The notes beneath the pieces are model-generated. The model was not told the DNA's origin and made no database searches. It saw only the letters and a program-made list of their open reading frames with translations. Positions 1 to 64,000 of a DNA stretch of 64,000 nucleotides are shown piece by piece. How positions within the stretch are numbered: the first letter of the stretch is position 1; every line of letters begins with the position of its first letter. The translations under genes were made by a program, and so were the position numbers. Source of the DNA: Halomonas sp. HL-93 (lineage in GTDB: Bacteria; Pseudomonadota; Gammaproteobacteria; Pseudomonadales; Halomonadaceae); NCBI RefSeq assembly GCF_900086985.1, contig NZ_LT593974.1:124001-188000 (forward strand), given 5' to 3'.

Positions 1-430
1 CAGGATCCATGTGATAGTCCATCCATCCCGTCGCGAGATAGAGGGTATCCCAATCAGGGGAGAGCCACCAGTCGGCCTGCTGAGCAGGCTCTTCAAAGCG
101 CCGTTCAACCCCTTCCTCAAGCGAGCCACTAAGGATGCGTACTGTGCGGCGGTTGGCACGCTCAGCGGGACTGGCCATCCAGTGCTCACTGTACTCAAGC
201 TTAACATTCGCGTTCACTTCTTCATCTGTTCTATGCTTGAAAGTAGTTTCAGGATTCGTGAGTTTCATTGACAATATCTGCTCACCACTCATTCGAAAAT
301 CCCCCGGCCCGTAAGGGGTGTCTTCCTTCATAAAGTTGTTACTGATGCGCTCCCACATGCCCCCACTCCCTATCACGTATCCTGCTATCAAAATGACCAA
401 TGTTGCTGCTGCCCACTGATATCGGCGCAT
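1..430 (-). CDS. Membrane-anchored protein of unknown function, partial
   Basis: The frame is open from an ATG at 430 to the window edge, about 143 codons with the C-terminus outside. An AGGAG motif lies about 6 nt upstream of the ATG. The product begins with a short basic stretch (MRRYQ) and one hydrophobic segment at about residues 7-22, then a polar, probably periplasmic domain with many charged residues and Trp. I do not recognise the family. It follows the Rhs/VgrG chimera with about 60 bp between and has no Rhs-like sequence. The same frame stays open upstream of the ATG as far as the chimera's end, so the fusion point may have cut a longer ancestor. An immunity or accessory role is possible from context only. 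Confidence 0.6.
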   Translation of the reverse strand, partial: MRRYQWAAATLVILIAGYVIGSGGMWERISNNFMKEDTPYGPGDFRMSGEQILSMKLTNPETTFKHRTDEEVNANVKLEYSEHWMASPAERANRRTVRILSGSLEEGVERRFEEPAQQADWWLSPDWDTLYLATGWMDYHMDP

Positions 431-491
431 AGTGGCTCCTAGCGTGTATGATTCATCAGCCGCGAGCGCCTGCTCCACAGCGCTGAGACCT

Positions 492-1226
492 TCATTTACC
501 GCCCGCCCAGCCTTGAGCAACGCGCACCCAGCAACTGGCGGTGTCGTTGGGTTCGGCGTAGCAGTCCCAGGGGAACTGGACTTTCACCCGGCCGTGTTCG
601 TCGCAGTGAATCTCTTCGCCTTCCGGGCCGACCACAAAGGCGACCTGTGGGCCATCGACGCGGGGTTTGGGGTTGGGCGTGGCCCGCCAGTGGGCATCGC
701 CGTGGATCCGCATGACCTGGTTGTGGTAGCGGGTCATCCCGTTGGCATCCCCCTGGGTGATACCGTCCTCTTCCAGCGCCTGGGGTTGCTCGCCGATGTG
801 GTTCACTTCAATGGCCTGCCAGTCGCGGTTGAGACTGTCGGTGTCGTGGTCGGTCAGACTAAAGCGCAGGCCGGTGCTACTGCCCACAAAGTGATAGCGC
901 TCCTCCCGGCCCAGACTGTCGGTGACCAGGGTGTGATCCACATGATAGGTATAAGAGCGCGACAGCCCACCGGCTTCCTGCTGGCCCACCACCGGGCCAT
1001 CCGGCGCGTGGCGATCCCAGGTGTAGTGGGCTTCCATGCCGCCGGGTACCCGGTGGGCTGTGAGCATATGCGCTTGCCACTCAAACTCGCGCACCACCTC
1101 GCCGTGGCGGTGGCGCACCGCAATCAAATCCCCCACCGGGCTATAGGAGTAGCGCACCAGCCAACAGTGCTGATCGTCATCTTTATATTGGTTAATAATC
1201 ATTTGCAGTGCAGAAGCTCTATACAA
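492..1226 (-). pseudogene. Rhs/VgrG chimeric fragment
   Basis: The translation of 244 residues joins two pieces of the intact gene at 6109-11796 in the wrong order. An Rhs-repeat segment (from WLVRYSYSP to EERYHF) comes first and a VgrG gp27/gp5 segment (from GLRFSLTD to RVAQGWAGG) follows. In the intact protein the VgrG segment lies some 600 residues before the Rhs one. The first 20 or so residues have no counterpart there. The frame ends at GWAGGK, just after the join to unrelated DNA. It lacks both the spike tip and a toxin tip, so it is most likely a decayed remnant of a collapsed tandem duplication. Confidence 0.8.
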
Positions 1227-1459
1227 TACGCATGACTAATGCGCTACTCCAATACGCCGTATGACCGGAAATACGGCCAAAATACAAATAACCATCGACT
1301 ATCGTTGTAATAGAGGGTATACCTTCGCCCCTATGACATAGCGTCATCTTATTTCCCCAGTATCACGGTCAATGACGAGACAGCTAGCGCTCTTCTTCTG
1401 CGAATGTGAAGGGACAATATCCAGGTTGCGATTATTGGTTGAATCCGGAATTAATATGG

Positions 1460-1690
1460 TCACATATAGTAATCGAGCACCATGGAAGTCAGTGCAGAAA
1501 AGTAAAGATTGATGAAAATCATTACTTTCCAAAATCCATCATCCTTTGGTACTCCCATAACCTGTGGATATAAAAATAATATTAACATCCATACGGCAAA
1601 GTATTCTCTATACAGCAGTAAACTAACCCATAAGAAAGCGCAAAAAAAACAAAAAGATATTAATGCTTTTACAGGTGTTTTAATTCCCAT
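1460..1690 (-). CDS. Putative Rhs immunity protein, small membrane protein
   Basis: The product is 76 residues from the ATG at 1690, which has GAGG a few bases upstream; the frame is open further upstream to 1738. Two or three hydrophobic segments cover roughly residues 8-26, 28-44 and 54-72, so it is an inner-membrane protein with little else. It lies directly behind a displaced Rhs C-terminal tip. If one base is removed from the A9 tract in that tip, the toxin frame ends at 1680 and overlaps this start by 11 nt, the usual toxin-immunity coupling. The AT-rich composition differs from the core genes. No homologue is recognised; the immunity role is inferred from position. Confidence 0.6.
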   Translation of the reverse strand: MGIKTPVKALISFCFFCAFLWVSLLLYREYFAVWMLILFLYPQVMGVPKDDGFWKVMIFINLYFSALTSMVLDYYM

Positions 1691-1701
1691 GAAACATTGC
1701 C

Positions 1702-2352
1702 TCAAGAGCTCGGTAGACAACTTCTTCGTTTTCCACATGAGGATTTTTTTTTGATTAGATCCTCTACCGCTTCGGACACATCACCATATAAAGCGGTAGG
1801 GCCCAAGCGGGTAAGTGTTCCCATGAAAGCTCTTCCAGCCATGAATCCTTCGCCGCAGTAATCCTTTACTCTGGAATTTGCCTCTTCGCGCACAAAGTCA
1901 TTCGAAGCATAGAGCCTAGCTGCCTCATCAATTGTATTACCCTCTATTGTTACTCGCCTCATCTCTTCTCTACCTAGCAGCCCCACATTTCTAGATAGAG
2001 TTCTGAGGAAATTAACATTTCCTCCTATAACAGATGCAGCTCCCTGCCCAAAGCCAATCAAATGATTACTACTGACGCTACAGCTCTTAGTTGCTGATTC
2101 GGCCTGTTCCGCAGATCTGGAAATGAGACTTGACTGTGAATAAGGGCCGCCGCCTAGCCCATAAGGCCCACCACTCAACCCTAGCGGGTCCACCATCCCC
2201 GTCGGATTCGTCACATAGCTATACAAATTCGTGCCACCATTGAGCCCAATCGGATCCTGGCTGATATACCGCCCCTGCTGCGGGTCATAATAGCGGTGGC
2301 GGTTGTAGTAAAGCCCGCTCTCTTCGTCTTGCCATTGGCCCTGCGACATCAC
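1702..2352 (-). CDS. Displaced Rhs C-terminal toxin tip (orphan module), probably frameshifted
   Basis: The first 57 or so residues are the end of an Rhs core ([17 protein letters not shown], then the VDPLGL cleavage motif). A unique tip of about 150 residues follows. The core part matches the intact gene, which makes it a substrate for tip exchange by homologous recombination. The upstream core is missing because an IS3 element abuts position 2349. The tip matches no toxin family I can name. Near its end an A9 run (T9 on the plus strand, 1744-1752) interrupts the frame. With eight As the tail would read [19 protein letters not shown] and stop at 1680, overlapping the immunity gene. As given, it ends with a Lys/Ser/Cys-rich tail at 1702. 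It has no obvious promoter or start of its own. Confidence 0.7.
1744..1752 (-). repeat. Homopolymer tract A9 in Rhs toxin tip
   Basis: Nine consecutive A on the coding strand. Removing one base restores a longer toxin C-terminus that overlaps the next gene, so this is a candidate slippage site, a fixed frameshift or a sequencing error. Confidence 0.7.
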
Positions 2353-2410
2353 CCCCTGATTGAGTAGCGCTACACTTTAGAGTCCGATCCTATGGGTAAG
2401 GAGATTGGAC

Positions 2411-2674
2411 ATGAAGAAGCGTTTCAGCGAAGAACAGATCATTGGTTTCCTGGGCGAAGCCGAAGCGGGGCTGCCCATCAAAGAGCTATGCCGTCGGCAC
2501 GGTTTCTCAGAAGCCAGTTACTATCTATGGCGGAGCAAGTTTGGCGGCATGAGCGTCCCCGATGCCAAGCGACTCAAAGAACTCGAAGCCGAAAATGGAC
2601 GCTTGAAAAAGCTGCTCGCAGAGTCGCTACTGGAAATGGAGGTCACTCGCGAGGCGCTGAGAAAAAAGTGGTGA
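2411..2674 (+). CDS. IS3-family transposase OrfA
   Basis: The 87-residue protein starts at the ATG at 2411 behind AAGGAG. It has an N-terminal helix-turn-helix of the IS3 OrfA type ([20 protein letters not shown]) and a leucine-zipper-like C-terminal helix ([20 protein letters not shown]). It binds the inverted ends and is the N-terminal half of the OrfAB fusion transposase. An A6G slippery heptamer at 2662-2668, just before its stop, would allow the -1 frameshift into OrfB. The gene looks intact. Confidence 0.9.
2662..2668 (+). promoter_or_regulatory. Programmed -1 frameshift site (A6G)
   Basis: The heptamer AAAAAAG lies at the orfA/orfB junction. Slipping back one base turns the OrfA ending RKKW into [12 protein letters not shown], which continues into OrfB. 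This is the classic IS3-family slippery sequence. Confidence 0.8.
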
Positions 2675-3531
2675 GCGCCCCGGCACGCCGAGACGTGGTG
2701 CGCTTTATGGTGTCACGTGGCCTGAGTGAGCGCAGAGCGCTCCGTGTCATTCGTATGAGTGCCAGTGCATTGCGCTACCAGCCGGCCCCTGACCGCAATG
2801 AGACATTGCGTGAACGCATTGTTGCCTTGGCACACCGGCATCGCCGCTATGGCGCTGGCATGATCTACCTGAAGCTGCGTCAGGCCGGAGAACCGGTCAA
2901 TCACAAGCGTGTTGAGCGTCTGTATGCGGAAGCTCGCTTGCAGGTGAAGCGTCGCAAGCGCAAGAAGGTTCCCATGTCTGAGCGAAAGCCACTTGGTCGC
3001 CCTGGGGCTGCCAATCAGGTCTGGTCAATGGATTTTGTGTTTGACCGGACGGCAGACGGACGAGTGATAAAGAGCCTCACGGTTGTCGATGACGCCACCC
3101 ATGAAGCCGTGGCGATCGTGCCTGAACGTGCCATTAGCGGACTGTTTTTAACACGTATTCTGGATCACCTGGCCCTACAACGTGGCCTACCGAGCGCCAT
3201 TCGTACGGATAATGGAAAGGAGTTCTGTGGGCGCGCCATGCTGTCATGGGCGCATCTACGTGGCGTTGCCCTGTTTTTAATCGAACCTGGAAAACCCAAC
3301 CAAAACGCCTACATCGAATCGTTCAATGGGCGCTTTCGAGATGAATGCCTAAATGAGCATTGGTTCACCAGCCTTCAACACGCCCAGGCTGTCATCGAGG
3401 CATGGCGGCGGGAGTACAACGAAGAAAGACCGAAGAAGAGTCTTGGAGGGCTGACACCGTCAGCCTATGCCGAGCAACTGGTGGTAAAACACGATAAAGT
3501 TATTTCTGACTCTAAACCCGGGTGCTACTGA
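2668..3531 (+). CDS. IS3-family transposase OrfB, DDE integrase domain
   Basis: About 287 residues in the -1 frame relative to orfA. An HTH_21-like region ([16 protein letters not shown]) is followed by an rve integrase core with the three acidic residues in [15 protein letters not shown] and [16 protein letters not shown]. The C-terminal motif [12 protein letters not shown] is typical of the family. It is made as an OrfAB fusion by slippage at 2662-2668. The catalytic residues are all present, so the element could be active. The frame stays open upstream of the slippery site, but only the part from about 2668 is transposase. Confidence 0.9.
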
Positions 3532-3542
3532 AGATGGGGTGA

Positions 3543-3829
3543 CGTCGAATCTCTTCGCCTTCCGGGCCGACCACAAAGGCGACCTGGGGGCCATCGACGC
3601 GGGGTTTGGGGTTGGGCGTGGCGCGCCAGCGGGCATCGCCGGGAATCAGCGTGACCTGGTTGTGATAACGGGTCATACCGTCTTCTTCCTGCGCCTGGGG
3701 TTGCTCGCCGATGTGGTTCACTTCAATGGCCTGCCAGTCGTGGTTGAGGCTGTCGGCGTCGTGGTCGGTCAGACTAAAGCGCAGGCCGGGGGCCACTGCC
3801 AACAAAGTGGTAGCGCTCCTCCCGGCCAA
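3543..3829 (-). pseudogene. VgrG fragment with an Rhs-derived start, frameshifted
   Basis: Reading on the minus strand, a few codons of Rhs ([12 protein letters not shown]) run into a VgrG segment (PGLRFSLTD to VGPEGEEI), which is then cut by the IS3 element. The join is the same as in the chimera at 492-1226 but still contains GGCCCCCGGCC. That string is nearly shared by the VgrG and Rhs parents and carries one extra C that shifts the frame. It is a remnant without function. It separates the second immunity frame from the IS element. Confidence 0.8.
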
Positions 3830-3835
3830 GTATGT

Positions 3836-4091
3836 TTAACCCAGGCATGTGATTAACTTTTCATTACTGATCCTTTTTTTTGTAAGAAAAATTAGAGTGG
3901 CAATCCCTAAAGCTACTAATAAAATAGAGTAAATTTTTCTCAGGCTTTCATCATTTAATACCCCCCCCCCTCCCTATTTCTCCAGTGAAAAAAACATTTA
4001 TACCAGCAGCTATTGACAGCACTCCAAGAAGCAAAAAACCAAAATTAATTTTTTTAGCCTTTCTTAATAGTTTTTCTTGATATTTTTTCAT
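3836..4091 (-). CDS. Putative Rhs immunity protein, frame interrupted at a G10 tract
   Basis: The ATG at 4091 overlaps the toxin stop as ATGA, with AGAGG upstream. As given, the frame encodes 46 residues (MKKYQEKLLRK, one membrane segment) and stops at 3951, just after a run of ten G. With nine G the same frame continues through a second membrane segment (IYSILLVALGIATLIFL) and a Lys-rich tail to a stop at 3836, giving 84 residues. That two-helix protein is a much more typical immunity protein. The interruption may be phase variation, decay or a sequencing error. The immunity role is inferred from the overlap with the toxin tip. Confidence 0.55.
3961..3970 (-). repeat. Homopolymer tract G10 in putative immunity gene
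   Basis: Ten C on the plus strand (G10 in the coding sense). Nine G would give an 84-codon two-helix membrane protein; ten give a 46-codon stub. Long G tracts are typical slipped-strand phase-variation sites. Confidence 0.75.
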
Positions 4092-5719
4092 CTCAAAACC
4101 TCTTTGGGGCTTGTGAAGAAGTCTATTAAAAAACCGCCAGCACCATAAAAGTCCGGCGTAGGGCTAGTTCCTCCCACAGCGCTATCAATGAAGTCTAAAG
4201 CCGCGCCTTGTACACCTGGATTCGCTACTCCAACAGCCGCCCCCGGCGAGACGGTCGCAACACTGCACAGAGCACGCAGGCTAAGTTGGTTGGCGCCTGC
4301 GGCGGAAGCACTACTTGCCCCAGGTGCGGCGGCACCTACCATGGGGGCTCCCAACGCGGCTGAAGCTGCAGGCAGCGTGATGTTGTTACGTGATGCGCCC
4401 TGGAATTCTAGCGCTTCTGCGTATTGTGGATCTTTCGCAAAGGCTGACGTGCTGGATGGGAATAATGCACCAATACCGGGACGGTAATCCCCGCCTGTCA
4501 AGTGCTGCCCCGCAGGCTTTGGTGTAGGTGCTGGCCTATTAGCACCTTGTGCTTCCCGTGCAGCTACACCAAATGGCTCTAAATGATGCATATTTGCCCC
4601 AAACAACCCCAGCGGATCCAGCATCCCCGTCGGATTGGTGACGTAGCCATACAAATTCGTGCCGCCATTGAGGCCAATCGGGTCCTGACTAATGTACCTA
4701 CCTTGCTGCGGGTCGTAGTAACGGTGGCGGTTGTAGTAGAGGCCGCTCTCTTCGTCATGCCATTGGCCCTGGAAGCGGATGGGTTGGGTGACGTTGCGCA
4801 TAGCGCGCTGGTTTTTGACGGCTGCCCAGTCGTCGGGTTCGGCGAGCCAACGGGATTGGCCGTTGGGGGTAACCAGTTGCATCGGTGTGCCCAGGGCGTC
4901 GGTGATGTAGGCGCTGACTAATGGGCCCTGTTGGGTGTCATCGATACGCAGCATGGGCACAAAACTGCCCGGCTCGTAGACGACGGTGGTGCGCTGGTCG
5001 TCCGTTTCTTCCCGAACGATTCGATCACCGTCCCAGCCGTAGTGGGTGGTGGCCGTGGTGCCGTTAGGGTGGCGCACGGTTTTGCTGATGCGGCGGCCTA
5101 GGCCATCGGAGCGGTAAGTTGCTTCGCGGGTAGCCCCTAGCTCGCTGGTGTGGGTCAGGTGCACTAGGCGATTGGCGCCGTCGTAGCTCAGGGTTAAACG
5201 TTCGCCGTTGGGCTGTTGGCGTTCGATCAGGTTACCAGCACCGTCGTAGCGGTAGCGGGTACCGTTGAGCTGAGAGAGGCGGTTATCCGGTAGCGCCTGC
5301 TGATTGTCTTGCTGCTCTAACCGATTACCCGCCGCGTCCACGCTGTAGCGGTGGGCATGATCGCCGTGCTGGCTGCCGATCAAGCGCCCGGCGGCGTCGT
5401 AGCGATAGGCGATCACTTTTTCTGCTGGATCATCTTGCAGGCTGCGGAAACTCATCTGGCCCAGGGCGTCGTATTGATAGGATTGCTGACTGGTGGTGTC
5501 CGGGCTGCGCAGGGTGAGGTGATCCAACTGGCTGAGGTTGGTATACCCTCGTTCCAGCATTAATGGCTGATGGTACGCATTGGCACCGGTGCTGAGGCGG
5601 CGTTGGGTCTCCCGATGCAGGGCATCGGGTTCCAGGGCGATCTCAAGATCCAGGCCGGGGGCGTTCATACCGTGCAGGTGGCCGCTGCTGACGATATACC
5701 GAAGTTTTATGTAAGTCAT
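4088..5719 (-). CDS. Displaced Rhs core end plus toxin tip (orphan Rhs module)
   Basis: The 543-residue frame lacks VgrG and most Rhs repeats. Homology to the intact gene starts at SGHLHG (about residue 12) and runs about 360 residues through YD repeats to [17 protein letters not shown] and the LDPLGL cleavage motif. A unique tip of about 165 residues follows, starting FGANMHHLEPFG. It is rich in Ala, Gly and Ser and ends FLIDFFTSPKEVLR. The tip is of unknown class; its composition would suit a membrane-acting toxin, but this is inference. The long shared core would let it replace the tip of the upstream gene by recombination. It shares an ATGA overlap with the next gene. Confidence 0.8.
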   Translation of the reverse strand: MTYIKLRYIVSSGHLHGMNAPGLDLEIALEPDALHRETQRRLSTGANAYHQPLMLERGYTNLSQLDHLTLRSPDTTSQQSYQYDALGQMSFRSLQDDPAEKVIAYRYDAAGRLIGSQHGDHAHRYSVDAAGNRLEQQDNQQALPDNRLSQLNGTRYRYDGAGNLIERQQPNGERLTLSYDGANRLVHLTHTSELGATREATYRSDGLGRRISKTVRHPNGTTATTHYGWDGDRIVREETDDQRTTVVYEPGSFVPMLRIDDTQQGPLVSAYITDALGTPMQLVTPNGQSRWLAEPDDWAAVKNQRAMRNVTQPIRFQGQWHDEESGLYYNRHRYYDPQQGRYISQDPIGLNGGTNLYGYVTNPTGMLDPLGLFGANMHHLEPFGVAAREAQGANRPAPTPKPAGQHLTGGDYRPGIGALFPSSTSAFAKDPQYAEALEFQGASRNNITLPAASAALGAPMVGAAAPGASSASAAGANQLSLRALCSVATVSPGAAVGVANPGVQGAALDFIDSAVGGTSPTPDFYGAGGFLIDFFTSPKEVLR

Positions 5720-5791
5720 GCCGAAAGGTGCTTACTGGTACGCTACCGCCAAGGAAAACAGAACATGCCTCCTTTGGTGGGTGATGAATAG

Positions 5792-5817
5792 GCGCAACAT
5801 CCATGTTGCGTTTTTTT
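5792..5817 (+). terminator. Hairpin with T7 on the plus strand
   Basis: CGCAACAT-CC-ATGTTGCG is followed by seven T. It is oriented for plus-strand transcription although all surrounding genes are on the minus strand, so it may block antisense transcription or be a relic of a lost gene. Confidence 0.55.
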
Positions 5818-5838
5818 ATTACTCCCTTTTTCAGCCTA

Positions 5839-6108
5839 TCAATAGGCATAAAAGAATAGAGCAGGAAGTAAGAGCCAGATAAACAACGCAAAGCCAAGTC
5901 TAGGTATGGCTTTAAGAAATGATGGCCTAGTTATAAAAAAAAACTTATACAGCGGCGAAAAGCTAAAAAAACCAATTATAAAAAAAAACAATTGAATTAA
6001 TCCGGGAAGCTTAATAATGGCTAGAAAATAAAGGACATACAATGGAAGCATTACCACGCCTTCCACCAGCCTTATTCTCCAAATATCCGAACTTACTTGT
6101 TTAATCAT
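5839..6108 (-). CDS. Putative immunity protein of the VgrG-Rhs effector
   Basis: The product is 89 residues, and its ATG follows the effector's stop with no gap. After a short polar start come three hydrophobic segments (about residues 13-32, 34-52 and 68-88), so it is an inner-membrane protein. The low GC and two A9 tracts (intact here) set it apart from core genes, which suggests it moved together with the toxin tip. The family is not recognised. The immunity role follows from position and size, and a membrane location suggests the toxin acts at or from the membrane. Confidence 0.65.
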   Translation of the reverse strand: MIKQVSSDIWRIRLVEGVVMLPLYVLYFLAIIKLPGLIQLFFFIIGFFSFSPLYKFFFITRPSFLKAIPRLGFALFIWLLLPALFFYAY

Positions 6109-9100
6109 TTAATTTTCACCCGGGACACACGTCCCCGCTTCAAAGTGTCTATCCGAAAGCCCATCACCATCAAGATCATAGTATCTGGATTGCTTGACAC
6201 TAATATCGCTGATATTAATCATCCCCCCCACAAAAACAAAGAAAGGGTGAACTTTCGAAACCGCAGCAGTAGCAGGGTCAATCTTGGAAAGTCCACCAGT
6301 AACTTTGCCCCAGACCTTATTTAACCCCCAGTTCCCTATCTTTTCTAAATTTGATCTAGGCGCAGGCGGAAAGCGAGAATAAGGATTGCCGGTACGCCTT
6401 ATTGGCCGACTAGATTGATCGCCTGGACGACGTCCTTGGCGACCAGATCGATCAATATCCCCTGGGCGATCAAACAACCCCAACGGATCCACCATCTCTG
6501 TCGGATTGGTCACATACTCATACAAGTTCGTACCACCGCTGAGCCCAATCGGATCCTGACTAATATACCGCCCCTGCTGCGGGTCATAATAGCGGTGGCG
6601 GTTGTAGTAAAGCCCGCTTTCTTCATCGTGCCACTGGCCTTGGAAGCGGATCGGTTGGGTAACGTTGCGCACGGCGCGTTGGTTTTTGACGGCTGCCCAG
6701 TCGTCGGGTTCGGCGAGCCAGCGGGATTGGCCGTTGGGGGTGACCAGCTGCATCGGGGTGCCCAGGGCGTCGGTGATATAGGCGCTGAGTACTTGGCCTT
6801 GCTGTGTGTCGTCGATACGCAGCAGGGGCACAAAACTGCCTGGCTCGTAGACGACGGTGGTGCGCTGGTCGTCCGTTTCTTCCCGTACGATTCGATCACC
6901 GTCCCAGCCGTAGTGGGTAGTGGCGGAGGTGCCGTTGGTGTGGCGCACGGTTTTGCTGATGCGTCTTCCCAGGCCGTCGTAGCGGTAGGTGGCTTCGCGG
7001 GTCGCTCCCAGCTCGCTGGCGTGGATCAGGTGCACTAGGCGATTGGCGCCGTCATAGCCCAGTGTTAGGCGTTCGCCATTGGGCTGTTGGCGTTCGATCA
7101 GGTTGCCGGCGCCGTCGTAGCGATAGCGCGCCCCTTTGAGTTGGGTGAGGCGGTTATCCGTCAGTCCTTGCTGCTTGTCTACACCCTGCTCTAACCGGTT
7201 ACCCGCCGCATCCACGCTGTAGCGGTGGGCATGATCGCCGTGCTGGCTGCCGATCAAGCGCCCGGCGGCGTCGTAACTGTAGGCGATGACTTTTTCTGCC
7301 GGATCGCCTTGCAGGCTGCGGAAACTCATCCGGCCCAGAGCGTCGTACTGGTAGTCCTGCTGGCTGGTGCTGTCCGGGCTGCGCAAGGTGAGGTGATCCA
7401 ACTGGCCCAGTTCTGTGTAGCCTCGCTCCAGCACCAGCGGCTGATTGTGCGCATTGGCGCTGGTGCTGAGGCGGCGTTGGGTCTCCCGGTGCAGGGCGTC
7501 GGGTTCCAGGGCGATCTCAAGATCCAGGCCGGGGGCGCTTAGGCCGTGTAGGTGGCCGCTGCCGTAGGTGTGCCAGTTGAGTGCCGGGAGGTCGCCGAAC
7601 TGGCTGGCCTGGGGCGCACCTGTCGCCGTCAGGCTATGCTGGAGTTGCCACTGCCAGCCGCTAACGGCATGCCGCTGCTGTTCGCCGATTAAGCGCTGGG
7701 CGCGGTCGTAGCTAAAGGCCACTTCGCCATTATCGTTGGTGACGCTAAGTAACTGACCATTCCTTCCCCACTGATACTGCTCCGTGCTGGCCGGGGCGTG
7801 CTCCGTGGCGGGCAGGTGTCGGGCGGTGAGGCGACCGGCTGCGTCATAGTCGTAACGGGTGACCAGCGGTTGGTCGTCGGGGCCTGTGCGGTTGGCTTCG
7901 ATACGTTCGATCAGTCGCCCGGCATCATCGTAGCGGTACTGCTGCTCGCGGCCATCGGGGCCGGTCTCGCTGGCAAGGCGATCCATCTCGTCATAGGCAA
8001 AGCGGTAGACCGCGCCGTTGCCTAGGGTCAGTTCGCTGAGACGGCCAATGTCGTCGTAAGCGGTAAACTGCTGGCTGCCGTCGGCCTCAATGCGCTGCAC
8101 CGGTCGGCCGTAGTCATCAAAGAAGAACTGCTGCCGAAAGCCTTGGGGGCCTTCCAACTCTACCAAGCGCCCCAGGGTATCCACATGGTGGTGCCAGTAG
8201 AGCCCGTCGGGGAGCTGGGTGGCGATGCGCCGACCCATCTCGTTGTGTTGGGTGAGGGTGGTCTCGTTCAACGCATTGGTGACGCTGGCCAAATAGCCGT
8301 TTCGGTCGTAGGCGTACTCGGTACGCTGCTGAGAACAGTCGATCTGGGCGGTGACCTGGCCCAGGGCATTCCACTCGCGCTGGTGGGTGGCCCCGCCCGC
8401 ATCGGTGAGGGTCGTGGGGCGGTCGGGCAAATCGGCATTGTCGTATGCGAAGGCGGTGGTGCCTTCGGGCCCAGTGACGTCCAGCGGATGGCCGAGCTCG
8501 TTACGCTTAATCTGCCAGCGCTGCTCCTCCGGCCCTTCGATACTGATCGGCTGGCCCAGGACATCCCGCTCCATGGCCCAGCGCGCACCATCCGGGTCGA
8601 TCTGAGCGATTACCTGCCCGTACTCATCCCGCTCGATCAGCGTCTCGTGGCCCATCGGATCCACGGTGGCGACTTTATGCCCGGCGCGGTCATAGCGGAA
8701 CTCGATCCGCGAACCGTCGGCGCGGGTGTGCGCCGTCCAGCGGCGGCCGGGGCCGCTGCCGAAAAAGTGGTAGCGCTCCTCCCGGCCCAGGCTGTCGGTG
8801 ACCAGGGTGTGATCCACATGATAGGTATAAGAGCGCGACAACCCACCGGCTTCCTGCTGGCCCACAACGCGGCCATCCGGCGCGTGGCGATCCCAGGTGT
8901 AGTGGGCTTCCATGCCACCGGGTACCCGGTGGGCGGTGAGCATATGGTCTTGCCACTCAAACTCGCGCACCACTTCACCGTGGCGGTGGCGCACCGCAAT
9001 CAAATCCCCCACCGGGCTATAGGAGTAGCGCACCAGCCACTCGTCCGCCAGCTCACCGTCGTGTTCCTGCACCAGCTTGACGCCGGTTAAACGTTGGCCG

Positions 9101-11796
9101 GTATCGCCCTGCATGGCGGGTAACAGGCCATCGTAGACCAGCTGATAGTGGCGCTGGGCGCTGTCGATTACCCGCATCAGCAGATCACGTTCCCAGCGGT
9201 ACTGGGTGGTATAGCCATTGCGGTCGCGCTCTTCGATTAAGGGCCAGCGGGCGCTATCGTCTGAAGAACTATCGGCTGGGGCAGCAAACACATAGTAAAG
9301 CCCGCTGGTATCGCTGAGCACGATACGCTCAGGGTCACTACGTAGCGCCTCATCCAGGGCTTGCCAGCGAGGCGCGTGACTCTCTTCATCGGTTGAGTCG
9401 CCCCCACGGCGGATCCATAGCTGCTCGGTGGGCGAAAAGCGCGCCTGGCCGGGGGCCAGTGCGCCAAAGGTAATTTGACGGCCCTGGGCATCGTGGACGA
9501 TACAGGCATCGTCCTTCAGGGTAATGGCCAGTGATTCGCCTGGGAGCGACCAGCCCTGACCCAGGACGCCTACCTCGCCGTTACTGGAGAGATAGCCACG
9601 GCTAAACACAAACGGCCGTGGGGCCGGTAGCGCAAAGTCCGTCTCTGCGGGCAGCAGTTTGGCGCCCAACAGCGGGTTGACAGGGCTACCCACCGCCGGT
9701 TGGCAGGCGCTGCAGTTGTCGGCCAGGCCATCGAGAATGGCGGAGTCTTCCAAATCCAGCAGATTACCAATCGAGGAAAGCAGGGTTGAGTCATTGGGCT
9801 TAAGCGTTATCTTTTCGCTCGCTTCAGGCGTCGCGGCTCCCGGTAGCAACGCTGCCGCTGCTGCTTGCCCACTGCCATTACCAGAGCTACCCCCAGAGTT
9901 GATCTTGACCTGGGCACCAACGATGGTAATGCCACTAGGATCAAGTTTGACGAAGCTTCCCCCGGCCTTGAGGGTGATTTCGGCCCCGGCATCAATCACC
10001 GTTTTGCCGCCTGATTTTTGATGCACTTCCCGTCCTGCTTCCAGCAGGTGCGCGCGGCCGATCTTCTCGTGGCGGGAGCCGTCGATTATCAGGTGGTCGT
10101 CGCCGTCTACCTTCGTATGGCGGTGGTTATGCACCGTGTGGTGATCGTCGTTATCGATCTCGCTGATGCGGTCGTTGTGCACCTTGAGGTGGCTGTCGCG
10201 GCGGATTTCTTCAGTGCGGTCGTTGAGCGTGAGCAGTTCCAGGTCTTTCTGGGCATGGAGCCAAATCTGCTCTTCACCGGCTTCGTCTTCAAAGCGCAGT
10301 TCGTTGAAGCCCTCGGCCTTGTGGCTTTGGGTGCGTAGTACCGTGCGGGTCTTGTTTTCCGGCAGCGGGTAGGGCGCGGTATTCACCGCGTGATAAGTAC
10401 GCCCGGTGACCAGCGGCTGATCGGGGTCGCCTTCCAGAAACGAGACGATGACTTCGTGGCCAATACGCGGAATGGCGATGCTGCCGTAGCCGCCGCCCGC
10501 CCAGCCTTGGGCGACCCGCACCCAGCAGCTTGCCGTTTCATTCGGCTCGGCATAGCGGTCCCAGGGAAACTGGACCTTGACCCGGCCGTGTTCGTCGCAG
10601 TGAATCTCTTCGCCGTCGGGGCCGACCACAAAGGCGACCTGGGGGCCATCGACGCGGGGCTTGGGGGTGGGCGTGGCGCGCCAGGGGGCATCGCCTGGAA
10701 TCAGCGTGACCTGGTTGTGATAACGGGTCATGCCGGCACTGTCTGATTGGCTCTCTTTAAGGACTATGCCGTCCTCTTCCAGCGCCTGGGGTTGCTCGCC
10801 GACGTGATTCACTTCAATCGCCTGCCAGTCGCGGTTGAGGCTGTCGGTGTCGTGGTCGGTCAGCGTGAAACGCAGGCCGGGGGCCAGTTCGGGCAGGTCG
10901 CTTTCTGCACTGGCAGTGATGGCTTCGCGACGCAGCTGTTCCAGGCGGATGCGGGTAAAGGGCTCACCGGAGGCGTCCTGCTTATAGCGGCCAGGGTAGT
11001 CGTAGTGTTCGTAGTCAGTATTTTGACCATGCTGCTCAACGTCGCGGCCCAGATGGTCATGCAACTGCGCGTAGGCGGGATTTTTAAAGCTGTAGTCTTT
11101 CAGCGTGGCAGACGAACTCGCCACTCGGGCGGTATGGCTAAGCTTACGCACATGGCGCATGGGGGCGGTGCCCCCGGCGCGGCTGTGGTAGCTGCGCTCG
11201 CCTAGGCTAGTGAGTAGCTGTGGGTCGTCGGCAAAGATCAGCCGATGGGCGCCGCCGTCGCGTGCTTCAAATTCATGGAAATAAAACAGGCCCTCTTCGG
11301 CGGCCAGACGCTCGATGAAGGCGAGGTCGGTCTCGCGGTACTGCACGCAGTACTCGCGTTCGGGGAGCTCACGGGTGACGGCAAAGGCCACGTCGCGGAT
11401 GCCGCGCTCGTCGCACAGGGTATTGATGATGGTGAGCGGGTCGGCCTTCTGGAAAATCCGCGAGTTGTGGCGCAGGGAAAGCCGCCACAGTGCCGGGCGT
11501 AACACCAGCGAGTAGAAGGTGCGCCGGTGACCACGGTCGCCGCGGCCAAACTCGCTAACAATGCCGTGCACCCGGCGCAGCGGTTCGCCGTCCTGCCAGA
11601 TGGTCAGGGTGGCTTCACGATCCAGCAGCTCAGCCGCGTCCAGGCTGCCGTCGCGGCTGGCCAGGTTCAGCGCCAGCTCAAAAGGTTGGGAGAGCGCTTC
11701 GCGGTGGGTGAAGTCGATCACCGCGATGTCGTCCACCCCAGGTAGCGTTAGTGTGAATTGCAGACCTGTCTTATCCGCCCCCATCCTGTCAGACAT
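6109..11796 (-). CDS. VgrG-Rhs fusion, type VI secretion polymorphic effector
   Basis: The product is 1895 residues. Residues 1 to about 500 are the gp27/gp5-like VgrG spike ([26 protein letters not shown]-fold around [13 protein letters not shown]). A beta-helix follows to about 650. The Rhs part begins near 700 ([15 protein letters not shown]) with no separate PAAR protein seen. YD repeats ([12 protein letters not shown] and similar) lead to the core end [11 protein letters not shown] and DPLGL near 1770. There the Rhs cage normally cuts off the tip. The tip of 121 residues contains DLDGDGLSD, an EF-hand-like calcium loop, and I cannot assign it. GGGAGCGGG precedes the ATG. The effector would be delivered by a T6SS encoded elsewhere. 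Confidence 0.9.
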
Positions 11797-11998
11797 AATC
11801 CCGCTCCCTGGATCGTCAACTGCTAATAAAAACGATCAGAGTAGCGAGCCAGAAGCTAAGCACAACCCTTTGAGGGCAAGTCACAGCGATCTCTTACATG
11901 CGTAAGAAATAGCTTACAAGCGCTTGAGATAAAGCTGACACACGGATACCTGGCACCGCCATACGAAAAACTGAATCCAATCCAGCGCCTTTTAGACC

Positions 11999-12688
11999 TC
12001 AGGCCAGATCAAACAGCAACACTTCCCCCGTTGCCTTACCCGTCAGGTTAATCGTCTCTTCCGGCGTAAACGCCGCGGCGTCGCCCGCATTGAGGAGTTC
12101 GCCGTTGACCTCTACCGTGCCTTTCACCACGTGCAGCCAAGCATAACGTGTGGTCGGCATGTCTGGCTGTTCGCCCGCGTTAATCAAGGCGCTGTAAAGG
12201 TTAACGTCCTGGTTAACACTCACCGAACCCGCCTGGCCATTCTGCGAAGCCACCAAGCGCCATTGGCCCTGGCGCTCGGCTGGCGGAAAGGCTTTTTGCT
12301 CGTAGCTGGGCGCAATACCGCGCACAGCGGGCTCGATCCAGATTTGCAGAAAGTGCAGGCCGTTTTCCTTGGAGTGATTGAACTCGCTGTGCAGCACGCC
12401 AGTCCCCGCTGACATGCGCTGTACATCACCCGGGCGCATGACCTCGCCGTTGCCCATATTGTCCTGATGGGCCATTTCACCTTCCAACACGTAGGAGATG
12501 ATCTCCATATCACGGTGCGGGTGGGCGCCAAAACCGTGGCCTGGGGACACGCGGTCTTCGTTGATCACCCGCAGCGCCCGAAAGCCCATGTGGTTAGGGT
12601 CCATGTAATTGGCAAACGAAAATGTATGGTAGGAACGCAGCCAGCCATGGTCGGCGTAGCCCCGTTCCTCTGAACGACGGATATTCAT
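11999..12688 (-). CDS. Pirin-family protein (cupin)
   Basis: The product is 229 residues from the ATG at 12688, which is preceded by TTGGAGC; an upstream start would add 26 residues with no ribosome site. The N-terminal cupin carries the pirin metal ligands in AHPHRDMEIISYVLEGEM and in HSEFNH. The C-terminal domain ends AAFTPEETINLTG...LLFDLA. Bacterial pirins (YhhW type) are cytoplasmic metal-binding proteins, some with quercetin 2,3-dioxygenase activity; the natural substrate here is unknown. It stands alone, with no gene in the 200 bp between its stop and the VgrG-Rhs start. Confidence 0.9.
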   Translation of the reverse strand: MNIRRSEERGYADHGWLRSYHTFSFANYMDPNHMGFRALRVINEDRVSPGHGFGAHPHRDMEIISYVLEGEMAHQDNMGNGEVMRPGDVQRMSAGTGVLHSEFNHSKENGLHFLQIWIEPAVRGIAPSYEQKAFPPAERQGQWRLVASQNGQAGSVSVNQDVNLYSALINAGEQPDMPTTRYAWLHVVKGTVEVNGELLNAGDAAAFTPEETINLTGKATGEVLLFDLA

Positions 12689-12899
12689 TGTAAGCTCCAA
12701 AATATAAAGCAGGATGGCATCTAATATACGCCTGCTCGCCCAGGGTGTGGGGTGAAGGTTTCTCAATGATCACATCGAATAAATCGACGTATTGAGGTCG
12801 CCCTTGAGCGGCGCGCGCTTTGCGCCAGAGTTTTTGCTAGAATGCGCGCGTTAATTCACCTGGTCCGCCTTTTACGGGGGCGACTACCTGGAGATCGTT

Positions 12900-13853
12900 A
12901 TGTCAGCACCTACCTCACCGCCGCGTATTGTGGTCGCGGCGCTGTATAAGTTTGTCACCCTGAATGACTTTGAAGCGCTGCGTGAGCCGCTGCACCAAAC
13001 CATGCTGGACAACGGCGTGAAAGGCACACTGTTGCTCGCCAAAGAAGGCATTAACGGCACGGTGGCCGGCACCCGAGAGGGCATTGATGCGCTGCTCACC
13101 TGGTTGACCGCCGACCCTCGCTTTAGCGATATCGACCACAAAGAGTCGTTCTGCGATGAGCCGCCGTTCTACCGCACCAAGGTGAAGCTGAAAAAAGAGA
13201 TCGTCACCCTGGGCGTTGCTGACATTGACCCCAACGACACCGTGGGCACCTACGTCGAGCCGGAGCACTGGAACGATATTATTGCCGACCCGGAAGTGCT
13301 GGTGATCGATACGCGCAATGATTACGAAGTGGAGATCGGCAGCTTTGAGGGGGCGGTTGACCCTAAAACCACTACCTTCCGCGAATTTCCCGAGTACGTG
13401 CGCGAGCATTACAACCCGGAAAAGCATAAAAAAGTCGCCATGTTCTGCACCGGCGGCATCCGCTGTGAAAAAGCCTCCAGCTTTATGCTCAAGGAAGGCT
13501 TTGACGAGGTCTACCACCTTAAAGGCGGCGTGCTGAACTACCTGGAAAAAGTCCCCGAAGAACAGTCGCTGTGGCGCGGCGAGTGCTTTGTGTTCGATAA
13601 CCGGGTGACCGTTCGCCATGATTTAAGCGAAGGCGAATTCGAGCAGTGCCACGCCTGCCGTCGGCCGATTTCAGTTGAGGATATGCAGTCGTCTGCCTAC
13701 GAGCCCGGCATTAGCTGCCCTCACTGCATCGACTCGCTGCCCGAGAAAACCCGCGCCGCGGCCCGTGAGCGTCAGCGCCAGATTGACTTAGCCAAAGCCC
13801 GCGGCGAGCCCCATCCGCTGGGCCGTGATATGCGTAAAGCCTCGTCCAGTTAG
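12900..13853 (+). CDS. trhO: tRNA uridine(34) hydroxylase TrhO
   Basis: The product is 317 residues. An acylphosphatase-like N-terminal domain ([17 protein letters not shown]) is followed by a rhodanese domain with [13 protein letters not shown], where Cys183 is the expected rhodanese cysteine. A zinc-ribbon-like end has CHAC...CPHC. TrhO (YceA) hydroxylates U34 of tRNAs on the way to 5-carboxymethoxyuridine, using oxygen. Length and domain order fit the family. It is monocistronic, and GGAG lies about 6 nt before the ATG. Confidence 0.95.
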
Positions 13854-13987
13854 CGTCTTAGTGACGGATGCGCCGGGGTGGAATGCATTTCCGTAAACGC
13901 GACAGCGGCCAGGTTGGCACGTTATCCTTATGCTCTGTACGCCTTTGAGAGAGGTGCCTTCACGAGAGCTTTTCAGGAGAGAGCCAG

Positions 13988-14812
13988 GTGAGTGACGTAA
14001 AGCGCAGGACCGTTGGCCGGCCGGCCACTACGGCGAAAGCTGGCGGTGGGCATAGTCAGTCGTTGGTGCGTGGTTTAAATCTGTTGGAATACCTAGCCAG
14101 CAGCCCCGAAGGCTTGGCGCTATCCGCACTGGCGGAAATGGCCGATCTAGCCCCTTCCACGACCCACCGCTTGCTGCAGGCGCTGCAAAGCCAGGGTTTT
14201 GTCAGCCAGGAAAACGAGCAGGGCCTGTGGCGTATCGATGTGAAAACATTTCGCATCGGCAATAGCTTTCTTGAGGCCCGCGACGTGGTCGCCACCAGTC
14301 GCCCGTTTTTGCGTCGCTTGACGGCTGAAACTGGTGAAACCGCCAATCTGGGGATTCGCGATGCCGATACAGCGGTGTTTCTTGCCCAGCACGAATCGCC
14401 GCAGATGATGCGCATGATTACTCGGCTCGGCTCCCGAGCACCCTTGCACGCCTCAGGCGTCGGCAAAGCCCTGTTGGCGTGGATGCCCGATGATGACCGT
14501 GATCAGCTGTTGGCACGGGGCGAGCTTGTCCGAGTAACCGAAAATACCCTCTACAAGCCCGACTCTATACTGAACGAGATACAGCGTATCCGCGGCCAAG
14601 GCTTCGCCTGTGACCGGGAAGAGCATGCCATTGGCCTGCACTGCGTGGCCGCCTGCGTCAATGACGAACATGGCATGCCACTGGCGGCCATTTCGGTTTC
14701 CGGCCCCGTGGCGCGGATTCCCGAGTCACGGCTGTTGGAGCTGGGCGCGCTGGTTCGCCGCGTGGCGGATGAGATTACCCTACAGCTGGGCGGGCAGCTC
14801 ACCTCGCCCTGA
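13988..14812 (+). CDS. IclR-family transcriptional regulator
   Basis: The product is 274 residues from a GTG with AGGAGAG upstream. A basic Gly-rich leader is followed by the IclR winged helix (LVRGLNLLEYLASSPEGL; STTHRLLQALQSQGF) and the effector domain (ASGVGKALLAW; CVAACVNDEHG). These proteins bind a small-molecule ligand and control nearby catabolic genes. No catabolic operon lies beside it; the only coupled gene is the YqaA-like one, which it overlaps by one base. Ligand and targets cannot be told from sequence. Confidence 0.9.
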   Translation: MSDVKRRTVGRPATTAKAGGGHSQSLVRGLNLLEYLASSPEGLALSALAEMADLAPSTTHRLLQALQSQGFVSQENEQGLWRIDVKTFRIGNSFLEARDVVATSRPFLRRLTAETGETANLGIRDADTAVFLAQHESPQMMRMITRLGSRAPLHASGVGKALLAWMPDDDRDQLLARGELVRVTENTLYKPDSILNEIQRIRGQGFACDREEHAIGLHCVAACVNDEHGMPLAAISVSGPVARIPESRLLELGALVRRVADEITLQLGGQLTSP

Positions 14813-15240
14813 TGGTTAGCCTGTTTTGGGTGGCCTTGTTAAGCGCTACCCTTCTACCCGGTGGGTCGGAGGTCTGGCTCGCGCGGCAGTGGTGCCTGGA
14901 CCAGCCCGCCCTCGCGTTGTGGTTCGTCGCCACCGCCGGGAACACGCTGGGTAGCCTGGTCAATGTGGCGTTAGGCCGCTATGCGCGTCGTTTCCAGGAT
15001 CGTCGCTGGTTTCCTGCTTCTCCCTCGCAGCTTGCTCGCGCTGAACGTTGGTATCACCGTGCTGGCGAGGCCAGCCTTCTACTCTCCTGGCTGCCGATTA
15101 TCGGTGACCCGCTGACCGTGATGGCCGGGGTGCTGCGCCTTGCCTGGTGGCGTGCGCTGATGTGGATTCTGATCGCGAAGGGCGCACGCTACGCGCTGAT
15201 ACTCAGTTTGGCGCAGTCGTGGCTGGGGCCTTACTGCTAG
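14812..15240 (+). CDS. YqaA-family (DedA/VTT-like) membrane protein
   Basis: The product is 142 residues with about four hydrophobic segments. The re-entrant region reads TLLPGGSEVWL, then GNTLGSLVNVALGRYARRF, and the later part has SWLPIIGDPLTVMAGVLR. This pattern is that of the YqaA/DedA (VTT) family of inner-membrane proteins, linked to lipid scrambling or transport and envelope stress; its own substrate is unknown. The ATG overlaps the IclR stop (TGATG), so the two are co-translated. Length is normal for YqaA. Confidence 0.85.
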   Translation: MVSLFWVALLSATLLPGGSEVWLARQWCLDQPALALWFVATAGNTLGSLVNVALGRYARRFQDRRWFPASPSQLARAERWYHRAGEASLLLSWLPIIGDPLTVMAGVLRLAWWRALMWILIAKGARYALILSLAQSWLGPYC

Positions 15241-15311
15241 GCCGCATAGGCACACCCTATTGCCTTGCATACTGTCTCACTGCCGTTGCGATAAGCAACG
15301 GCGTGTATAAA

Positions 15312-15327
15312 GTTGTTATATAACAAC
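15312..15327. promoter_or_regulatory. 16-bp perfect palindrome, possible operator
   Basis: GTTGTTATATAACAAC is a perfect palindrome in the 235-bp gap before the mechanosensitive channel gene. It could be an operator; it has no T-run and is too AT-rich for a terminator. Confidence 0.4.
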
Positions 15328-15475
15328 GCGGCCCTATCCTCTTTTCGCTCCTCGTCATGTTAGGCTTAGCAACTTGTACAATGCTTACATGTCGAGACGT
15401 GTTAATTGTTGTTTGCATAAATAAGCGCAGTCGTTTGATTGATGAGACGACTCACCATCAAAGGGAGACTTCGGT

Positions 15476-17878
15476 GTGACGCCACTACGTTTACTACCCT
15501 GGCTCGGCGTTTGGCTGATAACGCTGGTTGCAATGATTGCAACACCTGCGTTTGCGCAAAGCGGCGCGGACAGTGACAACGGCGACGCTGCACAGGCGAC
15601 TGAGCCGCAAACTTATGAATCCCTGGCGGACTTGCTGGAGGATGAGCAGGGGCGCCAGGAGCTCATTGATTTGCTGCGCAGCCAAGCCGCGGAGCTTTCC
15701 GAATCTGACTCGGAAGCTGCTGAAGAAGCCGCACAAGGCAGTGATATCGCCCCTGAAGACGTGTCGCTGCCTCGCCAGTTGGCGGAGCTTACCAGCAGCG
15801 TTGTCAGTGATGTGGGTAGTCAGTTTGAGCAAATAGTGTCGTTGGTAAGTAGCCTTTTTGTCGGTGGCGGAGAAAGCACTTTTGACATGGCGGCTTTCAC
15901 AAGCGCCGCGATTAATCTGGGCATCGTGATTGCCGCTACCTTTGCGATGTTTGTCGTGTTCCGTCGGTTGGCGAAACCGCTATTCACCAAGATCAGCGGC
16001 TGGTCGCGGGAGGGCTCAGGCCTGACCCCTGTACTGCGCCTGATTGGTTGTGTGGCAGTTGCCGCGGTGATTGATGTATTGCTGGTGGCCCTTGCTTACG
16101 TGGGTGGTAACCTCATAGCGACCTTTGCGGTCGGCGAAACGGGTGATCTGTCGACGAGAGCCTCACTGTTTCTCAATGCCTTTTTAATTATCGAACTGCT
16201 GAAAGCCGCCGTGCGGATGCTATTTTCCTCGCGCTACGAGGGATTGCGTCTACTGCCAATCTCAGCTCGGGAAGCCTCGTACTGGAACCGTTGGCTGGCC
16301 CGCCTGATCGGCATGGTCGGCTACGGGCTAATGGTGGTGGTGCCGCTAGTCAACTTTTACTTGTCTGCATCGCTCGGTCAGGCACTCGGCACTTTGATCA
16401 TGCTGTTCGCGTTTATTTATGCCGTGGTGGTGGTGCTGAAAAATCGTGTACGGCTACGCGATAACTTGAACGCCGTGGGTGCGCGCTCAACACTGACGGC
16501 AAGCCGGGTTTCGTTTCAACTGTTTGCCCGCACCTGGCACCTGTTCGCGCTGTTCTATTTCCTAATGGTCTTTGTGCTGACGCTGGTTCGCCCTGGTGAC
16601 GCACTGCCGTTCGTGCTGTTCGCCACGCTGAAAACACTGGCGGCGGTGGTCGTAGGACTGCTGGTCTCGGCGTTTATCACCCAAACTATTGGTCGGCGAA
16701 TTCAGCTATCGCCCGATATGCGCCGCAAACTGCCGCTGTTGGAGAAACGCCTTAATAGCTACGTGCCCAACGCGCTGCGTATTCTGCGCACAGTGATCGT
16801 AGTGGCGGTGATCATGGTGGTGCTGGATGCCTGGGGAGCCTTTGATTTAGCCGCCTGGTATGCCTCCGAAGCGGGAGCGGGTCTGGTAGGTAAATTAACC
16901 AGCGTCGCTATTATCCTTATCGTCGCTATCGGCGCATGGTTGGGGTTGGCCAGCTTGATCGAGCACAAGCTCAACCCGGATACCGGGATAGGCGAACCGA
17001 CCGCTCGGGCTAAAACACTGCTGAGCCTATTCCGCAATGCGCTGGCCATCGCCATGGTGACGATTACCGGGATGATCGTGTTGTCGGAAATCGGCATCAA
17101 CATCGGCCCGCTAATTGCCGGTGCCGGTGTGCTGGGTCTGGCGATTGGTTTTGGCGCGCAAAAGCTGGTGCAGGATGTGATTACCGGCGTATTCATACAG
17201 ATAGAAAATGCCATGAATACCGGCGATGTGGTGACCGTAGGCGGAGTGACCGGTACCGCTGAAAAACTTAGCATTCGTTCGGTGGGCATTCGAGACTTAA
17301 ACGGTACCTTTCATATCGTGCCGTTCTCGAGTGTCGATACAGTGTCCAACTACATGCGTGAGTTTGGCAACCACGTGGGCGAGTACGGTATTGCCTACCG
17401 TGAAAGCATCGACGAAGCCATCGAGCAGCTTAAGGTCGCCTTCGAGGATCTTAAGGCCAGCGAGGAGCACAGCCATAAGTTGCTGGAAGACCTCACCGTT
17501 GCCGGGGTTATCGCACTTGCCGATAACTCGGTCAACATCCGCGTGGTGATCAAAACGACGCCGGGTGACCAGTGGGCTGTTGGGCGTGCCTACAACCGCT
17601 TGGTTAAGCTGCGCTTTGATGAGGCCGGTATCGAAATACCGTTCCCGCATACGACTCTCTACTTCGGTGAAAACAAGGATGGCAGTGCGCCACCCGCCAA
17701 CGTGCGCGTGATCGATTCCACCGCCGAACAAAAAGACGCCGAACCCACGCCCAAGAAAGATACCGGCGTGCAACAGAAGGCTGCGTCCTCGCAAGATGTA
17801 CAGCAAACATCGGATGCGGATCATCTCAAACCCGACCACAGCGATGTTGATGACCCCGACGCGCCTGATGGGCGCTAG
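15476..17878 (+). CDS. Large MscS-family mechanosensitive channel (YbiO-like)
   Basis: The product is 800 residues from a GTG with AAGGGAG upstream. A signal peptide ends near ATPAFA. A periplasmic acidic domain and about nine to eleven membrane segments follow. The conserved pore helix and MscS beta domain lie at about 540-640 (LIAGAGVLGLAIGFGAQKLVQD; FIQIENAMNTGDVV). A charged, proline-containing tail of about 70 residues closes it. The length and leader fit YbiO-type moderate-conductance channels rather than small MscS. The role is solute release on hypo-osmotic shock, useful in a halophile. It is transcribed alone. Confidence 0.9.
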   Translation: MTPLRLLPWLGVWLITLVAMIATPAFAQSGADSDNGDAAQATEPQTYESLADLLEDEQGRQELIDLLRSQAAELSESDSEAAEEAAQGSDIAPEDVSLPRQLAELTSSVVSDVGSQFEQIVSLVSSLFVGGGESTFDMAAFTSAAINLGIVIAATFAMFVVFRRLAKPLFTKISGWSREGSGLTPVLRLIGCVAVAAVIDVLLVALAYVGGNLIATFAVGETGDLSTRASLFLNAFLIIELLKAAVRMLFSSRYEGLRLLPISAREASYWNRWLARLIGMVGYGLMVVVPLVNFYLSASLGQALGTLIMLFAFIYAVVVVLKNRVRLRDNLNAVGARSTLTASRVSFQLFARTWHLFALFYFLMVFVLTLVRPGDALPFVLFATLKTLAAVVVGLLVSAFITQTIGRRIQLSPDMRRKLPLLEKRLNSYVPNALRILRTVIVVAVIMVVLDAWGAFDLAAWYASEAGAGLVGKLTSVAIILIVAIGAWLGLASLIEHKLNPDTGIGEPTARAKTLLSLFRNALAIAMVTITGMIVLSEIGINIGPLIAGAGVLGLAIGFGAQKLVQDVITGVFIQIENAMNTGDVVTVGGVTGTAEKLSIRSVGIRDLNGTFHIVPFSSVDTVSNYMREFGNHVGEYGIAYRESIDEAIEQLKVAFEDLKASEEHSHKLLEDLTVAGVIALADNSVNIRVVIKTTPGDQWAVGRAYNRLVKLRFDEAGIEIPFPHTTLYFGENKDGSAPPANVRVIDSTAEQKDAEPTPKKDTGVQQKAASSQDVQQTSDADHLKPDHSDVDDPDAPDGR

Positions 17879-17890
17879 GGAATAGCGCAA

Positions 17891-17925
17891 TAAAAAAAGG
17901 GGCTGCCTTCAGGGCGGCCCCTTTG
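17891..17925. terminator. Bidirectional terminator between mscS-like gene and folM
   Basis: The stem AAAGGGGCTGCC / GGGCGGCCCCTTT has a 4-base loop. On the minus strand it is followed by seven T, so it mainly ends folM transcription. The genes converge here. Confidence 0.75.
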
Positions 17926-17947
17926 CGTTAGTCGCAGCGTGACCGCA

Positions 17948-18694
17948 TTAACCGGGATAGTTTTCCGAATGGCGGCCTTCCAGGTTGATCGACTCGCCGC
18001 CGTCGACAAACAGGATTTGCCCTGCAACAAAATCGTTGTTGAGCAGATAATGCAATGCCTGCACCAAATGGTCGGGGTCGCCTTGTTGCCTAACTGGAAT
18101 GCCATCGATCCGCCAATCAATATAGTCGCTGGTGCGCTGAGAAGCAGGCAATACCACGCCAGGCGCAATACCATTCACGCGGATACGTGGGGCAAACTCC
18201 AACGCTGCCATGCGGGTCATCTCCGCGAGGCTTTTTTTGGACAGCAAATAGGCCGCGTAGGGGTATTGGTGGTAGGCGACCTTGTTATCGATGATGTTGA
18301 TTACCTGACCCTTGTCGACCGCATTGGCAAAGTGTCGAGTTAACAGCAGAGGGGTAAACAGATTCACCCTGAACTGGGTTTCCAGCATGGCCAAGTCAGT
18401 CTCGGCCAGTGGCGCGGGCGTATAGGCGGACGCACTGTTGAGCAAGACACTTAGCTGAGGGAATCGCTGCGTGGCCTGCTCAATCAGTTGCGCTACGTCG
18501 TCGCGCATGAAATCGCAGGCAAATAGTTCGCAGGCTCGTCCTTTTGCGCGGATGCCTTCGGCCACTTCCTCCGCTTCATCGCGGGAGCGATTGACGTGCA
18601 GCGCGATATCGTAGCCTGCCGCGGCCAGCGATTCGGCAAAATGACGCCCCAGACGAGTGGCGCCGCCGGTGACCAATGCTGCCGGTGTGCTCAT
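17948..18694 (-). CDS. folM: Dihydromonapterin reductase-like SDR (FolM)
   Basis: The product is 248 residues, a short-chain dehydrogenase. The cofactor motif is TGGATRLGRHFAES, where an Arg in the TGxxxRxG turn favours NADPH. The site has LLNSAS (N in place of NNAG), then YLLSKKSLAEMTR with the catalytic Tyr-x3-Lys, and APGVVLP. FolM reduces dihydromonapterin or dihydrofolate. The divergent folK gene 150 bp away supports a pterin role. The call rests on family resemblance plus this neighbour; another pteridine reductase is possible. Confidence 0.8.
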   Translation of the reverse strand: MSTPAALVTGGATRLGRHFAESLAAAGYDIALHVNRSRDEAEEVAEGIRAKGRACELFACDFMRDDVAQLIEQATQRFPQLSVLLNSASAYTPAPLAETDLAMLETQFRVNLFTPLLLTRHFANAVDKGQVINIIDNKVAYHQYPYAAYLLSKKSLAEMTRMAALEFAPRIRVNGIAPGVVLPASQRTSDYIDWRIDGIPVRQQGDPDHLVQALHYLLNNDFVAGQILFVDGGESINLEGRHSENYPG

Positions 18695-18842
18695 TGAACG
18701 ATCCTCATCGTGATAGGTTGGCTAGACTTAACGACTGTCTGCGTGAGGGCAGCGTTTGTCAATAAATTGTACAGCACTTGCACAAACGTTGGAGGGCGCT
18801 AGGCTGGAGCTACCTGGGTGCTTCGTACAAGGATGACTAGCT

Positions 18843-19280
18843 ATGTCTCTGCCACGTTTATATGCCCCGCTCGACACCACGCTTCACGAATGCGTTATCT
18901 CGCTGGGTTCGAACATTGATCCCGAGCGCCATGCAACGGAAGCGCTGGATATACTCTGCCAGGAATGCGAGCTATTGGGCCGCTCTCGAGAGATCATCAC
19001 CACGCCGGTCGGCTACCAACAGCAGCCAAACTTTCTCAATGCGGCCTTACTGGTGCGCACGCGCTTATCGATGAGTGACTTTCGCGCTTACCTTAAAAGC
19101 GTGGAAGACCGGCTGGGGCGTGTACGAGGCCCGATTAAATCGGGGCCGCGCACCATGGATCTCGATATTGTCGCCTGGGATGGTGAGCTGGTGGATGAGG
19201 GATACCTTCACCATGACTACGTACGGGTACCCGTTGACGAGTTACTTTTGGCGGCCAAACGTAAAAAAAACCTTTGTTAA
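18843..19280 (+). CDS. folK: HPPK, 6-hydroxymethyl-dihydropterin pyrophosphokinase
   Basis: The product is 145 residues, within the HPPK size range. The start has ISLGSNIDPERH. The substrate loop is TTPVGYQQQPNFLNAALLV, and the metal/ATP segment GPRTMDLDIVAWDG has the two catalytic Asp. It transfers pyrophosphate from ATP to the pterin in folate synthesis. It is shorter than E. coli FolK and may be a second copy. Being divergent from folM suggests a monapterin or folate unit. A sigma-28-type promoter for the next gene begins 3 bp after its stop. Confidence 0.88.
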   Translation: MSLPRLYAPLDTTLHECVISLGSNIDPERHATEALDILCQECELLGRSREIITTPVGYQQQPNFLNAALLVRTRLSMSDFRAYLKSVEDRLGRVRGPIKSGPRTMDLDIVAWDGELVDEGYLHHDYVRVPVDELLLAAKRKKNLC

Positions 19281-19282
19281 GC

Positions 19283-19309
19283 TAACGCTGGTCGCTTGAC
19301 GGCCGATAA
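19283..19309 (+). promoter_or_regulatory. Sigma-28 (FliA)-type promoter for flagellin
   Basis: TAAC-N15-GCCGATAA against the consensus TAAA-N15-GCCGATAA: the -10 is perfect and the -35 has one mismatch. It lies about 55 bp before the flagellin GTG. Confidence 0.8.
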
Positions 19310-19364
19310 CTCGTATTCCTATGGCTGTTTCACCTTTAAGCGCCGCGTCGCTTGGGAGAGATCG

Positions 19365-20186
19365 GTGTTAAGCCTCAAAACCAATATCAGTTCCTTGCTT
19401 ACCCTGCAGCACCTGCGAGGTAGCCAGCAGTCGATGCAAACCGCCATGCAGCGGCTGTCGTCGGGCCTGCGGATTAATAGCGCCAAGGATGACCCGGCGG
19501 GGCAAGCCATTGCCAATCGCATGGAAGCTCACGTTCGCGGTATGAACCAGGCGATCCGCAACACCAACGATGGCATCTCGATGGTGCAAACAGCGGAAGG
19601 CTCGCTGAACCTCATCAATGACAGCCTGCAGCGCATGCGCGAACTCAGCGTTCAAGCCGCGAATGGCACCAACTCCTCCTCCGATCTTGCCTCTATCCAG
19701 CTAGAAATTGATCAGCGCCTGGAAGAGATCGATCGTATTGCCGGGCAGAGTAATTTTAACGGCATTAAGCTGATGGCAAGCGACCAAACGCTCAATATCC
19801 AGGTGGGGGTCAATGCGGGGGATGTGATTGGCGTGCAATTTGAGGCCATGGGCGTAGGGGCGCTGAATCTGGACGCTTTCAGCGTTTTAGACGATGGCTC
19901 GGCCACGCCCAATCCGATGGATGCTATCGACGAAGCGATCAACCGAGTGGATCGCCAGCGTAGCTATCTGGGTGCAACCCAAAACCGTTTTGATAGCGTG
20001 GTGGACGGACTCAACACCAATATCGTCAATACCTCCGCCGCCCAGTCGCGCATTCAGGACGCTGACTACGCTAAGGAAGTCTCCAACCTGTTACGCGCGC
20101 AAATTCTCCAGCAAGTCGGCATCAGCATGCTGGGCCGTATTAACCAGCAACCGCAGATGATTATGCGGCTGCTGGAAGGTCTGTAG
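19365..20186 (+). CDS. Flagellin
   Basis: The product is 273 residues from the GTG at 19365 behind GGGAGAG; the frame is open upstream but flagellins begin like LSLKTNISSLLTLQ. The conserved N-terminal D0/D1 (QRLSSGLRINSAKDDPAGQA, GMNQAIRNTNDGISM) and C-terminal D1/D0 (NTSAAQSRIQDADYAKEV, ISMLGRINQQPQ) are both present, with only a short middle domain. It is secreted by the flagellar export system and forms the filament. No other flagellar gene is nearby, so this is an isolated flagellin under its own sigma-28-type promoter. Confidence 0.92.
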   Translation: MLSLKTNISSLLTLQHLRGSQQSMQTAMQRLSSGLRINSAKDDPAGQAIANRMEAHVRGMNQAIRNTNDGISMVQTAEGSLNLINDSLQRMRELSVQAANGTNSSSDLASIQLEIDQRLEEIDRIAGQSNFNGIKLMASDQTLNIQVGVNAGDVIGVQFEAMGVGALNLDAFSVLDDGSATPNPMDAIDEAINRVDRQRSYLGATQNRFDSVVDGLNTNIVNTSAAQSRIQDADYAKEVSNLLRAQILQQVGISMLGRINQQPQMIMRLLEGL

Positions 20187-20393
20187 CCCCCTTATTATTT
20201 ACTTCTGGGATACATAAATAAAAAAATCATTCCTTTTTTGCAGTGTTTCGCATTTTTTTCTTTAAATACCTGCCTATTTTGCTTCTAACATTCCAGTTTG
20301 GAATGCATTGAGCGTTTTTTTTCGTTTGTGAACCTTTGCATGAATTTGCTTTGATACTGTCATTCACACGAAATGACAGGAGACGTCACGGCA

Positions 20394-21647
20394 ATGGTTC
20401 TTCCCCATGTAAGTGCCGCGCTGGGTGTCATACACCCGATTTGTATTGCGCGTGGGCGTAATGCTGAAGTTTGGGATGAAGCAGGGCAGCGCTATATCGA
20501 TTTTATCGGCGGCATTGGCGTGCTGAATCTTGGCCATAGCCACCCAGCGGTCGTCGAAGCCATTAAAGCCCAAGTCGAGACCTTGATGCATTCTGCCTTT
20601 AACGCGCTGCCGCATCGTGGCTATTTAGCGGTGGCGGAAGCGCTGAATCAGTTCGTGCCGGTCTCGTATCCGCTGTCGTGCATGCTGACGAACAGTGGCG
20701 CGGAGGCTACCGAAAATGCGCTTAAAGTTGCCCGCGGCGTGACGGGGCGGCAAGCGGTGATTGCGTTTGATGACGCTTTTCATGGCCGGACACTGGCAGC
20801 GTTAAACCTGAATGGCAAAGTTAAACCTTACAAATCGGGATTAGGCGCCTTGCCGGGGCCGGTTTATCACCTGCCTTTTCCCAGCCGGGACAGCGGTGTG
20901 ACAGCGGAGCAGGCGCTTACTGCGCTGGAGAGGCTGTTTGACGTTGAAATACCCGCCGATGAAGTCGCCAGCATTATCGTTGAGCCCATCCAGGGAGAAG
21001 GGGGATTTCGTTTACTCTGCCCGCAGTTTGCCAAAGCACTGCGAGACGTTTGCGACAAACACAACATCTTGTTGATTTGTGACGAGATTCAGTCTGGCTT
21101 TGGGCGAACTGGCCAGCGATTTGGCTTTACCCATTTGGGCATTGAGCCGGATCTCTTGCTAATGGGGAAAAGCATGGCCGCAGGCCTGCCGCTGGCCGCT
21201 GTGGTAGGTCGGCGCGAATTAATGGATGCGTTGCCCAAAGGGGCCTTGGGCGGCACTTACTCGGGTAATGCGGTGGCCTGCGCGGCGGCACTGGCCGTAA
21301 TGGATGTCATGCAGGAAGAAGCGCTAAGTGCATGGTCAAATGCACAAGAAGCGGCGATTGTCAGTGCTTATCAACGCTGGAAAGCAAGCGAGCGCTTCCC
21401 CATGGTGGGAGCGATGACAGGCGTTGGTGCTATGCGCGGCATTGTTTTTGAAGACACTGAAAATGCGACGGGGGCGGAGCACTTGGCCAACCTCTTGGTA
21501 GCCAGTCGTGATGCCGGGGTTTTATTAATGCCCAGTGGCCGTAAACGTAATGTCTTGCGCTTATTGCCTCCCTTGACCACCGAGCCAGAGATCATGGCAG
21601 AGGGCCTGGGGCTCATCGAGCAGGCGCTGGAGACGCTTGAGGCATGA
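20394..21647 (+). CDS. Class III aminotransferase, probable L-2-aminoadipate aminotransferase
   Basis: The product is 417 residues from the ATG at 20394, which has ACAGGAGA upstream; an ATG at 20373 has no ribosome site. PLP features are SGAEATENALKVAR, FHGRTLAALNL, ICDEIQSGFGRTG and the Schiff-base Lys in LMGKSMAAGLPLA. By sequence it would be called GabT/DavT (4-aminobutyrate or 5-aminovalerate). It overlaps ydiJ by 4 bp (ATGA) and shares an operon with hglS. Known Pseudomonas D-lysine catabolism uses a GabT-like enzyme to convert 2-aminoadipate to 2-oxoadipate, so that is the favoured substrate; the assignment is contextual. Confidence 0.85.
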   Translation: MVLPHVSAALGVIHPICIARGRNAEVWDEAGQRYIDFIGGIGVLNLGHSHPAVVEAIKAQVETLMHSAFNALPHRGYLAVAEALNQFVPVSYPLSCMLTNSGAEATENALKVARGVTGRQAVIAFDDAFHGRTLAALNLNGKVKPYKSGLGALPGPVYHLPFPSRDSGVTAEQALTALERLFDVEIPADEVASIIVEPIQGEGGFRLLCPQFAKALRDVCDKHNILLICDEIQSGFGRTGQRFGFTHLGIEPDLLLMGKSMAAGLPLAAVVGRRELMDALPKGALGGTYSGNAVACAAALAVMDVMQEEALSAWSNAQEAAIVSAYQRWKASERFPMVGAMTGVGAMRGIVFEDTENATGAEHLANLLVASRDAGVLLMPSGRKRNVLRLLPPLTTEPEIMAEGLGLIEQALETLEA

Positions 21648-24600
21648 TCGCAACGCTGGGTGAGGCGCCGCTGGCAAGTCATTATGCTGAGTTCCTTGAA
21701 GCGCTGGCGGCCTGCGGCTTCGAAGGCGAAATAGCGCCTGACTATGCCAACCGCACGGTGCTGGCGACGGATAACTCGATTTACCAGCGCCTGCCCCAGG
21801 CGGCGGTCTATCCCAAGCATGCCGAAGACCTGGAGCGCCTGACCCGACTGGTCGCGCAAACCACCCACCGGGGTATTGTGCTAACGCCCAGAGGCGGCGG
21901 TACCGGCACCAACGGTCAGTCTTTGACCGACGGCATTGTGGTAGACATCTCCCGCCATATGAACCGGATCCTTGAAATCGACGTTGAGAACCGCCGGGTG
22001 CGCGTTCAGGCCGGGGTGATCAAGGATCAGCTCAACGCTGCGCTGAAGCCCCACGGGCTGTTTTTTGCCCCAGAGCTCTCCACCTCTAATCGCGCCACCA
22101 TTGGCGGCATGATTTCCACCGATGCCAGCGGCCAGGGCAGCTGTGAATACGGCAAAACCCGCGACCACGTGCTTGAACTCGATACCGTTCTGATTGGCGG
22201 AAAGCACCTGCACAGTCGTGCGCTAACCCCGGACGAAGAACAGGCCGAGCGCCAGCAGGAAGGCATTCTGGGCCGCGTGCATACTACCGCTGCCGAGATT
22301 ATCGACCAGCAGCGTGAGCTGATTGCGGCAAAATTTCCGCCGCTCAACCGCTGCTTGACCGGCTACGACTTGGCCCACCTGCGCGACGGCGAGGGGCAGC
22401 TCAACCTCAACAGCCTGCTGTGCGGCTCGGAAGGCTCGCTGGGCTTTTTAAATGAAGCGGTGCTGAACGTGCTGCCGATTCCCGAGCACTCCATCCTGGT
22501 CAATGTGCGCTATACCAGTTTTATGGACGCCCTGCGGGATGCCAAAGCATTAATGACTGCCAGCGCGCAGCCTACCTCGATTGAGACCATCGACGACACC
22601 GTGCTGCAACTGGCTATGGAGGACTTCGTCTGGGACAGCGTAGCGGAGTTTTTCCCCGCCTCCGGTAGCACGCCGATTCGTGGCATTAACCTGATCGAGT
22701 TTAATGACGATGATCCTGAGCGATTGGCTGAGCGAGTGCGTACCTTCGCCGATCTTCTTAGCCAGGATCCCACGGTGGAGCGCTTAGGCTACACCCTGGC
22801 CGAAGGCCGTCCACAGATTCAAAAAGTCTACGCCATGCGCAAACGCTCGGTGGGGTTGCTCGGCAATGTGGAGGGGGAAGAGCGCCCGATTCCCTTTGTG
22901 GAAGATACCGCCGTACCGCCGGAGCATCTGGCGGACTTTATTGCCGAGTTCCGCGCCGCGCTGGATGCCCGCGGTCTTTCTTACGGGATGTTTGGCCATG
23001 TGGATGCGGGAGTACTCCACGTACGCCCCGCCATCGATATGAAGGATTCCGAGCAGGAAAAACTGATTCGTGCGGTCTCCGATGAAGTCGCAGCGCTGAC
23101 CCAAAAATATGGCGGCCTGCTGTGGGGCGAACACGGCAAAGGTGTGCGCTCGGAGTACGCCCCCCGGTTCTTTGGCGAGCTCTACCCCAGCCTACAGCGG
23201 GTCAAAGCCGCCTTTGATCCGTTTAACCAGCTTAACCCCGGCAAGATCGCAACGCCCTCCGAGAGCGGCGAGCTCATCGCCAAGGATAGCGACCCCGATC
23301 TGCTGACCATTGATGGCGTGCCCATGCGCGGCCAGCTTGACCGCACCATCGACGAGCGTGCCTGGCAGGCCTACGACGCCGCGGTTTACTGCAACGGCAA
23401 CGGCGCCTGCTACAACTACGACCTTGACGACCCCATGTGCCCCTCCTGGAAGGCCACACGGGATCGTCGCCACTCGCCCAAAGGCCGCGCCAGCCTGATC
23501 CGCGAATGGCTGCGGTTGCAGACCCAGGCGGGCATCGATGTGGTCGAGGAGTCGCGCAAGAAGAAAGCCGAGGGCGGCTGGGGCTTTATTAAGCGCTTTC
23601 CGCTGCGGGTGGCGAACACGCTAAGCCGCAAGCAGCACCACGACTACTCCCACGAGGTTTACGACGCCATGGCGGGCTGTTTGGCGTGTAAATCCTGCGC
23701 GGGTCAGTGCCCGATAAAAGTGAACGTACCGCAGTTCCGTTCGCAGTTTTTGGAGGTCTACCACGGCCGCTACCTGCGCCCGCTGCGCGACTACGTGATT
23801 GGCGGCACCGAATTTATGCTGCCCACCCTGGCCAAGGCCGCACCGCTGTATAACACGGTGATTGGCCAGCGCTGGGTAGAGCAACTGATGCGCCGCACCT
23901 TGGGCATGAACGATTCACCGACGCTTTCACGGGCCAGCGTCAAAAAGCAGCTCAGCGCCTGGGGCGTCGCCGAAGCAACGCCGCTCTCGCTGGCGCTGTT
24001 AACCGAACAGCAGCGCGCCAACAGCGTGATACTTGTTCAGGACGCCTTCACCACTCACTTTGAAGCCAAGCTGGTGATGGACGTCGTAGAACTGCTGTCG
24101 CGTCTGAATCTACGCGTATTCGTGATGCCCTTCTCCGCGAACGGCAAACCGCTCCAGGTGCAGGGCTTTTTGGGCGCCTTCGAGCGCACCGCCGCCAAAC
24201 AGGCCGAGCGGCTACGCACCCTGGCCCGCTTCGATATCCCCCTGGTGGGCATCGACCCGGCGATGACGCTCACCTATCGCCAGGAGTACGTTAAAGCGTT
24301 AGGCGAAGACGCGGTGCCGGAGGTGCTGATGCTGCAGGAGTGGCTGGCGACTCGCATCAATACGTTGGCGCCCAGCCAGCTCACACTAACCGACCTGGGT
24401 TTTAAGCTGCTCTCCCACTGCACCGAGAAGACCAACGCGCCGGGTAGCCCCAAAGCGTGGCAGCAGGTGTTCGCGGCGTTTGGGTTAGAGCTCGAACTGA
24501 TGGCCACCGGCTGCTGCGGTATGTCCGGCACCTACGGCCATGAAGCCCGTAATACCGCGACGTCACAAACGATCTATGCCCAGTCCTGGCAGCCCCAGGT

Positions 24601-24763
24601 AGAGGCCGAGGAAAACGCAGGCAAGATACTGGCCACCGGCTACTCCTGCCGCAGCCAGGTGAAGCGCTACTCAGCGCAAACCTTGCACCATCCCCTACAG
24701 GCGCTATTGGCGCAATTGAAGTCGGTATCTCTTAACCCAACAACAGACACGGGAGAGCAATAA
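21644..24763 (+). CDS. ydiJ: YdiJ-type D-2-hydroxyglutarate dehydrogenase, FAD and Fe-S
   Basis: The product is 1039 residues. The N-terminal FAD-binding PCMH domain has TPRGGGTGTNGQSL and the FAD-oxidase C domain has YGMFGHVDAGVLHVRP. A ferredoxin-like segment follows (CLACKSCAGQCPIKVNVP), then a CCG domain ending TGCCGMSGTYGHE. This order and size fit YdiJ, which oxidises D-2-hydroxyglutarate to 2-oxoglutarate and passes electrons to the respiratory chain. The next gene, hglS, makes D-2-hydroxyglutarate, so the operon supplies its substrate. The start overlaps the aminotransferase stop. Confidence 0.9.
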   Translation: MIATLGEAPLASHYAEFLEALAACGFEGEIAPDYANRTVLATDNSIYQRLPQAAVYPKHAEDLERLTRLVAQTTHRGIVLTPRGGGTGTNGQSLTDGIVVDISRHMNRILEIDVENRRVRVQAGVIKDQLNAALKPHGLFFAPELSTSNRATIGGMISTDASGQGSCEYGKTRDHVLELDTVLIGGKHLHSRALTPDEEQAERQQEGILGRVHTTAAEIIDQQRELIAAKFPPLNRCLTGYDLAHLRDGEGQLNLNSLLCGSEGSLGFLNEAVLNVLPIPEHSILVNVRYTSFMDALRDAKALMTASAQPTSIETIDDTVLQLAMEDFVWDSVAEFFPASGSTPIRGINLIEFNDDDPERLAERVRTFADLLSQDPTVERLGYTLAEGRPQIQKVYAMRKRSVGLLGNVEGEERPIPFVEDTAVPPEHLADFIAEFRAALDARGLSYGMFGHVDAGVLHVRPAIDMKDSEQEKLIRAVSDEVAALTQKYGGLLWGEHGKGVRSEYAPRFFGELYPSLQRVKAAFDPFNQLNPGKIATPSESGELIAKDSDPDLLTIDGVPMRGQLDRTIDERAWQAYDAAVYCNGNGACYNYDLDDPMCPSWKATRDRRHSPKGRASLIREWLRLQTQAGIDVVEESRKKKAEGGWGFIKRFPLRVANTLSRKQHHDYSHEVYDAMAGCLACKSCAGQCPIKVNVPQFRSQFLEVYHGRYLRPLRDYVIGGTEFMLPTLAKAAPLYNTVIGQRWVEQLMRRTLGMNDSPTLSRASVKKQLSAWGVAEATPLSLALLTEQQRANSVILVQDAFTTHFEAKLVMDVVELLSRLNLRVFVMPFSANGKPLQVQGFLGAFERTAAKQAERLRTLARFDIPLVGIDPAMTLTYRQEYVKALGEDAVPEVLMLQEWLATRINTLAPSQLTLTDLGFKLLSHCTEKTNAPGSPKAWQQVFAAFGLELELMATGCCGMSGTYGHEARNTATSQTIYAQSWQPQVEAEENAGKILATGYSCRSQVKRYSAQTLHHPLQALLAQLKSVSLNPTTDTGEQ

Positions 24764-24764
24764 A

Positions 24765-26138
24765 ATGACCCAAGCAGACCTTCTTTCCACCAATGATGTT
24801 CGCGATCGTTTCTCCAAGGCCATGTCGGCCATGTATCAAGCCGAAGTGCCGCAGTACGGCACGCTGCTGGAACTGGTGGACACTGTTAACCAGGAAACCC
24901 TTAGCCAGCAGCCTGAACTGCACCGCCGGTTGGAAGCCCAGGGCGAGTTGGCACGTTTGAGCGTCGAACGCCACGGGGCCATTCGCGTGGGAACCGCCGC
25001 AGAGCTTGCCATGCTGCGCCGTCTGTTTGCCGTCATGGGCATGTATCCGGTGGGTTATTACGACCTGTCTGAAGCGGGGGTGCCGGTTCACTCAACGGCC
25101 TTTCGGCCTATTGATGACGACGCCCTAGCGATGAACCCTTTCCGGGTGTTTACCTCGCTCCTGCGTTTAGAGCTCATTGAAGATGAGGCGCTGCGCCAGC
25201 GTTCAGAAGAGATCCTGGCGAAGCGGGATATTTTTACTCCGGGCGCCCGCGAGCTTATCGAACGTCATGAAACCCAGGGGGGATTAACCAGCGAGGAAGC
25301 CGACCAGTTTGTCACGGAAGCCCTGGAAACCTTCCGCTGGCATCAGGATGCCACGGTCGATCTGGATACCTATCAGGCGCTACACGACGAGCACCGGTTG
25401 ATTGCCGATGTGGTGTGCTTTCGCGGGCCGCACATCAATCACCTGACGCCGCGTACCTTGGACATCGATGAAGTACAGCGCCGCATGCCGGAGATGGGCA
25501 TGAACCCGAAAGCCGTCATTGAAGGGCCGCCGCGTCGTGAGTGCCCCATTTTGTTGCGTCAAACCAGCTTTAAAGCATTGGAAGAGTCGATTCGCTTTGC
25601 CGGGAACGCCCAAGGTACCCATACCGCCCGTTTTGGTGAAATCGAGCAGCGCGGTATGGCGCTAACGCCGAAAGGCCGTGCGCTGTATGACCAGTTGCTC
25701 AATGAAGGCCGCCAACAGACCGCTGGGCTGGGTAACGACGCACACCAAAGGGTCATGAAAGACGTCTTCGCCAAGTTTCCTGATAATGATGAGACCATGC
25801 GCCGGGAAGGCCTGGCGTACTTTCACTACCATCTGACAGCCGCCGGGCAGACCACTAAAGGGAGTGCCGGTCACGATATTGAGGCGTTGATCGAACAAGG
25901 CTTGGTGGAAGCCCAACCCATTACCTATGAGGACTTTCTACCGGTCAGCGCGGCGGGTATTTTCCAGTCGAACCTGGGGGGAGGGCAGAACGAGGCCTAT
26001 GCAGGTAACGCTAATCGTGATGCCTTCGAAGAGGCGCTGGGGGAACGGGTCACCGATGAACTATCACTCTATTCGGAACGCGAAAACGCTTCTAAAGCCA
26101 AGGTGTTGGCAGCGTTAAAAGGTGAAGCATTCGTTTAG
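24765..26138 (+). CDS. hglS: 2-oxoadipate dioxygenase/decarboxylase HglS (DUF1338)
   Basis: The product is 457 residues of the DUF1338/YdcJ family. HglS converts 2-oxoadipate and oxygen to D-2-hydroxyglutarate, an iron(II)-dependent, VOC-related reaction. The residues I recall as metal ligands and substrate contact in P. putida HglS (His70, Arg74, His226, Glu294) all sit at those same positions: ERHGAIRVG, HINHLTPR, GEIEQRG. The start lies 1 nt after the ydiJ stop. It is the last gene of the operon, before a shared terminator. Confidence 0.93.
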   Translation: MTQADLLSTNDVRDRFSKAMSAMYQAEVPQYGTLLELVDTVNQETLSQQPELHRRLEAQGELARLSVERHGAIRVGTAAELAMLRRLFAVMGMYPVGYYDLSEAGVPVHSTAFRPIDDDALAMNPFRVFTSLLRLELIEDEALRQRSEEILAKRDIFTPGARELIERHETQGGLTSEEADQFVTEALETFRWHQDATVDLDTYQALHDEHRLIADVVCFRGPHINHLTPRTLDIDEVQRRMPEMGMNPKAVIEGPPRRECPILLRQTSFKALEESIRFAGNAQGTHTARFGEIEQRGMALTPKGRALYDQLLNEGRQQTAGLGNDAHQRVMKDVFAKFPDNDETMRREGLAYFHYHLTAAGQTTKGSAGHDIEALIEQGLVEAQPITYEDFLPVSAAGIFQSNLGGGQNEAYAGNANRDAFEEALGERVTDELSLYSERENASKAKVLAALKGEAFV

Positions 26139-26213
26139 AGCCTGCATGCAGCACAAGGATGTGCTGCAGTGTCTTTAAGTTAAAGGATGGCATTTAGACA
26201 ATAAGCTAAACAC

Positions 26214-26255
26214 AAAAACGTGCGCATGCGGTTAACTCGCGGCGCACGTTTTTAT
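26214..26255. terminator. Bidirectional terminator between hglS and amaA
   Basis: AAACGTGCGC / GCGCACGTTT hairpin with a T-run on the plus side and a run of five A before it that serves the minus strand. It separates the two convergent lysine-catabolism operons. Confidence 0.75.
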
Positions 26256-26284
26256 TTAAAGAATCGTAAGTAGTGACACTCTGA

Positions 26285-27577
26285 TTAAATCAGCACCCGT
26301 AGGCACTGGCCTGCATGATACAGCGAGAAGCCGCTTTCATAGGCGCAGCTCCATAACGGGCGTGCTTTAATGGGGTTAGGCTGCGATAACGGCAGAGGGA
26401 GCAGGCTGTCATCGCCCTTGGCAATATAGTGAGCAAAGCCCTCGCCGACCACGGTACCGGTGGTAATGCCGCGCCCGTTGTAACCGGTAGCTGACAATAT
26501 TCCGGGGGCCGGTTCAAAAATACGTAAGGTGTGGTCAGGGGTAAAGGCGACCTTGCCAGTCCAGGTGTATTGCCAGCGAACGTTGCCGAGCGCAGGAAAG
26601 TAGTGGTTCTGTATCGTATCGGCCCAACGGGTCAGATAGTTCAGCGGCTTGCCTTCGCCTTTACCCAGGCTGCCCAGTAACAGGCGACCTTCCTTATCGC
26701 GACGGATGCTGCTCAGCACGGTGCGCGTGTCCCAGGCACCTTGCTTACCTGGAAGTATCGCCTTGGCGGCTTCGCCGGTAAGCGGTTCCGACGCCAGTTG
26801 ATAGTAATGCCCGGTAAAAAAGTGCTTGCGGACTTGATTCCAGTCATCTTCGCTATAAGCGTTGGTGGCCAACACAATCTGGTTCGCGGTCACGCTGCCG
26901 CCTTGGGTCAACACGCGCCAGCGGTCTCCTTGTCGTTCGATACCGGTGACTGCGCTTTGACAGTAAAGCGTGGCGCCTAAGTGGGCCGCCGCGCGAGCAA
27001 GCCCCCGCGTATAGGCGCACGGATTGAGTGTGCCCGCGCGCTCATCAAGAAGTGCTGCCTGTATCTGGGACGTGCCGGTCGCACGCTCGCATGCCTCTCC
27101 TTCCAAGAGCGTCACCGGCGCCCCACGGTGTTGCAATTGATCGCGACGGCGGGCGAGCTCCTGGCAACCTTTGGCGTTATGGCCAAGATGCAAGGTGCCT
27201 GTTCGGGTGGCATCGCAGGCGATCCCATGGCGCTCGATGAGGTCGAAGACTTTTGACGGCGCGCCGCCCAGCACCGTGTTGGCCCGCTCACCGTTCTCTT
27301 TGCCCAGTGCGGCCACAATGTCATCGGGGGGTATCCAAAGCCCGGCATTGACCAGACCCACATTGCGCCCTGACCCGCCACTGGGGATATCCCCAGCCTC
27401 CAGCAAGGTTGCTTGGATACCTTGCTCGGCCAGGTGCAACGCGGTGGAGAGACCCGTAATCCCACCGCCCACCACACACACATCGACCTCTTCATGGCTG
27501 GCTAACGTGGGGTAGTCCAGCGGTGTTTCAGCACTTGTTTCGGGCCAAAGGCAGCGCTCGGAGAGGGTCGTTGGCAT
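26285..27577 (-). CDS. amaA: L-pipecolate oxidase AmaA (FAD, DAO family)
   Basis: The product is 430 residues. The dinucleotide fold VCVVGGGITGLSTALHLAEQ follows about 30 residues of leader. Then come GSGRNVGLVNAGLW, QYTWTGKVAFTPDH, and GYNGRGITTGTVVG near the end. The C-terminus SGFSLYHAGQCLRV resembles Pseudomonas AmaA, as I recall it. AmaA oxidises L-pipecolate to piperideine-6-carboxylate, the step before AmaB. It is third in an amaB-nhaC-amaA operon with 54 bp before it. A related glycine or sarcosine oxidase is the alternative but fits the neighbours less well. Confidence 0.88.
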   Translation of the reverse strand: MPTTLSERCLWPETSAETPLDYPTLASHEEVDVCVVGGGITGLSTALHLAEQGIQATLLEAGDIPSGGSGRNVGLVNAGLWIPPDDIVAALGKENGERANTVLGGAPSKVFDLIERHGIACDATRTGTLHLGHNAKGCQELARRRDQLQHRGAPVTLLEGEACERATGTSQIQAALLDERAGTLNPCAYTRGLARAAAHLGATLYCQSAVTGIERQGDRWRVLTQGGSVTANQIVLATNAYSEDDWNQVRKHFFTGHYYQLASEPLTGEAAKAILPGKQGAWDTRTVLSSIRRDKEGRLLLGSLGKGEGKPLNYLTRWADTIQNHYFPALGNVRWQYTWTGKVAFTPDHTLRIFEPAPGILSATGYNGRGITTGTVVGEGFAHYIAKGDDSLLPLPLSQPNPIKARPLWSCAYESGFSLYHAGQCLRVLI

Positions 27578-27631
27578 GTTAATACCTCCTTAAAAAGAAG
27601 CGCAGGTCGGCCCAGGGCCGACCTTAGGTGG

Positions 27632-29089
27632 CTATGAAGTCGCTTGAGAGGTGGGCACAGCGTGCGGCGCTTCAGTCTCGTTTGTTTCAGGCTGCTCAGG
27701 TTCGTCGCGGGGAATAAAGCGGCCGGTGAGTGCCCAAAGCAGTCCGAATAGCGGCGATAGCCAGCAGGCAAAGGCGAAAGGTGCATAAGCCAGTGTGGGG
27801 ACGCCGATGGTCGACGACACAAACCCACCGCCCATGTTCCAGGGAATCAAGGGAGAAGAGAGCGTGCCGTTGTCTTCGATGGAGCGCGACAGCGTACAAG
27901 TCTTGTAGCCCATGGCCTGATACTGACCTTTTAGCAGGCGGCCGGGTAACACTAGCGTTGTATACACATCGCCGATAATCGTGCTCACCGCGAGGGTCGT
28001 GCCGGAGCTTGTCGCCACTAGGCTGAAGCGACCTTTAATCAGCCGCATTAGCTGCTTGATGATCGCATCCACCGCGCCGTACGCCTCCAGCATCCCAGCG
28101 AACCCCAACGCAAAGAACGTCAAGGTAACCACCCAGGTCATTGAGAGTACGCCACCACTGCTTAAAAGTTCATCAATCGCTGAATTGCCGGTATTGCTGC
28201 TAAAACCATTCTGCATGGCATCGAATACCGCGTGTAAGGTTTCGCCTTGAACACCGATGGCCACCAAGCCGCCGATCGCTGCGCCGGTAAAGATGGTGGG
28301 AAAGGGGGGAAATTTGAACAGTGCCAGACCAATCACCACAACGGGGGGAATCAGGGTGATCCAGGAAAGGGTAAAGGTGTCATCAAGGGCCTGGCGAAAG
28401 GTGGCGATATCCGTGCTGCGCTCAAACTCACCGCCATAGTCAGCGCCCAACCACACATAAAGCACCAACGCTATGAGCATCGCGGGCACGGTGGTCGCCA
28501 TCATGCTGCGTATATGGCTCCATAGATCCGTTTCACAGACCGCCGGTGTCAAATTGGTCGTCTCTGATAAGGGCGACATTTTATCGCCAAAGAAGGCGCC
28601 TGAAACGAGCGCCCCGCCCGTAAGGTGCATGGGAATACCCAACCCCTCCCCGATGCCCATCAGAGCAAGCCCGAGAGTCCCGACCGTCCCCCAGGATGTG
28701 CCCGTTGCGAGCGATACCAGGGCACTAATCACACAAGTAGCGACGAGGAAATAGGAGGGAGAAACCAGTTGAAAACCATAATACATCAGCGTGGGCACTG
28801 TGCCGGAAAGGATCCAGGTGCCAATCACCATGCCGACCGCCAAGAGAATAAAAATGGCGGGCATGCCGAGCTTGACCACCTCCAGCATTGAGGCTTCCAT
28901 TTTTTCCCAGGGAACGCCCCGTATGCGCCCGCACATGGCGCAAATCATAATGCCGAACGCTAACGGAATATGGGGAGTAAAGTCGGAGAAAACAAAAAAC
29001 TGCAGTATAAGAATGGCGGTAGTGGCCAGCAGCGGTAGTAGCGCCATCGCGAGGCCCGGCGTCGGGCCGATTTGGACATCGTCACGCAT
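27632..29089 (-). CDS. NhaC-family Na+/H+ antiporter-like transporter
   Basis: The product is 485 residues with about 11-12 membrane segments. Family marks include GTSWGTVGTLGLALMGIGEG, SGAFFGDKMSPLSETTNL and IPWNMGGGFVS. AAGAAGG lies upstream of the ATG. NhaC proteins exchange Na+ for H+, and some relatives carry organic anions or amino acids. Its place between amaB and amaA suggests either pipecolate or lysine uptake, or sodium balance during it. A substrate cannot be read from the sequence. Confidence 0.85.
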   Translation of the reverse strand: MRDDVQIGPTPGLAMALLPLLATTAILILQFFVFSDFTPHIPLAFGIMICAMCGRIRGVPWEKMEASMLEVVKLGMPAIFILLAVGMVIGTWILSGTVPTLMYYGFQLVSPSYFLVATCVISALVSLATGTSWGTVGTLGLALMGIGEGLGIPMHLTGGALVSGAFFGDKMSPLSETTNLTPAVCETDLWSHIRSMMATTVPAMLIALVLYVWLGADYGGEFERSTDIATFRQALDDTFTLSWITLIPPVVVIGLALFKFPPFPTIFTGAAIGGLVAIGVQGETLHAVFDAMQNGFSSNTGNSAIDELLSSGGVLSMTWVVTLTFFALGFAGMLEAYGAVDAIIKQLMRLIKGRFSLVATSSGTTLAVSTIIGDVYTTLVLPGRLLKGQYQAMGYKTCTLSRSIEDNGTLSSPLIPWNMGGGFVSSTIGVPTLAYAPFAFACWLSPLFGLLWALTGRFIPRDEPEQPETNETEAPHAVPTSQATS

Positions 29090-29159
29090 ACATCACCTTC
29101 TTTTTTTGTGTTGTTCATAAGGGCTCCTGACACAAGAGCCCTTGCTTGTTGGGGAAGGG

Positions 29160-30653
29160 TTAGTCGAATTTAATGCCTTGGGCTAATGGGAGCTCACGGG
29201 AGTAGTTCACGGTGTTGGTTTGGCGACGCATATAGCTTTTCCAGACGTCAGACCCTGACTCACGACCGCCACCGGTCTCTTTCTCGCCGCCAAAGGCGCC
29301 GCCAATTTCCGCGCCGCTGGGGCCGATGTTGACGTTAGCGATGCCGCAGTCACTACCGACGGCGGAGACGAAGGTTTCAGCCTCACGCACATCGGTCGTA
29401 AAGATGCAGGAGGATAGCCCCTGGGGAACGTCATTATTGGTGGCAATGGCCTCATCCAGATCTTGATAGGTGAGTACATAGAGAATGGGCGCAAAGGTTT
29501 CGTGCTTGACCAGCGAATTTTGCTCGCTTACCTCAACAATGGCGGGTTCCACGTAGTAGCCATCATCGCTACTGGCAACGTCGACACGGTCTCCACCGAA
29601 GACATTCGCACCCTGCTCACGCGCTTTGGCCAGTACGCTCTGCATGGCGTCGAAGGCCTGGTGATCGATCAAGGGGCCTACCAGATTGCCTTCCAGTGGG
29701 TTGCCGATGCTCACCCCTTGATAAGCCTTTTTCAGCCGCGCCAACACGTCATCCTTGATGGACTCATGAACGATCAGGCGACGAAGCGTGGTGCAGCGCT
29801 GGCCTGCCGTACCGACCGCGGAGAAGAGAATGGCGCGCGTCGCCATGTCCAGATCGGCACTCGGTGCCAAAATCATCGCATTGTTGCCGCCCAGCTCGAG
29901 AATGCTACGGCCAAAGCGCGCCGCCACTTTGGGGCCGACTTCGCGACCCATACGGGTGCTGCCAGTGGCACTGATAAGCGCTACGCGTGAGTCATCCACT
30001 AGCTGCTCGCCTGCTGCCCGTTCGCCAATAATCACCTGGCTCAAATGCTTGGGCGCTTCATCACCGAACGCCTCTATCGCGCGATCCAATAACGCTTGGC
30101 AGGCGAGTGCGGTTAACGGGGTTTTTTCAGAAGGCTTCCATAGCAGGCTATTGCCACATACCAGTGCCAGTGCTGAATTCCATGCCCAGGGAGCAACAGG
30201 GAAGTTGAACGCGGTAATCAGGCCAATCGGGCCTAGTGGGTGCCAGCTCTCACGCATATGGTGGCCGGGGCGCTCGGAAGCAATGGTCAGGCCAAACAAC
30301 TGGCGAGATTGGCCAACGGCGAGATCGCAAATATCGATCATTTCCTGAACTTCGCCCAGACCTTCAGGAAGGATCTTGCCGCACTCCCAGGTGACCAGCT
30401 CACCCAATGATTGTTTATGTTCACGCAGCTGCTCGCCAAACAGGCGAACCAATTCACCGCGGCGGGGCGCTGGCACACACTTCCAGGCTGAAAAAGCTTT
30501 TTCTGCATTCGCGATAGCGGTATCCACTTCGCTGCTGGAGGAGGTTGTTAGACGACCAATCTCGCTGCCATCAATGGGGGTGGTGACAACAAGGTCACCG
30601 CCTTGATACTGCTCTTTTGCGACGCCCATTTTTTCCATCAGGGAATGAATCAT
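29160..30653 (-). CDS. amaB: 2-aminoadipate 6-semialdehyde dehydrogenase AmaB (ALDH7)
   Basis: The product is 497 residues. It has the ALDH fold with the ITAFNFPVAPW cofactor region, catalytic Glu253 in LELGGNNAM and Cys287 in GTAGQRCTTLRR. The ALDH7 signature FGGEKETGGGRESGSD is clear. AmaB oxidises 2-aminoadipate semialdehyde (from piperideine-6-carboxylate) to 2-aminoadipate using NAD+. It is the first gene of its operon and diverges from a LysR gene 123 bp away, which is the likely regulator. Confidence 0.93.
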   Translation of the reverse strand: MIHSLMEKMGVAKEQYQGGDLVVTTPIDGSEIGRLTTSSSSEVDTAIANAEKAFSAWKCVPAPRRGELVRLFGEQLREHKQSLGELVTWECGKILPEGLGEVQEMIDICDLAVGQSRQLFGLTIASERPGHHMRESWHPLGPIGLITAFNFPVAPWAWNSALALVCGNSLLWKPSEKTPLTALACQALLDRAIEAFGDEAPKHLSQVIIGERAAGEQLVDDSRVALISATGSTRMGREVGPKVAARFGRSILELGGNNAMILAPSADLDMATRAILFSAVGTAGQRCTTLRRLIVHESIKDDVLARLKKAYQGVSIGNPLEGNLVGPLIDHQAFDAMQSVLAKAREQGANVFGGDRVDVASSDDGYYVEPAIVEVSEQNSLVKHETFAPILYVLTYQDLDEAIATNNDVPQGLSSCIFTTDVREAETFVSAVGSDCGIANVNIGPSGAEIGGAFGGEKETGGGRESGSDVWKSYMRRQTNTVNYSRELPLAQGIKFD

Positions 30654-30776
30654 TGCTTCACCAAATGTTGAGTTGTGAGTAAATTGGTTACGGGGCCAGT
30701 ATTGCTAGGGTATTGGTGAGCCATCAAACGATGTTTATGAAAAACGTCATTCCTTTATTTCATGAGGTGGGTTGTG

Positions 30777-31661
30777 ATGCGACGTCGACATTTGCCTTCA
30801 TTAAGCGGCTTGCACTGTTTTGAAGCAGCGGCACGTCATCTCAGTTTCACCCGTGCAGCGGATGAGCTAAGCCTGACTCAGAGCGCCGTGAGCAAGCAGG
30901 TCTCTCATCTGGAAGCGACGCTGCAACATCCGCTATTCAGGCGGGTAAGAAAGCGGTTGCATCTAACGCCAGAAGGGGCGGTTTACTTGAGTGAAGCGCG
31001 CAAAATCTTGGCCCAAGTGGAGATGTCGACGCGCTATATGCAGTCCTATGGCGTGGAGTCCGATGTATTGAATGTTGCCACCTTGCCCACTTTTGGTGCG
31101 CGTTGGCTCATCCCTCGATTGAACGGATTTCGTTTTAAACACCCAAGCATTAACCTCAACATTTCGAATCGGGCCGAACCTTTTGATATGCAAAAGGAGC
31201 GTATTGAGATCGCGTTCTTTTTTGGCCATGGGGTATGGCCGCGTGCCGAATGTATTAAGTTATTGGATGAGGAGGTCGTGCCTGTCTGCGCGCCTGGTGT
31301 GATGGAGCAAACGGATGTCAATGACCCGCTGGCGCTCACCAGGATGATCCTGTTGCAGGTATCGACGCGCCCGGAAGCCTGGCACGACTGGTTTGAAGCC
31401 CAGGACCTGTATACCGAGCACAGCTACCACGGGCCAAGGTTTGATACCTTTTATATGGCACTAAGAGCGGCGCGAGCAGGGTGTGGTGTTGCGTTAGTGC
31501 CGAGATTCCTTGCTCAAGAAGAGCTTGATGAGGGGAAACTGGTCATTCCCTGGCCGTTCTCACTCAACAGCCAGGATGCTTACTATATGGCCTACCCAGA
31601 ACACATGGCGGATCTGCATAAGGTCAAATCATTTACTGAATGGATTAAAGCACGACTTTAA
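30777..31661 (+). CDS. LysR-family regulator, divergent from amaB
   Basis: The product is 294 residues from the ATG at 30777 (GAGGTGGG upstream); an earlier ATG at 30762 has no ribosome site. The winged helix is of the GcvA type (LSGLHCFEAAARHLSFTRAA, LTQSAVSKQVSHLE), followed by the periplasmic-binding-like effector domain. LysR genes divergent from their targets usually control them. A LysR gene also lies beside amaAB and hglS in Pseudomonas putida, so pipecolate or aminoadipate is a plausible inducer. It may also act on the aminotransferase-ydiJ-hglS operon. Confidence 0.88.
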   Translation: MRRRHLPSLSGLHCFEAAARHLSFTRAADELSLTQSAVSKQVSHLEATLQHPLFRRVRKRLHLTPEGAVYLSEARKILAQVEMSTRYMQSYGVESDVLNVATLPTFGARWLIPRLNGFRFKHPSINLNISNRAEPFDMQKERIEIAFFFGHGVWPRAECIKLLDEEVVPVCAPGVMEQTDVNDPLALTRMILLQVSTRPEAWHDWFEAQDLYTEHSYHGPRFDTFYMALRAARAGCGVALVPRFLAQEELDEGKLVIPWPFSLNSQDAYYMAYPEHMADLHKVKSFTEWIKARL

Positions 31662-31702
31662 AGTGCTGAGCCGTTTTGCTTAACCACTCAGCACTTTGGG
31701 GC

Positions 31703-33262
31703 TCACTCAATAATGCCCTGCTCCCGCGCCATGGCATAAGCCGCCTTGGGGCCGTGCCATAACGTGGGCAGCAATATCAACGACACCGGAATCGCGGTGA
31801 TCACGATAAACTGCTGAAGCGCGCTGATCTGACCGGCGCCCATGTTCAGCAACACCGCTGCCATCAACGCCATGGCGATACCCCAAAAGGCGCGCACGTA
31901 GGGGCTTGGGTCATCGTGACCGGCGCCGACCACGGCAATCGCGTAGCTCATCGAGTCACCGGTAGTGGCCACGAAGATGGTGGTCAACAGCAGGATCGCC
32001 AGCGCCATCCAGGTACCGCCGGGCAGCGCCTGGGCCACGGCCAATGTCGCCACATCAAACTGGAAATTGTTCAGCGCTTCGGTCAGTTCAATGGCGCCGT
32101 TCAGCTGATAGTAAATGCCCGAACCGCCCAGCAGGGTAAACCAAACCGAGGTGGCGATCGGCGCAATGACGGCGACGGCGATAATCATCTGGCGAATGGT
32201 ACGGCCGCGCGAAATGCGTGCCACGAAGATCGCCATCAGCGGCGCGTAGCCGATGAACCAGGCAAAGAAGAACACCGTCCACCACTGCATCCACCAGTCG
32301 GGCGCGGTGTCCGCGGTAGTGGTCGCCATGGTGAAGAATTCGCTGATGTAGGTGCCCATGCCCGCGACATAGCTGTTGGCGAGGAACAAGGTTGGGCCGA
32401 AAATAAAGATCACCGCGCCGATCGCCAGGGCGAGCAGGACGTTAAACCGGCTGAGCAACTGAATGCCTTTGTGGATGCCGCTCATGGACGACAGCACATA
32501 GATGCTGCCCAGCGCGGCAAGAATGATCAGTTGGCCGGTATAGCCTTCTGGCAAACCAAACAACTCGTGTAAACCGAAACTGACCTGGGTCGCCAGAAAA
32601 CCGATTGGCCCCACGGTGCCGGCCACCAGGGCGATCACGCAGCAGGCATCAATCACGCCACCTAGTGGCCCGCGCAATAGACGCTCGCCGAGTACCGGGT
32701 AGAGCAGCGTACGCGGCTGAAGCGGCTGACCTTTCACATAGTGCGCGTGGGCCAGCACGATCGCCGACAGCGACCCGAGCACCGCCCAGGCCAGAAAGCC
32801 CCAGTGGTTAAATGATTGGGCTAGTGCGTTGGCGACTGCTTCTGGCGTACCCGCCTCGCTGTCAAACGCGGGCGGGGTGACTACGAAATGATAGACCGGC
32901 TCGCCCGCTGCGAAAAATACCCCGCCCCCGGCCAGCAGGGTGCACAAAATAATTGATAGCCACTTGAAAGTGCTCATTTCTGGCGCATCGAGGTTGCCAA
33001 TCTTGGCGTTGGCGGCGGGGGTAAAGGCCAAGCCAATAGCAATCAAGAAGGTGGCGATCAACAGCAACTGAAAGTAGGTGCCAAACACGCGTGCCGTCCA
33101 GGCGAAGCCGGTGCTGATGCTATTGGCAACGAGGTCGACGTCGTAAAGCGACAGACCAATAAAGGCCACGATAAAACCGATGCTAAGCAGTAGCATCAAT
33201 GGGTCGCCGAGTACGCGCACGCCACTAGGGCGCGAAGGCGCGTCTTGAGTTGATTGTGTCAT
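31703..33262 (-). CDS. BCCT-family transporter
   Basis: The product is 519 residues from the ATG at 33262; a longer frame upstream lacks a ribosome site. It has twelve predicted membrane segments and the BCCT aromatic signature WWTVFFFAWFIGYAP. This family imports betaine, choline, carnitine or related quaternary amines, coupled to Na+ or H+. There is no long C-terminal osmosensing tail (it ends REQGIIE), which argues against a strongly osmo-activated BetT/BetP. The substrate is unknown. It is a single gene with no choline-oxidation genes nearby. Confidence 0.92.
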   Translation of the reverse strand: MTQSTQDAPSRPSGVRVLGDPLMLLLSIGFIVAFIGLSLYDVDLVANSISTGFAWTARVFGTYFQLLLIATFLIAIGLAFTPAANAKIGNLDAPEMSTFKWLSIILCTLLAGGGVFFAAGEPVYHFVVTPPAFDSEAGTPEAVANALAQSFNHWGFLAWAVLGSLSAIVLAHAHYVKGQPLQPRTLLYPVLGERLLRGPLGGVIDACCVIALVAGTVGPIGFLATQVSFGLHELFGLPEGYTGQLIILAALGSIYVLSSMSGIHKGIQLLSRFNVLLALAIGAVIFIFGPTLFLANSYVAGMGTYISEFFTMATTTADTAPDWWMQWWTVFFFAWFIGYAPLMAIFVARISRGRTIRQMIIAVAVIAPIATSVWFTLLGGSGIYYQLNGAIELTEALNNFQFDVATLAVAQALPGGTWMALAILLLTTIFVATTGDSMSYAIAVVGAGHDDPSPYVRAFWGIAMALMAAVLLNMGAGQISALQQFIVITAIPVSLILLPTLWHGPKAAYAMAREQGIIE

Positions 33263-33330
33263 GAGAGTCCGTTGTAGGGTTGGGCAAGGTATCTGCCAAA
33301 CGTAGCAGCTTGCCGCGTTGAAAAGTGGCG

Positions 33331-33361
33331 CAAAAAAAAGCGCCATTCAGTGAATGGCGCT
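33331..33361 (-). terminator. Terminator downstream of the DUF481 gene
   Basis: AGCGCCATTC-AGT-GAATGGCGCT with eight T following on the minus strand, between the DUF481 gene and the BCCT gene. Confidence 0.85.
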
Positions 33362-33507
33362 AGGACAGGAAACTTTGCGTATTGTAACGCCTTTATAGAC
33401 CAACGTCTAACGTCTGTTGCTGCATTTTGGTGCGCCCGCTAGTGAGGTTGGCCGGTGAAAGCACACGCCCTCAGCTCTGACAGAAGGCGTTAACCGTTAA
33501 TTGGTTG

Positions 33508-34260
33508 CTACCAGTTGTAAAGCAGCGACGCGCTAGTAGTGGTGTCGCTGCGTTTATCGGCTTCTTCCGGAGGCTCAGAGTTGTGTTTGATCTCGTGGGA
33601 GAGCCGCAGCGAGAGCTTGGAGTTCAGCCTAGCGGTCAAGGCGGTAAGCGAGCGCGTGGTGACGTTTTTGCGCGTATATTCCAGCGACATTTCTTGACTG
33701 ATATCGGCGTAGTCGGCAAATGACCAGCGATAATCGACCGCCGAATAGGCAACCCCAAACCGTTCGTTGCCATGCCCACGAAGCCGGTCATGGCGATAGC
33801 CAGGCCCCGCCTCCAGTGACAGTTTGTGAGTGTCATTATCCAACAGTTGCCGACCGTAACCGCCAATGGCGCTTAGCTGCTGGTCGTAACCTGCAAAGCG
33901 GTCTTTTTCCCAGCGGGCAAAGCCAAACAGGTAGTGCGGACCATTAAGGTCATAGCGTTCGCGGCCCGCCAGCAGGTACTGCTCGGCACTGGTTTCATCC
34001 TCTCTGCGCACGTGGCGCACCTCGCCGCGCAGCGAGTGGGTCAAATTGCCCGTTAGCCACTGTAAGCGAGTTTTCCCGATCAGCGTTTCACTGTTGGTGT
34101 TACCCGCCAGACGGTTATAGCCCAATTCGGTGTCGCCGCTAAAGATGGGGGCATCCTCCGGCGGAGGAGAGGGGGCATAAAACGGGCTTGCCGTCGCCGA
34201 GTTTGCCAATAGGCAAGCCACCACCAGAATGCATAATGGGCTCCAGCCCTTTAACAACAT
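33508..34260 (-). CDS. DUF481-family outer-membrane protein
   Basis: The product is 250 residues from the ATG at 34260, with AAGGAG 6 nt upstream. A Sec signal peptide (VVACLLANSATAS) precedes a short Pro-rich stretch. Alternating beta strands follow (GDTELGYNRLAGNTNSETL, SLEAGPGYRHDRL), and the protein ends on Trp (LLYNW), as outer-membrane barrels do. DUF481 (YdiY-like) proteins are salt- or stress-associated barrels of unknown function. It stands alone, between a terminator and the divergent histidine-kinase gene. Confidence 0.85.
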   Translation of the reverse strand: MLLKGWSPLCILVVACLLANSATASPFYAPSPPPEDAPIFSGDTELGYNRLAGNTNSETLIGKTRLQWLTGNLTHSLRGEVRHVRREDETSAEQYLLAGRERYDLNGPHYLFGFARWEKDRFAGYDQQLSAIGGYGRQLLDNDTHKLSLEAGPGYRHDRLRGHGNERFGVAYSAVDYRWSFADYADISQEMSLEYTRKNVTTRSLTALTARLNSKLSLRLSHEIKHNSEPPEEADKRSDTTTSASLLYNW

Positions 34261-34377
34261 GACGTTCTCCTTGGCATGACGCTCTTCCAGGTCTGAGCGA
34301 GGCACTTTAAGGGTTAATGTGTAGCGAGTTAAGTAGTTAGCGGCGAAGTTTACCCCCCTACGAGTGCGCGTGCCATA

Positions 34378-36102
34378 ATGAGGCGGTTACCGCTTGTGAG
34401 TGCCGTTATGTCTGCCCCCCGCTCCAAAACCTTAGCTGAACTGCAGCGCTGGCGTCGTACCCGATCAAGGCGGCGCTGGTATAAGCGCAGCTTTCGCCTG
34501 CAGGTTATGTTACTGGTAGGGCTGCTGCTGGCGGGCATGCTGTTGGCCCAAGGCACCTATCTGAATCACCGTAAAGCCGAAATTATCAGTACGCAAATGG
34601 GCGAACGGGCCTTGGCGGTGGCCAAGACGGTGGCTGCGATGCCCGAGTTGATCGAAGCCTTTGACGATGAGAATCCCTCAAGCGTCATACAGCCGCTGGC
34701 CGAGCGCGTGCGGCGTGAAACCAGTGCGCGATATGTCGTGGTAGGCAATACCCAGAGCGTGCGTTATTCCCATCCCGTTGCTGAGCGCATCGGCTTAACC
34801 ATGGTGGGCGGTGATAATGCACCAGCGCTTGAGGATGGCGAATCCTATGTGTCTGAAGCGACCGGCACACTGGGCACCGCCATGCGCGGCAAAACCCCGG
34901 TGCGCGATGAGGAGGGGAATATCATCGGCATTGTCTCGGTCGGATTTATGCTTGACCGCGTCGAGATGGATGTTGCCCGTTATACCAGCCTCGGCTGGGG
35001 GCTAGTAGCGCTAATGATTGTGCTGGGGTTTGCCGGTGCCTATTGGCTCTCCCAGCATCTAAAACGTGTCATTTTGGGGCTGGAGCCCTATGAAATTGCC
35101 CGACTGGCGATGGAAAAAGAAGCTATCTTGCAATCGATTCACGAAGGTATTTTGGCGGTGAATCGTGAAGGTCAAATTACCCTGGTTAACCAGCAGGCGC
35201 GACGCTTTCTCAATTTGACCGATGAGTATGTGTTGCTAGGCCAGCCCATCCGCGAAGTGGTACCCAACTCGCGGTTACTGGAGGTTTTGAGGCACGGTGA
35301 GCAAGAGTTCGACCAACAAATGTGGCTGGGGGATCATCCCGTGGTGGTGAATCGCGTGCCGATTCTGCACGAGGGGGAAATCGAAGGCGCCGTGGCGACC
35401 TTCCGCAGCCGCCGCGAGATCGTCGACCTTTCCCAGGCGCTGACCCAGGCTAGTCGTGATGTGGACATGCTGCGCGCCCAGGCCCACGAGTTCTCCAACA
35501 AGCTTTACACTATTTCAGGGTTGTTGCAGCTCAAACGCATCGATGAAGCTCTGGCGCTCATCCACCAGGAAACAGAGCGCGCCCAGGCGCAAATGAGCTT
35601 TTTGATGCGTAACGTCGCGGATACCGTTTTGAGCGGCACCCTGATGGGCAAATTGACCCGTGCCCGCGAACTGGGAGTAACGCTTGAGATTGACGAGCAA
35701 AGCTCGCTTAGCAGCCCGCTAACCCCGACCGGTCAAGAGGTGGTGATGAGCGTGGTCGGCAACCTGCTGGACAACGCTTGCCACGCGGCTTTACACGGCC
35801 CGAACGAGCCCCCCCGGGTGCGGCTATTCTTCACTGATTTAGGTGAGCAACTGCTGATTGAAGTTGAGGATAATGGGCCGGGCGTGCCCGAGGACCACGC
35901 TGAGTCGATTTTTAGTGAAGGCTTTTCGACCAAATCCGGCCAACACCAGGGGTTGGGGCTCGCCCTGGTGGCGCGGCTGTGTCGCCAGCATGGCGGTACG
36001 GTAACACTGGAGGATGGAGAGCTCGGCGGTGCTTGTTTTATTGCGGTGTTAGACCGTACGTTGTGCGCCCCCGCGGCTTCCCCATCGCCCGTGATAAGCT
36101 AG
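34378..36102 (+). CDS. Sensor histidine kinase, CitA/DcuS type
   Basis: The product is up to 574 residues (another possible ATG is at 34408). A basic N-terminus leads to TM1 (LQVMLLVGLLLAGMLLAQG), a periplasmic single Cache/PAS sensor of about 135 residues (GMLLAQGTY to GFMLDRVEMD), and TM2. A cytoplasmic PAS follows, then an SpoB-type phosphoacceptor His370 in AHEFSNKLYTISGLLQL. The HATPase has NLLDNACHAA, DNGPGVPE and GLGLALVARL. Such kinases sense di- or tricarboxylates outside the cell. The next genes, a response regulator and tctCBA, make citrate or a similar carboxylate the likely signal. Confidence 0.9.
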   Translation: MRRLPLVSAVMSAPRSKTLAELQRWRRTRSRRRWYKRSFRLQVMLLVGLLLAGMLLAQGTYLNHRKAEIISTQMGERALAVAKTVAAMPELIEAFDDENPSSVIQPLAERVRRETSARYVVVGNTQSVRYSHPVAERIGLTMVGGDNAPALEDGESYVSEATGTLGTAMRGKTPVRDEEGNIIGIVSVGFMLDRVEMDVARYTSLGWGLVALMIVLGFAGAYWLSQHLKRVILGLEPYEIARLAMEKEAILQSIHEGILAVNREGQITLVNQQARRFLNLTDEYVLLGQPIREVVPNSRLLEVLRHGEQEFDQQMWLGDHPVVVNRVPILHEGEIEGAVATFRSRREIVDLSQALTQASRDVDMLRAQAHEFSNKLYTISGLLQLKRIDEALALIHQETERAQAQMSFLMRNVADTVLSGTLMGKLTRARELGVTLEIDEQSSLSSPLTPTGQEVVMSVVGNLLDNACHAALHGPNEPPRVRLFFTDLGEQLLIEVEDNGPGVPEDHAESIFSEGFSTKSGQHQGLGLALVARLCRQHGGTVTLEDGELGGACFIAVLDRTLCAPAASPSPVIS

Positions 36103-36165
36103 CTAGGCTTTGATTTACTTAGCCCACGTATATTAACAATCAATCACCGCGGCAAGAGGGACGTT

Positions 36166-36897
36166 ATGTCGGCGACAGGCTACGGTATTTTGGTGGTGGA
36201 AGACGATTTCCGCATTGCCGATATTCATCGCGCGTTTATCGAGCAGAGCGAGGGATTCTACGTCGTAGGGATGGCGCGCAACGGCGCCGAAGCAAACGCC
36301 TTAATGGTCGAGCACGGCCAGCACGTGCAGCTGATTCTGCTGGATGCCTACCTGCCTGACGTTGAAGGCCTTTCGCTATTATGGTCGTTACGCCGTGCGT
36401 ATGTGCATGTGGATATCGTCATGGTCACCGCCGCCCGAGAAGTAGACACCATTAGTGAGGCGCTGCGCGGCGGCGTGTTTGATTATCTTATCAAGCCGAT
36501 TGAAGCGAGCCGTATGACGCAAATGCTGGCGCGTTTTCGCCGCGAGCGCGAAGCACTGGCCTGCCGCGCCGAGATGAATCAGGCCGAGCTTGACCAGGTT
36601 CTGGCCCGGGCCCAGCCAGCGGAAACCAGCACCGCCAGCGGGCGTAGTTTGCCAAAAGGCATCGACCCGCTGACCCTGCAACGGGTGGTCGAGGCATTGG
36701 GCAGTGGCGATGACCCACAAACTGCCATGCAGGTCGCTCGTATGCTGGGGGCAAGCCGCTCCACCGCACGGCGGTATTTGGAATTTTTAGTCGCCGAGCA
36801 AGCGGTTAGCGCAGAGTTGGGATACGGCGATGTGGGCCGGCCCGAGCGCCGTTATCGATTGCTTAACGATACATGGAGTTGGCAAACACCGCTGTGA
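36166..36897 (+). CDS. Response regulator, CitB/DcuR type
   Basis: The product is 243 residues. The receiver domain has VVEDD, the phosphoacceptor Asp60 in LLDAYLPD and the Lys in YLIKPIEAS. The C-terminal part is a helix-turn-helix (MLGASRSTARRYLEFL) typical of DcuR/CitB regulators. It is the partner of the kinase 63 bp upstream. Given the direct order kinase, regulator, tctC, it most likely activates tctCBA. The 158-bp gap before tctC would hold its site. Confidence 0.9.
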   Translation: MSATGYGILVVEDDFRIADIHRAFIEQSEGFYVVGMARNGAEANALMVEHGQHVQLILLDAYLPDVEGLSLLWSLRRAYVHVDIVMVTAAREVDTISEALRGGVFDYLIKPIEASRMTQMLARFRREREALACRAEMNQAELDQVLARAQPAETSTASGRSLPKGIDPLTLQRVVEALGSGDDPQTAMQVARMLGASRSTARRYLEFLVAEQAVSAELGYGDVGRPERRYRLLNDTWSWQTPL

Positions 36898-37055
36898 TCA
36901 AAATGAACAAAATGCACACAAAGAACTTTTTGTCGTTTATGTTCAGAAACTTGTTGGCAGGGGAGGGTTCTTTTAACGTTCGCGGCGTACACCACACAAC
37001 AACATCAATTACATCAATACCTACACAACAACATTGATAAGTGGAGAACGTCATC

Positions 37056-38054
37056 ATGCCCTTGCTTTCTATCAAGCGCCTTAGCGTCATTGCTTTGCCA
37101 TTCGCCGCGCTCAGCGCTATTGCTGGCCATGTCCAGGCCCAAGAGTGGACGCCCGATGGTTCAGTCGAGTTCGTCGCCCCTGCTAACCCTGGTGGCGGTT
37201 GGGACACGCTTGTGCGCACCATGTCGCGAGTGATTCAGCAAGAAGAACTCTCCGACGAGCGCTTTGCCGCTATCAACGTACCCGGTGGTGGCGGTGCCGT
37301 TGCCTGGGCGCAGGTCGCCCGCGACGAAGGCAACCCCCAGAAGCTGTTTGCCACCAGCCCACCGATGATTTTGGTGCCGCTGGCAGAAGCCTCGCGCCAT
37401 GACCACACCGACTTCACGCCCATCGCACGGATCAATACCGACTATTCCATCGTACTGGTAGACGCGGATTCCGACTATGAAACGCTGGAAGACCTGCTCA
37501 CCGCGCTGGAAGAAGACCCCAACCTGAGTGTGGGTGGCGGCAGTGCGCCAGGCTCGATGGACCATATCTCGATTGCCGGGTTGGCCTCGGCGGCGGGTCT
37601 TGATGCGGCTTCCGTCAACTACGTTCCCTTCTCGGGCGGCGGCGATGCCATGACGAACCTCATGGGTGGGCATATTGAAGCGGTGATCGGCGGCGCCGGT
37701 GAAGCCGTGGGCCAGCTTGGCGACGATAGCGAGCTACGCGCCCTTGGGGTCTCTTCCGAAGAGCGTCTAGGCGGTGCGTTGAGCGATGTGCCGACCTATC
37801 AGGAGCAAGGCTACGACTACACCTTCGATATCTGGCGCGGTGTGATGGGTGCACCCGACATGCCCGAAGAAGCGGTGGCCTATTATGAAGACCTGTTCAC
37901 CGAGATGATGGAAACCGACAGCTGGCGCGAAGCGAGTGACCAGTTGGGCTGGATTGACTCCTACCAGGATAGCGAAACCTTCGGTAATTTCCTGGATGAG
38001 CAGCAAGCCGAGTTCAAGGATGTGCTGAGTGAACTGGGTTTGCTGAGCGAATAA
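37056..38054 (+). CDS. tctC: Tripartite tricarboxylate transporter substrate-binding protein
   Basis: The product is 332 residues from the ATG at 37056, with GTGGAG upstream. A signal peptide ends at GHVQAQ. Family marks are EFVAPANPGGGWDTL, VPGGGGAVAW and GGGSAPGSMDHIS. It is a periplasmic high-affinity binding protein for carboxylates (citrate in the type member). It leads a tctC-B-A operon and is followed by a GC-rich stem-loop that could keep its mRNA more abundant than that of the membrane parts. The actual ligand is unknown. Confidence 0.92.
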   Translation: MPLLSIKRLSVIALPFAALSAIAGHVQAQEWTPDGSVEFVAPANPGGGWDTLVRTMSRVIQQEELSDERFAAINVPGGGGAVAWAQVARDEGNPQKLFATSPPMILVPLAEASRHDHTDFTPIARINTDYSIVLVDADSDYETLEDLLTALEEDPNLSVGGGSAPGSMDHISIAGLASAAGLDAASVNYVPFSGGGDAMTNLMGGHIEAVIGGAGEAVGQLGDDSELRALGVSSEERLGGALSDVPTYQEQGYDYTFDIWRGVMGAPDMPEEAVAYYEDLFTEMMETDSWREASDQLGWIDSYQDSETFGNFLDEQQAEFKDVLSELGLLSE

Positions 38055-38077
38055 TCCCCATGTCTTGACGTGTACTT

Positions 38078-38101
38078 GCCCAGGGCCCTAGCGCCCTGGG
38101 C
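38078..38101 (+). promoter_or_regulatory. GC-rich stem-loop between tctC and tctB
   Basis: GCCCAGGGC / GCCCTGGGC with a 6-base loop and no T-run. It is placed where an mRNA-stabilising or partial terminator hairpin would raise binding-protein levels. Confidence 0.5.
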
Positions 38102-38150
38102 GGATACGCTATAACCGCGAGGGGTGTCCTACTCCTTCGGAGAGATTTCC

Positions 38151-38633
38151 ATGACGCGATTGAATACCAACCAATGGCTGGCCGTAGTGCTGCTGGCTTT
38201 CTCAGTGCTATATCTTGCCCTAGCCTGGCAGGTGCCGGCATTCCCAATGCCACGGCCGGTCGATTCTGACCTATTCCCGAAAGTGCTGGGCAGCTTGCTT
38301 GCGCTACTCTCGGTCTGCCTATTCTTTGAAAAGCCTGCGGCGCAGGAAGAGGATGATGAGCCGGAAGACACCACCCAGCATGGTCCGTTCTGGCTCTCTC
38401 CCTGGGGGCGGGTGATCGTGACCTCAGTAGCCATTGCTGTCTATGCTGCCTTGCTGGTGCCGCTGGGGTTTGTGCTGGCCTCCGGACTGCTCTCTGTGGG
38501 CTTAACACATTATTACGGCTATCGTCGCCACAGTATTAATATCGCCTGTTCACTGAGTGTTGTGCTGGGTCTTTACCTAGTCATGACGAAAGTGATGGAC
38601 GTCTATTTGCCGACCGGTGTGCTGCCGTTTTAA
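38151..38633 (+). CDS. tctB: Tripartite tricarboxylate transporter small membrane subunit
   Basis: The product is 160 residues from the ATG at 38151, with GGAGAG upstream. Four hydrophobic segments are separated by an acidic loop (QEEDDEPEDTTQ). VDSDLFPKVLG near the start is typical of TctB. It is the small integral subunit that pairs with TctA. Its sequence is poorly conserved, so the call rests on size, topology and position between tctC and tctA. Confidence 0.88.
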   Translation: MTRLNTNQWLAVVLLAFSVLYLALAWQVPAFPMPRPVDSDLFPKVLGSLLALLSVCLFFEKPAAQEEDDEPEDTTQHGPFWLSPWGRVIVTSVAIAVYAALLVPLGFVLASGLLSVGLTHYYGYRRHSINIACSLSVVLGLYLVMTKVMDVYLPTGVLPF

Positions 38634-38682
38634 CTGAGCCGTTTGAGTCGACTCGCATGGTGGGTCGTCGGGAGTAAATCCT

Positions 38683-40179
38683 ATGGAAGCGTTTAATAAT
38701 CTTATGTACGGCTTTGGCATCGCGCTTGAGCCGATCAATATCGCCTATGTTTTTGCCGGTGTGTTTGCCGGGACGATTATCGGTATGCTGCCGGGGCTGG
38801 GGCCGATCAGCGCGTTGGCCCTGATGATTCCGATTACCTTTTCCATGGACCCTTCCTCAGGACTTATCTTGATGGCCGGGGTTTATTATGGGGCTATTTT
38901 TGGCGGTTCTACGTCGTCGATTCTGCTTAACGCCCCTGGCGTGGCGGGCACCGTGGCGACCTCGTTTGACGGTTACCCGATGGCTAAAAAAGGTCAGGCG
39001 GGTAAAGCCCTGGCGATTGCAGCCTACGCCTCTTTTACCGGCGGAACGGTGTCGGTTATTTTCCTGATGTTAGTGGCCCCGCTGCTTTCCAAAGTAGCAG
39101 TTAGCTTTGGCCCACCGGAATATTTTGCACTAATGGCACTGGGCCTGACCGCCGTGGTATCGCTGTCGGATAAATCGCTGGTCAAGGGGCTGATTGCCGC
39201 CGTGGTGGGGGTGATCATTTCGATTGTGGGCATTGATATGCAGACCGGCACGGAGCGTTTCACGTTCGGTTCCGCCCACCTGTTGGATGGCATTGATTTT
39301 CTGGTGGTCGCACTGGGTGTTTTTGCCCTGGCCGAGGTGTTTTACATGCTGCTGCGCGGTGGTGGCGGTAAGGAAAAGCCACGCAACGCCATTGGCTCGT
39401 TAAAGCTTTCGCGGGCTGAAGTGAAGGAAATCGCGGGCCCGGTAGGTCGCAGCTCGGTGCTCGGGTTTTTCACTGGGGTGCTTCCAGGGGCTGGGGCCAC
39501 CATTGGCTCGTTTTTGGGCTACAGCATGGAGAAGCGTCTGGCCAAAGATGGCGACACCTTTGGGACCGGTAATATTAAAGGCGTGGCCGCCCCTGAGGCC
39601 GCCAACAACGCTGCCTGTACCGGGTCCTTTGTGCCGCTGCTCACCCTTGGTGTGCCCGGCTCGGGTACCACGGCGGTCTTGCTGGGTGCACTTTTGGTGA
39701 TGGGCGTTAACCCAGGGCCGGCGATGATGGAGCAGCGCCCCGATGTGTTCTGGGGGGTCGTTGCGAGTATGTACATCGGCAACATCTTCCTGCTGGTGCT
39801 CAACCTGCCGCTGATTCCGCTGATCGCCAAGATACTCGACCTGCCACGCCCGCTGCTGCTGTCGATGATTCTTATCTTCTGCATGATTGGTGTTTATGGG
39901 CTGAGCTTTAGCGTGTTCGATCTGTTCCTACTGCTTGGCTTCGGCCTGATCGGTTTGGGTATGCGACTGTTTGGCTTCCCGGCAGCGCCATTGATTCTGG
40001 CGCTGATTCTAGGCAGCCTGATGGAAGAGTCCATGCGCCGCGCGCTGCAAATCTCCGGCGGCGATTGGGGCATCTTTATCGCTAAGCCGATTTCTCTGGG
40101 ATTGTTGTCCTTGGCATTGCTCTCACTGTTCATGCCGCTGGTGAAGAAGCTCCGCAAACGCAAGGCGGTAAATAGCTAG
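38683..40179 (+). CDS. tctA: Tripartite tricarboxylate transporter large membrane subunit
   Basis: The product is 498 residues with about 11-12 membrane segments. The conserved TctA motifs are present: GMLPGLGPISALALMIP and YYGAIFGGSTSSILLNAPG near the start, with GVLPGAGATIGSFLGY and PLLTLGVPGSGTTAVLLGA in the second half. It is the ion-coupled permease subunit that takes carboxylate from TctC. GGGAG lies upstream of the ATG. It is last in the operon and followed by a strong terminator. Confidence 0.95.
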   Translation: MEAFNNLMYGFGIALEPINIAYVFAGVFAGTIIGMLPGLGPISALALMIPITFSMDPSSGLILMAGVYYGAIFGGSTSSILLNAPGVAGTVATSFDGYPMAKKGQAGKALAIAAYASFTGGTVSVIFLMLVAPLLSKVAVSFGPPEYFALMALGLTAVVSLSDKSLVKGLIAAVVGVIISIVGIDMQTGTERFTFGSAHLLDGIDFLVVALGVFALAEVFYMLLRGGGGKEKPRNAIGSLKLSRAEVKEIAGPVGRSSVLGFFTGVLPGAGATIGSFLGYSMEKRLAKDGDTFGTGNIKGVAAPEAANNAACTGSFVPLLTLGVPGSGTTAVLLGALLVMGVNPGPAMMEQRPDVFWGVVASMYIGNIFLLVLNLPLIPLIAKILDLPRPLLLSMILIFCMIGVYGLSFSVFDLFLLLGFGLIGLGMRLFGFPAAPLILALILGSLMEESMRRALQISGGDWGIFIAKPISLGLLSLALLSLFMPLVKKLRKRKAVNS

Positions 40180-40238
40180 GAAGGTATGACCAGATACGTT
40201 ATCCAGCTAAGTTTGTGCATAACGTATACGTGTTAGGT

Positions 40239-40272
40239 AAAGCGCCCTGGGTGGTCCCTGGGGCGCTTTTTT
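40239..40272 (+). terminator. Terminator after tctA
   Basis: AAAGCGCCC ... GGGCGCTTTTTT, a strong stem followed by T6. It closes the tct operon. Confidence 0.85.
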
Positions 40273-40433
40273 AATGGGCGCCCGCTGATGGTGCGTTGAA
40301 TGCTATTGGTGCATGGTTAGCGTGCGCTGATGGAGTGTGGGTGCGCTATTCTAGTGCATTTAGGCATTTTTGACTTTTTAAGCGTTAGCTTAAATAACTG
40401 ATTATGCTTTTATAAATCGGCAATGTGCCACTC

Positions 40434-40449
40434 TGGCGCAACCCTTGCA
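40434..40449 (+). promoter_or_regulatory. Sigma-54 promoter of the urea operon
   Basis: TGGCGC-AACCC-TTGCA has one mismatch to TGGCAC-N5-TTGCA and the correct GG/GC spacing. It lies about 96 bp before the urtA GTG. Two TGGTGC half-sites (40289 and 40307) upstream could be parts of NtrC sites, but no full NtrC palindrome is seen. Confidence 0.8.
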
Positions 40450-40544
40450 AAAACTTGTTGCTAGTAGACGTATACCAGCGTTTTGCGCTTGGCATACGAG
40501 ACCAATAAACAAGCCCCCAGCATAAGGGGTGCAAGGAGATTCAA

Positions 40545-41900
40545 GTGACCACTTTCCTACGCAAGACACACCCTAAGACCTCCCAAGTGTTCTCAACTGC
40601 CCTGCTAACCGCCGCTGTGATGGGGGCCAGCACGCAGGCCATCGCGCAGGACGATGACCCGATTAAAGTGGGTATTCTGCACTCCCTCTCTGGAACTATG
40701 GCGATCAGCGAGACGGTTCTTAAAGATACCGTTGAGCTGTTGATTGAACAGCAAAATGAAGAAGGCGGTCTGCTAGGCCGTGATATTGAAGCGGTAGTGG
40801 TGGACCCGGCTTCCGACTGGCCGCTATTTGCCGAGCGTGCCCGCGAGCTGCTTGAGCAGGAAGAGGTCGATGTCATCTTCGGCAACTGGACCTCGGTATC
40901 GCGCAAGTCGGTACTGCCGGTGGTGGAAGAACTCAACGGTCTGCTGTTCTACCCGGTGCAGTATGAAGGCGAAGAGTCTTCGGAAAACGTCTTCTACACC
41001 GGCGCCGCTCCCAACCAGCAGGCGATTCCAGCGGTTAACTATCTGAAAAATGAAGTGGGCGTGGAGCGTTGGGTGTTGGCCGGTACCGACTACGTTTACC
41101 CGCGTACTACCAACCGTATCCTCGAAGCCTATCTGAAAGAAGAATTTGGCGTGGCCGATGAAGACATCATGGTCAACTACACGCCCTTTGGTCACTCCGA
41201 TTGGCAGAATATCGTCTCGGAAATCGGCCGCTTCGGCAGCGAAGGTAAGAAAACCGCCGTGGTCTCCACGGTTAACGGCGATGCCAACGTGCCGTTCTAC
41301 CGCGAGCTAGGTAACCAGGGCATCGACGCGGCGGATATTCCTGTGGTTGCTTTCTCGGTAGGCGAGCAGGAACTGACCGGGATCGATACCGCACCGCTGG
41401 TCGGCCACCTGGCGGCCTGGAACTACTTCATGAGCGTGGATAGTGACGCCAACTACGACTTTATCGACGCCTGGATTGAGCATACCGGCGAAGACGACGC
41501 CGTGACCAACGACCCGATGGAAGCCCACTACATCGGCTTCAACATGTGGGTAGAGGCCGTGGAGAAAGCCGGTACAACCGATGTAGATGCGGTCAAGGAA
41601 GCGATTATTGGTGTGACCGTGCCCAACCTGTCGGGCGGTTCAGCGGCGATGATGCCTAACCACCACATCACCAAGCCGGTCATGATCGGGGAAATTCAGG
41701 ATGACGGTCAGTTCGCCGTGGTTTGGGAAACACCCTCTACCGTTGCGGGCGATGCGTGGTCGGACTACCTGCCGGGCTCGCGGGACTTGATCAGCGACTG
41801 GCGTAAGCCGATGGAATGCGGCAACTACAACGTGGCGGAAAACCGCTGCATGGGCAGCGATGCCGAAGAGCAAGCGGAAGAAGCGCTCTCTGAGGATTAA
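40545..41900 (+). CDS. urtA: Urea ABC transporter substrate-binding protein
   Basis: The product is 451 residues from a GTG with AAGGAG upstream. A signal peptide ends near TQAIAQ. UrtA-type features are VGILHSLSGTMAISE, FGNWTSVSRKSVLPV and LLFYPVQYEGEESS. It is a periplasmic protein that delivers urea to UrtBC. It starts a run of twelve genes for urea uptake and breakdown. The sigma-54 promoter makes nitrogen-limitation control likely. Confidence 0.96.
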   Translation: MTTFLRKTHPKTSQVFSTALLTAAVMGASTQAIAQDDDPIKVGILHSLSGTMAISETVLKDTVELLIEQQNEEGGLLGRDIEAVVVDPASDWPLFAERARELLEQEEVDVIFGNWTSVSRKSVLPVVEELNGLLFYPVQYEGEESSENVFYTGAAPNQQAIPAVNYLKNEVGVERWVLAGTDYVYPRTTNRILEAYLKEEFGVADEDIMVNYTPFGHSDWQNIVSEIGRFGSEGKKTAVVSTVNGDANVPFYRELGNQGIDAADIPVVAFSVGEQELTGIDTAPLVGHLAAWNYFMSVDSDANYDFIDAWIEHTGEDDAVTNDPMEAHYIGFNMWVEAVEKAGTTDVDAVKEAIIGVTVPNLSGGSAAMMPNHHITKPVMIGEIQDDGQFAVVWETPSTVAGDAWSDYLPGSRDLISDWRKPMECGNYNVAENRCMGSDAEEQAEEALSED

Positions 41901-41907
41901 TGTCCTG

Positions 41908-41928
41908 GGGGCGGCGTTCAGCCGCCCC
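41908..41928 (+). promoter_or_regulatory. GC-rich stem-loop between urtA and urtB
   Basis: GGGGCGGC-GTTCA-GCCGCCCC with no T-run directly after. Like the one after tctC, it may raise binding-protein mRNA over the permease mRNA. Confidence 0.5.
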
Positions 41929-42019
41929 TGCGTTGTTTTATCCGCTCACCTCATCCATTTACCTATGCGTCGCGTTGTGTTTGGCGACGTGTAGGGCACG
42001 CCACTCAAAGGATTAACCC

Positions 42020-43645
42020 ATGAGGATCCCTTGCTATTCGTGGACGCCACGCGTCATGACAAGGATCGTCACCTGTCTCTTCATCAGCCTACTGGCCTGG
42101 CTACCCATGACGGTTCAGGCGCAGGAAGACGATGGTCAAGCCCTGCTGGAGGCGTTGGATACGCGCTCATTTGACGATAAATCAGAAGCTATTACCGCCA
42201 TTATCGAAAGCGAGCACGAGCGTGCCGACGAGTGGCTGCAGGCGCTTCTGGACAGCGATTTACAGCGCCTGAAAGACGACGGCCGCTTCGTGATCGCAGT
42301 TGACAGTGCGGGGCTGGATGTCTCGATAGAAGACGCCTTAACCGGCGAGTCGATGGACGATGTGACCCGCCGCGACCTGGACCGCCTGACCATCAACAAT
42401 GCGCTGCGAAGCCAGTTGCGCTCGGCGATTTCGCTGGTGGAGTTGTACGCTGGTGACCGCGACGCCCGCCTGGATGCGGCGGAGGGGCTGATTGGCGACG
42501 TCGAAGAAGATCAGGTTGAGCCGCTCACCAACCGGCTGGACGAAGAGCCTTCGGCGGCGGTACGCGACCGGTTGAATCAAGCCTTGGCGGTCTATCGCCT
42601 GAATCAGGGCGACGTCGAGGCAGTAGAGGTGCTGTCGGGCAGCCTGAATAGCAACATCCGGGTGGCGCTGAATCGCGCCGCCCAATCGGATGATCCGCTG
42701 GTGGTCGATGCGGCCACCGCCGCGCTGGCCGATATCGAGCAAAATCTCAAGATCAGTCGCGCTGCCGAAACGCTTTACTTCGGGCTCTCCATGGGGTCGG
42801 TGTTGGTGCTGGCAGCCATTGGCCTGGCAATTACCTTTGGCGTGATGGGTGTGATCAATATGGCCCATGGCGAGCTGATCATGCTGGGTGCCTATACCAC
42901 CTGGGCCATGCAGCAGTTGCTACCCGGCCAACCGGGGCTAGCGCTGATACTGGCCATTCCGGCCGGCTTTATGGTGTCCGCGCTGGTGGGTGTGGCGATA
43001 GAGCGCGGCGTTATTCAGTTTCTCAAGGGCCGCCCGCTGGAGACGCTGTTGGCGACATTCGGTGTCAGCCTGATTCTCCAGCAACTGGTGCGTACGGTGA
43101 TCTCGCCACAAAATCGTACCGTTATCACGCCTGAGTGGATGAGCGGTTCGCTGGTGGTTAACGATGCCCTGTCGCTCACGCTTAATCGAATGTATGTGAT
43201 TGGTTTTGCGCTGGTGGTATTTGCCGGGTTGATATTGATTATGCGCCGCACCCGGCTGGGGCTTGAGGTGCGCGCGGTCACCCAGAACCGCAACATGGCC
43301 CGCTCCATGGGCATCCGCGCCACCCGGGTCGATATCATGACGTTTGCGCTGGGCTCGGGCGTCGCCGGGCTTGCCGGTGTTGCACTCTCGCAGCTCACCA
43401 ATGTTGGCCCCAATTTGGGACAAAGCTACATCATCGATTCCTTCATGGTGGTGGTATTTGGCGGCGTGGGTAACCTGTGGGGCACGCTGGTGGCGGGCAT
43501 GTCGCTGGGCGTGATCAACCAGGTGCTGGAACCCTGGGCCGGGGCTGTGCTTGCCAAAATTATCGTGCTGGTGTTCATCATTCTGTTTATTCAAAAGCGC
43601 CCCCGCGGACTCTTTCCGCAGAAGGGCCGGGCGGCGGAGGGCTAA
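42020..43645 (+). CDS. urtB: Urea ABC transporter permease UrtB
   Basis: The product is 541 residues. A signal peptide (LAWLPMTVQAQ) and a polar, helical extracytoplasmic domain of about 220 residues precede the LivH-like permease domain. That domain has LAITFGVMGVINMAHGELIMLGAY and AVTQNRNMARSMGI, the coupling loop. The long N-terminal domain is normal for proteobacterial UrtB and absent from LivH. It forms the channel with UrtC. It follows urtA by 119 bp across a stem-loop. Confidence 0.95.
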   Translation: MRIPCYSWTPRVMTRIVTCLFISLLAWLPMTVQAQEDDGQALLEALDTRSFDDKSEAITAIIESEHERADEWLQALLDSDLQRLKDDGRFVIAVDSAGLDVSIEDALTGESMDDVTRRDLDRLTINNALRSQLRSAISLVELYAGDRDARLDAAEGLIGDVEEDQVEPLTNRLDEEPSAAVRDRLNQALAVYRLNQGDVEAVEVLSGSLNSNIRVALNRAAQSDDPLVVDAATAALADIEQNLKISRAAETLYFGLSMGSVLVLAAIGLAITFGVMGVINMAHGELIMLGAYTTWAMQQLLPGQPGLALILAIPAGFMVSALVGVAIERGVIQFLKGRPLETLLATFGVSLILQQLVRTVISPQNRTVITPEWMSGSLVVNDALSLTLNRMYVIGFALVVFAGLILIMRRTRLGLEVRAVTQNRNMARSMGIRATRVDIMTFALGSGVAGLAGVALSQLTNVGPNLGQSYIIDSFMVVVFGGVGNLWGTLVAGMSLGVINQVLEPWAGAVLAKIIVLVFIILFIQKRPRGLFPQKGRAAEG

Positions 43646-43651
43646 TCGACC

Positions 43652-44785
43652 ATGTGGCTAACACGACCCTTCAACGAACGCTCGACGCAAATATTCTTGC
43701 TGATTCTCACAGTGGCGGTCATCGCCGTGACGGTGCTGCACCTGGCAGTACCTGCAGGGCATCCGCTGTATGTGTCAGGCTATACCGTAGGGCTACTGGG
43801 CAAGTATTTAACCTACGCCCTGCTGGCCGTCGCGGTGGATCTGGTATGGGGCTATCTGGGGATTTTGAGCCTCGGCCACGGCGCCTTTTTTGCCATCGGT
43901 GGCTATGCCATGGGCATGTACCTGATGCGCCAGATTGGTGATCGTGGTACCTACGGCGACCCTGTTCTGCCCGACTTTATGGTGTTCCTGAACTGGGACA
44001 GCCTGCCCTGGTACTGGCTCGGGTTCGATATGGCCTGGTTTGCCTTTGCCATGGTGCTGCTGGCGCCCGGCGCGCTGGCGCTGGTGTTCGGCTGGCTGGC
44101 CTTTCGCTCGCGGGTGACCGGGGTGTATCTGTCGATCATTACCCAGGCCATGACCTTTGCACTGATGTTGGCGTTTTTCCGTAACGAAATGGGCTTTGGC
44201 GGTAATAACGGTCTGACCGATTTCCGTGAATTGCTGGGCTTTGACCTGCGCAGCGGGGCCACCAGGTTAGGTTTGTTTATTGCCTCTGGGGTGGCGCTGG
44301 CGCTGGGCTATTTGATATGCCGGTCGATTGTAAGCAGCAAGCTCGGCCGTGTGTGCGTGGCCACCCGAGATGCCGAGGCACGCACGCGGTTTCTTGGCTA
44401 CCGCGTTGAGCGTTTTCAGCTATTTGTGTTTGTCGTTTCCGCCATGCTGGCTGGTGTGGCGGGTGCGCTCTACGTGCCGCAAGTGGGGATCATCAACCCC
44501 AGCGAGTTTGATCCGCTATTTTCCATCGAAATTGTGCTGTGGGTCGCACTGGGCGGTCGCGCATCGCTTTACGGCGCGGTGATCGGTGCGGTGCTGGTGA
44601 ACTATGCCAAAACCGTATTTACTGGCGTGATGCCCGATGCCTGGTTATTTGCGCTGGGTGGGCTATTCGTGTTCGTCACGGTGTTCTTGCCCAAAGGCGT
44701 CGCGGGGGTGCTGGGCAATGCCAAGCGCCGGCAAAACGATGAGCCAACCGACACATCGACTCCGGATAAGGAGGCAACGGCATGA
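43652..44785 (+). CDS. urtC: Urea ABC transporter permease UrtC
   Basis: The product is 377 residues of the LivM type with about ten membrane segments. Marks are DLVWGYLGILSLGHGAFFAIGG, FGGNNGLTDF and the coupling loop ATRDAEARTRFLGY. It pairs with UrtB. The start lies 6 bp after the urtB stop and the end overlaps urtD as ATGA, so the subunits are translationally linked. Confidence 0.95.
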   Translation: MWLTRPFNERSTQIFLLILTVAVIAVTVLHLAVPAGHPLYVSGYTVGLLGKYLTYALLAVAVDLVWGYLGILSLGHGAFFAIGGYAMGMYLMRQIGDRGTYGDPVLPDFMVFLNWDSLPWYWLGFDMAWFAFAMVLLAPGALALVFGWLAFRSRVTGVYLSIITQAMTFALMLAFFRNEMGFGGNNGLTDFRELLGFDLRSGATRLGLFIASGVALALGYLICRSIVSSKLGRVCVATRDAEARTRFLGYRVERFQLFVFVVSAMLAGVAGALYVPQVGIINPSEFDPLFSIEIVLWVALGGRASLYGAVIGAVLVNYAKTVFTGVMPDAWLFALGGLFVFVTVFLPKGVAGVLGNAKRRQNDEPTDTSTPDKEATA

Positions 44786-45618
44786 GTTTTTTCCAAGCGC
44801 TCACCGAACGCGATCGGGTGTTCGATTTCATGACGCCCCAGGCCTCAACGGTCGACGTGCGCCACGGGCCGATTCTCTACATGGAGGATGTCACCGTCAG
44901 CTTTGATGGCTTTAAAGCGATCAACAACCTGAACCTGACCATCGACGACGGCGAACTGCGCTGCATCATCGGCCCCAACGGCGCCGGTAAAACCACCATG
45001 ATGGACATCATCACCGGCAAAACCCGGCCCAATGAAGGCAGCGTGTGGTTTGGTAGTCGCCATAACCTGCTGCATATGAATGAACCCGAGATTGCCAGCC
45101 TGGGCATTGGGCGTAAGTTTCAGAAGCCCACGGTATTCGAGGCGCTGACGGTATTTGAAAACCTGGAACTGGCCATGGCCGCCGACAAGCGTATTCTCCC
45201 CACGCTGACCGCGCGCATGACCGGCGACATTAAAGACCGCATCGAAGAAGTCCTTGGTACCATCGGGCTCACCGCGCTGCGCCATCGCCCGGCGGGCATT
45301 CTTTCCCACGGGCAGAAACAGTGGCTGGAAATTGGCATGCTGCTGATGCAGCGCCCGCGCCTCTTGCTGGTGGACGAACCCGTCGCCGGGATGACCGAGC
45401 AGGAGATGGAGCGCACCGCTGAGCTGCTCACCGGTTTGGCAGGCCAGCAGTCGGTGGTGGTGGTCGAGCATGACATGGGCTTTGTGCGCTCGATTGCCCG
45501 CCAGGTGACCGTGCTGCACCAGGGCAGCGTGCTGGCGGAAGGCACCATGGATGAGGTCTCGAGTGACCCAAGCGTCGTCGAGGTTTATCTGGGTGCCGAT
45601 GACGAGGAGGCCGCCTGA
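44782..45618 (+). CDS. urtD: Urea ABC transporter ATPase UrtD
   Basis: The product is 278 residues, an ABC ATPase of the LivG type. Walker A GPNGAGKTT is at residues 64-72, the signature region is LSHGQKQWLEIGMLL, and Walker B is LLLVDEPVAGM, followed by the switch His in VVVEHDMGF. The signature has SHGQ in place of SGGQ, as is common in UrtD. It drives uptake together with UrtE and overlaps urtE by one base. Confidence 0.95.
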   Translation: MSFFQALTERDRVFDFMTPQASTVDVRHGPILYMEDVTVSFDGFKAINNLNLTIDDGELRCIIGPNGAGKTTMMDIITGKTRPNEGSVWFGSRHNLLHMNEPEIASLGIGRKFQKPTVFEALTVFENLELAMAADKRILPTLTARMTGDIKDRIEEVLGTIGLTALRHRPAGILSHGQKQWLEIGMLLMQRPRLLLVDEPVAGMTEQEMERTAELLTGLAGQQSVVVVEHDMGFVRSIARQVTVLHQGSVLAEGTMDEVSSDPSVVEVYLGADDEEAA

Positions 45619-46328
45619 TGCTGGCAATCGAAAAGCTCAATCAGTTTTACGGTGAAAGCCACACCCTGTGGGATTTGGATATTGACGTGCCTGCCGGGCA
45701 GTGCACTTGCGTGATGGGTCGCAATGGCGTGGGTAAAACGACGCTGCTCAAAGCCGTTATGGGCGAGGTCGCGGTGAAAAGCGGTGCGTTGCGCTTTACC
45801 CGCGTCGACAAGGACGAGATCGAACTGACTCAAAAAGCCGTTGAAGAACGCTCACGGCTGGGTATTGGCTATGTGCCCCAAGGGCGTCAGATATTTCCGC
45901 TGCTAACGGTGGAAGACAACCTGCGCACGGGCTTGGCGGCCCGCAGTGACGGGCTGAAAAAAATCCCTGAGCGCGTCTATGAGCTGTTCCCGGTGCTTAA
46001 AGAGATGAAAAACCGCCGCGGTGGCGATCTTTCCGGGGGGCAACAGCAGCAGCTAGCGATTGGAAGGGCGCTGGTGATTGAGCCCAAGTTGCTGATTCTG
46101 GATGAGCCTGGCGAGGGCATCCAGCCCAATATCGTCGCCCAAATCGGCCAGGTGATCCGCCAGCTGATCAACGAAGACGGGTTGACGGTATTATTGGTTG
46201 AGCAGAAGCTGCCCTTTGCGCGCAAGTACGCTGACCGTTTCGTGATTATGGATCGCGGGCGGCCGGTGGCGAAAGGCGACATCAGCGAGCTTTCCGATGA
46301 ACTGATCCAACAACATTTGACGGTATGA
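45618..46328 (+). CDS. urtE: Urea ABC transporter ATPase UrtE
   Basis: The product is 236 residues of the LivF type. Walker A GRNGVGKTT, signature LSGGQQQQLAIGRAL, Walker B LLILDEPGEGIQPN and switch VLLVEQKLPFA are all present. GEGIQPNIV after Walker B is typical of UrtE. It completes the transporter. Its stop overlaps the ureD start (ATGA), which joins uptake and urease genes in one transcript. Confidence 0.95.
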   Translation: MLAIEKLNQFYGESHTLWDLDIDVPAGQCTCVMGRNGVGKTTLLKAVMGEVAVKSGALRFTRVDKDEIELTQKAVEERSRLGIGYVPQGRQIFPLLTVEDNLRTGLAARSDGLKKIPERVYELFPVLKEMKNRRGGDLSGGQQQQLAIGRALVIEPKLLILDEPGEGIQPNIVAQIGQVIRQLINEDGLTVLLVEQKLPFARKYADRFVIMDRGRPVAKGDISELSDELIQQHLTV

Positions 46329-47227
46329 CCGCACTGACCCCGTTATCCACCTCGACCTCATCGCCTGACGCCACGGCATCGGGCCACCGCTTCGATCAAG
46401 GCCGCCACTGGGCGGCCTCGCTGGCGTTACGCTTTGCGCCCCGCAGCGGCGCGACGCGCCTGCTCCACGCCCGCCACCAGGGGCCGCTTCGGGTTCAGCG
46501 TCCGTTTTACCCAGAGGGCAGTGATGGTGCCTGTCACGTTTACCTGTTGCACCCGCCTGGCGGGCTGGTGAGTGGCGATGCGCTGACTATTAACGCCCAT
46601 GTGGAAAACGGCGCTCACGCGTTACTCACGACGCCCGCGGCTAATAAGCTTTATAAAGCCGACAGCCAAGGCGTGGCCTGGACACAGCACACGCGGCTAA
46701 GCGTTGAGGATGGCGCCGTCCTTGAGTGGCTACCCCAGGAAACCATTGCCTTTGATGGCTCCCGGGGCGAGCAGCGCACCCAGATCGAGCTTCAGGGAAA
46801 CGCCCGCTGCTTAGGCTGGGAGGTGATGGCGCTGGGCCGTCCGGCGAGTGACTTGCCGTATCTTAGCGGGCGCATCGAGCAGCACTTTCGTTTGACCCTG
46901 GATGGCAAGCCGCTATGGCTGGAGCGCCAGCCGTTGGACCCATTGCACCCGCGGTTTGCCGGGCGCTGGGGTCAAGGCGGCGCCACCGTTCAGGCCACAC
47001 TCTGGGCGGTGGGTATTGACGACCCCGCCGAGGCGATAGAGGCGCTGCGTGAAACGCTGCCCGACAACCCGCGCTGGGCGGTGACCGTGCGCCAAGGTGT
47101 TCTGCTGCTGCGCTACCTGGGCCAATCGCGCAATGAAGCCTGGGCGCTGTGCGAGCAGGCCTGGCAAATTTTGCGCCCCCGTTGGATAGAACGTGAGTCG
47201 CATACACCGCGTATTTGGTTAACTTAA
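46325..47227 (+). CDS. ureD: Urease accessory protein UreD
   Basis: The product is 300 residues. Typical UreD motifs are [26 protein letters not shown] and [13 protein letters not shown]. UreD binds apo-urease and, with UreF and UreG, forms the nickel-insertion complex. It lies first among the urease genes, as in many proteobacteria, and is translationally coupled to urtE. Confidence 0.94.
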
Positions 47228-47264
47228 TTGGCATCACTGGAATGTACTGCTGGAGACATGCCCC

Positions 47265-47567
47265 ATGGAATTAACCCCAAGAGACAAAGACAAGCTGCTG
47301 CTGTTTTCCGCGGCACAGTTGGCCGAGCGCCGTAAAGCACGCGGCCTTAAGCTCAACTACCCGGAAGCCGTGGCGCTGATCAGCTTCGAGATCATGGAGG
47401 GGGCTCGCGATGGCCGCAGCGTGGCCGATTTGATGAGCTTTGGCCGCGAGATCCTCAGCCGCGATGACGTGATGGAGGGGGTGGCCGAGATGGTCGACGA
47501 GGTGCAGGTGGAGGCCACTTTCCCCGACGGCACCAAGCTGGTCACTGTCCATACCCCGATCAACTAG
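47265..47567 (+). CDS. ureA: Urease gamma subunit
   Basis: The product is 100 residues, the standard UreA length. It begins [20 protein letters not shown] and includes [20 protein letters not shown] and a region ending VTVHTPI. It forms the (UreABC)3 enzyme with UreB and UreC. It lies 37 bp after ureD and 12 bp before ureB. Confidence 0.97.
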
Positions 47568-47579
47568 GAGGCTGCTGCC

Positions 47580-47900
47580 ATGATTCCCGGTGAGTATCAG
47601 TTAAGAGACGGCGATATCGAGCTTTGCAAAGGGCGTGAGCGAATTAGCGTCGAAGTGGCCAATACCGGCGACCGACCCATTCAGATCGGGTCCCACTACC
47701 ACTTTGCCGAAGCCAACCCGGCGCTGGTGTTCGATCGTGACAAGACGCGTGGCTACCGGCTGGACGTGGCGGCGGGCACGGCGATTCGCTTCGAGCCCGG
47801 CCAGACCCGCGAAGTCACCTTGATTCCCTATGTCGGCAAGCGGGAAATTTACGGTTTCCGCGGCGATGTGATGGGCGCGCTGGAGGGAGGTAAACAATGA
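47580..47900 (+). CDS. ureB: Urease beta subunit
   Basis: The product is 106 residues. It begins MIPGEYQL and contains [20 protein letters not shown], the conserved UreB segment, with [15 protein letters not shown] after it. GGAGG lies upstream of the ATG. It is a structural subunit of urease and overlaps ureC by 4 bp (ATGA). Confidence 0.97.
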
Positions 47901-49612
47901 AACCGGATAACAAGATCAGTCGGCAAGCCTACGCCGATATGTACGGCCCGACAGTGGGCGACCGCGTGCGCCTGGGCGATACCGAGCTGTGGATCGAAGT
48001 CGAAAAAGACGCCACCCACTACGGCGATGAAGTGAAATTCGGCGGCGGCAAAGTCATCCGCGACGGCATGGGCCAGAGCCAGCGCGCCGATGACACGGTC
48101 ATGGACACCGTCATCACCAACGCGCTGATTTTAGACTGGTGGGGTATCGTTAAAGCCGATGTAGGTATTCAAAACGGCCGCATCGCCGCGATTGGCAAGG
48201 CAGGCAACCCGGATACCCAACCTGACGTTGAGATCGTGATTGGCCCCGGCACTGAAATCATCTCCGGCGAAGGCAAGATTCTGACCGCGGGCGGCATCGA
48301 CTCCCACATCCACTTTATCTGTCCCCAGCAGGTGGAAGAGGCGCTGATGAGCGGCGTCACCACCATGCTCGGCGGTGGCACCGGCCCGGCGACCGGGACC
48401 AACGCCACCACCTGCACGCCCGGCCCCTGGCACATTGGCAAGATGCTGCAAGCCGTGGACGATATGCCCATGAACATCGGCTTTCTGGGCAAAGGGAACG
48501 CCAGCCTGCCCGAGTCTCTGGAGCTCCAGCTTCAAGCGGGCGCCATGGGGCTTAAACTGCACGAAGATTGGGGCACCACACCGGCGTCGATCAATAACTG
48601 CCTCAACGTGGCGGATGCCTACGATGTCCAGGTGGCGATCCACACCGATACGCTGAACGAATCGGGCTTTGTAGAAGACACCCTGGCCGCCTTTAAAGAG
48701 CGCTGCATTCACACTTACCACACCGAAGGGGCGGGCGGCGGCCACGCGCCGGACATCCTCACCGCCTGCTCGAAAGCCTATGTGCTGCCGTCCTCCACCA
48801 ACCCGACGCGGCCCTACACGGTCAACACCATCGACGAACACCTCGATATGCTGATGGTGTGCCACCACCTCGACCCCAATATCCCCGAAGACGTGGCCTT
48901 CGCCGACTCGCGCATTCGCCGCGAAACCATCGCCGCTGAGGATATTCTCCACGACCTGGGCGTGATCTCGATGATCGCCTCGGACTCCCAGGCCATGGGG
49001 CGGGTGGGTGAAGTGGTTTGCCGCACCTGGCAGACGGCCCACAAGATGAAGGTACAGCGTGGCCTGCTGCCGGAAGATGAAGCCCTGGGCGCCGATAACG
49101 TCCGCGCCAAGCGCTATATTGCCAAGTACACCATTAATCCGGCGATTACCCACGGCATTGCCCACGAAGTGGGCTCGGTGGAAGTTGGCAAGCTTGCTGA
49201 CCTGGTGCTGTGGAAACCGGCCTTCTTCGGCGTCAAACCGGCGATGATGATCAAGGGTGGCATGATCGCCGCCGCGCCCATGGGCGACCCCAATGCGTCC
49301 ATCCCCACGCCGCAGCCGGTGCATTATCGCTATATGTTCGGCGCCTTGGGCCGGGCGGCCAGCCAAACCCGGCTGAGCTTTGTCAGCCAGGCCGCGCTGG
49401 ATGCGGGAATCAAACAGACCCTGGGGCTGAATAGCGAACTGGCGGCGTGCAAAAACGTGCGCCAGGTGCGTAAGCAGGATATGAAGCTCAATGATGCCTG
49501 CCCCGATTTGACCGTCGACCCGCAAACCTACGAAGTCCGTTGCGACGGTGAAATTTTGACCTGCGAGCCTGCTACCGAATTGCCGCTGGCTCAGCGTTAT
49601 CATTTGTTTTGA
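47897..49612 (+). CDS. ureC: Urease alpha (catalytic) subunit
   Basis: The product is 571 residues. It hydrolyses urea to ammonia and carbamate with two Ni ions. Nickel ligands are visible: His137 and His139 ([10 protein letters not shown]), carbamylated Lys220 (GLKLHEDWG), His249, His275 and Asp363 (SDSQAMGRV). The catalytic His323 lies in CHHLD. These match Klebsiella numbering with a constant offset of three. The gene is complete and no key residue is missing. After it, unusually, a palindromic repeat separates it from ureE. Confidence 0.97.
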
Positions 49613-49644
49613 ATAGCGCACTATGACCGCCAGCAAGTGCAGTG

Positions 49645-49739
49645 CCGGGGGTAGGTCTACGTGAGGGCGCTGTAAATACATCCCTGTACGCTACTTTTGC
49701 CATCCATGGCAAAAGACCCTCACTACGACCTACCCCCGG
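49645..49739. repeat. 95-bp palindromic intergenic repeat between ureC and ureE
   Basis: Outer arms CCGGGGGTAGGTC...GTGAGGG and CCCTCAC...GACCTACCCCCGG match at about 20 of 23 positions. Inside is a perfect hairpin TTTTGCCAT-CC-ATGGCAAAA. The shape is that of a REP- or MITE-like element. In the transcript it would fold into a long stem and could change expression or stability between the structural and accessory urease genes. Confidence 0.75.
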
Positions 49740-49786
49740 CTCGGCTGCTGGGTGCTTAACTGCAGGTTCTTAACAGGACGATACCA

Positions 49787-50317
49787 ATGCTTAAACTCAT
49801 AGAACGTTTAGGGCCTATAGACGAGAGCGCGGCGAGCGACACGCTGACGCTGCCCTTTGAGCTTCGCATTCGTGGGCGCTTAAAAGCCCAAAGCGATAGC
49901 GGCCGCGAGCTGGGCCTGTTTCTGGATCGCGGCCCGGTGCTACGCAGCGGTGAAGGCCTAAAAGCCGAGAGCGGCGAAATCGTGCGCGTATGCGCCGCCG
50001 TAGAACCGGTGGTCACCGCGCGAGTAAGTGCTGGCTTACCGCTGGCGCGGCTCGCCTACCACCTCGGTAATCGCCACGTGCAGCTGGCGCTGGGGGAAGA
50101 CGACCAGGGCGGCTGGGTGCGCTTTCCGCCGGACCACGTGCTGGAAGAGCTTGCCGCGTTGCTGGGTGCCGAGCTCGAGCATCACGACGCCACCTTCGAC
50201 CCGGAACCTGGCGCCTATAACCAGATAGGTGGCGGTGGTCACTCCCACGGGCATGGCCATTCTCACGACCACGCGCATGACCATGCACACGACCATGAGC
50301 ACCACCATGCCCACTGA
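49787..50317 (+). CDS. ureE: Urease accessory protein UreE, nickel carrier
   Basis: The product is 176 residues. The N-terminal domain has LTLPFELRIRGRLKAQSDSG and LFLDRGPVLRSGE, and the metal-binding domain has AYHLGNRHVQLAL. The C-terminal tail from about residue 147 is a long His/Asp repeat (GHSHGHGHSHDHAH and more), the Ni-binding store. It hands nickel to UreG. Its last 23 bp overlap the likely ureF start. Confidence 0.95.
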   Translation: MLKLIERLGPIDESAASDTLTLPFELRIRGRLKAQSDSGRELGLFLDRGPVLRSGEGLKAESGEIVRVCAAVEPVVTARVSAGLPLARLAYHLGNRHVQLALGEDDQGGWVRFPPDHVLEELAALLGAELEHHDATFDPEPGAYNQIGGGGHSHGHGHSHDHAHDHAHDHEHHHAH

Positions 50318-51020
50318 GTCCGCCGCCCCGCAGAACCAGGGCGATGAGCTGGCGCTGCTCGGCCTGATGCAACTGGTCAGCCCGGCGCTGCCGATCGGCG
50401 CCTTTGCGTTCTCGCAGGGCTTGGAAAGCGCCTTCGAGCTTGATTGGGTGCGCGATGAAGCAAGCCTTACCGAGTGGCTAAGCGGCGTATTGGAAGACGG
50501 CTTAACCCGCTGCGAGCTGCCAGTACTTGCGAGGCTGCATACAGCGCTGGCGCAGGGCGATGCCGCAACGGTCGCCGAGTGGGATCAATGGCTGGCCGCT
50601 ACCCGGGAAACCGCCGAGCTGGCCGCCGAAGATAGCCGCCTGGGCGCCTCACTCAAGCGCCTGCTGGGCAGTCTTGATCTGTTGCCAAGTGAAGACTTAC
50701 TAACGCCCTTGCTACCGACGCAGGCAGGCTATGTCACGCTGTTTGCCTACACCGCCCACACTCGTGGCGTGTCTGAACGGCAAACGCTGCTGGGCTTTGC
50801 CTGGGCGTGGCTGGAAAACCAACTGGCCGTCGCCTGCAAGGCGCTGCCGCTCGGCCACACCGCGGCCCAGCGTGTGATTGAAGAGCTACGTCCGGCGCTT
50901 GTTACCGCCGTAGACCAGGCACTTTCGCTTGACGACGAAGAACTCGGCCCGGTACTGCCCGGCCTGGCGTTGGCCAGCGCGCTTCACGAAACTCAATATT
51001 CCCGCTTGTTTAGAAGTTAA
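50295..51020 (+). CDS. ureF: Urease accessory protein UreF
   Basis: The product is 241 residues from the ATG at 50295, or 237 from 50307; an ATG at 50229 would give a Thr-rich lead that is merely the His-tail DNA of ureE read in another frame. It contains [21 protein letters not shown] and [11 protein letters not shown] of the family. UreF acts with UreD as the scaffold that gates UreG in nickel delivery. The ureE overlap makes expression of the two coupled. Confidence 0.92.
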
Positions 51021-51033
51021 GGAGGAGAGAACG

Positions 51034-51663
51034 ATGACACACTGTTTACGCATTGGCGTGGGTGGCCCGGTGGGGTCGGGCAAGACCGCGCTGCTCAAGC
51101 AGCTCTGCCTGGCGCTGCGTGACCACTACGATATCGCCGTGGTGACCAACGACATCTACACCCGTGAAGACGCCGACTTTTTGCTTAAGCACGATGCGCT
51201 GCCAGCCGACCGCATCCTGGGGGTGGAAACCGGTGGCTGCCCGCACACGGCGATTCGCGAAGATGCTTCCATGAATCTGGCCGCGATTGACGAGCTGCAG
51301 GAGCGTCACCCCAAGCTGGAACTGGTGCTGGTAGAGTCCGGCGGGGATAACTTATCGGCGACCTTCAGCCCCGAGCTTTCGGATTTAACGCTCTACGTGA
51401 TCGATGTGTCCGCAGGCGATAAAATTCCGCGCAAGGGTGGGCCGGGGATTACCAAATCCGACCTGCTGATTATCAACAAGATTGATATCGCCGAGCAGGT
51501 GCACGCATCGCTGGACGTGATGGAGCGCGATTCGAAGAAGATGCGTGGGGAGCGGCCCTTTGTATTCACCAATCTGTATGATGGCGTTGGGCTTGAGGAA
51601 ATCATCCGCTTTATCCTCGATAAAGGGATGCTGGATGAGCGCCGCACGGCGATTGCGGGCTAG
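51034..51663 (+). CDS. ureG: Urease accessory GTPase UreG
   Basis: The product is 209 residues from the ATG at 51034 behind AAGGAGGAG; a longer frame upstream overlaps ureF and is not used. It has P-loop [14 protein letters not shown], the metal site [15 protein letters not shown] (Cys-Pro-His), [16 protein letters not shown] and INKIDIAE. It hydrolyses GTP to drive nickel insertion. It is the last gene of the urea cluster. Confidence 0.96.
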
Positions 51664-51679
51664 CATAGGAAGACCAATA

Positions 51680-51721
51680 AAAAAGTCGCCCCGACCAGGC
51701 GGTTGAAGGGTCGAGGCGACT
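51680..51721. terminator. Hairpin after ureG
   Basis: AGTCGCCCCGACC / GGGTCGAGGCGACT forms a 13-bp stem with one mismatch. On the plus strand no T-run follows; on the minus strand T6 does. It may still end the ure transcript. Confidence 0.5.
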
Positions 51722-51878
51722 GAACAAAGCGGGTGGCATCTAGCCTTAAAACGGGCCGTCCCTGGCCACCACATCCCTACAGTGAACCTCCATGCTTTGT
51801 ATCTCCTTAACTTATGTTATGAACTCCCTGATATTGCTCCAAATAATCTTTAAAAGCAGAAAAATAGTACTAAATAAT

Positions 51879-51905
51879 TAAAGTTTAACTAACGTTTGTC
51901 GATAA
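51879..51905 (+). promoter_or_regulatory. Sigma-28 (FliA)-type promoter of the chemoreceptor gene
   Basis: TAAA-N15-GTCGATAA has one mismatch from consensus. It lies 57 bp before the ATG in an otherwise AT-rich, gene-free stretch (51722-51961). Confidence 0.82.
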
Positions 51906-51961
51906 AGGATTAATAATAATTCTAATAACCTTTAACTCACAAATGCTGGAACTTGCTCACA

Positions 51962-53719
51962 ATGACTACCTCTGAACCGTCCCGTCGTGGAGGCTTTGGC
52001 CTGCAAACCAAAGTCCTTATGCTTGTCTTGCTCCCATTGTTCCTGGTCACGGTTGCGCTAGTCGGGTTTAAAGCCTACAGCACAACCCAGGACGCCCACG
52101 ACGTGCTGGCGGAACAGCGCGAACAGTTAATTGAAGAACGCCGCAGGGCGGTGCGCGACGTGGTGCAAATGGCGAAAACGGCCATTGAGCCGATTTACGA
52201 AGATGCCGGTGCCAACGATGAGGAAGCCAAACAACAGGCTGCCGAGATTGTGCGCTCCATGCGCTTCGAGGATAACAACTACATCTTTATCTACGATTAT
52301 GAGGGTAACAATATCGTGACGGCGCCTGCGCCGGATCGCGAAGGCACCAACATGATCGACGCCAAGGGGCCGGATGGCACCTATATCATCCGCGATATCG
52401 TGGAGCTTGCCAGCGAGGGCGGCGGTTTTTACGAATACGTCTGGGAATACCCGGGCACCGATGAACCGCAGCCGAAGCACTCCTTTGTTGATCAACTTGA
52501 TAAATGGGGCTGGGCAATCGGTGCCGGCGTTTACGTCACCGATGTCGAGCCCACAATGGCCGAGATTGAGGCGGCCACGGCTGCCGATTTGCGCCAGGGC
52601 ATTATCTTCGCAGCCTTGCTTGGGTTGGCGTTGTTTGTCGTGGTCGCCTTAGTGGCCTATGTCTTCGTGCGTCGTACCGTTGGGCCGATCAAGCGTACGG
52701 CCGCTGCCATGAACGATATCGCCCAGGGCCGCGGTGATTTGACCCGGCGTCTCTCGGTGGAGAGCAACGACGAAATCGGCAACCTGGCGGTGCAGTTCAA
52801 CGCCTTTGTCGAACGCATGCAGCATACCCTGCGGGATGTCCGCCACAGCACCACCAGCGTTTACGACTCCGCCGGCGAAATCTCCCGCAGCAGCGAAGAG
52901 CTGTCCACGCGAACCGAGCAAGCCGCCGCCAACCTTCAGGAAACCTCCGCCTCCATGGAGGAGATCACCTCAACCGTTAACCATAGCGCCGATAATGCCC
53001 AGCAGGCCAACAAGCTGGTGCAGTCGACCGCCGAGGTGGCCCATCAGGGCGAAGCGTCCATGGCGCAGGTCGAGCGCACCATGCAGGATATCAATGAGTC
53101 GGCTAGCCGCATCAGCGATATCATCACCATGATCGACTCCATTGCCTTCCAGACCAATATTCTGGCGCTCAACGCCTCGGTGGAAGCCGCCCGAGCGGGC
53201 GAGCACGGCCGTGGCTTTGCCGTGGTGGCAGAGGAAGTTCGCACCCTGGCGAGCCGCTCAAGCGATGCCTCCAAGGAAATCCGCGCGCTGATCGACGCTT
53301 CGGTGCAGCACACCCATTCCGGTGCGGAGTTGGTGCGCAATGCCGGTGCCACCATGCGCGAAATCGTCGAGAGCGTGGCCAAGGTGACCGACGTCATCGG
53401 CGAGATCAGCGCCGGGGCAAAAGAGCAGAGCAGCGGTATCGGCCAGATCAATACCGCCGTGGCCGAGATGGACACCATGACCCAGCAAAACGCGGCGATG
53501 GTGCAGCAATCGACCACCGCCGCCGCCGATATGCGTCGTCATGCCGAGCACCTGAGAGAGCTGATCAACTCCTTTGTGTTAGGGGACGGGGAGCCCGCAC
53601 AGCGGCGCCAAGCGCTGCCTCCTAGCGCCTCAGCGCCGGCTAACAAGGAGTTAAAGCGACCCGCGCTATCCTCCAAGCCGAAGGCAACCTCAGGCGGCGA
53701 TGATTGGGAAGAGTTTTAG
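51962..53719 (+). CDS. Methyl-accepting chemotaxis protein with Cache sensor
   Basis: The product is 585 residues from the ATG at 51962 (a TTG three codons earlier is possible). TM1 spans about 17-40. An sCache_2-like periplasmic domain follows ([29 protein letters not shown]), then TM2 at about 205-230, HAMP, and a signalling domain with the hairpin tip [20 protein letters not shown]. The C-terminus DDWEEF has the xWxxF form of the CheR-tethering pentapeptide, so it is probably a high-abundance receptor. Ligand unknown; Cache_2 receptors often bind small carboxylates. Confidence 0.95.
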
Positions 53720-53747
53720 GCACCCGCTATCGCTTTTGATGTAGGTT

Positions 53748-53778
53748 AAAGGGGCTTGCCAGTTGGCAAGCCCCTTTT
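53748..53778 (+). terminator. Terminator after the chemoreceptor gene
   Basis: A perfect stem AAAGGGGCTTGCC-AGTT-GGCAAGCCCCTTTT with T4. Confidence 0.85.
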
Positions 53779-53808
53779 AATATCTCCATAGAATCAGGAG
53801 CCGCTGTG

Positions 53809-54762
53809 ATGCATATTGTCATCCCCGATGATTATCAGGATTGCGTCCGCACGCTGGATGCCTTTGCCAAGCTGGCAGGCCATCAGGTCACCGTCTATAA
53901 CGACACGGTGACCGATGAAGACCAGTTGGTGGCACGCTTTCAAGACGCCGAGGCCCTGGTGCTGATTCGTGAACGCACGCCGATAACCGCGTCGTTGCTG
54001 GCACGGCTGCCCAAGCTCAAGGTGATCAGCCAGACCGGTGGCGGGGCGGCCCATGTGGATATGGCCGCCTGCCGCCAGCACGGCGTGACCGTGTTGGCGG
54101 GCACCGGCTCGCCGTATGCCGCCGCCGAGCTTACCTGGGGGCTGGTGCTGGCCGCCATGCGGCATATTCCCGACGAAGTGAACAACCTTAAGGCAGGGCG
54201 CTGGCAGCGCACGCTGGGTACCGGCTTGAAAGGCCGCACGCTGGGTATTTTTGGCTACGGCAAAATTGGCCAGCTGGTGGCGCGTTACGGCCAGGCGTTT
54301 GAAATGAACGTGCTGGTGTGGGGACGAGAGACGACCCGCGAGCGAGCCGCGGCGGCTGGGCTTGCGGTGGCAGGCTCCCAGGCGGACTTCTTCGCGCGCA
54401 GCGATGTGCTCAGCCTTCACCTGCGGCTAAACCCGCAAACCCGCGGCATCGTCACCGCCGAAAACCTCGCCAGCATGAAGCCCACGGCGCTGCTGGTGAA
54501 TACCAGTCGTGCCCCGCTGGTGGCAGACGGCGCGCTTGAAGCCGCGCTCAACGCCGGGCGGCCCGGTATGGCCGCCGTAGATGTGTTCGATGACGAGCCG
54601 GTGCGGGCGCACCCGCTGCTGGAACTGGCTAACTTCGTGGCGACCCCGCACCTGGGCTACGTCGAAAAAGACAGCTACGAGCTCTACTTCGGTGATGCCT
54701 TCGACAATCTCCTGGCCTTCGATGCCGGTCAGCCGGTGCGCAACCTGGCCGCAGGGGAATAA
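53809..54762 (+). CDS. D-2-hydroxyacid dehydrogenase, NAD(P)-dependent
   Basis: The product is 317 residues (a GTG one codon earlier is possible; TCAGGAG lies upstream). The Rossmann motif is LGIFGYGKIGQLVARYGQAF. The catalytic residues appear as Arg in LHLRLNPQTRG, Glu in DVFDDEPV and His in TPHLGYVEK. It interconverts a 2-oxoacid and a D-2-hydroxyacid. It converges with the TRAP operon, 22 bp away, and may share a substrate class with it. PdxB- or GhrB-like alternatives cannot be separated by eye. Confidence 0.9.
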   Translation: MHIVIPDDYQDCVRTLDAFAKLAGHQVTVYNDTVTDEDQLVARFQDAEALVLIRERTPITASLLARLPKLKVISQTGGGAAHVDMAACRQHGVTVLAGTGSPYAAAELTWGLVLAAMRHIPDEVNNLKAGRWQRTLGTGLKGRTLGIFGYGKIGQLVARYGQAFEMNVLVWGRETTRERAAAAGLAVAGSQADFFARSDVLSLHLRLNPQTRGIVTAENLASMKPTALLVNTSRAPLVADGALEAALNAGRPGMAAVDVFDDEPVRAHPLLELANFVATPHLGYVEKDSYELYFGDAFDNLLAFDAGQPVRNLAAGE

Positions 54763-54784
54763 CGATTCCCCTGCATTTATAAGC

Positions 54785-56044
54785 TCAGCCCGACAAGCCA
54801 AGCCACATCGGTACGTAAACGACCAATAGCAGCACGCCGATCAACCCAAGCAAATAGGGCACGATGGCCTGGGTGATGCGTTCCAGCGGCAACTGCGTCA
54901 CCGAAGAGGCCACGTACAGGTTGATGGCCACCGGCGGGGTGATCATGCCGATGGATAGCCCCACCACGATGATCAGGCCGAAGTGGATCGGGTCGATGCC
55001 CAACTGCAGTGCAAGCGGCAGCAGCACCGGCGTCAGAATGATCAAGGCGCTGGCGGTTTCGATAAACACCCCGGTGAGCAGAATCACCGCGACGATCAGC
55101 AGCATGATCACGTACGGGTCGGTGGACAGTGACAGCACCGATTGGGCAATTGCCCCCGGCACCTGCCAACTGGAGAGCGTCCAACTGAGCACCGCCGACA
55201 TGGCAATCACCAGCATGATCACCGAGGTGGTCATCGCCGAGCGGATCAGCAGCCGATACACATCAGGGAAGGTGAGGTCACGGTACACAAACAGCGACAC
55301 CATGATGGCGTAGTTCACCGCCACCACGGCGGCTTCAGACGGCGTAAAGATGCCCGAGAAGATGCCGCCCAGGATAATCACCGGGGTCATCAGCCCCCAG
55401 CTGGCGTCTTTAAAGGTGCGCAGAATCACCGGCCACGACAGCGGCGTGCCTTTGGGATATTGGCGCCGATAGGCCTGAATAATGGCAATCGCCATCAGCC
55501 CCAGGCCCATCGCCAGGCCCGGCAGAAAGCCGTTCAAGAACAGCTTGGATACCGACTGCTGGGCGATGACCGCGTAGATGATCATCGGCACCGAGGGCGG
55601 AATCACCACCCCGATGGTGCCGCTGGCGGCGATGAGGCCGGCCGCCGATGCCGGATCGTAGCCCTTACGCTTGAGTTCGGGCACCAGGCTTGAGCCCACG
55701 GCGGCGGTCGTGGCGGCGCCCGAGCCGGAAATCGCGGCAAAGAACATCCCCGCCATGATCGAGACGAGCGACAGCCCGCCGCGCATGAAGCCCACCAATG
55801 AATCGGCAAAGCTGACCAGCTTTTCGCTGACCTTGCCCTGGGCCATTAAATCGCCGGCCAGAATAAACATTGGAATGGCGACCAGCGCGAAGGAGTTGAT
55901 GCCCTGAAACATCTGCTGGGGCACCACCATCAATGGCACCCCTGCCTGATAAAGCGCAAACAGCGTGCTGGCGCCAATCGCGAAAGCAATGGGCACGCTG
56001 AGCAGCATCAGACCAAAAAACAGCCCAAACAGGAGCAGCGTCAT
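54785..56044 (-). CDS. dctM: TRAP transporter large permease (DctM family)
   Basis: The product is 419 residues with about 12 membrane segments. DctM marks are SFALVAIPMFILAGDLMAQG, MFFAAISGSGAATTAAVG and LIAASGTIGVVIPPSVPMI. It is the Na+-coupled channel subunit for an organic acid. It overlaps the small subunit gene by 4 bp. It is last in the dctP-Q-M order. The substrate is not identifiable. Confidence 0.95.
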   Translation of the reverse strand: MTLLLFGLFFGLMLLSVPIAFAIGASTLFALYQAGVPLMVVPQQMFQGINSFALVAIPMFILAGDLMAQGKVSEKLVSFADSLVGFMRGGLSLVSIMAGMFFAAISGSGAATTAAVGSSLVPELKRKGYDPASAAGLIAASGTIGVVIPPSVPMIIYAVIAQQSVSKLFLNGFLPGLAMGLGLMAIAIIQAYRRQYPKGTPLSWPVILRTFKDASWGLMTPVIILGGIFSGIFTPSEAAVVAVNYAIMVSLFVYRDLTFPDVYRLLIRSAMTTSVIMLVIAMSAVLSWTLSSWQVPGAIAQSVLSLSTDPYVIMLLIVAVILLTGVFIETASALIILTPVLLPLALQLGIDPIHFGLIIVVGLSIGMITPPVAINLYVASSVTQLPLERITQAIVPYLLGLIGVLLLVVYVPMWLGLSG

Positions 56045-56565
56045 AGCGGCGTCTCCCTGGGCTCATGGGTATCGCCGGTGAGTATCAGCTCTACGGCATC
56101 GACCAGCGCATACCAGGCCATCACGCCGGCGCAGAAGGGCACCACGGCGTAGACGTACGACATCGGCACGCGCATGGCCGCCGACTTCTGGAAGCTCTGC
56201 ACCTGCATGTATTCCACGCTGATCACCGCCAGGGCGATCAAGAAGGCCACCACCACCAGCGTAGCCAGCAACCGCGCCAACTGACGCAGCCGAACGGGCA
56301 GGGCATCAACGGCAAAGGTCACCGCGATATGCCGGCCGCGCTGAAAGGCCGACGTCCCGGCAAGAAACGTCAGCCACACCAGCAAGAAGCGTGCGAGTTC
56401 TTCGGTCCATTCCACCGCGCTAAACAGCACGCGGGAAAGGATTTGTAACGTGATAACGCCAATCAGGGCCGCCATGCCCACAAACACCACGGGCTGGATG
56501 ACGCCATCCAGCCCGCGCTCAACACGGCGCAGCCCAACGATCAGCGAGTGGGCGCGTTGGGTCAC
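56041..56565 (-). CDS. dctQ: TRAP transporter small permease (DctQ family)
   Basis: The product is 174 residues with four membrane segments. It has EWTEELARFLLVWLTFLAG, the DctQ signature, followed by AFQRGRHIAV. It works as the membrane partner of DctM. The start follows the dctP stop directly and the end overlaps dctM. Confidence 0.93.
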   Translation of the reverse strand: MTQRAHSLIVGLRRVERGLDGVIQPVVFVGMAALIGVITLQILSRVLFSAVEWTEELARFLLVWLTFLAGTSAFQRGRHIAVTFAVDALPVRLRQLARLLATLVVVAFLIALAVISVEYMQVQSFQKSAAMRVPMSYVYAVVPFCAGVMAWYALVDAVELILTGDTHEPRETPL

Positions 56566-57558
56566 TTATTCCAATGCCTCCCGAATGCGCGGCAGGTAAT
56601 CACCAAACTGCTCGGCGTATTCGTCATACACCGGCTGCACGGCGTCCTGGAATGCTTCGATATCGGGCGAGTCGTTAATTTCCATGCCCGCCTCGCGTAG
56701 CTCGGCGAGCTGTTCTGCTTCCATTTCGGCGTTCACCTGGCGCTCATGCTCGGCAGCCTCTTGAGCGGCTTCTTCCAGAATCGTTTGGGCGTCTTCGGGG
56801 AGTTGGTTCCACACGGAAGCCCCCATGACGAAAATTGCCGGCGCATAGGTGTGGCGCGAGAGCGTCATGTAATTCTGGGTTTCGTCCAGGTTGAACGAGT
56901 GAATCACGTTGACCGGGTTTTCCTGGCCGTCGATGGTGCCCTGCTGCATGGCAGTGAGCGCTTCGGTCCAGGCCATGGGGATGGCGTTCGCGCCCAGCTC
57001 GCGGAAGGTGTCGGTATACACCGGATTTTCCATCACGCGGATACGCAGGCCGTCCAAATCGTCCGGCGTGTTAACCGCGCGCTCGCTGTTAGTCAGGTTG
57101 CGGAAACCGCGCTCGGCGTAGGCCAGACCCTTCAGGTTCACCTCGGAGAGTTTGTCCAGCAGTTCCTGGCCGATGGGGCCGTCGAGTACCTCGTAGGCGG
57201 CTTCGGGCGAGGGGAACAGGAACGGCAGCTCAAACACCGCCATTTCCTCGACAAAGTTGGCCACCGGCCCGTTAGTGATCACACCCATATCGACGGTGCC
57301 GATCTGCATGCCTTCCAGCAGCGTGCGTTCGTCACCCAGCGAGGCGTTGGGATGAATTTCAATATCCACCTTGCCGTCGGTGCGTTCTTCGACAAGCTCT
57401 TCAAATTTGGTGGCCGCAATATGGAAGCCGTCCTGTTCGTTGACCACATGCGCCAGGCGCAGAGTAACGGGTTCCATATCGTCAACGGAGGCGTTAGCGC
57501 CACTTACCAGCGCCAGTGAGATGCCCAGTGCCAGCGTGCTGCGTGCAAATGTTTTCAT
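56566..57558 (-). CDS. dctP: TRAP transporter solute-binding protein (DctP family)
   Basis: The product is 330 residues from the ATG at 57558; upstream codons in the open frame lack a signal-peptide form. A signal peptide ends GANAS. Family marks are LRLAHVVNEQDGFHIAA, GLRIRVMENPVYTDTFRELGA with the carboxylate-binding Arg, and TIDGQENPV. It captures a carboxylate in the periplasm for DctQM. It leads the operon. Confidence 0.94.
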   Translation of the reverse strand: MKTFARSTLALGISLALVSGANASVDDMEPVTLRLAHVVNEQDGFHIAATKFEELVEERTDGKVDIEIHPNASLGDERTLLEGMQIGTVDMGVITNGPVANFVEEMAVFELPFLFPSPEAAYEVLDGPIGQELLDKLSEVNLKGLAYAERGFRNLTNSERAVNTPDDLDGLRIRVMENPVYTDTFRELGANAIPMAWTEALTAMQQGTIDGQENPVNVIHSFNLDETQNYMTLSRHTYAPAIFVMGASVWNQLPEDAQTILEEAAQEAAEHERQVNAEMEAEQLAELREAGMEINDSPDIEAFQDAVQPVYDEYAEQFGDYLPRIREALE

Positions 57559-57701
57559 TTTATTGTGTTCCCAATTTTTTAACGTGCAGAAGTGCTCGGT
57601 AAGCATGCACCAAGCATGGGAAAAGGGTCAATTGACTTAAGCCCCCAAAGCGCTCTGCGGCTGGACACAGCGCGCCCGCGCGGGTAGGATACGCCCCCTA
57701 A

Positions 57702-57778
57702 GCGCCCGTAGCTCAGTTGGATAGAGTATCGGCCTCCGAAGCCGAGGGTCGCAGGTTCAAATCCTGCCGGGCGCGCCA
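57702..57778 (+). tRNA. tRNA-Arg (anticodon CCG)
   Basis: 77 nt with the CCA end encoded. The acceptor GCGCCCG pairs with CGGGCGC. D-arm GCTCAGTTGGATAGAGT, anticodon stem TCGGC/GCCGA with loop CTCCGAA, and T-arm GCAGG-TTCAAAT-CCTGC are all regular. It reads CGG codons. A terminator follows, and the cassette array begins 80 bp downstream. Confidence 0.97.
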
Positions 57779-57786
57779 GAATCATC

Positions 57787-57820
57787 AAATGGCCTGCGAG
57801 AAATCGCGGGCCATTTTTTT
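57787..57820 (+). terminator. Terminator after tRNA-Arg
   Basis: AAATGGCC-GCGA / TCGC-GGGCCATTT with T7 after it. Confidence 0.85.
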
Positions 57821-57857
57821 GGCTGGTATGGGTCTGGCGGTTTTTTAGGTGATATTG

Positions 57858-57942
57858 ATATAACGCCAGCCAGCATGCGCGGCTACGAGATGAAGGCGAA
57901 GCCACAATGTAGTAGACGTCGCCGTGCCTGGCCTAGTTATGT
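57858..57942 (-). repeat. attC site of the last cassette
   Basis: 85 bp. On the minus strand it starts ACATAAC (containing the end of the cassette gene, whose TAG follows at once) and ends GTTATAT. The inner arms TAGGCCAG / CTGGCTGG pair imperfectly, with a further hairpin inside. This is the core-site layout of an integron attC. It marks the edge of the array next to tRNA-Arg. Confidence 0.75.
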
Positions 57943-58631
57943 TGTGTATTCATTGACGCCTGAACTTTCGCTCGAGACTCCTCAAAAGATGGTCGAAAAT
58001 GTGGTTTAAATTCTTGCTCTAAGGTCATCGATATGGTGTCTAAATGTGAGCAAATGTAGCTGTCCAAGGTAGTAAAAACACGAGCAAGCTGTGATTTATA
58101 GTTTTCCATACCTAAAAATTCATCGAGCACTTTTAATGAGTGAAGATGTGCATTTATGGCACGCCAAGATGCAAAAAGACTTTCATAGCACACTAAAAAA
58201 TCAAACGAACGGCGGCCAAATTTTTTGATAATTAGATTCGGGTCTTCGTTGCCTTGATAGCGAGTATAAACTGAACAAAACTCTGCAGCATGGTGACTTA
58301 AAATACTATTCAGCGTTTTTCCACCCATTGTCGATATTTCACGTTCTAATTCAGATTTAACCACCGATGCAAAAAACGAGATATCAGACTCGATTTTTTG
58401 TAACTTTAAAGTATCAAGAGTGTATTGCTGCTGCTTTTGATGAGCTTTGATCTGAGCATATAAAAAGCTAACAGATATAACAGTAACTATTGGACCTAAG
58501 ATGCCACCAAAGAAACTTCCCATTTCAGCCCATTTTGTATGATCGCTCCACAACCCGATCCCGAATTGACTGATGTAAAGCCAAATCGGAATTAGCAAAG
58601 CCAAGAAAAAGGTGAAACCTAATATTCTCAA
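57933..58631 (-). CDS. Cassette gene: two-helix membrane protein, putative AbiC-like
   Basis: The product is 232 residues from a TTG at 58631, with AGGAG 7 nt upstream. TM1 (about 3-22) and TM2 (about 40-60, GSFFGGILGPIVTVISVSFLYAQ) are followed by a long helical cytoplasmic domain with Phe and His-rich stretches. The arrangement, W-x-D at the first loop and GxxFGG before TM2, recalls putative AbiC-type phage-abortive-infection proteins; this is resemblance, not proof. It lies exactly between two attC sites, its stop inside one of them. It is low in GC, and its codon use differs from the metabolic genes. Confidence 0.7.
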   Translation of the reverse strand: MRILGFTFFLALLIPIWLYISQFGIGLWSDHTKWAEMGSFFGGILGPIVTVISVSFLYAQIKAHQKQQQYTLDTLKLQKIESDISFFASVVKSELEREISTMGGKTLNSILSHHAAEFCSVYTRYQGNEDPNLIIKKFGRRSFDFLVCYESLFASWRAINAHLHSLKVLDEFLGMENYKSQLARVFTTLDSYICSHLDTISMTLEQEFKPHFRPSFEESRAKVQASMNTQHN

Positions 58632-58646
58632 TCATTTACTCCTAGA

Positions 58647-58731
58647 ACATAACGCCGCGTATATATAGAGGCACGAGCTTGCGAGCGTCCTGCAGCCGCT
58701 TGCAACGGCAAACTGGTACGCCTCGTTATAC
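58647..58731 (-). repeat. attC site between two cassettes
   Basis: 85 bp. It has GTATAAC and GTTATGT at the ends on the minus strand. The arms ATAACG--GCGTA match across the site, and an inner hairpin is formed by GCTTGCGAGCG and CGCTTGCAACG. The stop of the upstream cassette gene lies within its first core site. Confidence 0.78.
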
Positions 58732-58985
58732 ATTTTGAAGCATCTGAGACAGTGTTTGGGCTGAGATCGAAAGTGCTGCCGATACCGCCGCAATAGAGTT
58801 CCAGAACGATTGTACGCGAAACTTAGCGGACATATCCCAACCATCTAAGGATACGCCACCTAAGTTTGGGGTTTCGCCTTGCTTCTTAGCTTTTGCTTTA
58901 CGTCTGTAAGCGCGCCATAAACCCCATCTACCCACATTAACGTTGTCTGATCACACTGATGGTCTCTTTTGCTTTGGAGATCATC

Positions 58986-59198
58986 ATGAGCCGCGAACTC
59001 AATCCCACTCAAGCGTTTTGGTTAGGGCATCTGTCTTATGCTGCCGCGTTGCAGATGCCGTTAAGTGAATATGCCAACGCACAGGCAGTGACGTTAGCCG
59101 ACCTGATGGCGTGGGAAAATCGGTTAATCGTGCAAGGCTTCCCCGTGCCACCGCGTTGTCGTCCCGCCCGGTTTGTCGCGGTGGAGGTGGTCGCATGA
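58986..59198 (+). CDS. tnpA: IS66 TnpA-like protein (short)
   Basis: The product is 70 residues from the ATG at 58986 (GGAGATC upstream). It begins MSRELNPTQAFWLGHL and contains LSEYANAQAVTLADLMAWENRL. It is the first, small ORF of IS66 elements, needed for transposition but of unclear biochemical role. It overlaps tnpB by 4 bp. Confidence 0.8.
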   Translation: MSRELNPTQAFWLGHLSYAAALQMPLSEYANAQAVTLADLMAWENRLIVQGFPVPPRCRPARFVAVEVVA

Positions 59199-59551
59199 TT
59201 CGTCCAGGCACTGACCTAAAGGTTTACCTGTGCCGAGAGCCCGTGGATATGCGTAAGCAAATCGATGGCTTGGCACTGCTGGTTCAGGAAGCCATGGCCT
59301 TGAACCCGTTCGATCAAGCGCTGTTCGTGTTCGGTAATCGCCAGCGGGATAAAGTGAAACTGCTGTTCTGGGAACGTAACGGTTTTGTGGTGTGGTACAA
59401 GCGCTTGGAGCGTGAGCGGTTTAAATGGCCAACGCACCTTAATGGCGAGACCGTGACGTTAACCGGCCAAGAGCTTAACTGGCTGCTGGATGGCTACGAC
59501 CTGAAGGCCATGAAGCCTCACAAAGCGCTGTATTTTCAGCGAGTTGGCTAA
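59195..59551 (+). CDS. tnpB: IS66 TnpB (Orf2)
   Basis: The product is 118 residues. It has the clear TnpB pattern: VDMRKQIDGLALLVQEA, ALFVFGNRQRDKVKLLFWER and GFVVWYKRLERERFKWP. It is required with TnpA and TnpC for IS66 transposition. The start overlaps the tnpA stop as ATGA. Confidence 0.93.
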   Translation: MIRPGTDLKVYLCREPVDMRKQIDGLALLVQEAMALNPFDQALFVFGNRQRDKVKLLFWERNGFVVWYKRLERERFKWPTHLNGETVTLTGQELNWLLDGYDLKAMKPHKALYFQRVG

Positions 59552-59597
59552 CAAAATCGCCTCCTATTTTGGTGGCGCTTTTGGTATACTACGCGGT

Positions 59598-61193
59598 ATG
59601 AAAAACACGGCCTCTTCCTCGACGACGGTTACCCAGCTTGAGCGCAAGCTGGCCGCTGCTGACGCTGAAAATGCGCGGCTATTGGCGTTGATGGAAAAAA
59701 AGGAAGCGCAGTGGGAAGCCACCAAACAGTCGCTATTTGAACAGTTCCGGCTTGCCCTGGAGCGTCAGTTCGGCCCTTCCACCGAGAAGTACCGTGTCGA
59801 CCAGCAAGATCTGCTTATCAATGAAGCGGAAGTGTCGGTTGACGAGGAAGACAACGATGCTGCACCGGAGTGCGACGCCACCGCTGATGACGCGACGATC
59901 GACACTGCCACGCCTGCTAAGCGTCGTACACGCGGCGGGCGTATTGCGCTACCGCCAGAGCTACCGCGTGTCGAGATCGTCCATGAACTGCCCGACGATG
60001 CTCGCCACTGCCACGATGACGGCACCGCGCTAAAGGTGATCGGTGAGGAGGTCAGCGAGGAGTTGCATGTGGTGCCCGCGCGGATCGAGGTGATCCGCCA
60101 TGTGCGACACAAATATGCCTGCCCGACGTGCGAAGAGGGCGTCAACACAGCCCCAGCACCCGCCAAACTGTTGCCCAAGAGTAATGCCAGCGCCACGCTG
60201 CTCGCCTATATCGCGACGGCTAAATACCAGGACGCGCTACCGCTTTATCGGCAAAGCCAGATCTTTGCCCGCCATGGCGCCGAGATCCCCCGCAATACCC
60301 TGGCACGCTGGATGGTGCAGGCGGGAGAACGGATCACCCCGTTGATCGACACGTTGCGCCATCACCTCTTAAACGCCCCGCTGATCCACATGGATGAGAC
60401 GACGCTCCAGGTGAATCAAGAAGCGGATCGTGCCGCCAGTGCCACCTCGTATATGTGGGTGCAGCGCGGTGGTCCGCCGGGACAACAAGTCGTTCTGTTC
60501 GACTACGCCGCCAGCCGCGCCGGACGGGTGCCCGTTGACCTGCTGGGCGACTATGCGGGGCGCTTAATCACCGATGGCTATGAAGGCTACGCCGAGATCG
60601 TGCGTCGCAATGGGATCACCCATGCGGGCTGCTGGGCGCATGCCCGGCGCAAGTTCATCGAGGCCCAGAAGGTGCAGCCCAAAGGCAAAACTGGCAAAGC
60701 CGACTGGGCGCTGAACCAGATCCGTAAGCTGTACGGCGTGGAAAAACAGGCGAAGGCCCTTGAGCCTGAGACGCGTCACGCGCTGCGTGACCAGAAGAGC
60801 CGCCCACTGATCGATCAACTGCGCACCTGGCTCGACAAGTCACTGGCCCAGGTGTTGCCCAAAAGCGCGCTGGGGAAAGCCCTACACTATCTAGATAACC
60901 AGTGGCCTCGCCTGACCCGGTTCCTGGACGATGGCCTGATCCCGTTCGACAACAATCCGGCAGAGAACGCTATCCGCCCGTTCGTGGTGGGGCGTAAAAA
61001 CTGGCTGTTCAGCCACACCCCGAGCGGTGCTCACGCCAGCGCGGCGATCTACAGCCTGATCGAAACCGCCAAAGCCAATGGCCTCTCGCCTTACGACTAC
61101 TTGCAGTACGTCTTTGCGACACTGCCCGCCCTCGACGATGATGAGCTCCACACGCTGCTGCCCTGGCAGTGGAAAGAGACATTGCCGGTCTAA
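59598..61193 (+). CDS. tnpC: IS66 TnpC transposase
   Basis: The product is 531 residues from the ATG at 59598. A coiled-coil start (QLERKLAAADAENARLLALM) precedes a zinc-finger-like CPTCEEGV region. The DDE domain has IHMDETTLQV, ITDGYEGYAEI, HAGCWAHARRKF and the final Glu in PFDNNPAENAIRPFVVGRKN. This is the catalytic subunit. The protein is full length, so the element could be mobile. Confidence 0.95.
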   Translation: MKNTASSSTTVTQLERKLAAADAENARLLALMEKKEAQWEATKQSLFEQFRLALERQFGPSTEKYRVDQQDLLINEAEVSVDEEDNDAAPECDATADDATIDTATPAKRRTRGGRIALPPELPRVEIVHELPDDARHCHDDGTALKVIGEEVSEELHVVPARIEVIRHVRHKYACPTCEEGVNTAPAPAKLLPKSNASATLLAYIATAKYQDALPLYRQSQIFARHGAEIPRNTLARWMVQAGERITPLIDTLRHHLLNAPLIHMDETTLQVNQEADRAASATSYMWVQRGGPPGQQVVLFDYAASRAGRVPVDLLGDYAGRLITDGYEGYAEIVRRNGITHAGCWAHARRKFIEAQKVQPKGKTGKADWALNQIRKLYGVEKQAKALEPETRHALRDQKSRPLIDQLRTWLDKSLAQVLPKSALGKALHYLDNQWPRLTRFLDDGLIPFDNNPAENAIRPFVVGRKNWLFSHTPSGAHASAAIYSLIETAKANGLSPYDYLQYVFATLPALDDDELHTLLPWQWKETLPV

Positions 61194-61373
61194 GCGACGC
61201 GTGAATAGATGGGGTTAGTGGAGCGCTTACTTACGTCTCTCTACCTCCTTCTCGCGAGTAACCTTTACTACGCTCGACCGCAACCAACAAGCTGCGGAAA
61301 TGAAGCCTGAAGCAATAGCAATTAATCCCAAAATATTCATAAATGTACCCAGGTCGCGCAATTTACGACAGAT

Positions 61374-61479
61374 GCGTAACGCCATTGTTCAGCGGCAGCC
61401 TTGGCAGAGCGGAGCGGCGACAAGGCTGTCCGGTGGAGGGCCCATCGGGCCTGGAACGAGCTGAAACAAATTGTTAGTG
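61374..61479 (-). repeat. attC site upstream of the split cassette
   Basis: 106 bp. On the minus strand the ends are CACTAAC and GTTACGC. Inner arms TGTTTCAGC and GCTGAACA pair, and the centre has CAGCCTTG / CAAGGCTG. It follows the stop of the 140-residue cassette gene by 2 bp. Confidence 0.75.
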
Positions 61480-61481
61480 TT

Positions 61482-61904
61482 CTAGCTATAATCTTTATTG
61501 GACATGCGATCACGTATGTCATCAATCAGTCTCGCTCCGGCGGAAGTGGTCATTGAAACCACGAAAGATGTCGCTCCAAAAACTGTCAGCTTGTCTGATT
61601 CGAATTCCCCTAGCCCAATTACAAAAACTAAAGGTATAAGTAACAGCAAACCAATAACAAAATTGAAAAGCGCATATGTACCGAACTCCACTGGTGGATA
61701 ATCATCCCATAGATATCCAACTCCGTCCCCAACGAACTGGCCAGCGAATCCCGTTGCCGCACCAATAATTGCGCCCCCTAAAGCCGTAGCGCCTGTAGGG
61801 TCAATTATCCCCACCATTGCTCCTGCAGTTGCTCCACTTGCTGCACTTCCAGTCGCGTTTTTAAAGGATTTTTTCCAAGACCACGTCTTATCTGGATTTT
61901 TCAT
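61482..61904 (-). CDS. Cassette gene: glycine-zipper membrane protein
   Basis: The product is 140 residues from the ATG at 61904, with GGAGG 8 nt upstream. A basic start (MKNPDKTWSWKKSFKNATG) leads to a long Gly/Ala zipper (AASGATAGAMVGIIDPTGA, GGAIIGAATGFAGQ). A clear membrane segment follows (FVIGLLLLIPLVFVIGLG) and possibly a second (VFGATSFVVSMTTSAG). The tail is charged. The zipper form suggests a self-associating membrane protein; the function is unknown. It is bounded by two attC sites, the upstream one broken by an IS1182-family element. Confidence 0.75.
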   Translation of the reverse strand: MKNPDKTWSWKKSFKNATGSAASGATAGAMVGIIDPTGATALGGAIIGAATGFAGQFVGDGVGYLWDDYPPVEFGTYALFNFVIGLLLLIPLVFVIGLGEFESDKLTVFGATSFVVSMTTSAGARLIDDIRDRMSNKDYS

Positions 61905-61947
61905 TGTTCTATCCTCCAATGGTCAGGGTTATCTGTTGAACACTAAC

Positions 61948-63773
61948 GAGGCTGTAGAAAAACCTGATTTCGAGCCATCTCCACCGCCTGTTATCCTTAT
62001 TTATTTACCCAGCCGGTCATCTGGCTGAGTAATCTTAATGTCGGCATTTAGCCACTTGAGCGCCCAGCTTAAGCCAGTTGAAGACAGTGTTTTGCGCTCA
62101 CAAAGCAACATACCCCACTCCAAGCCCTTCATGACGCGTCCAAATGGCCATAATTCGCTAGCTTCTCAATATTGTGCACCAAGCAGTATAGCTGCCACTG
62201 ACCTTGCACCTTTTTCTTACCCCGAAGGCTGAAGCGGTTCAGTCTTTTTGTCGTGCCAATATTGCCGAACACCGGCTCTACGACTGACATTCGATGACTG
62301 TAAATTTCTTTGCCCTTGGGGCTATCGACTCGGTGCTTCATCCAGCCGGTATAATTGGGTAAGTTATTGTTCCCGATAATAAAAGACACTTGTCGCCCAG
62401 CGCCGTTGCGATGGTCGGCCGAGCTTGGGTTCTGCATGCACCGGTATTTCTTTGGGCAATGCCGACATTGCAGTAAACGGCCTTCGAAGTGCACCCGGAT
62501 CTTGCCATTGTCGGCTTCCCGCTGCCCTCGATAGGTCAGCTTTTCGCCAGCTGGACAGATACACGTTAGCTTTACAGGATCAAATTGGAACGCGCTGGCG
62601 GGCGTCGTCTCTCGCCAGCCTTTGTCCGGCAGGTTCTGATGGCGCTTGCCGTATTTGTCTTTCTGGTCGGCGAACTTCGGATCTCGGCTGCGGAACTGGT
62701 TATCGGGGATGTAGCCATTGATCTGTCGTTCGTGCAGGTACTTCATATTCGCTTCATTGGCGAAGCCGGTATCCGCGGTGACGACGGTGCCTTGCTGGTA
62801 GATATTTTCCGCAATCTCCAGCTTCTGAAAACGGGCTTCGACCGTTTCCAGTACGGGCTGCAAAGTGTGGTGTTCCTGGCCTTCACCAAAGGCCTGAGCG
62901 TCAATGACGATCTGGTGTTTTTTATCCACCGTGGCGACACCGTTATAGCCCTGGATCGTGCCCTTGCTGGTCGTCATTTTGGCACTTTCGTTATCGGTCA
63001 GATTGCTCTTCACTTCCTTGATTCGCTTCCCCCGGCCCATCCTTGGGCTGTGCGTCTTTAGGAAACGATCCACTTTGTTCATGGCGGTATCTAGCGAGAG
63101 AATCGTCTTGGCCCGTCGGATATCCCGATCCAGATCGGCTTCCGTCTCGGCCTCATCACGCGCGTAGTGCTCCAGTAGGTGATGCCGAATCAGGCCTCTC
63201 AGTTTCTCACGTTTCTCGTCCAATTCTTTGAACGTGCCAGACCACTCTTTTGAGGCATCGGAGGACATCTTGCAGCCATCAATCGCAAAGAGTTCGTTAC
63301 CTAGCAAGCCTTGTTCGTGGCACACCAGCAGCACTTGTTCGAACAGCACTTCAATCTCATCGACATGGCGGCTAACGAAGCTGGCCAGTGTGGTGAAGTG
63401 GGGAACGGTATCGCAAGAAAGGGCTTTGAAAATAATATTGGTCTCGCAGCTCCACTGCATCTCGCGACTGGAGGTGATGCCTTTTGAGTAAGCAAACAGG
63501 ATAATCTTAAGCAGGATGGCCGGATCGTAGGCCAGCCGACCGGTCGCATCGTTGCGGTACTTGGGATGGAAAACGGATAAGTCGAGCTTGTACTCGATCA
63601 GGTAGTGCACGGCGTGTTCAAAGGTACCTGGCTGGAGCTGATCCTGGTAGTTGATCACCACCATGGCGTTCTGATCGTAGTTATAAGCCTTGAAGCGCGG
63701 CATGCTGACCACTCCTCGTCTGTTTCCTCGATCCTACCAAAACTTAGGCGTCCGCGGGTTTTTCTACAGCCTC
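61948..63773 (-). mobile_element. IS1182-family insertion sequence inside an attC
   Basis: 1826 bp with perfect inverted ends GAGGCTGTAGAAAAACC. The flanks show AAC on both sides, so the target duplication is 3 bp or the target itself has it. Removing the element rebuilds CACTAAC-GCTTTACTCACC, the end of an attC. The insertion point is therefore inside the attC core site at GTT. One intact transposase gene fills the element. Confidence 0.88.
62129..63703 (-). CDS. IS1182-family transposase
   Basis: The product is 524 residues from the ATG at 63703 (GAGGAG upstream; a GTG three codons earlier is possible). The N-terminal DUF772 region is LAYDPAILLKIILFAYSKGI, followed by the DDE domain (FAIDGCKMSSDASKEW, VTADTGFANEANMKYL) and the end MSVVEPVFGNIGTTKRLNRF. 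A Cys-rich insertion (CRHCPKKYRCMQ) is usual for the family. It appears complete. Confidence 0.93.
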   Translation of the reverse strand: MPRFKAYNYDQNAMVVINYQDQLQPGTFEHAVHYLIEYKLDLSVFHPKYRNDATGRLAYDPAILLKIILFAYSKGITSSREMQWSCETNIIFKALSCDTVPHFTTLASFVSRHVDEIEVLFEQVLLVCHEQGLLGNELFAIDGCKMSSDASKEWSGTFKELDEKREKLRGLIRHHLLEHYARDEAETEADLDRDIRRAKTILSLDTAMNKVDRFLKTHSPRMGRGKRIKEVKSNLTDNESAKMTTSKGTIQGYNGVATVDKKHQIVIDAQAFGEGQEHHTLQPVLETVEARFQKLEIAENIYQQGTVVTADTGFANEANMKYLHERQINGYIPDNQFRSRDPKFADQKDKYGKRHQNLPDKGWRETTPASAFQFDPVKLTCICPAGEKLTYRGQREADNGKIRVHFEGRLLQCRHCPKKYRCMQNPSSADHRNGAGRQVSFIIGNNNLPNYTGWMKHRVDSPKGKEIYSHRMSVVEPVFGNIGTTKRLNRFSLRGKKKVQGQWQLYCLVHNIEKLANYGHLDAS

Positions 63774-63841
63774 AACGCTTTACTCACCGGAAAATGACGA
63801 GCGCCAGCGAGATATTTTTCCGGTGCAGTAACTTGTTAAGT
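63771..63841 (-). repeat. attC site broken by the IS1182-family element
   Basis: On the minus strand it begins ACTTAAC (a perfect RYYYAAC core) and continues AAGTTACTG-CACCGG to the IS. The matching arm TTTACTCACCGG adjoins the element, and the last core bases GTTAGTG lie on the far side of the IS at 61941-61947. It is probably no longer usable for recombination. Confidence 0.75.
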
Positions 63842-64000
63842 TTTGGCATCCCAAACTTCAAATTTATTGTCATGAATGACAATCGCTTGTGTGTTGCTAA
63901 TTGGGCAAAGATCTATTTTCCCTTCATAGGTAGAGATGATTCTTTCGACTGACTCTTTGAATGGAAAGTTTGTATGATGAGGAACCGGATAAAAATCAAT
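63836..64000 (-). CDS. Cassette gene, partial at the window end
   Basis: An open frame enters from the right edge and stops at 63836, within an attC core. About 54 residues are visible: the segment FKESVERIISTYEGK and the end NKFEVWDAKT. It is soluble in character and AT-rich. The family is not recognised. As with the other cassette genes, the stop codon lies in the attC, so this is the 3' end of one more cassette. Confidence 0.6.
   Translation of the reverse strand: MDFYPVPHHTNFPFKESVERIISTYEGKIDLCPISNTQAIVIHDNKFEVWDAKT

Follow-up and report, generated by a model that had tools for sequence, protein, structure and literature searches.

Clusters of attC sites with no integron integrase nearby (CALINs) have been proposed to be decay products. 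In the consulted part of a survey of such elements, 2961 CALINs are counted against 2760 complete integrons, and IntegronFinder is described as detecting no attI outside class 1 (PMC9024848). The openly licensed CALIN and attI literature, as far as the consulted parts of four articles extend (PMC7923331, PMC9024848, PMC11023631, PMC12444791), contains no report of intI-less arrays that are headed by an attI. A search of the openly licensed literature, in the parts that it made accessible, for a CALIN or integron in Halomonas gave nothing but carbonic anhydrase work.

Here, an array in the chromosome of Halomonas sp. HL-93 is compared with these systems. The source genome is a single contig (C1) of 4.14 Mb. 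The window, which is the whole stretch of DNA that was analysed, is 64,000 nucleotides long and corresponds to C1 bases 124001–188000. A sequence-only reading of the window had described its right end as an integrase-less cassette array, of the CALIN type, beside a tRNA-Arg gene.

Materials and Methods

The attC sites were counted with a covariance model (R1), because the hand-made attC scanner that gathered the training sites also matched coding DNA. R1 is built from 46 attC sites beside intI of other genomes, the same genus included, and contains 19 base pairs. Both the window and its own genome were excluded from training. The scanner gave 87 sites in 19 loci, and removal of the 12 sites of the own genome left 75. 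Of these, 51 were aligned and 46 were used; the sites dropped after alignment were one that was mis-oriented and four that were long or odd. The pair statistics of the training alignment are inflated, since the scanner picked paired arms, and are not counted as evidence.

The conserved element at the end of the array is referred to as the head. The 66 heads that were compared come from 59 loci (L148–L206) in the upper part of the match list plus the window's own, and are skewed to well-kept copies; L207 and a second match at L195 were too short and are not counted. The length and identity filters were passed by 57 of the 66. The head profile (R2) consists of 44 heads and excludes the two from the own genome. 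Two heads are treated as an orthologous pair when their surroundings, without the head itself, are at least 85% identical over 900 bp or more.

Results

The array beside tRNA-Arg(CCG)

To the right of the tRNA-Arg gene, minus-strand cassette genes are interleaved with attC sites in an array of four cassettes (Table 1). At E ≤ 1, R1 has exactly four matches in the 64-kb window, all on the same strand and separated by gaps of 0.7–2.6 kb. These are the four attC-like sites that had been read from the sequence, and a check by covariance model, which that reading had called for, accepts all of them and adds no fifth. Their orientation is the one expected with minus-strand cassette genes. The stops of two genes lie inside a core box (58726 and 63836), the stop at 57933 touches another, and the gene end at 61482 is 2 bp from its box, all as first described. 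The adjoining tRNA, the division of attC4 and the presence of two IS elements were likewise borne out.

When R1 is run on the whole genome, there are 35 matches at E ≤ 1; these include three of the window sites, and attC2 is absent. The array of the own intI (L048, outside training) served as a positive control and has 14 matches at E ≤ 1e-5 and one weak match (E 0.064). Across the genus, 74 of 76 genomes have one or more matches at E ≤ 0.001.

The 232-aa cassette protein has no Pfam or PADLOC match and a single NCBIfam match far under cut-off. For the 145-aa protein, nothing is above cut-off in Pfam or NCBIfam. PADLOC assigns none of four cassette proteins to an anti-phage family. An Rfam scan of 57–64 kb gives nothing but the tRNA and one below-cut-off match.

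Table 1. Features of the array and its flanks. Positions are window positions unless marked C1; for attC sites, the strand is the cassette orientation.
Feature	Position	Strand	Basis and remarks
tRNA-Arg (anticodon CCG)	57702..57778	+	Left flank of the array; ARAGORN; Rfam tRNA 71.6 bits
attC1, terminal, of last cassette	57858..57942	-	R1 38.8 bits, E 1.3e-9
Cassette gene, 232 aa	57933..58631	-	ORF; N-terminus hydrophobic by eye
attC2, weakest of four	58647..58731	-	R1 21.8 bits, E 3e-4
Cassette gene, 3' part, cut by IS66	58726..58905	-	ORF and sequence
IS66-family element	58906..61230	+	Pfam DDE_Tnp_IS66; ends from sequence; 8-bp target duplication
attC3, core box to 61479	61374..61478	-	R1 31.6 bits, E 2.4e-7
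Cassette gene, 145 aa	61482..61919	-	ORF
attC4 core box, severed by IS1182, ends CTAAC	61941..61947	-	Sequence
IS1182-family element	61948..63773	-	NCBIfam transpos_IS1182 258 bits (cut-off 270)
attC4, main part	63774..63841	-	R1 match 63769–63841, 44.2 bits, E 2.5e-11
S51 (PepE-like) peptidase cassette gene, 207 aa	63836..64459 (63836..64000 inside window)	-	Peptidase_S51 6.9e-54
Head, about 180 bp	C1:188497 to about 188680 (497–680 bp past window edge)		Starts at crossover point TAACAG

IS insertions

A copy of the IS66-family element that is 100% identical over 2326 bp lies inside the array that belongs to the resident intI. The IS1182-family element splits attC4 at the AAC of the core box, and AAC flanks it on both sides. 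The R1 score of attC4 is that of a site in which the IS end replaces the box. Relatives of this element were found by DNA similarity and not via attC, and are present in 30 of 82 genomes. With one copy taken per genome, 27 of 30 elements have the triplet AAC on their left, and in 26 of 30 the four bases there are TAAC. An R1 attC begins at the right end in 15 of the 19 copies for which both ends were found; the exceptions are at loci L233, L238, L240 and L242. The position of insertion does not look like chance, and, because of the AAC on the left and the attC on the right, the element looks attC-specific. Insertion at attC is known for the IS1111 group. For IS1182, no report of it was found in the titles and abstract openings that the literature search covered.

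An attI-type head at the end of the array

Past the right edge of the window, the array continues to 64497 in window numbering and spans C1:181858–188497. There it ends, and the head begins. The CALIN layout is thus as it had been described, and the attI-derived head, 497 bp beyond the edge, is an addition from outside the stretch that had been read.

The window head is homologous to the attI–intI intergenic region of resident integrons and is without intI. It is 94.7% identical over 38 bp to the attI of the own intI. R2 gives 130 bits for the window head and 76.9 bits for the attI region of the own intI. By this homology, the end of the array qualifies as a putative attI.

In the alignment of 66 copies, mean conservation per ten columns is 0.35–0.39 before TAACAG; past this point it is 0.75–0.94, apart from a single dip (0.64). 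It drops to 0.5 and less past a hairpin-like GGGTCG. The head consensus aligns with the attI–intI intergenic region at five intI loci (G000, G013, G032, G051 and G052), and these alignments end just short of intI and a LexA-like box. Among the other intI loci of the 13 that were examined in the genus, G038 and G061 align loosely and G035 is misplaced by the motif. The motif is absent at the intI loci of G001, G009, G024, G043 and G065, some of which read alike by eye. Just five of the 13 loci are well aligned, and the heads thus match a single attI type.

Matches to the 181-bp head query are found in 58 of 82 genus genomes, up to eight per genome, a count that includes short matches, some of which lie at attI next to intI or to what remains of it. 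In the order sample, 15 of 390 genomes have a head match and 14 of these are in the own family, stated as a count and not as a family fraction since the match-less genomes of the sample are listed in part. The match outside the family is weak (E 6.4e-4). A scan of the window head, of which 130 bp lie beyond the attI part, revealed neither promoter-like nor terminator-like sites. With a covariation term of -0.18, the head has no conserved RNA structure. In 13 genomes, 15 heads abut a DUF427-type gene, one of which was tested with Pfam.

Heads and attC sites occur together

Within 3 kb on the crossover side, a same-orientation attC is present at 53 of the 65 testable heads and an opposite-orientation attC at none. 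On the other side of the head, attC is found in 9 of 60. In the own genome, R2 at E ≤ 1 marks eight places, one of which is the own attI. At five intI-less heads (the window, 2.28, 3.20, 2.87 and 1.18 Mb), there are at least two same-orientation attC on the crossover side, and the nearest attC is 0.35–2.1 kb from the head. Scores are low for the heads at 2.87 Mb (19.6 bits) and 1.18 Mb (22.8 bits), and also for the attC pair at 1.18 Mb (20–21 bits). The head at 1.66 Mb has an attC 6.3 kb off, and the head at 0.22 Mb has none.

An attC pair at 402 kb (0.40 Mb) has no head. This pair and a lone attC at 1.20 Mb could be accounted for if IntI inserts cassettes at non-classical genomic sites (attG), where attI is not needed; such insertion has been reported (Loot et al. 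2024, as cited in the consulted part of PMC12444791). An array of that origin would have a boundary without attI. The window array, however, is bounded by the conserved head, and here and at many dispersed arrays the boundary is an element of about 180 bp that is akin to a true attI. Insertion at attG is therefore a very improbable explanation of the window array.

The integrase

The whole genome contains a single above-cut-off match to the integron-integrase family TIGR02249, at C1:1765130–1766062. This intI scores 394.8 bits, covers profile positions 2–313 of 315, is stop-free and heads an array of its own, 1.58 Mb from the window array. To judge from the reading frame, the own genome's intI is unbroken. 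The statement that no integrase is in view therefore stands, as does the assignment to CALINs, given clustered same-orientation attC (at least two) and no integron integrase nearby. The description of the array as integrase-less is correct for its surroundings and incomplete for a genome with an unbroken intI at that distance.

At the window array, intI is not adjacent to attI as it is in a complete integron, and no intI remnant was found beside the head. No IntI-like match (E ≤ 1e-3) is found beyond any of the 66 heads, the window's included, in fetched DNA that reaches about 1.0 to 4.2 kb. Close to an array of G037 lies a tyrosine recombinase of 288 aa, which was not accepted as an integron integrase because the ORF that follows it resembles an IS91-type transposase.

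There are 73 genomes common to the intI and head searches. Of these, 15 have a stop-free intI above cut-off (including that of G015, in which the first 41 profile positions are absent), three have an intI with stops and 55 have no match above cut-off. A head match is present in 36 of these 55 genomes, and 25 of the 36 have at least two head matches, so most heads are without service from a present-day intI. From the same tally, many headed arrays may now be idle remnants.

These counts bear on the reading of the locus as an ordinary CALIN, a degraded integron in which intI has been deleted and the head is a leftover, inactive attI. Most tallied genomes lack an intI match and yet many have heads, and the window array is broken by two IS elements, both of which are consistent with decay. 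Tens of heads at different loci, however, fade near the same point before the start of intI, and independent losses are an unlikely source of such a pattern. The own genome, moreover, has retained an unbroken intI.

Cassette turnover at heads

The window's tRNA-Arg locus was fetched from 20 relatives. A head is present in three of these (G005, G070 and G118), and the other 17 have no head match within the fetched stretch. In G005 and G070, attC arrays with no DNA match to the window cassettes lie between the tRNA and the head; in G118, there is one attC. The sequence-only reading had held that the same flanks without cassette turnover in relatives would speak against an array, and G005 and G070 carry other cassettes between that tRNA and a head of this kind. 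At this locus, the window genome and the relatives also have unlike DNA outward of the head.

The 66 heads include 11 orthologous pairs, none of which has any 150-bp stretch in common adjacent to the crossover; in two of the pairs, the sequence on one crossover side is limited to 615 bp. The far flank is also found in four of the 11, with flanks that are 88–95% identical. These are G000/G072 (flanks 94% and 95%, with 4220 vs 3297 bp between), G005/G046 (91% and 93%, 3444 vs 4383 bp), G006/G012 (93% and 88%, 4165 vs 983 bp) and G052/G061 (95% and 91%, 3172 vs 3953 bp). The last pair is a weaker case because R1 finds no attC in the G052 stretch. The far flank that is conserved in G005/G046 and G006/G012 starts no more than about 15 bp from the end of the terminal attC. 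Orthologous arrays are thus replaced rather than just shortened, which also argues against an ordinary CALIN. We consider that reading unlikely, though it deserves some weight.

One 800-bp cassette is shared by three arrays: that of the G052 intI integron, a headed one in G038, where it is third (96%), and one in G012, where it is first (88%). In G012, it is directly at the head, at a distance of 0 from the crossover, and therefore lies as an attI × attC insertion at the head would leave it.

A tyrosine recombinase of 211–213 aa is found in the place of intI at some heads and is clustered at six heads in five genomes. Head and array could form a mobile unit that is swapped whole, by this recombinase or by homologous recombination. 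Such a unit would account for the spread of heads. Several heads are followed by about 720 bp of conserved sequence with the recombinase (two copies in each of G070 and G008), and tandem heads occur. The recombinase gene is, however, absent beside the window head, and at orthologous loci turnover stops at the crossover while the head and the outer flank remain orthologous. Moreover, the piece that is shared between arrays is a single cassette, and at E ≤ 1e-3 no head is found in 72,556 plasmid and 50,697 phage records. A mobile unit is accordingly improbable.

Discussion

These observations are probably explained by a distributed chromosomal integron, in which attI platforms without intI are filled by IntI in trans. 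The window array would then be one arm of a chromosomal integron spread over several loci. Its head would consist of two parts of one type of resident integron, the attI and the intergenic sequence next to it, and would lack intI. An IntI from another locus, either resident or passing, would insert cassettes at the head by attI × attC recombination, and the first cassettes may benefit from a promoter close to the head. The distributed platforms themselves are present in the genomes as a structure; the action of IntI on them in trans is what we infer from it.

A broader proposition is that one integrase, resident or passing, serves many chromosomal intI-less attI platforms, and that what passes for CALIN "debris" in this bacterial family consists of live docking sites with a common cassette pool. 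We see the chances for and against this as evenly balanced. If a CALIN has an attI platform of its own and continues to exchange cassettes, then one integrase can reach the whole genome. Many arrays regarded as "orphan" would belong to a functioning system, and searches that take attI into account would reclassify them. The origin of CALINs also becomes testable, as heads can be located by sequence search and the resident IntI can be assayed on them.

Insertion at attG, as represented by citations of Loot et al. (2024), resembles the proposed arrangement in that IntI inserts cassettes at a distance from where it is encoded. It differs in that attG is without attI, whereas the boundary here is attI-derived. 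The Xanthomonas CALINs at conserved loci away from ilvD (PMC12444791) are likewise dispersed arrays at recurring chromosomal sites, in genomes that may keep one intI; the consulted part of that article, unlike the present account, mentions no attI-type head. With CALINs as described in the consulted part of PMC9024848, the Halomonas array shares an attC cluster, cassette genes in one orientation and the lack of a nearby intI. Unlike them, it has a conserved attI-type head and shows turnover of the whole array at orthologous heads. The sedentary chromosomal integron, in which intI, attI and cassettes are contiguous, has the same attI-type end, attC-bounded cassettes and similar attC types, and some cassettes here are common to the intI integrons of the genus. 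In contrast to that integron, the attI is without an adjoining intI and there are several platforms per chromosome.

Insertion sequences in the cassette arrays

For the IS1182-family element, attC sites appear to be the target of insertion, as judged from the sequences flanking the element and its related copies. The trinucleotide AAC is found immediately to the left of the element in 27 of 30 genomes, with one copy counted per genome. Among the copies with both ends, 15 of 19 have an attC immediately to the right that is recognized by R1, a covariance model of attC sites trained on other genomes. The window attC that is split by the element keeps a good R1 score because the end of the IS stands in for the lost box.

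The window array and the resident integron array each carry an IS66 copy, and the two are identical, which is a sign that IS66 transposed recently. The resident integron also contains two copies of a 252-aa cassette gene, and their listed translations are identical. In the right flank of the window array, an IS30-like transposase, whose domains are HTH_38 and rve, seemingly interrupts a minus-strand gene when inspected by eye.

Coordinates of insertion sequences and associated genes
Feature	Locus	Position	Remark
IS66	window array	58906-61230	2326 bp, 100% identity between copies
IS66	L048 (resident integron array)	5651-7976	
IS1182-family element	window	61948-63773	related copies in L221-L250
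Cassette gene, 252 aa	L048	1987-2745	
Cassette gene, 252 aa	L048	3372-4130	
Transposase, HTH_38 + rve	L009 (right flank)	11209-12213	
DUF427-type gene	L196	6881-7204	abuts head

Genes adjoining the heads

At six intI-less heads (L166, L188, L158, L198, L174, and L197), a tyrosine recombinase of 211-213 aa (203 aa in L197) occupies the position of intI and reads away from the head. These recombinases consist of the catalytic domain only. The stretch around the recombinase is present in two copies in each of two relative genomes, G070 and G008.

The heads themselves occur in tandem in L174, L182, and L193, with two copies per locus spaced approximately 1.8-1.9 kb apart. Fifteen heads, spread over 13 genomes, have the end of a DUF427-type gene abutting their outer side, the assignment having been tested with PF04248 for one of these 15 genes, that of L196.
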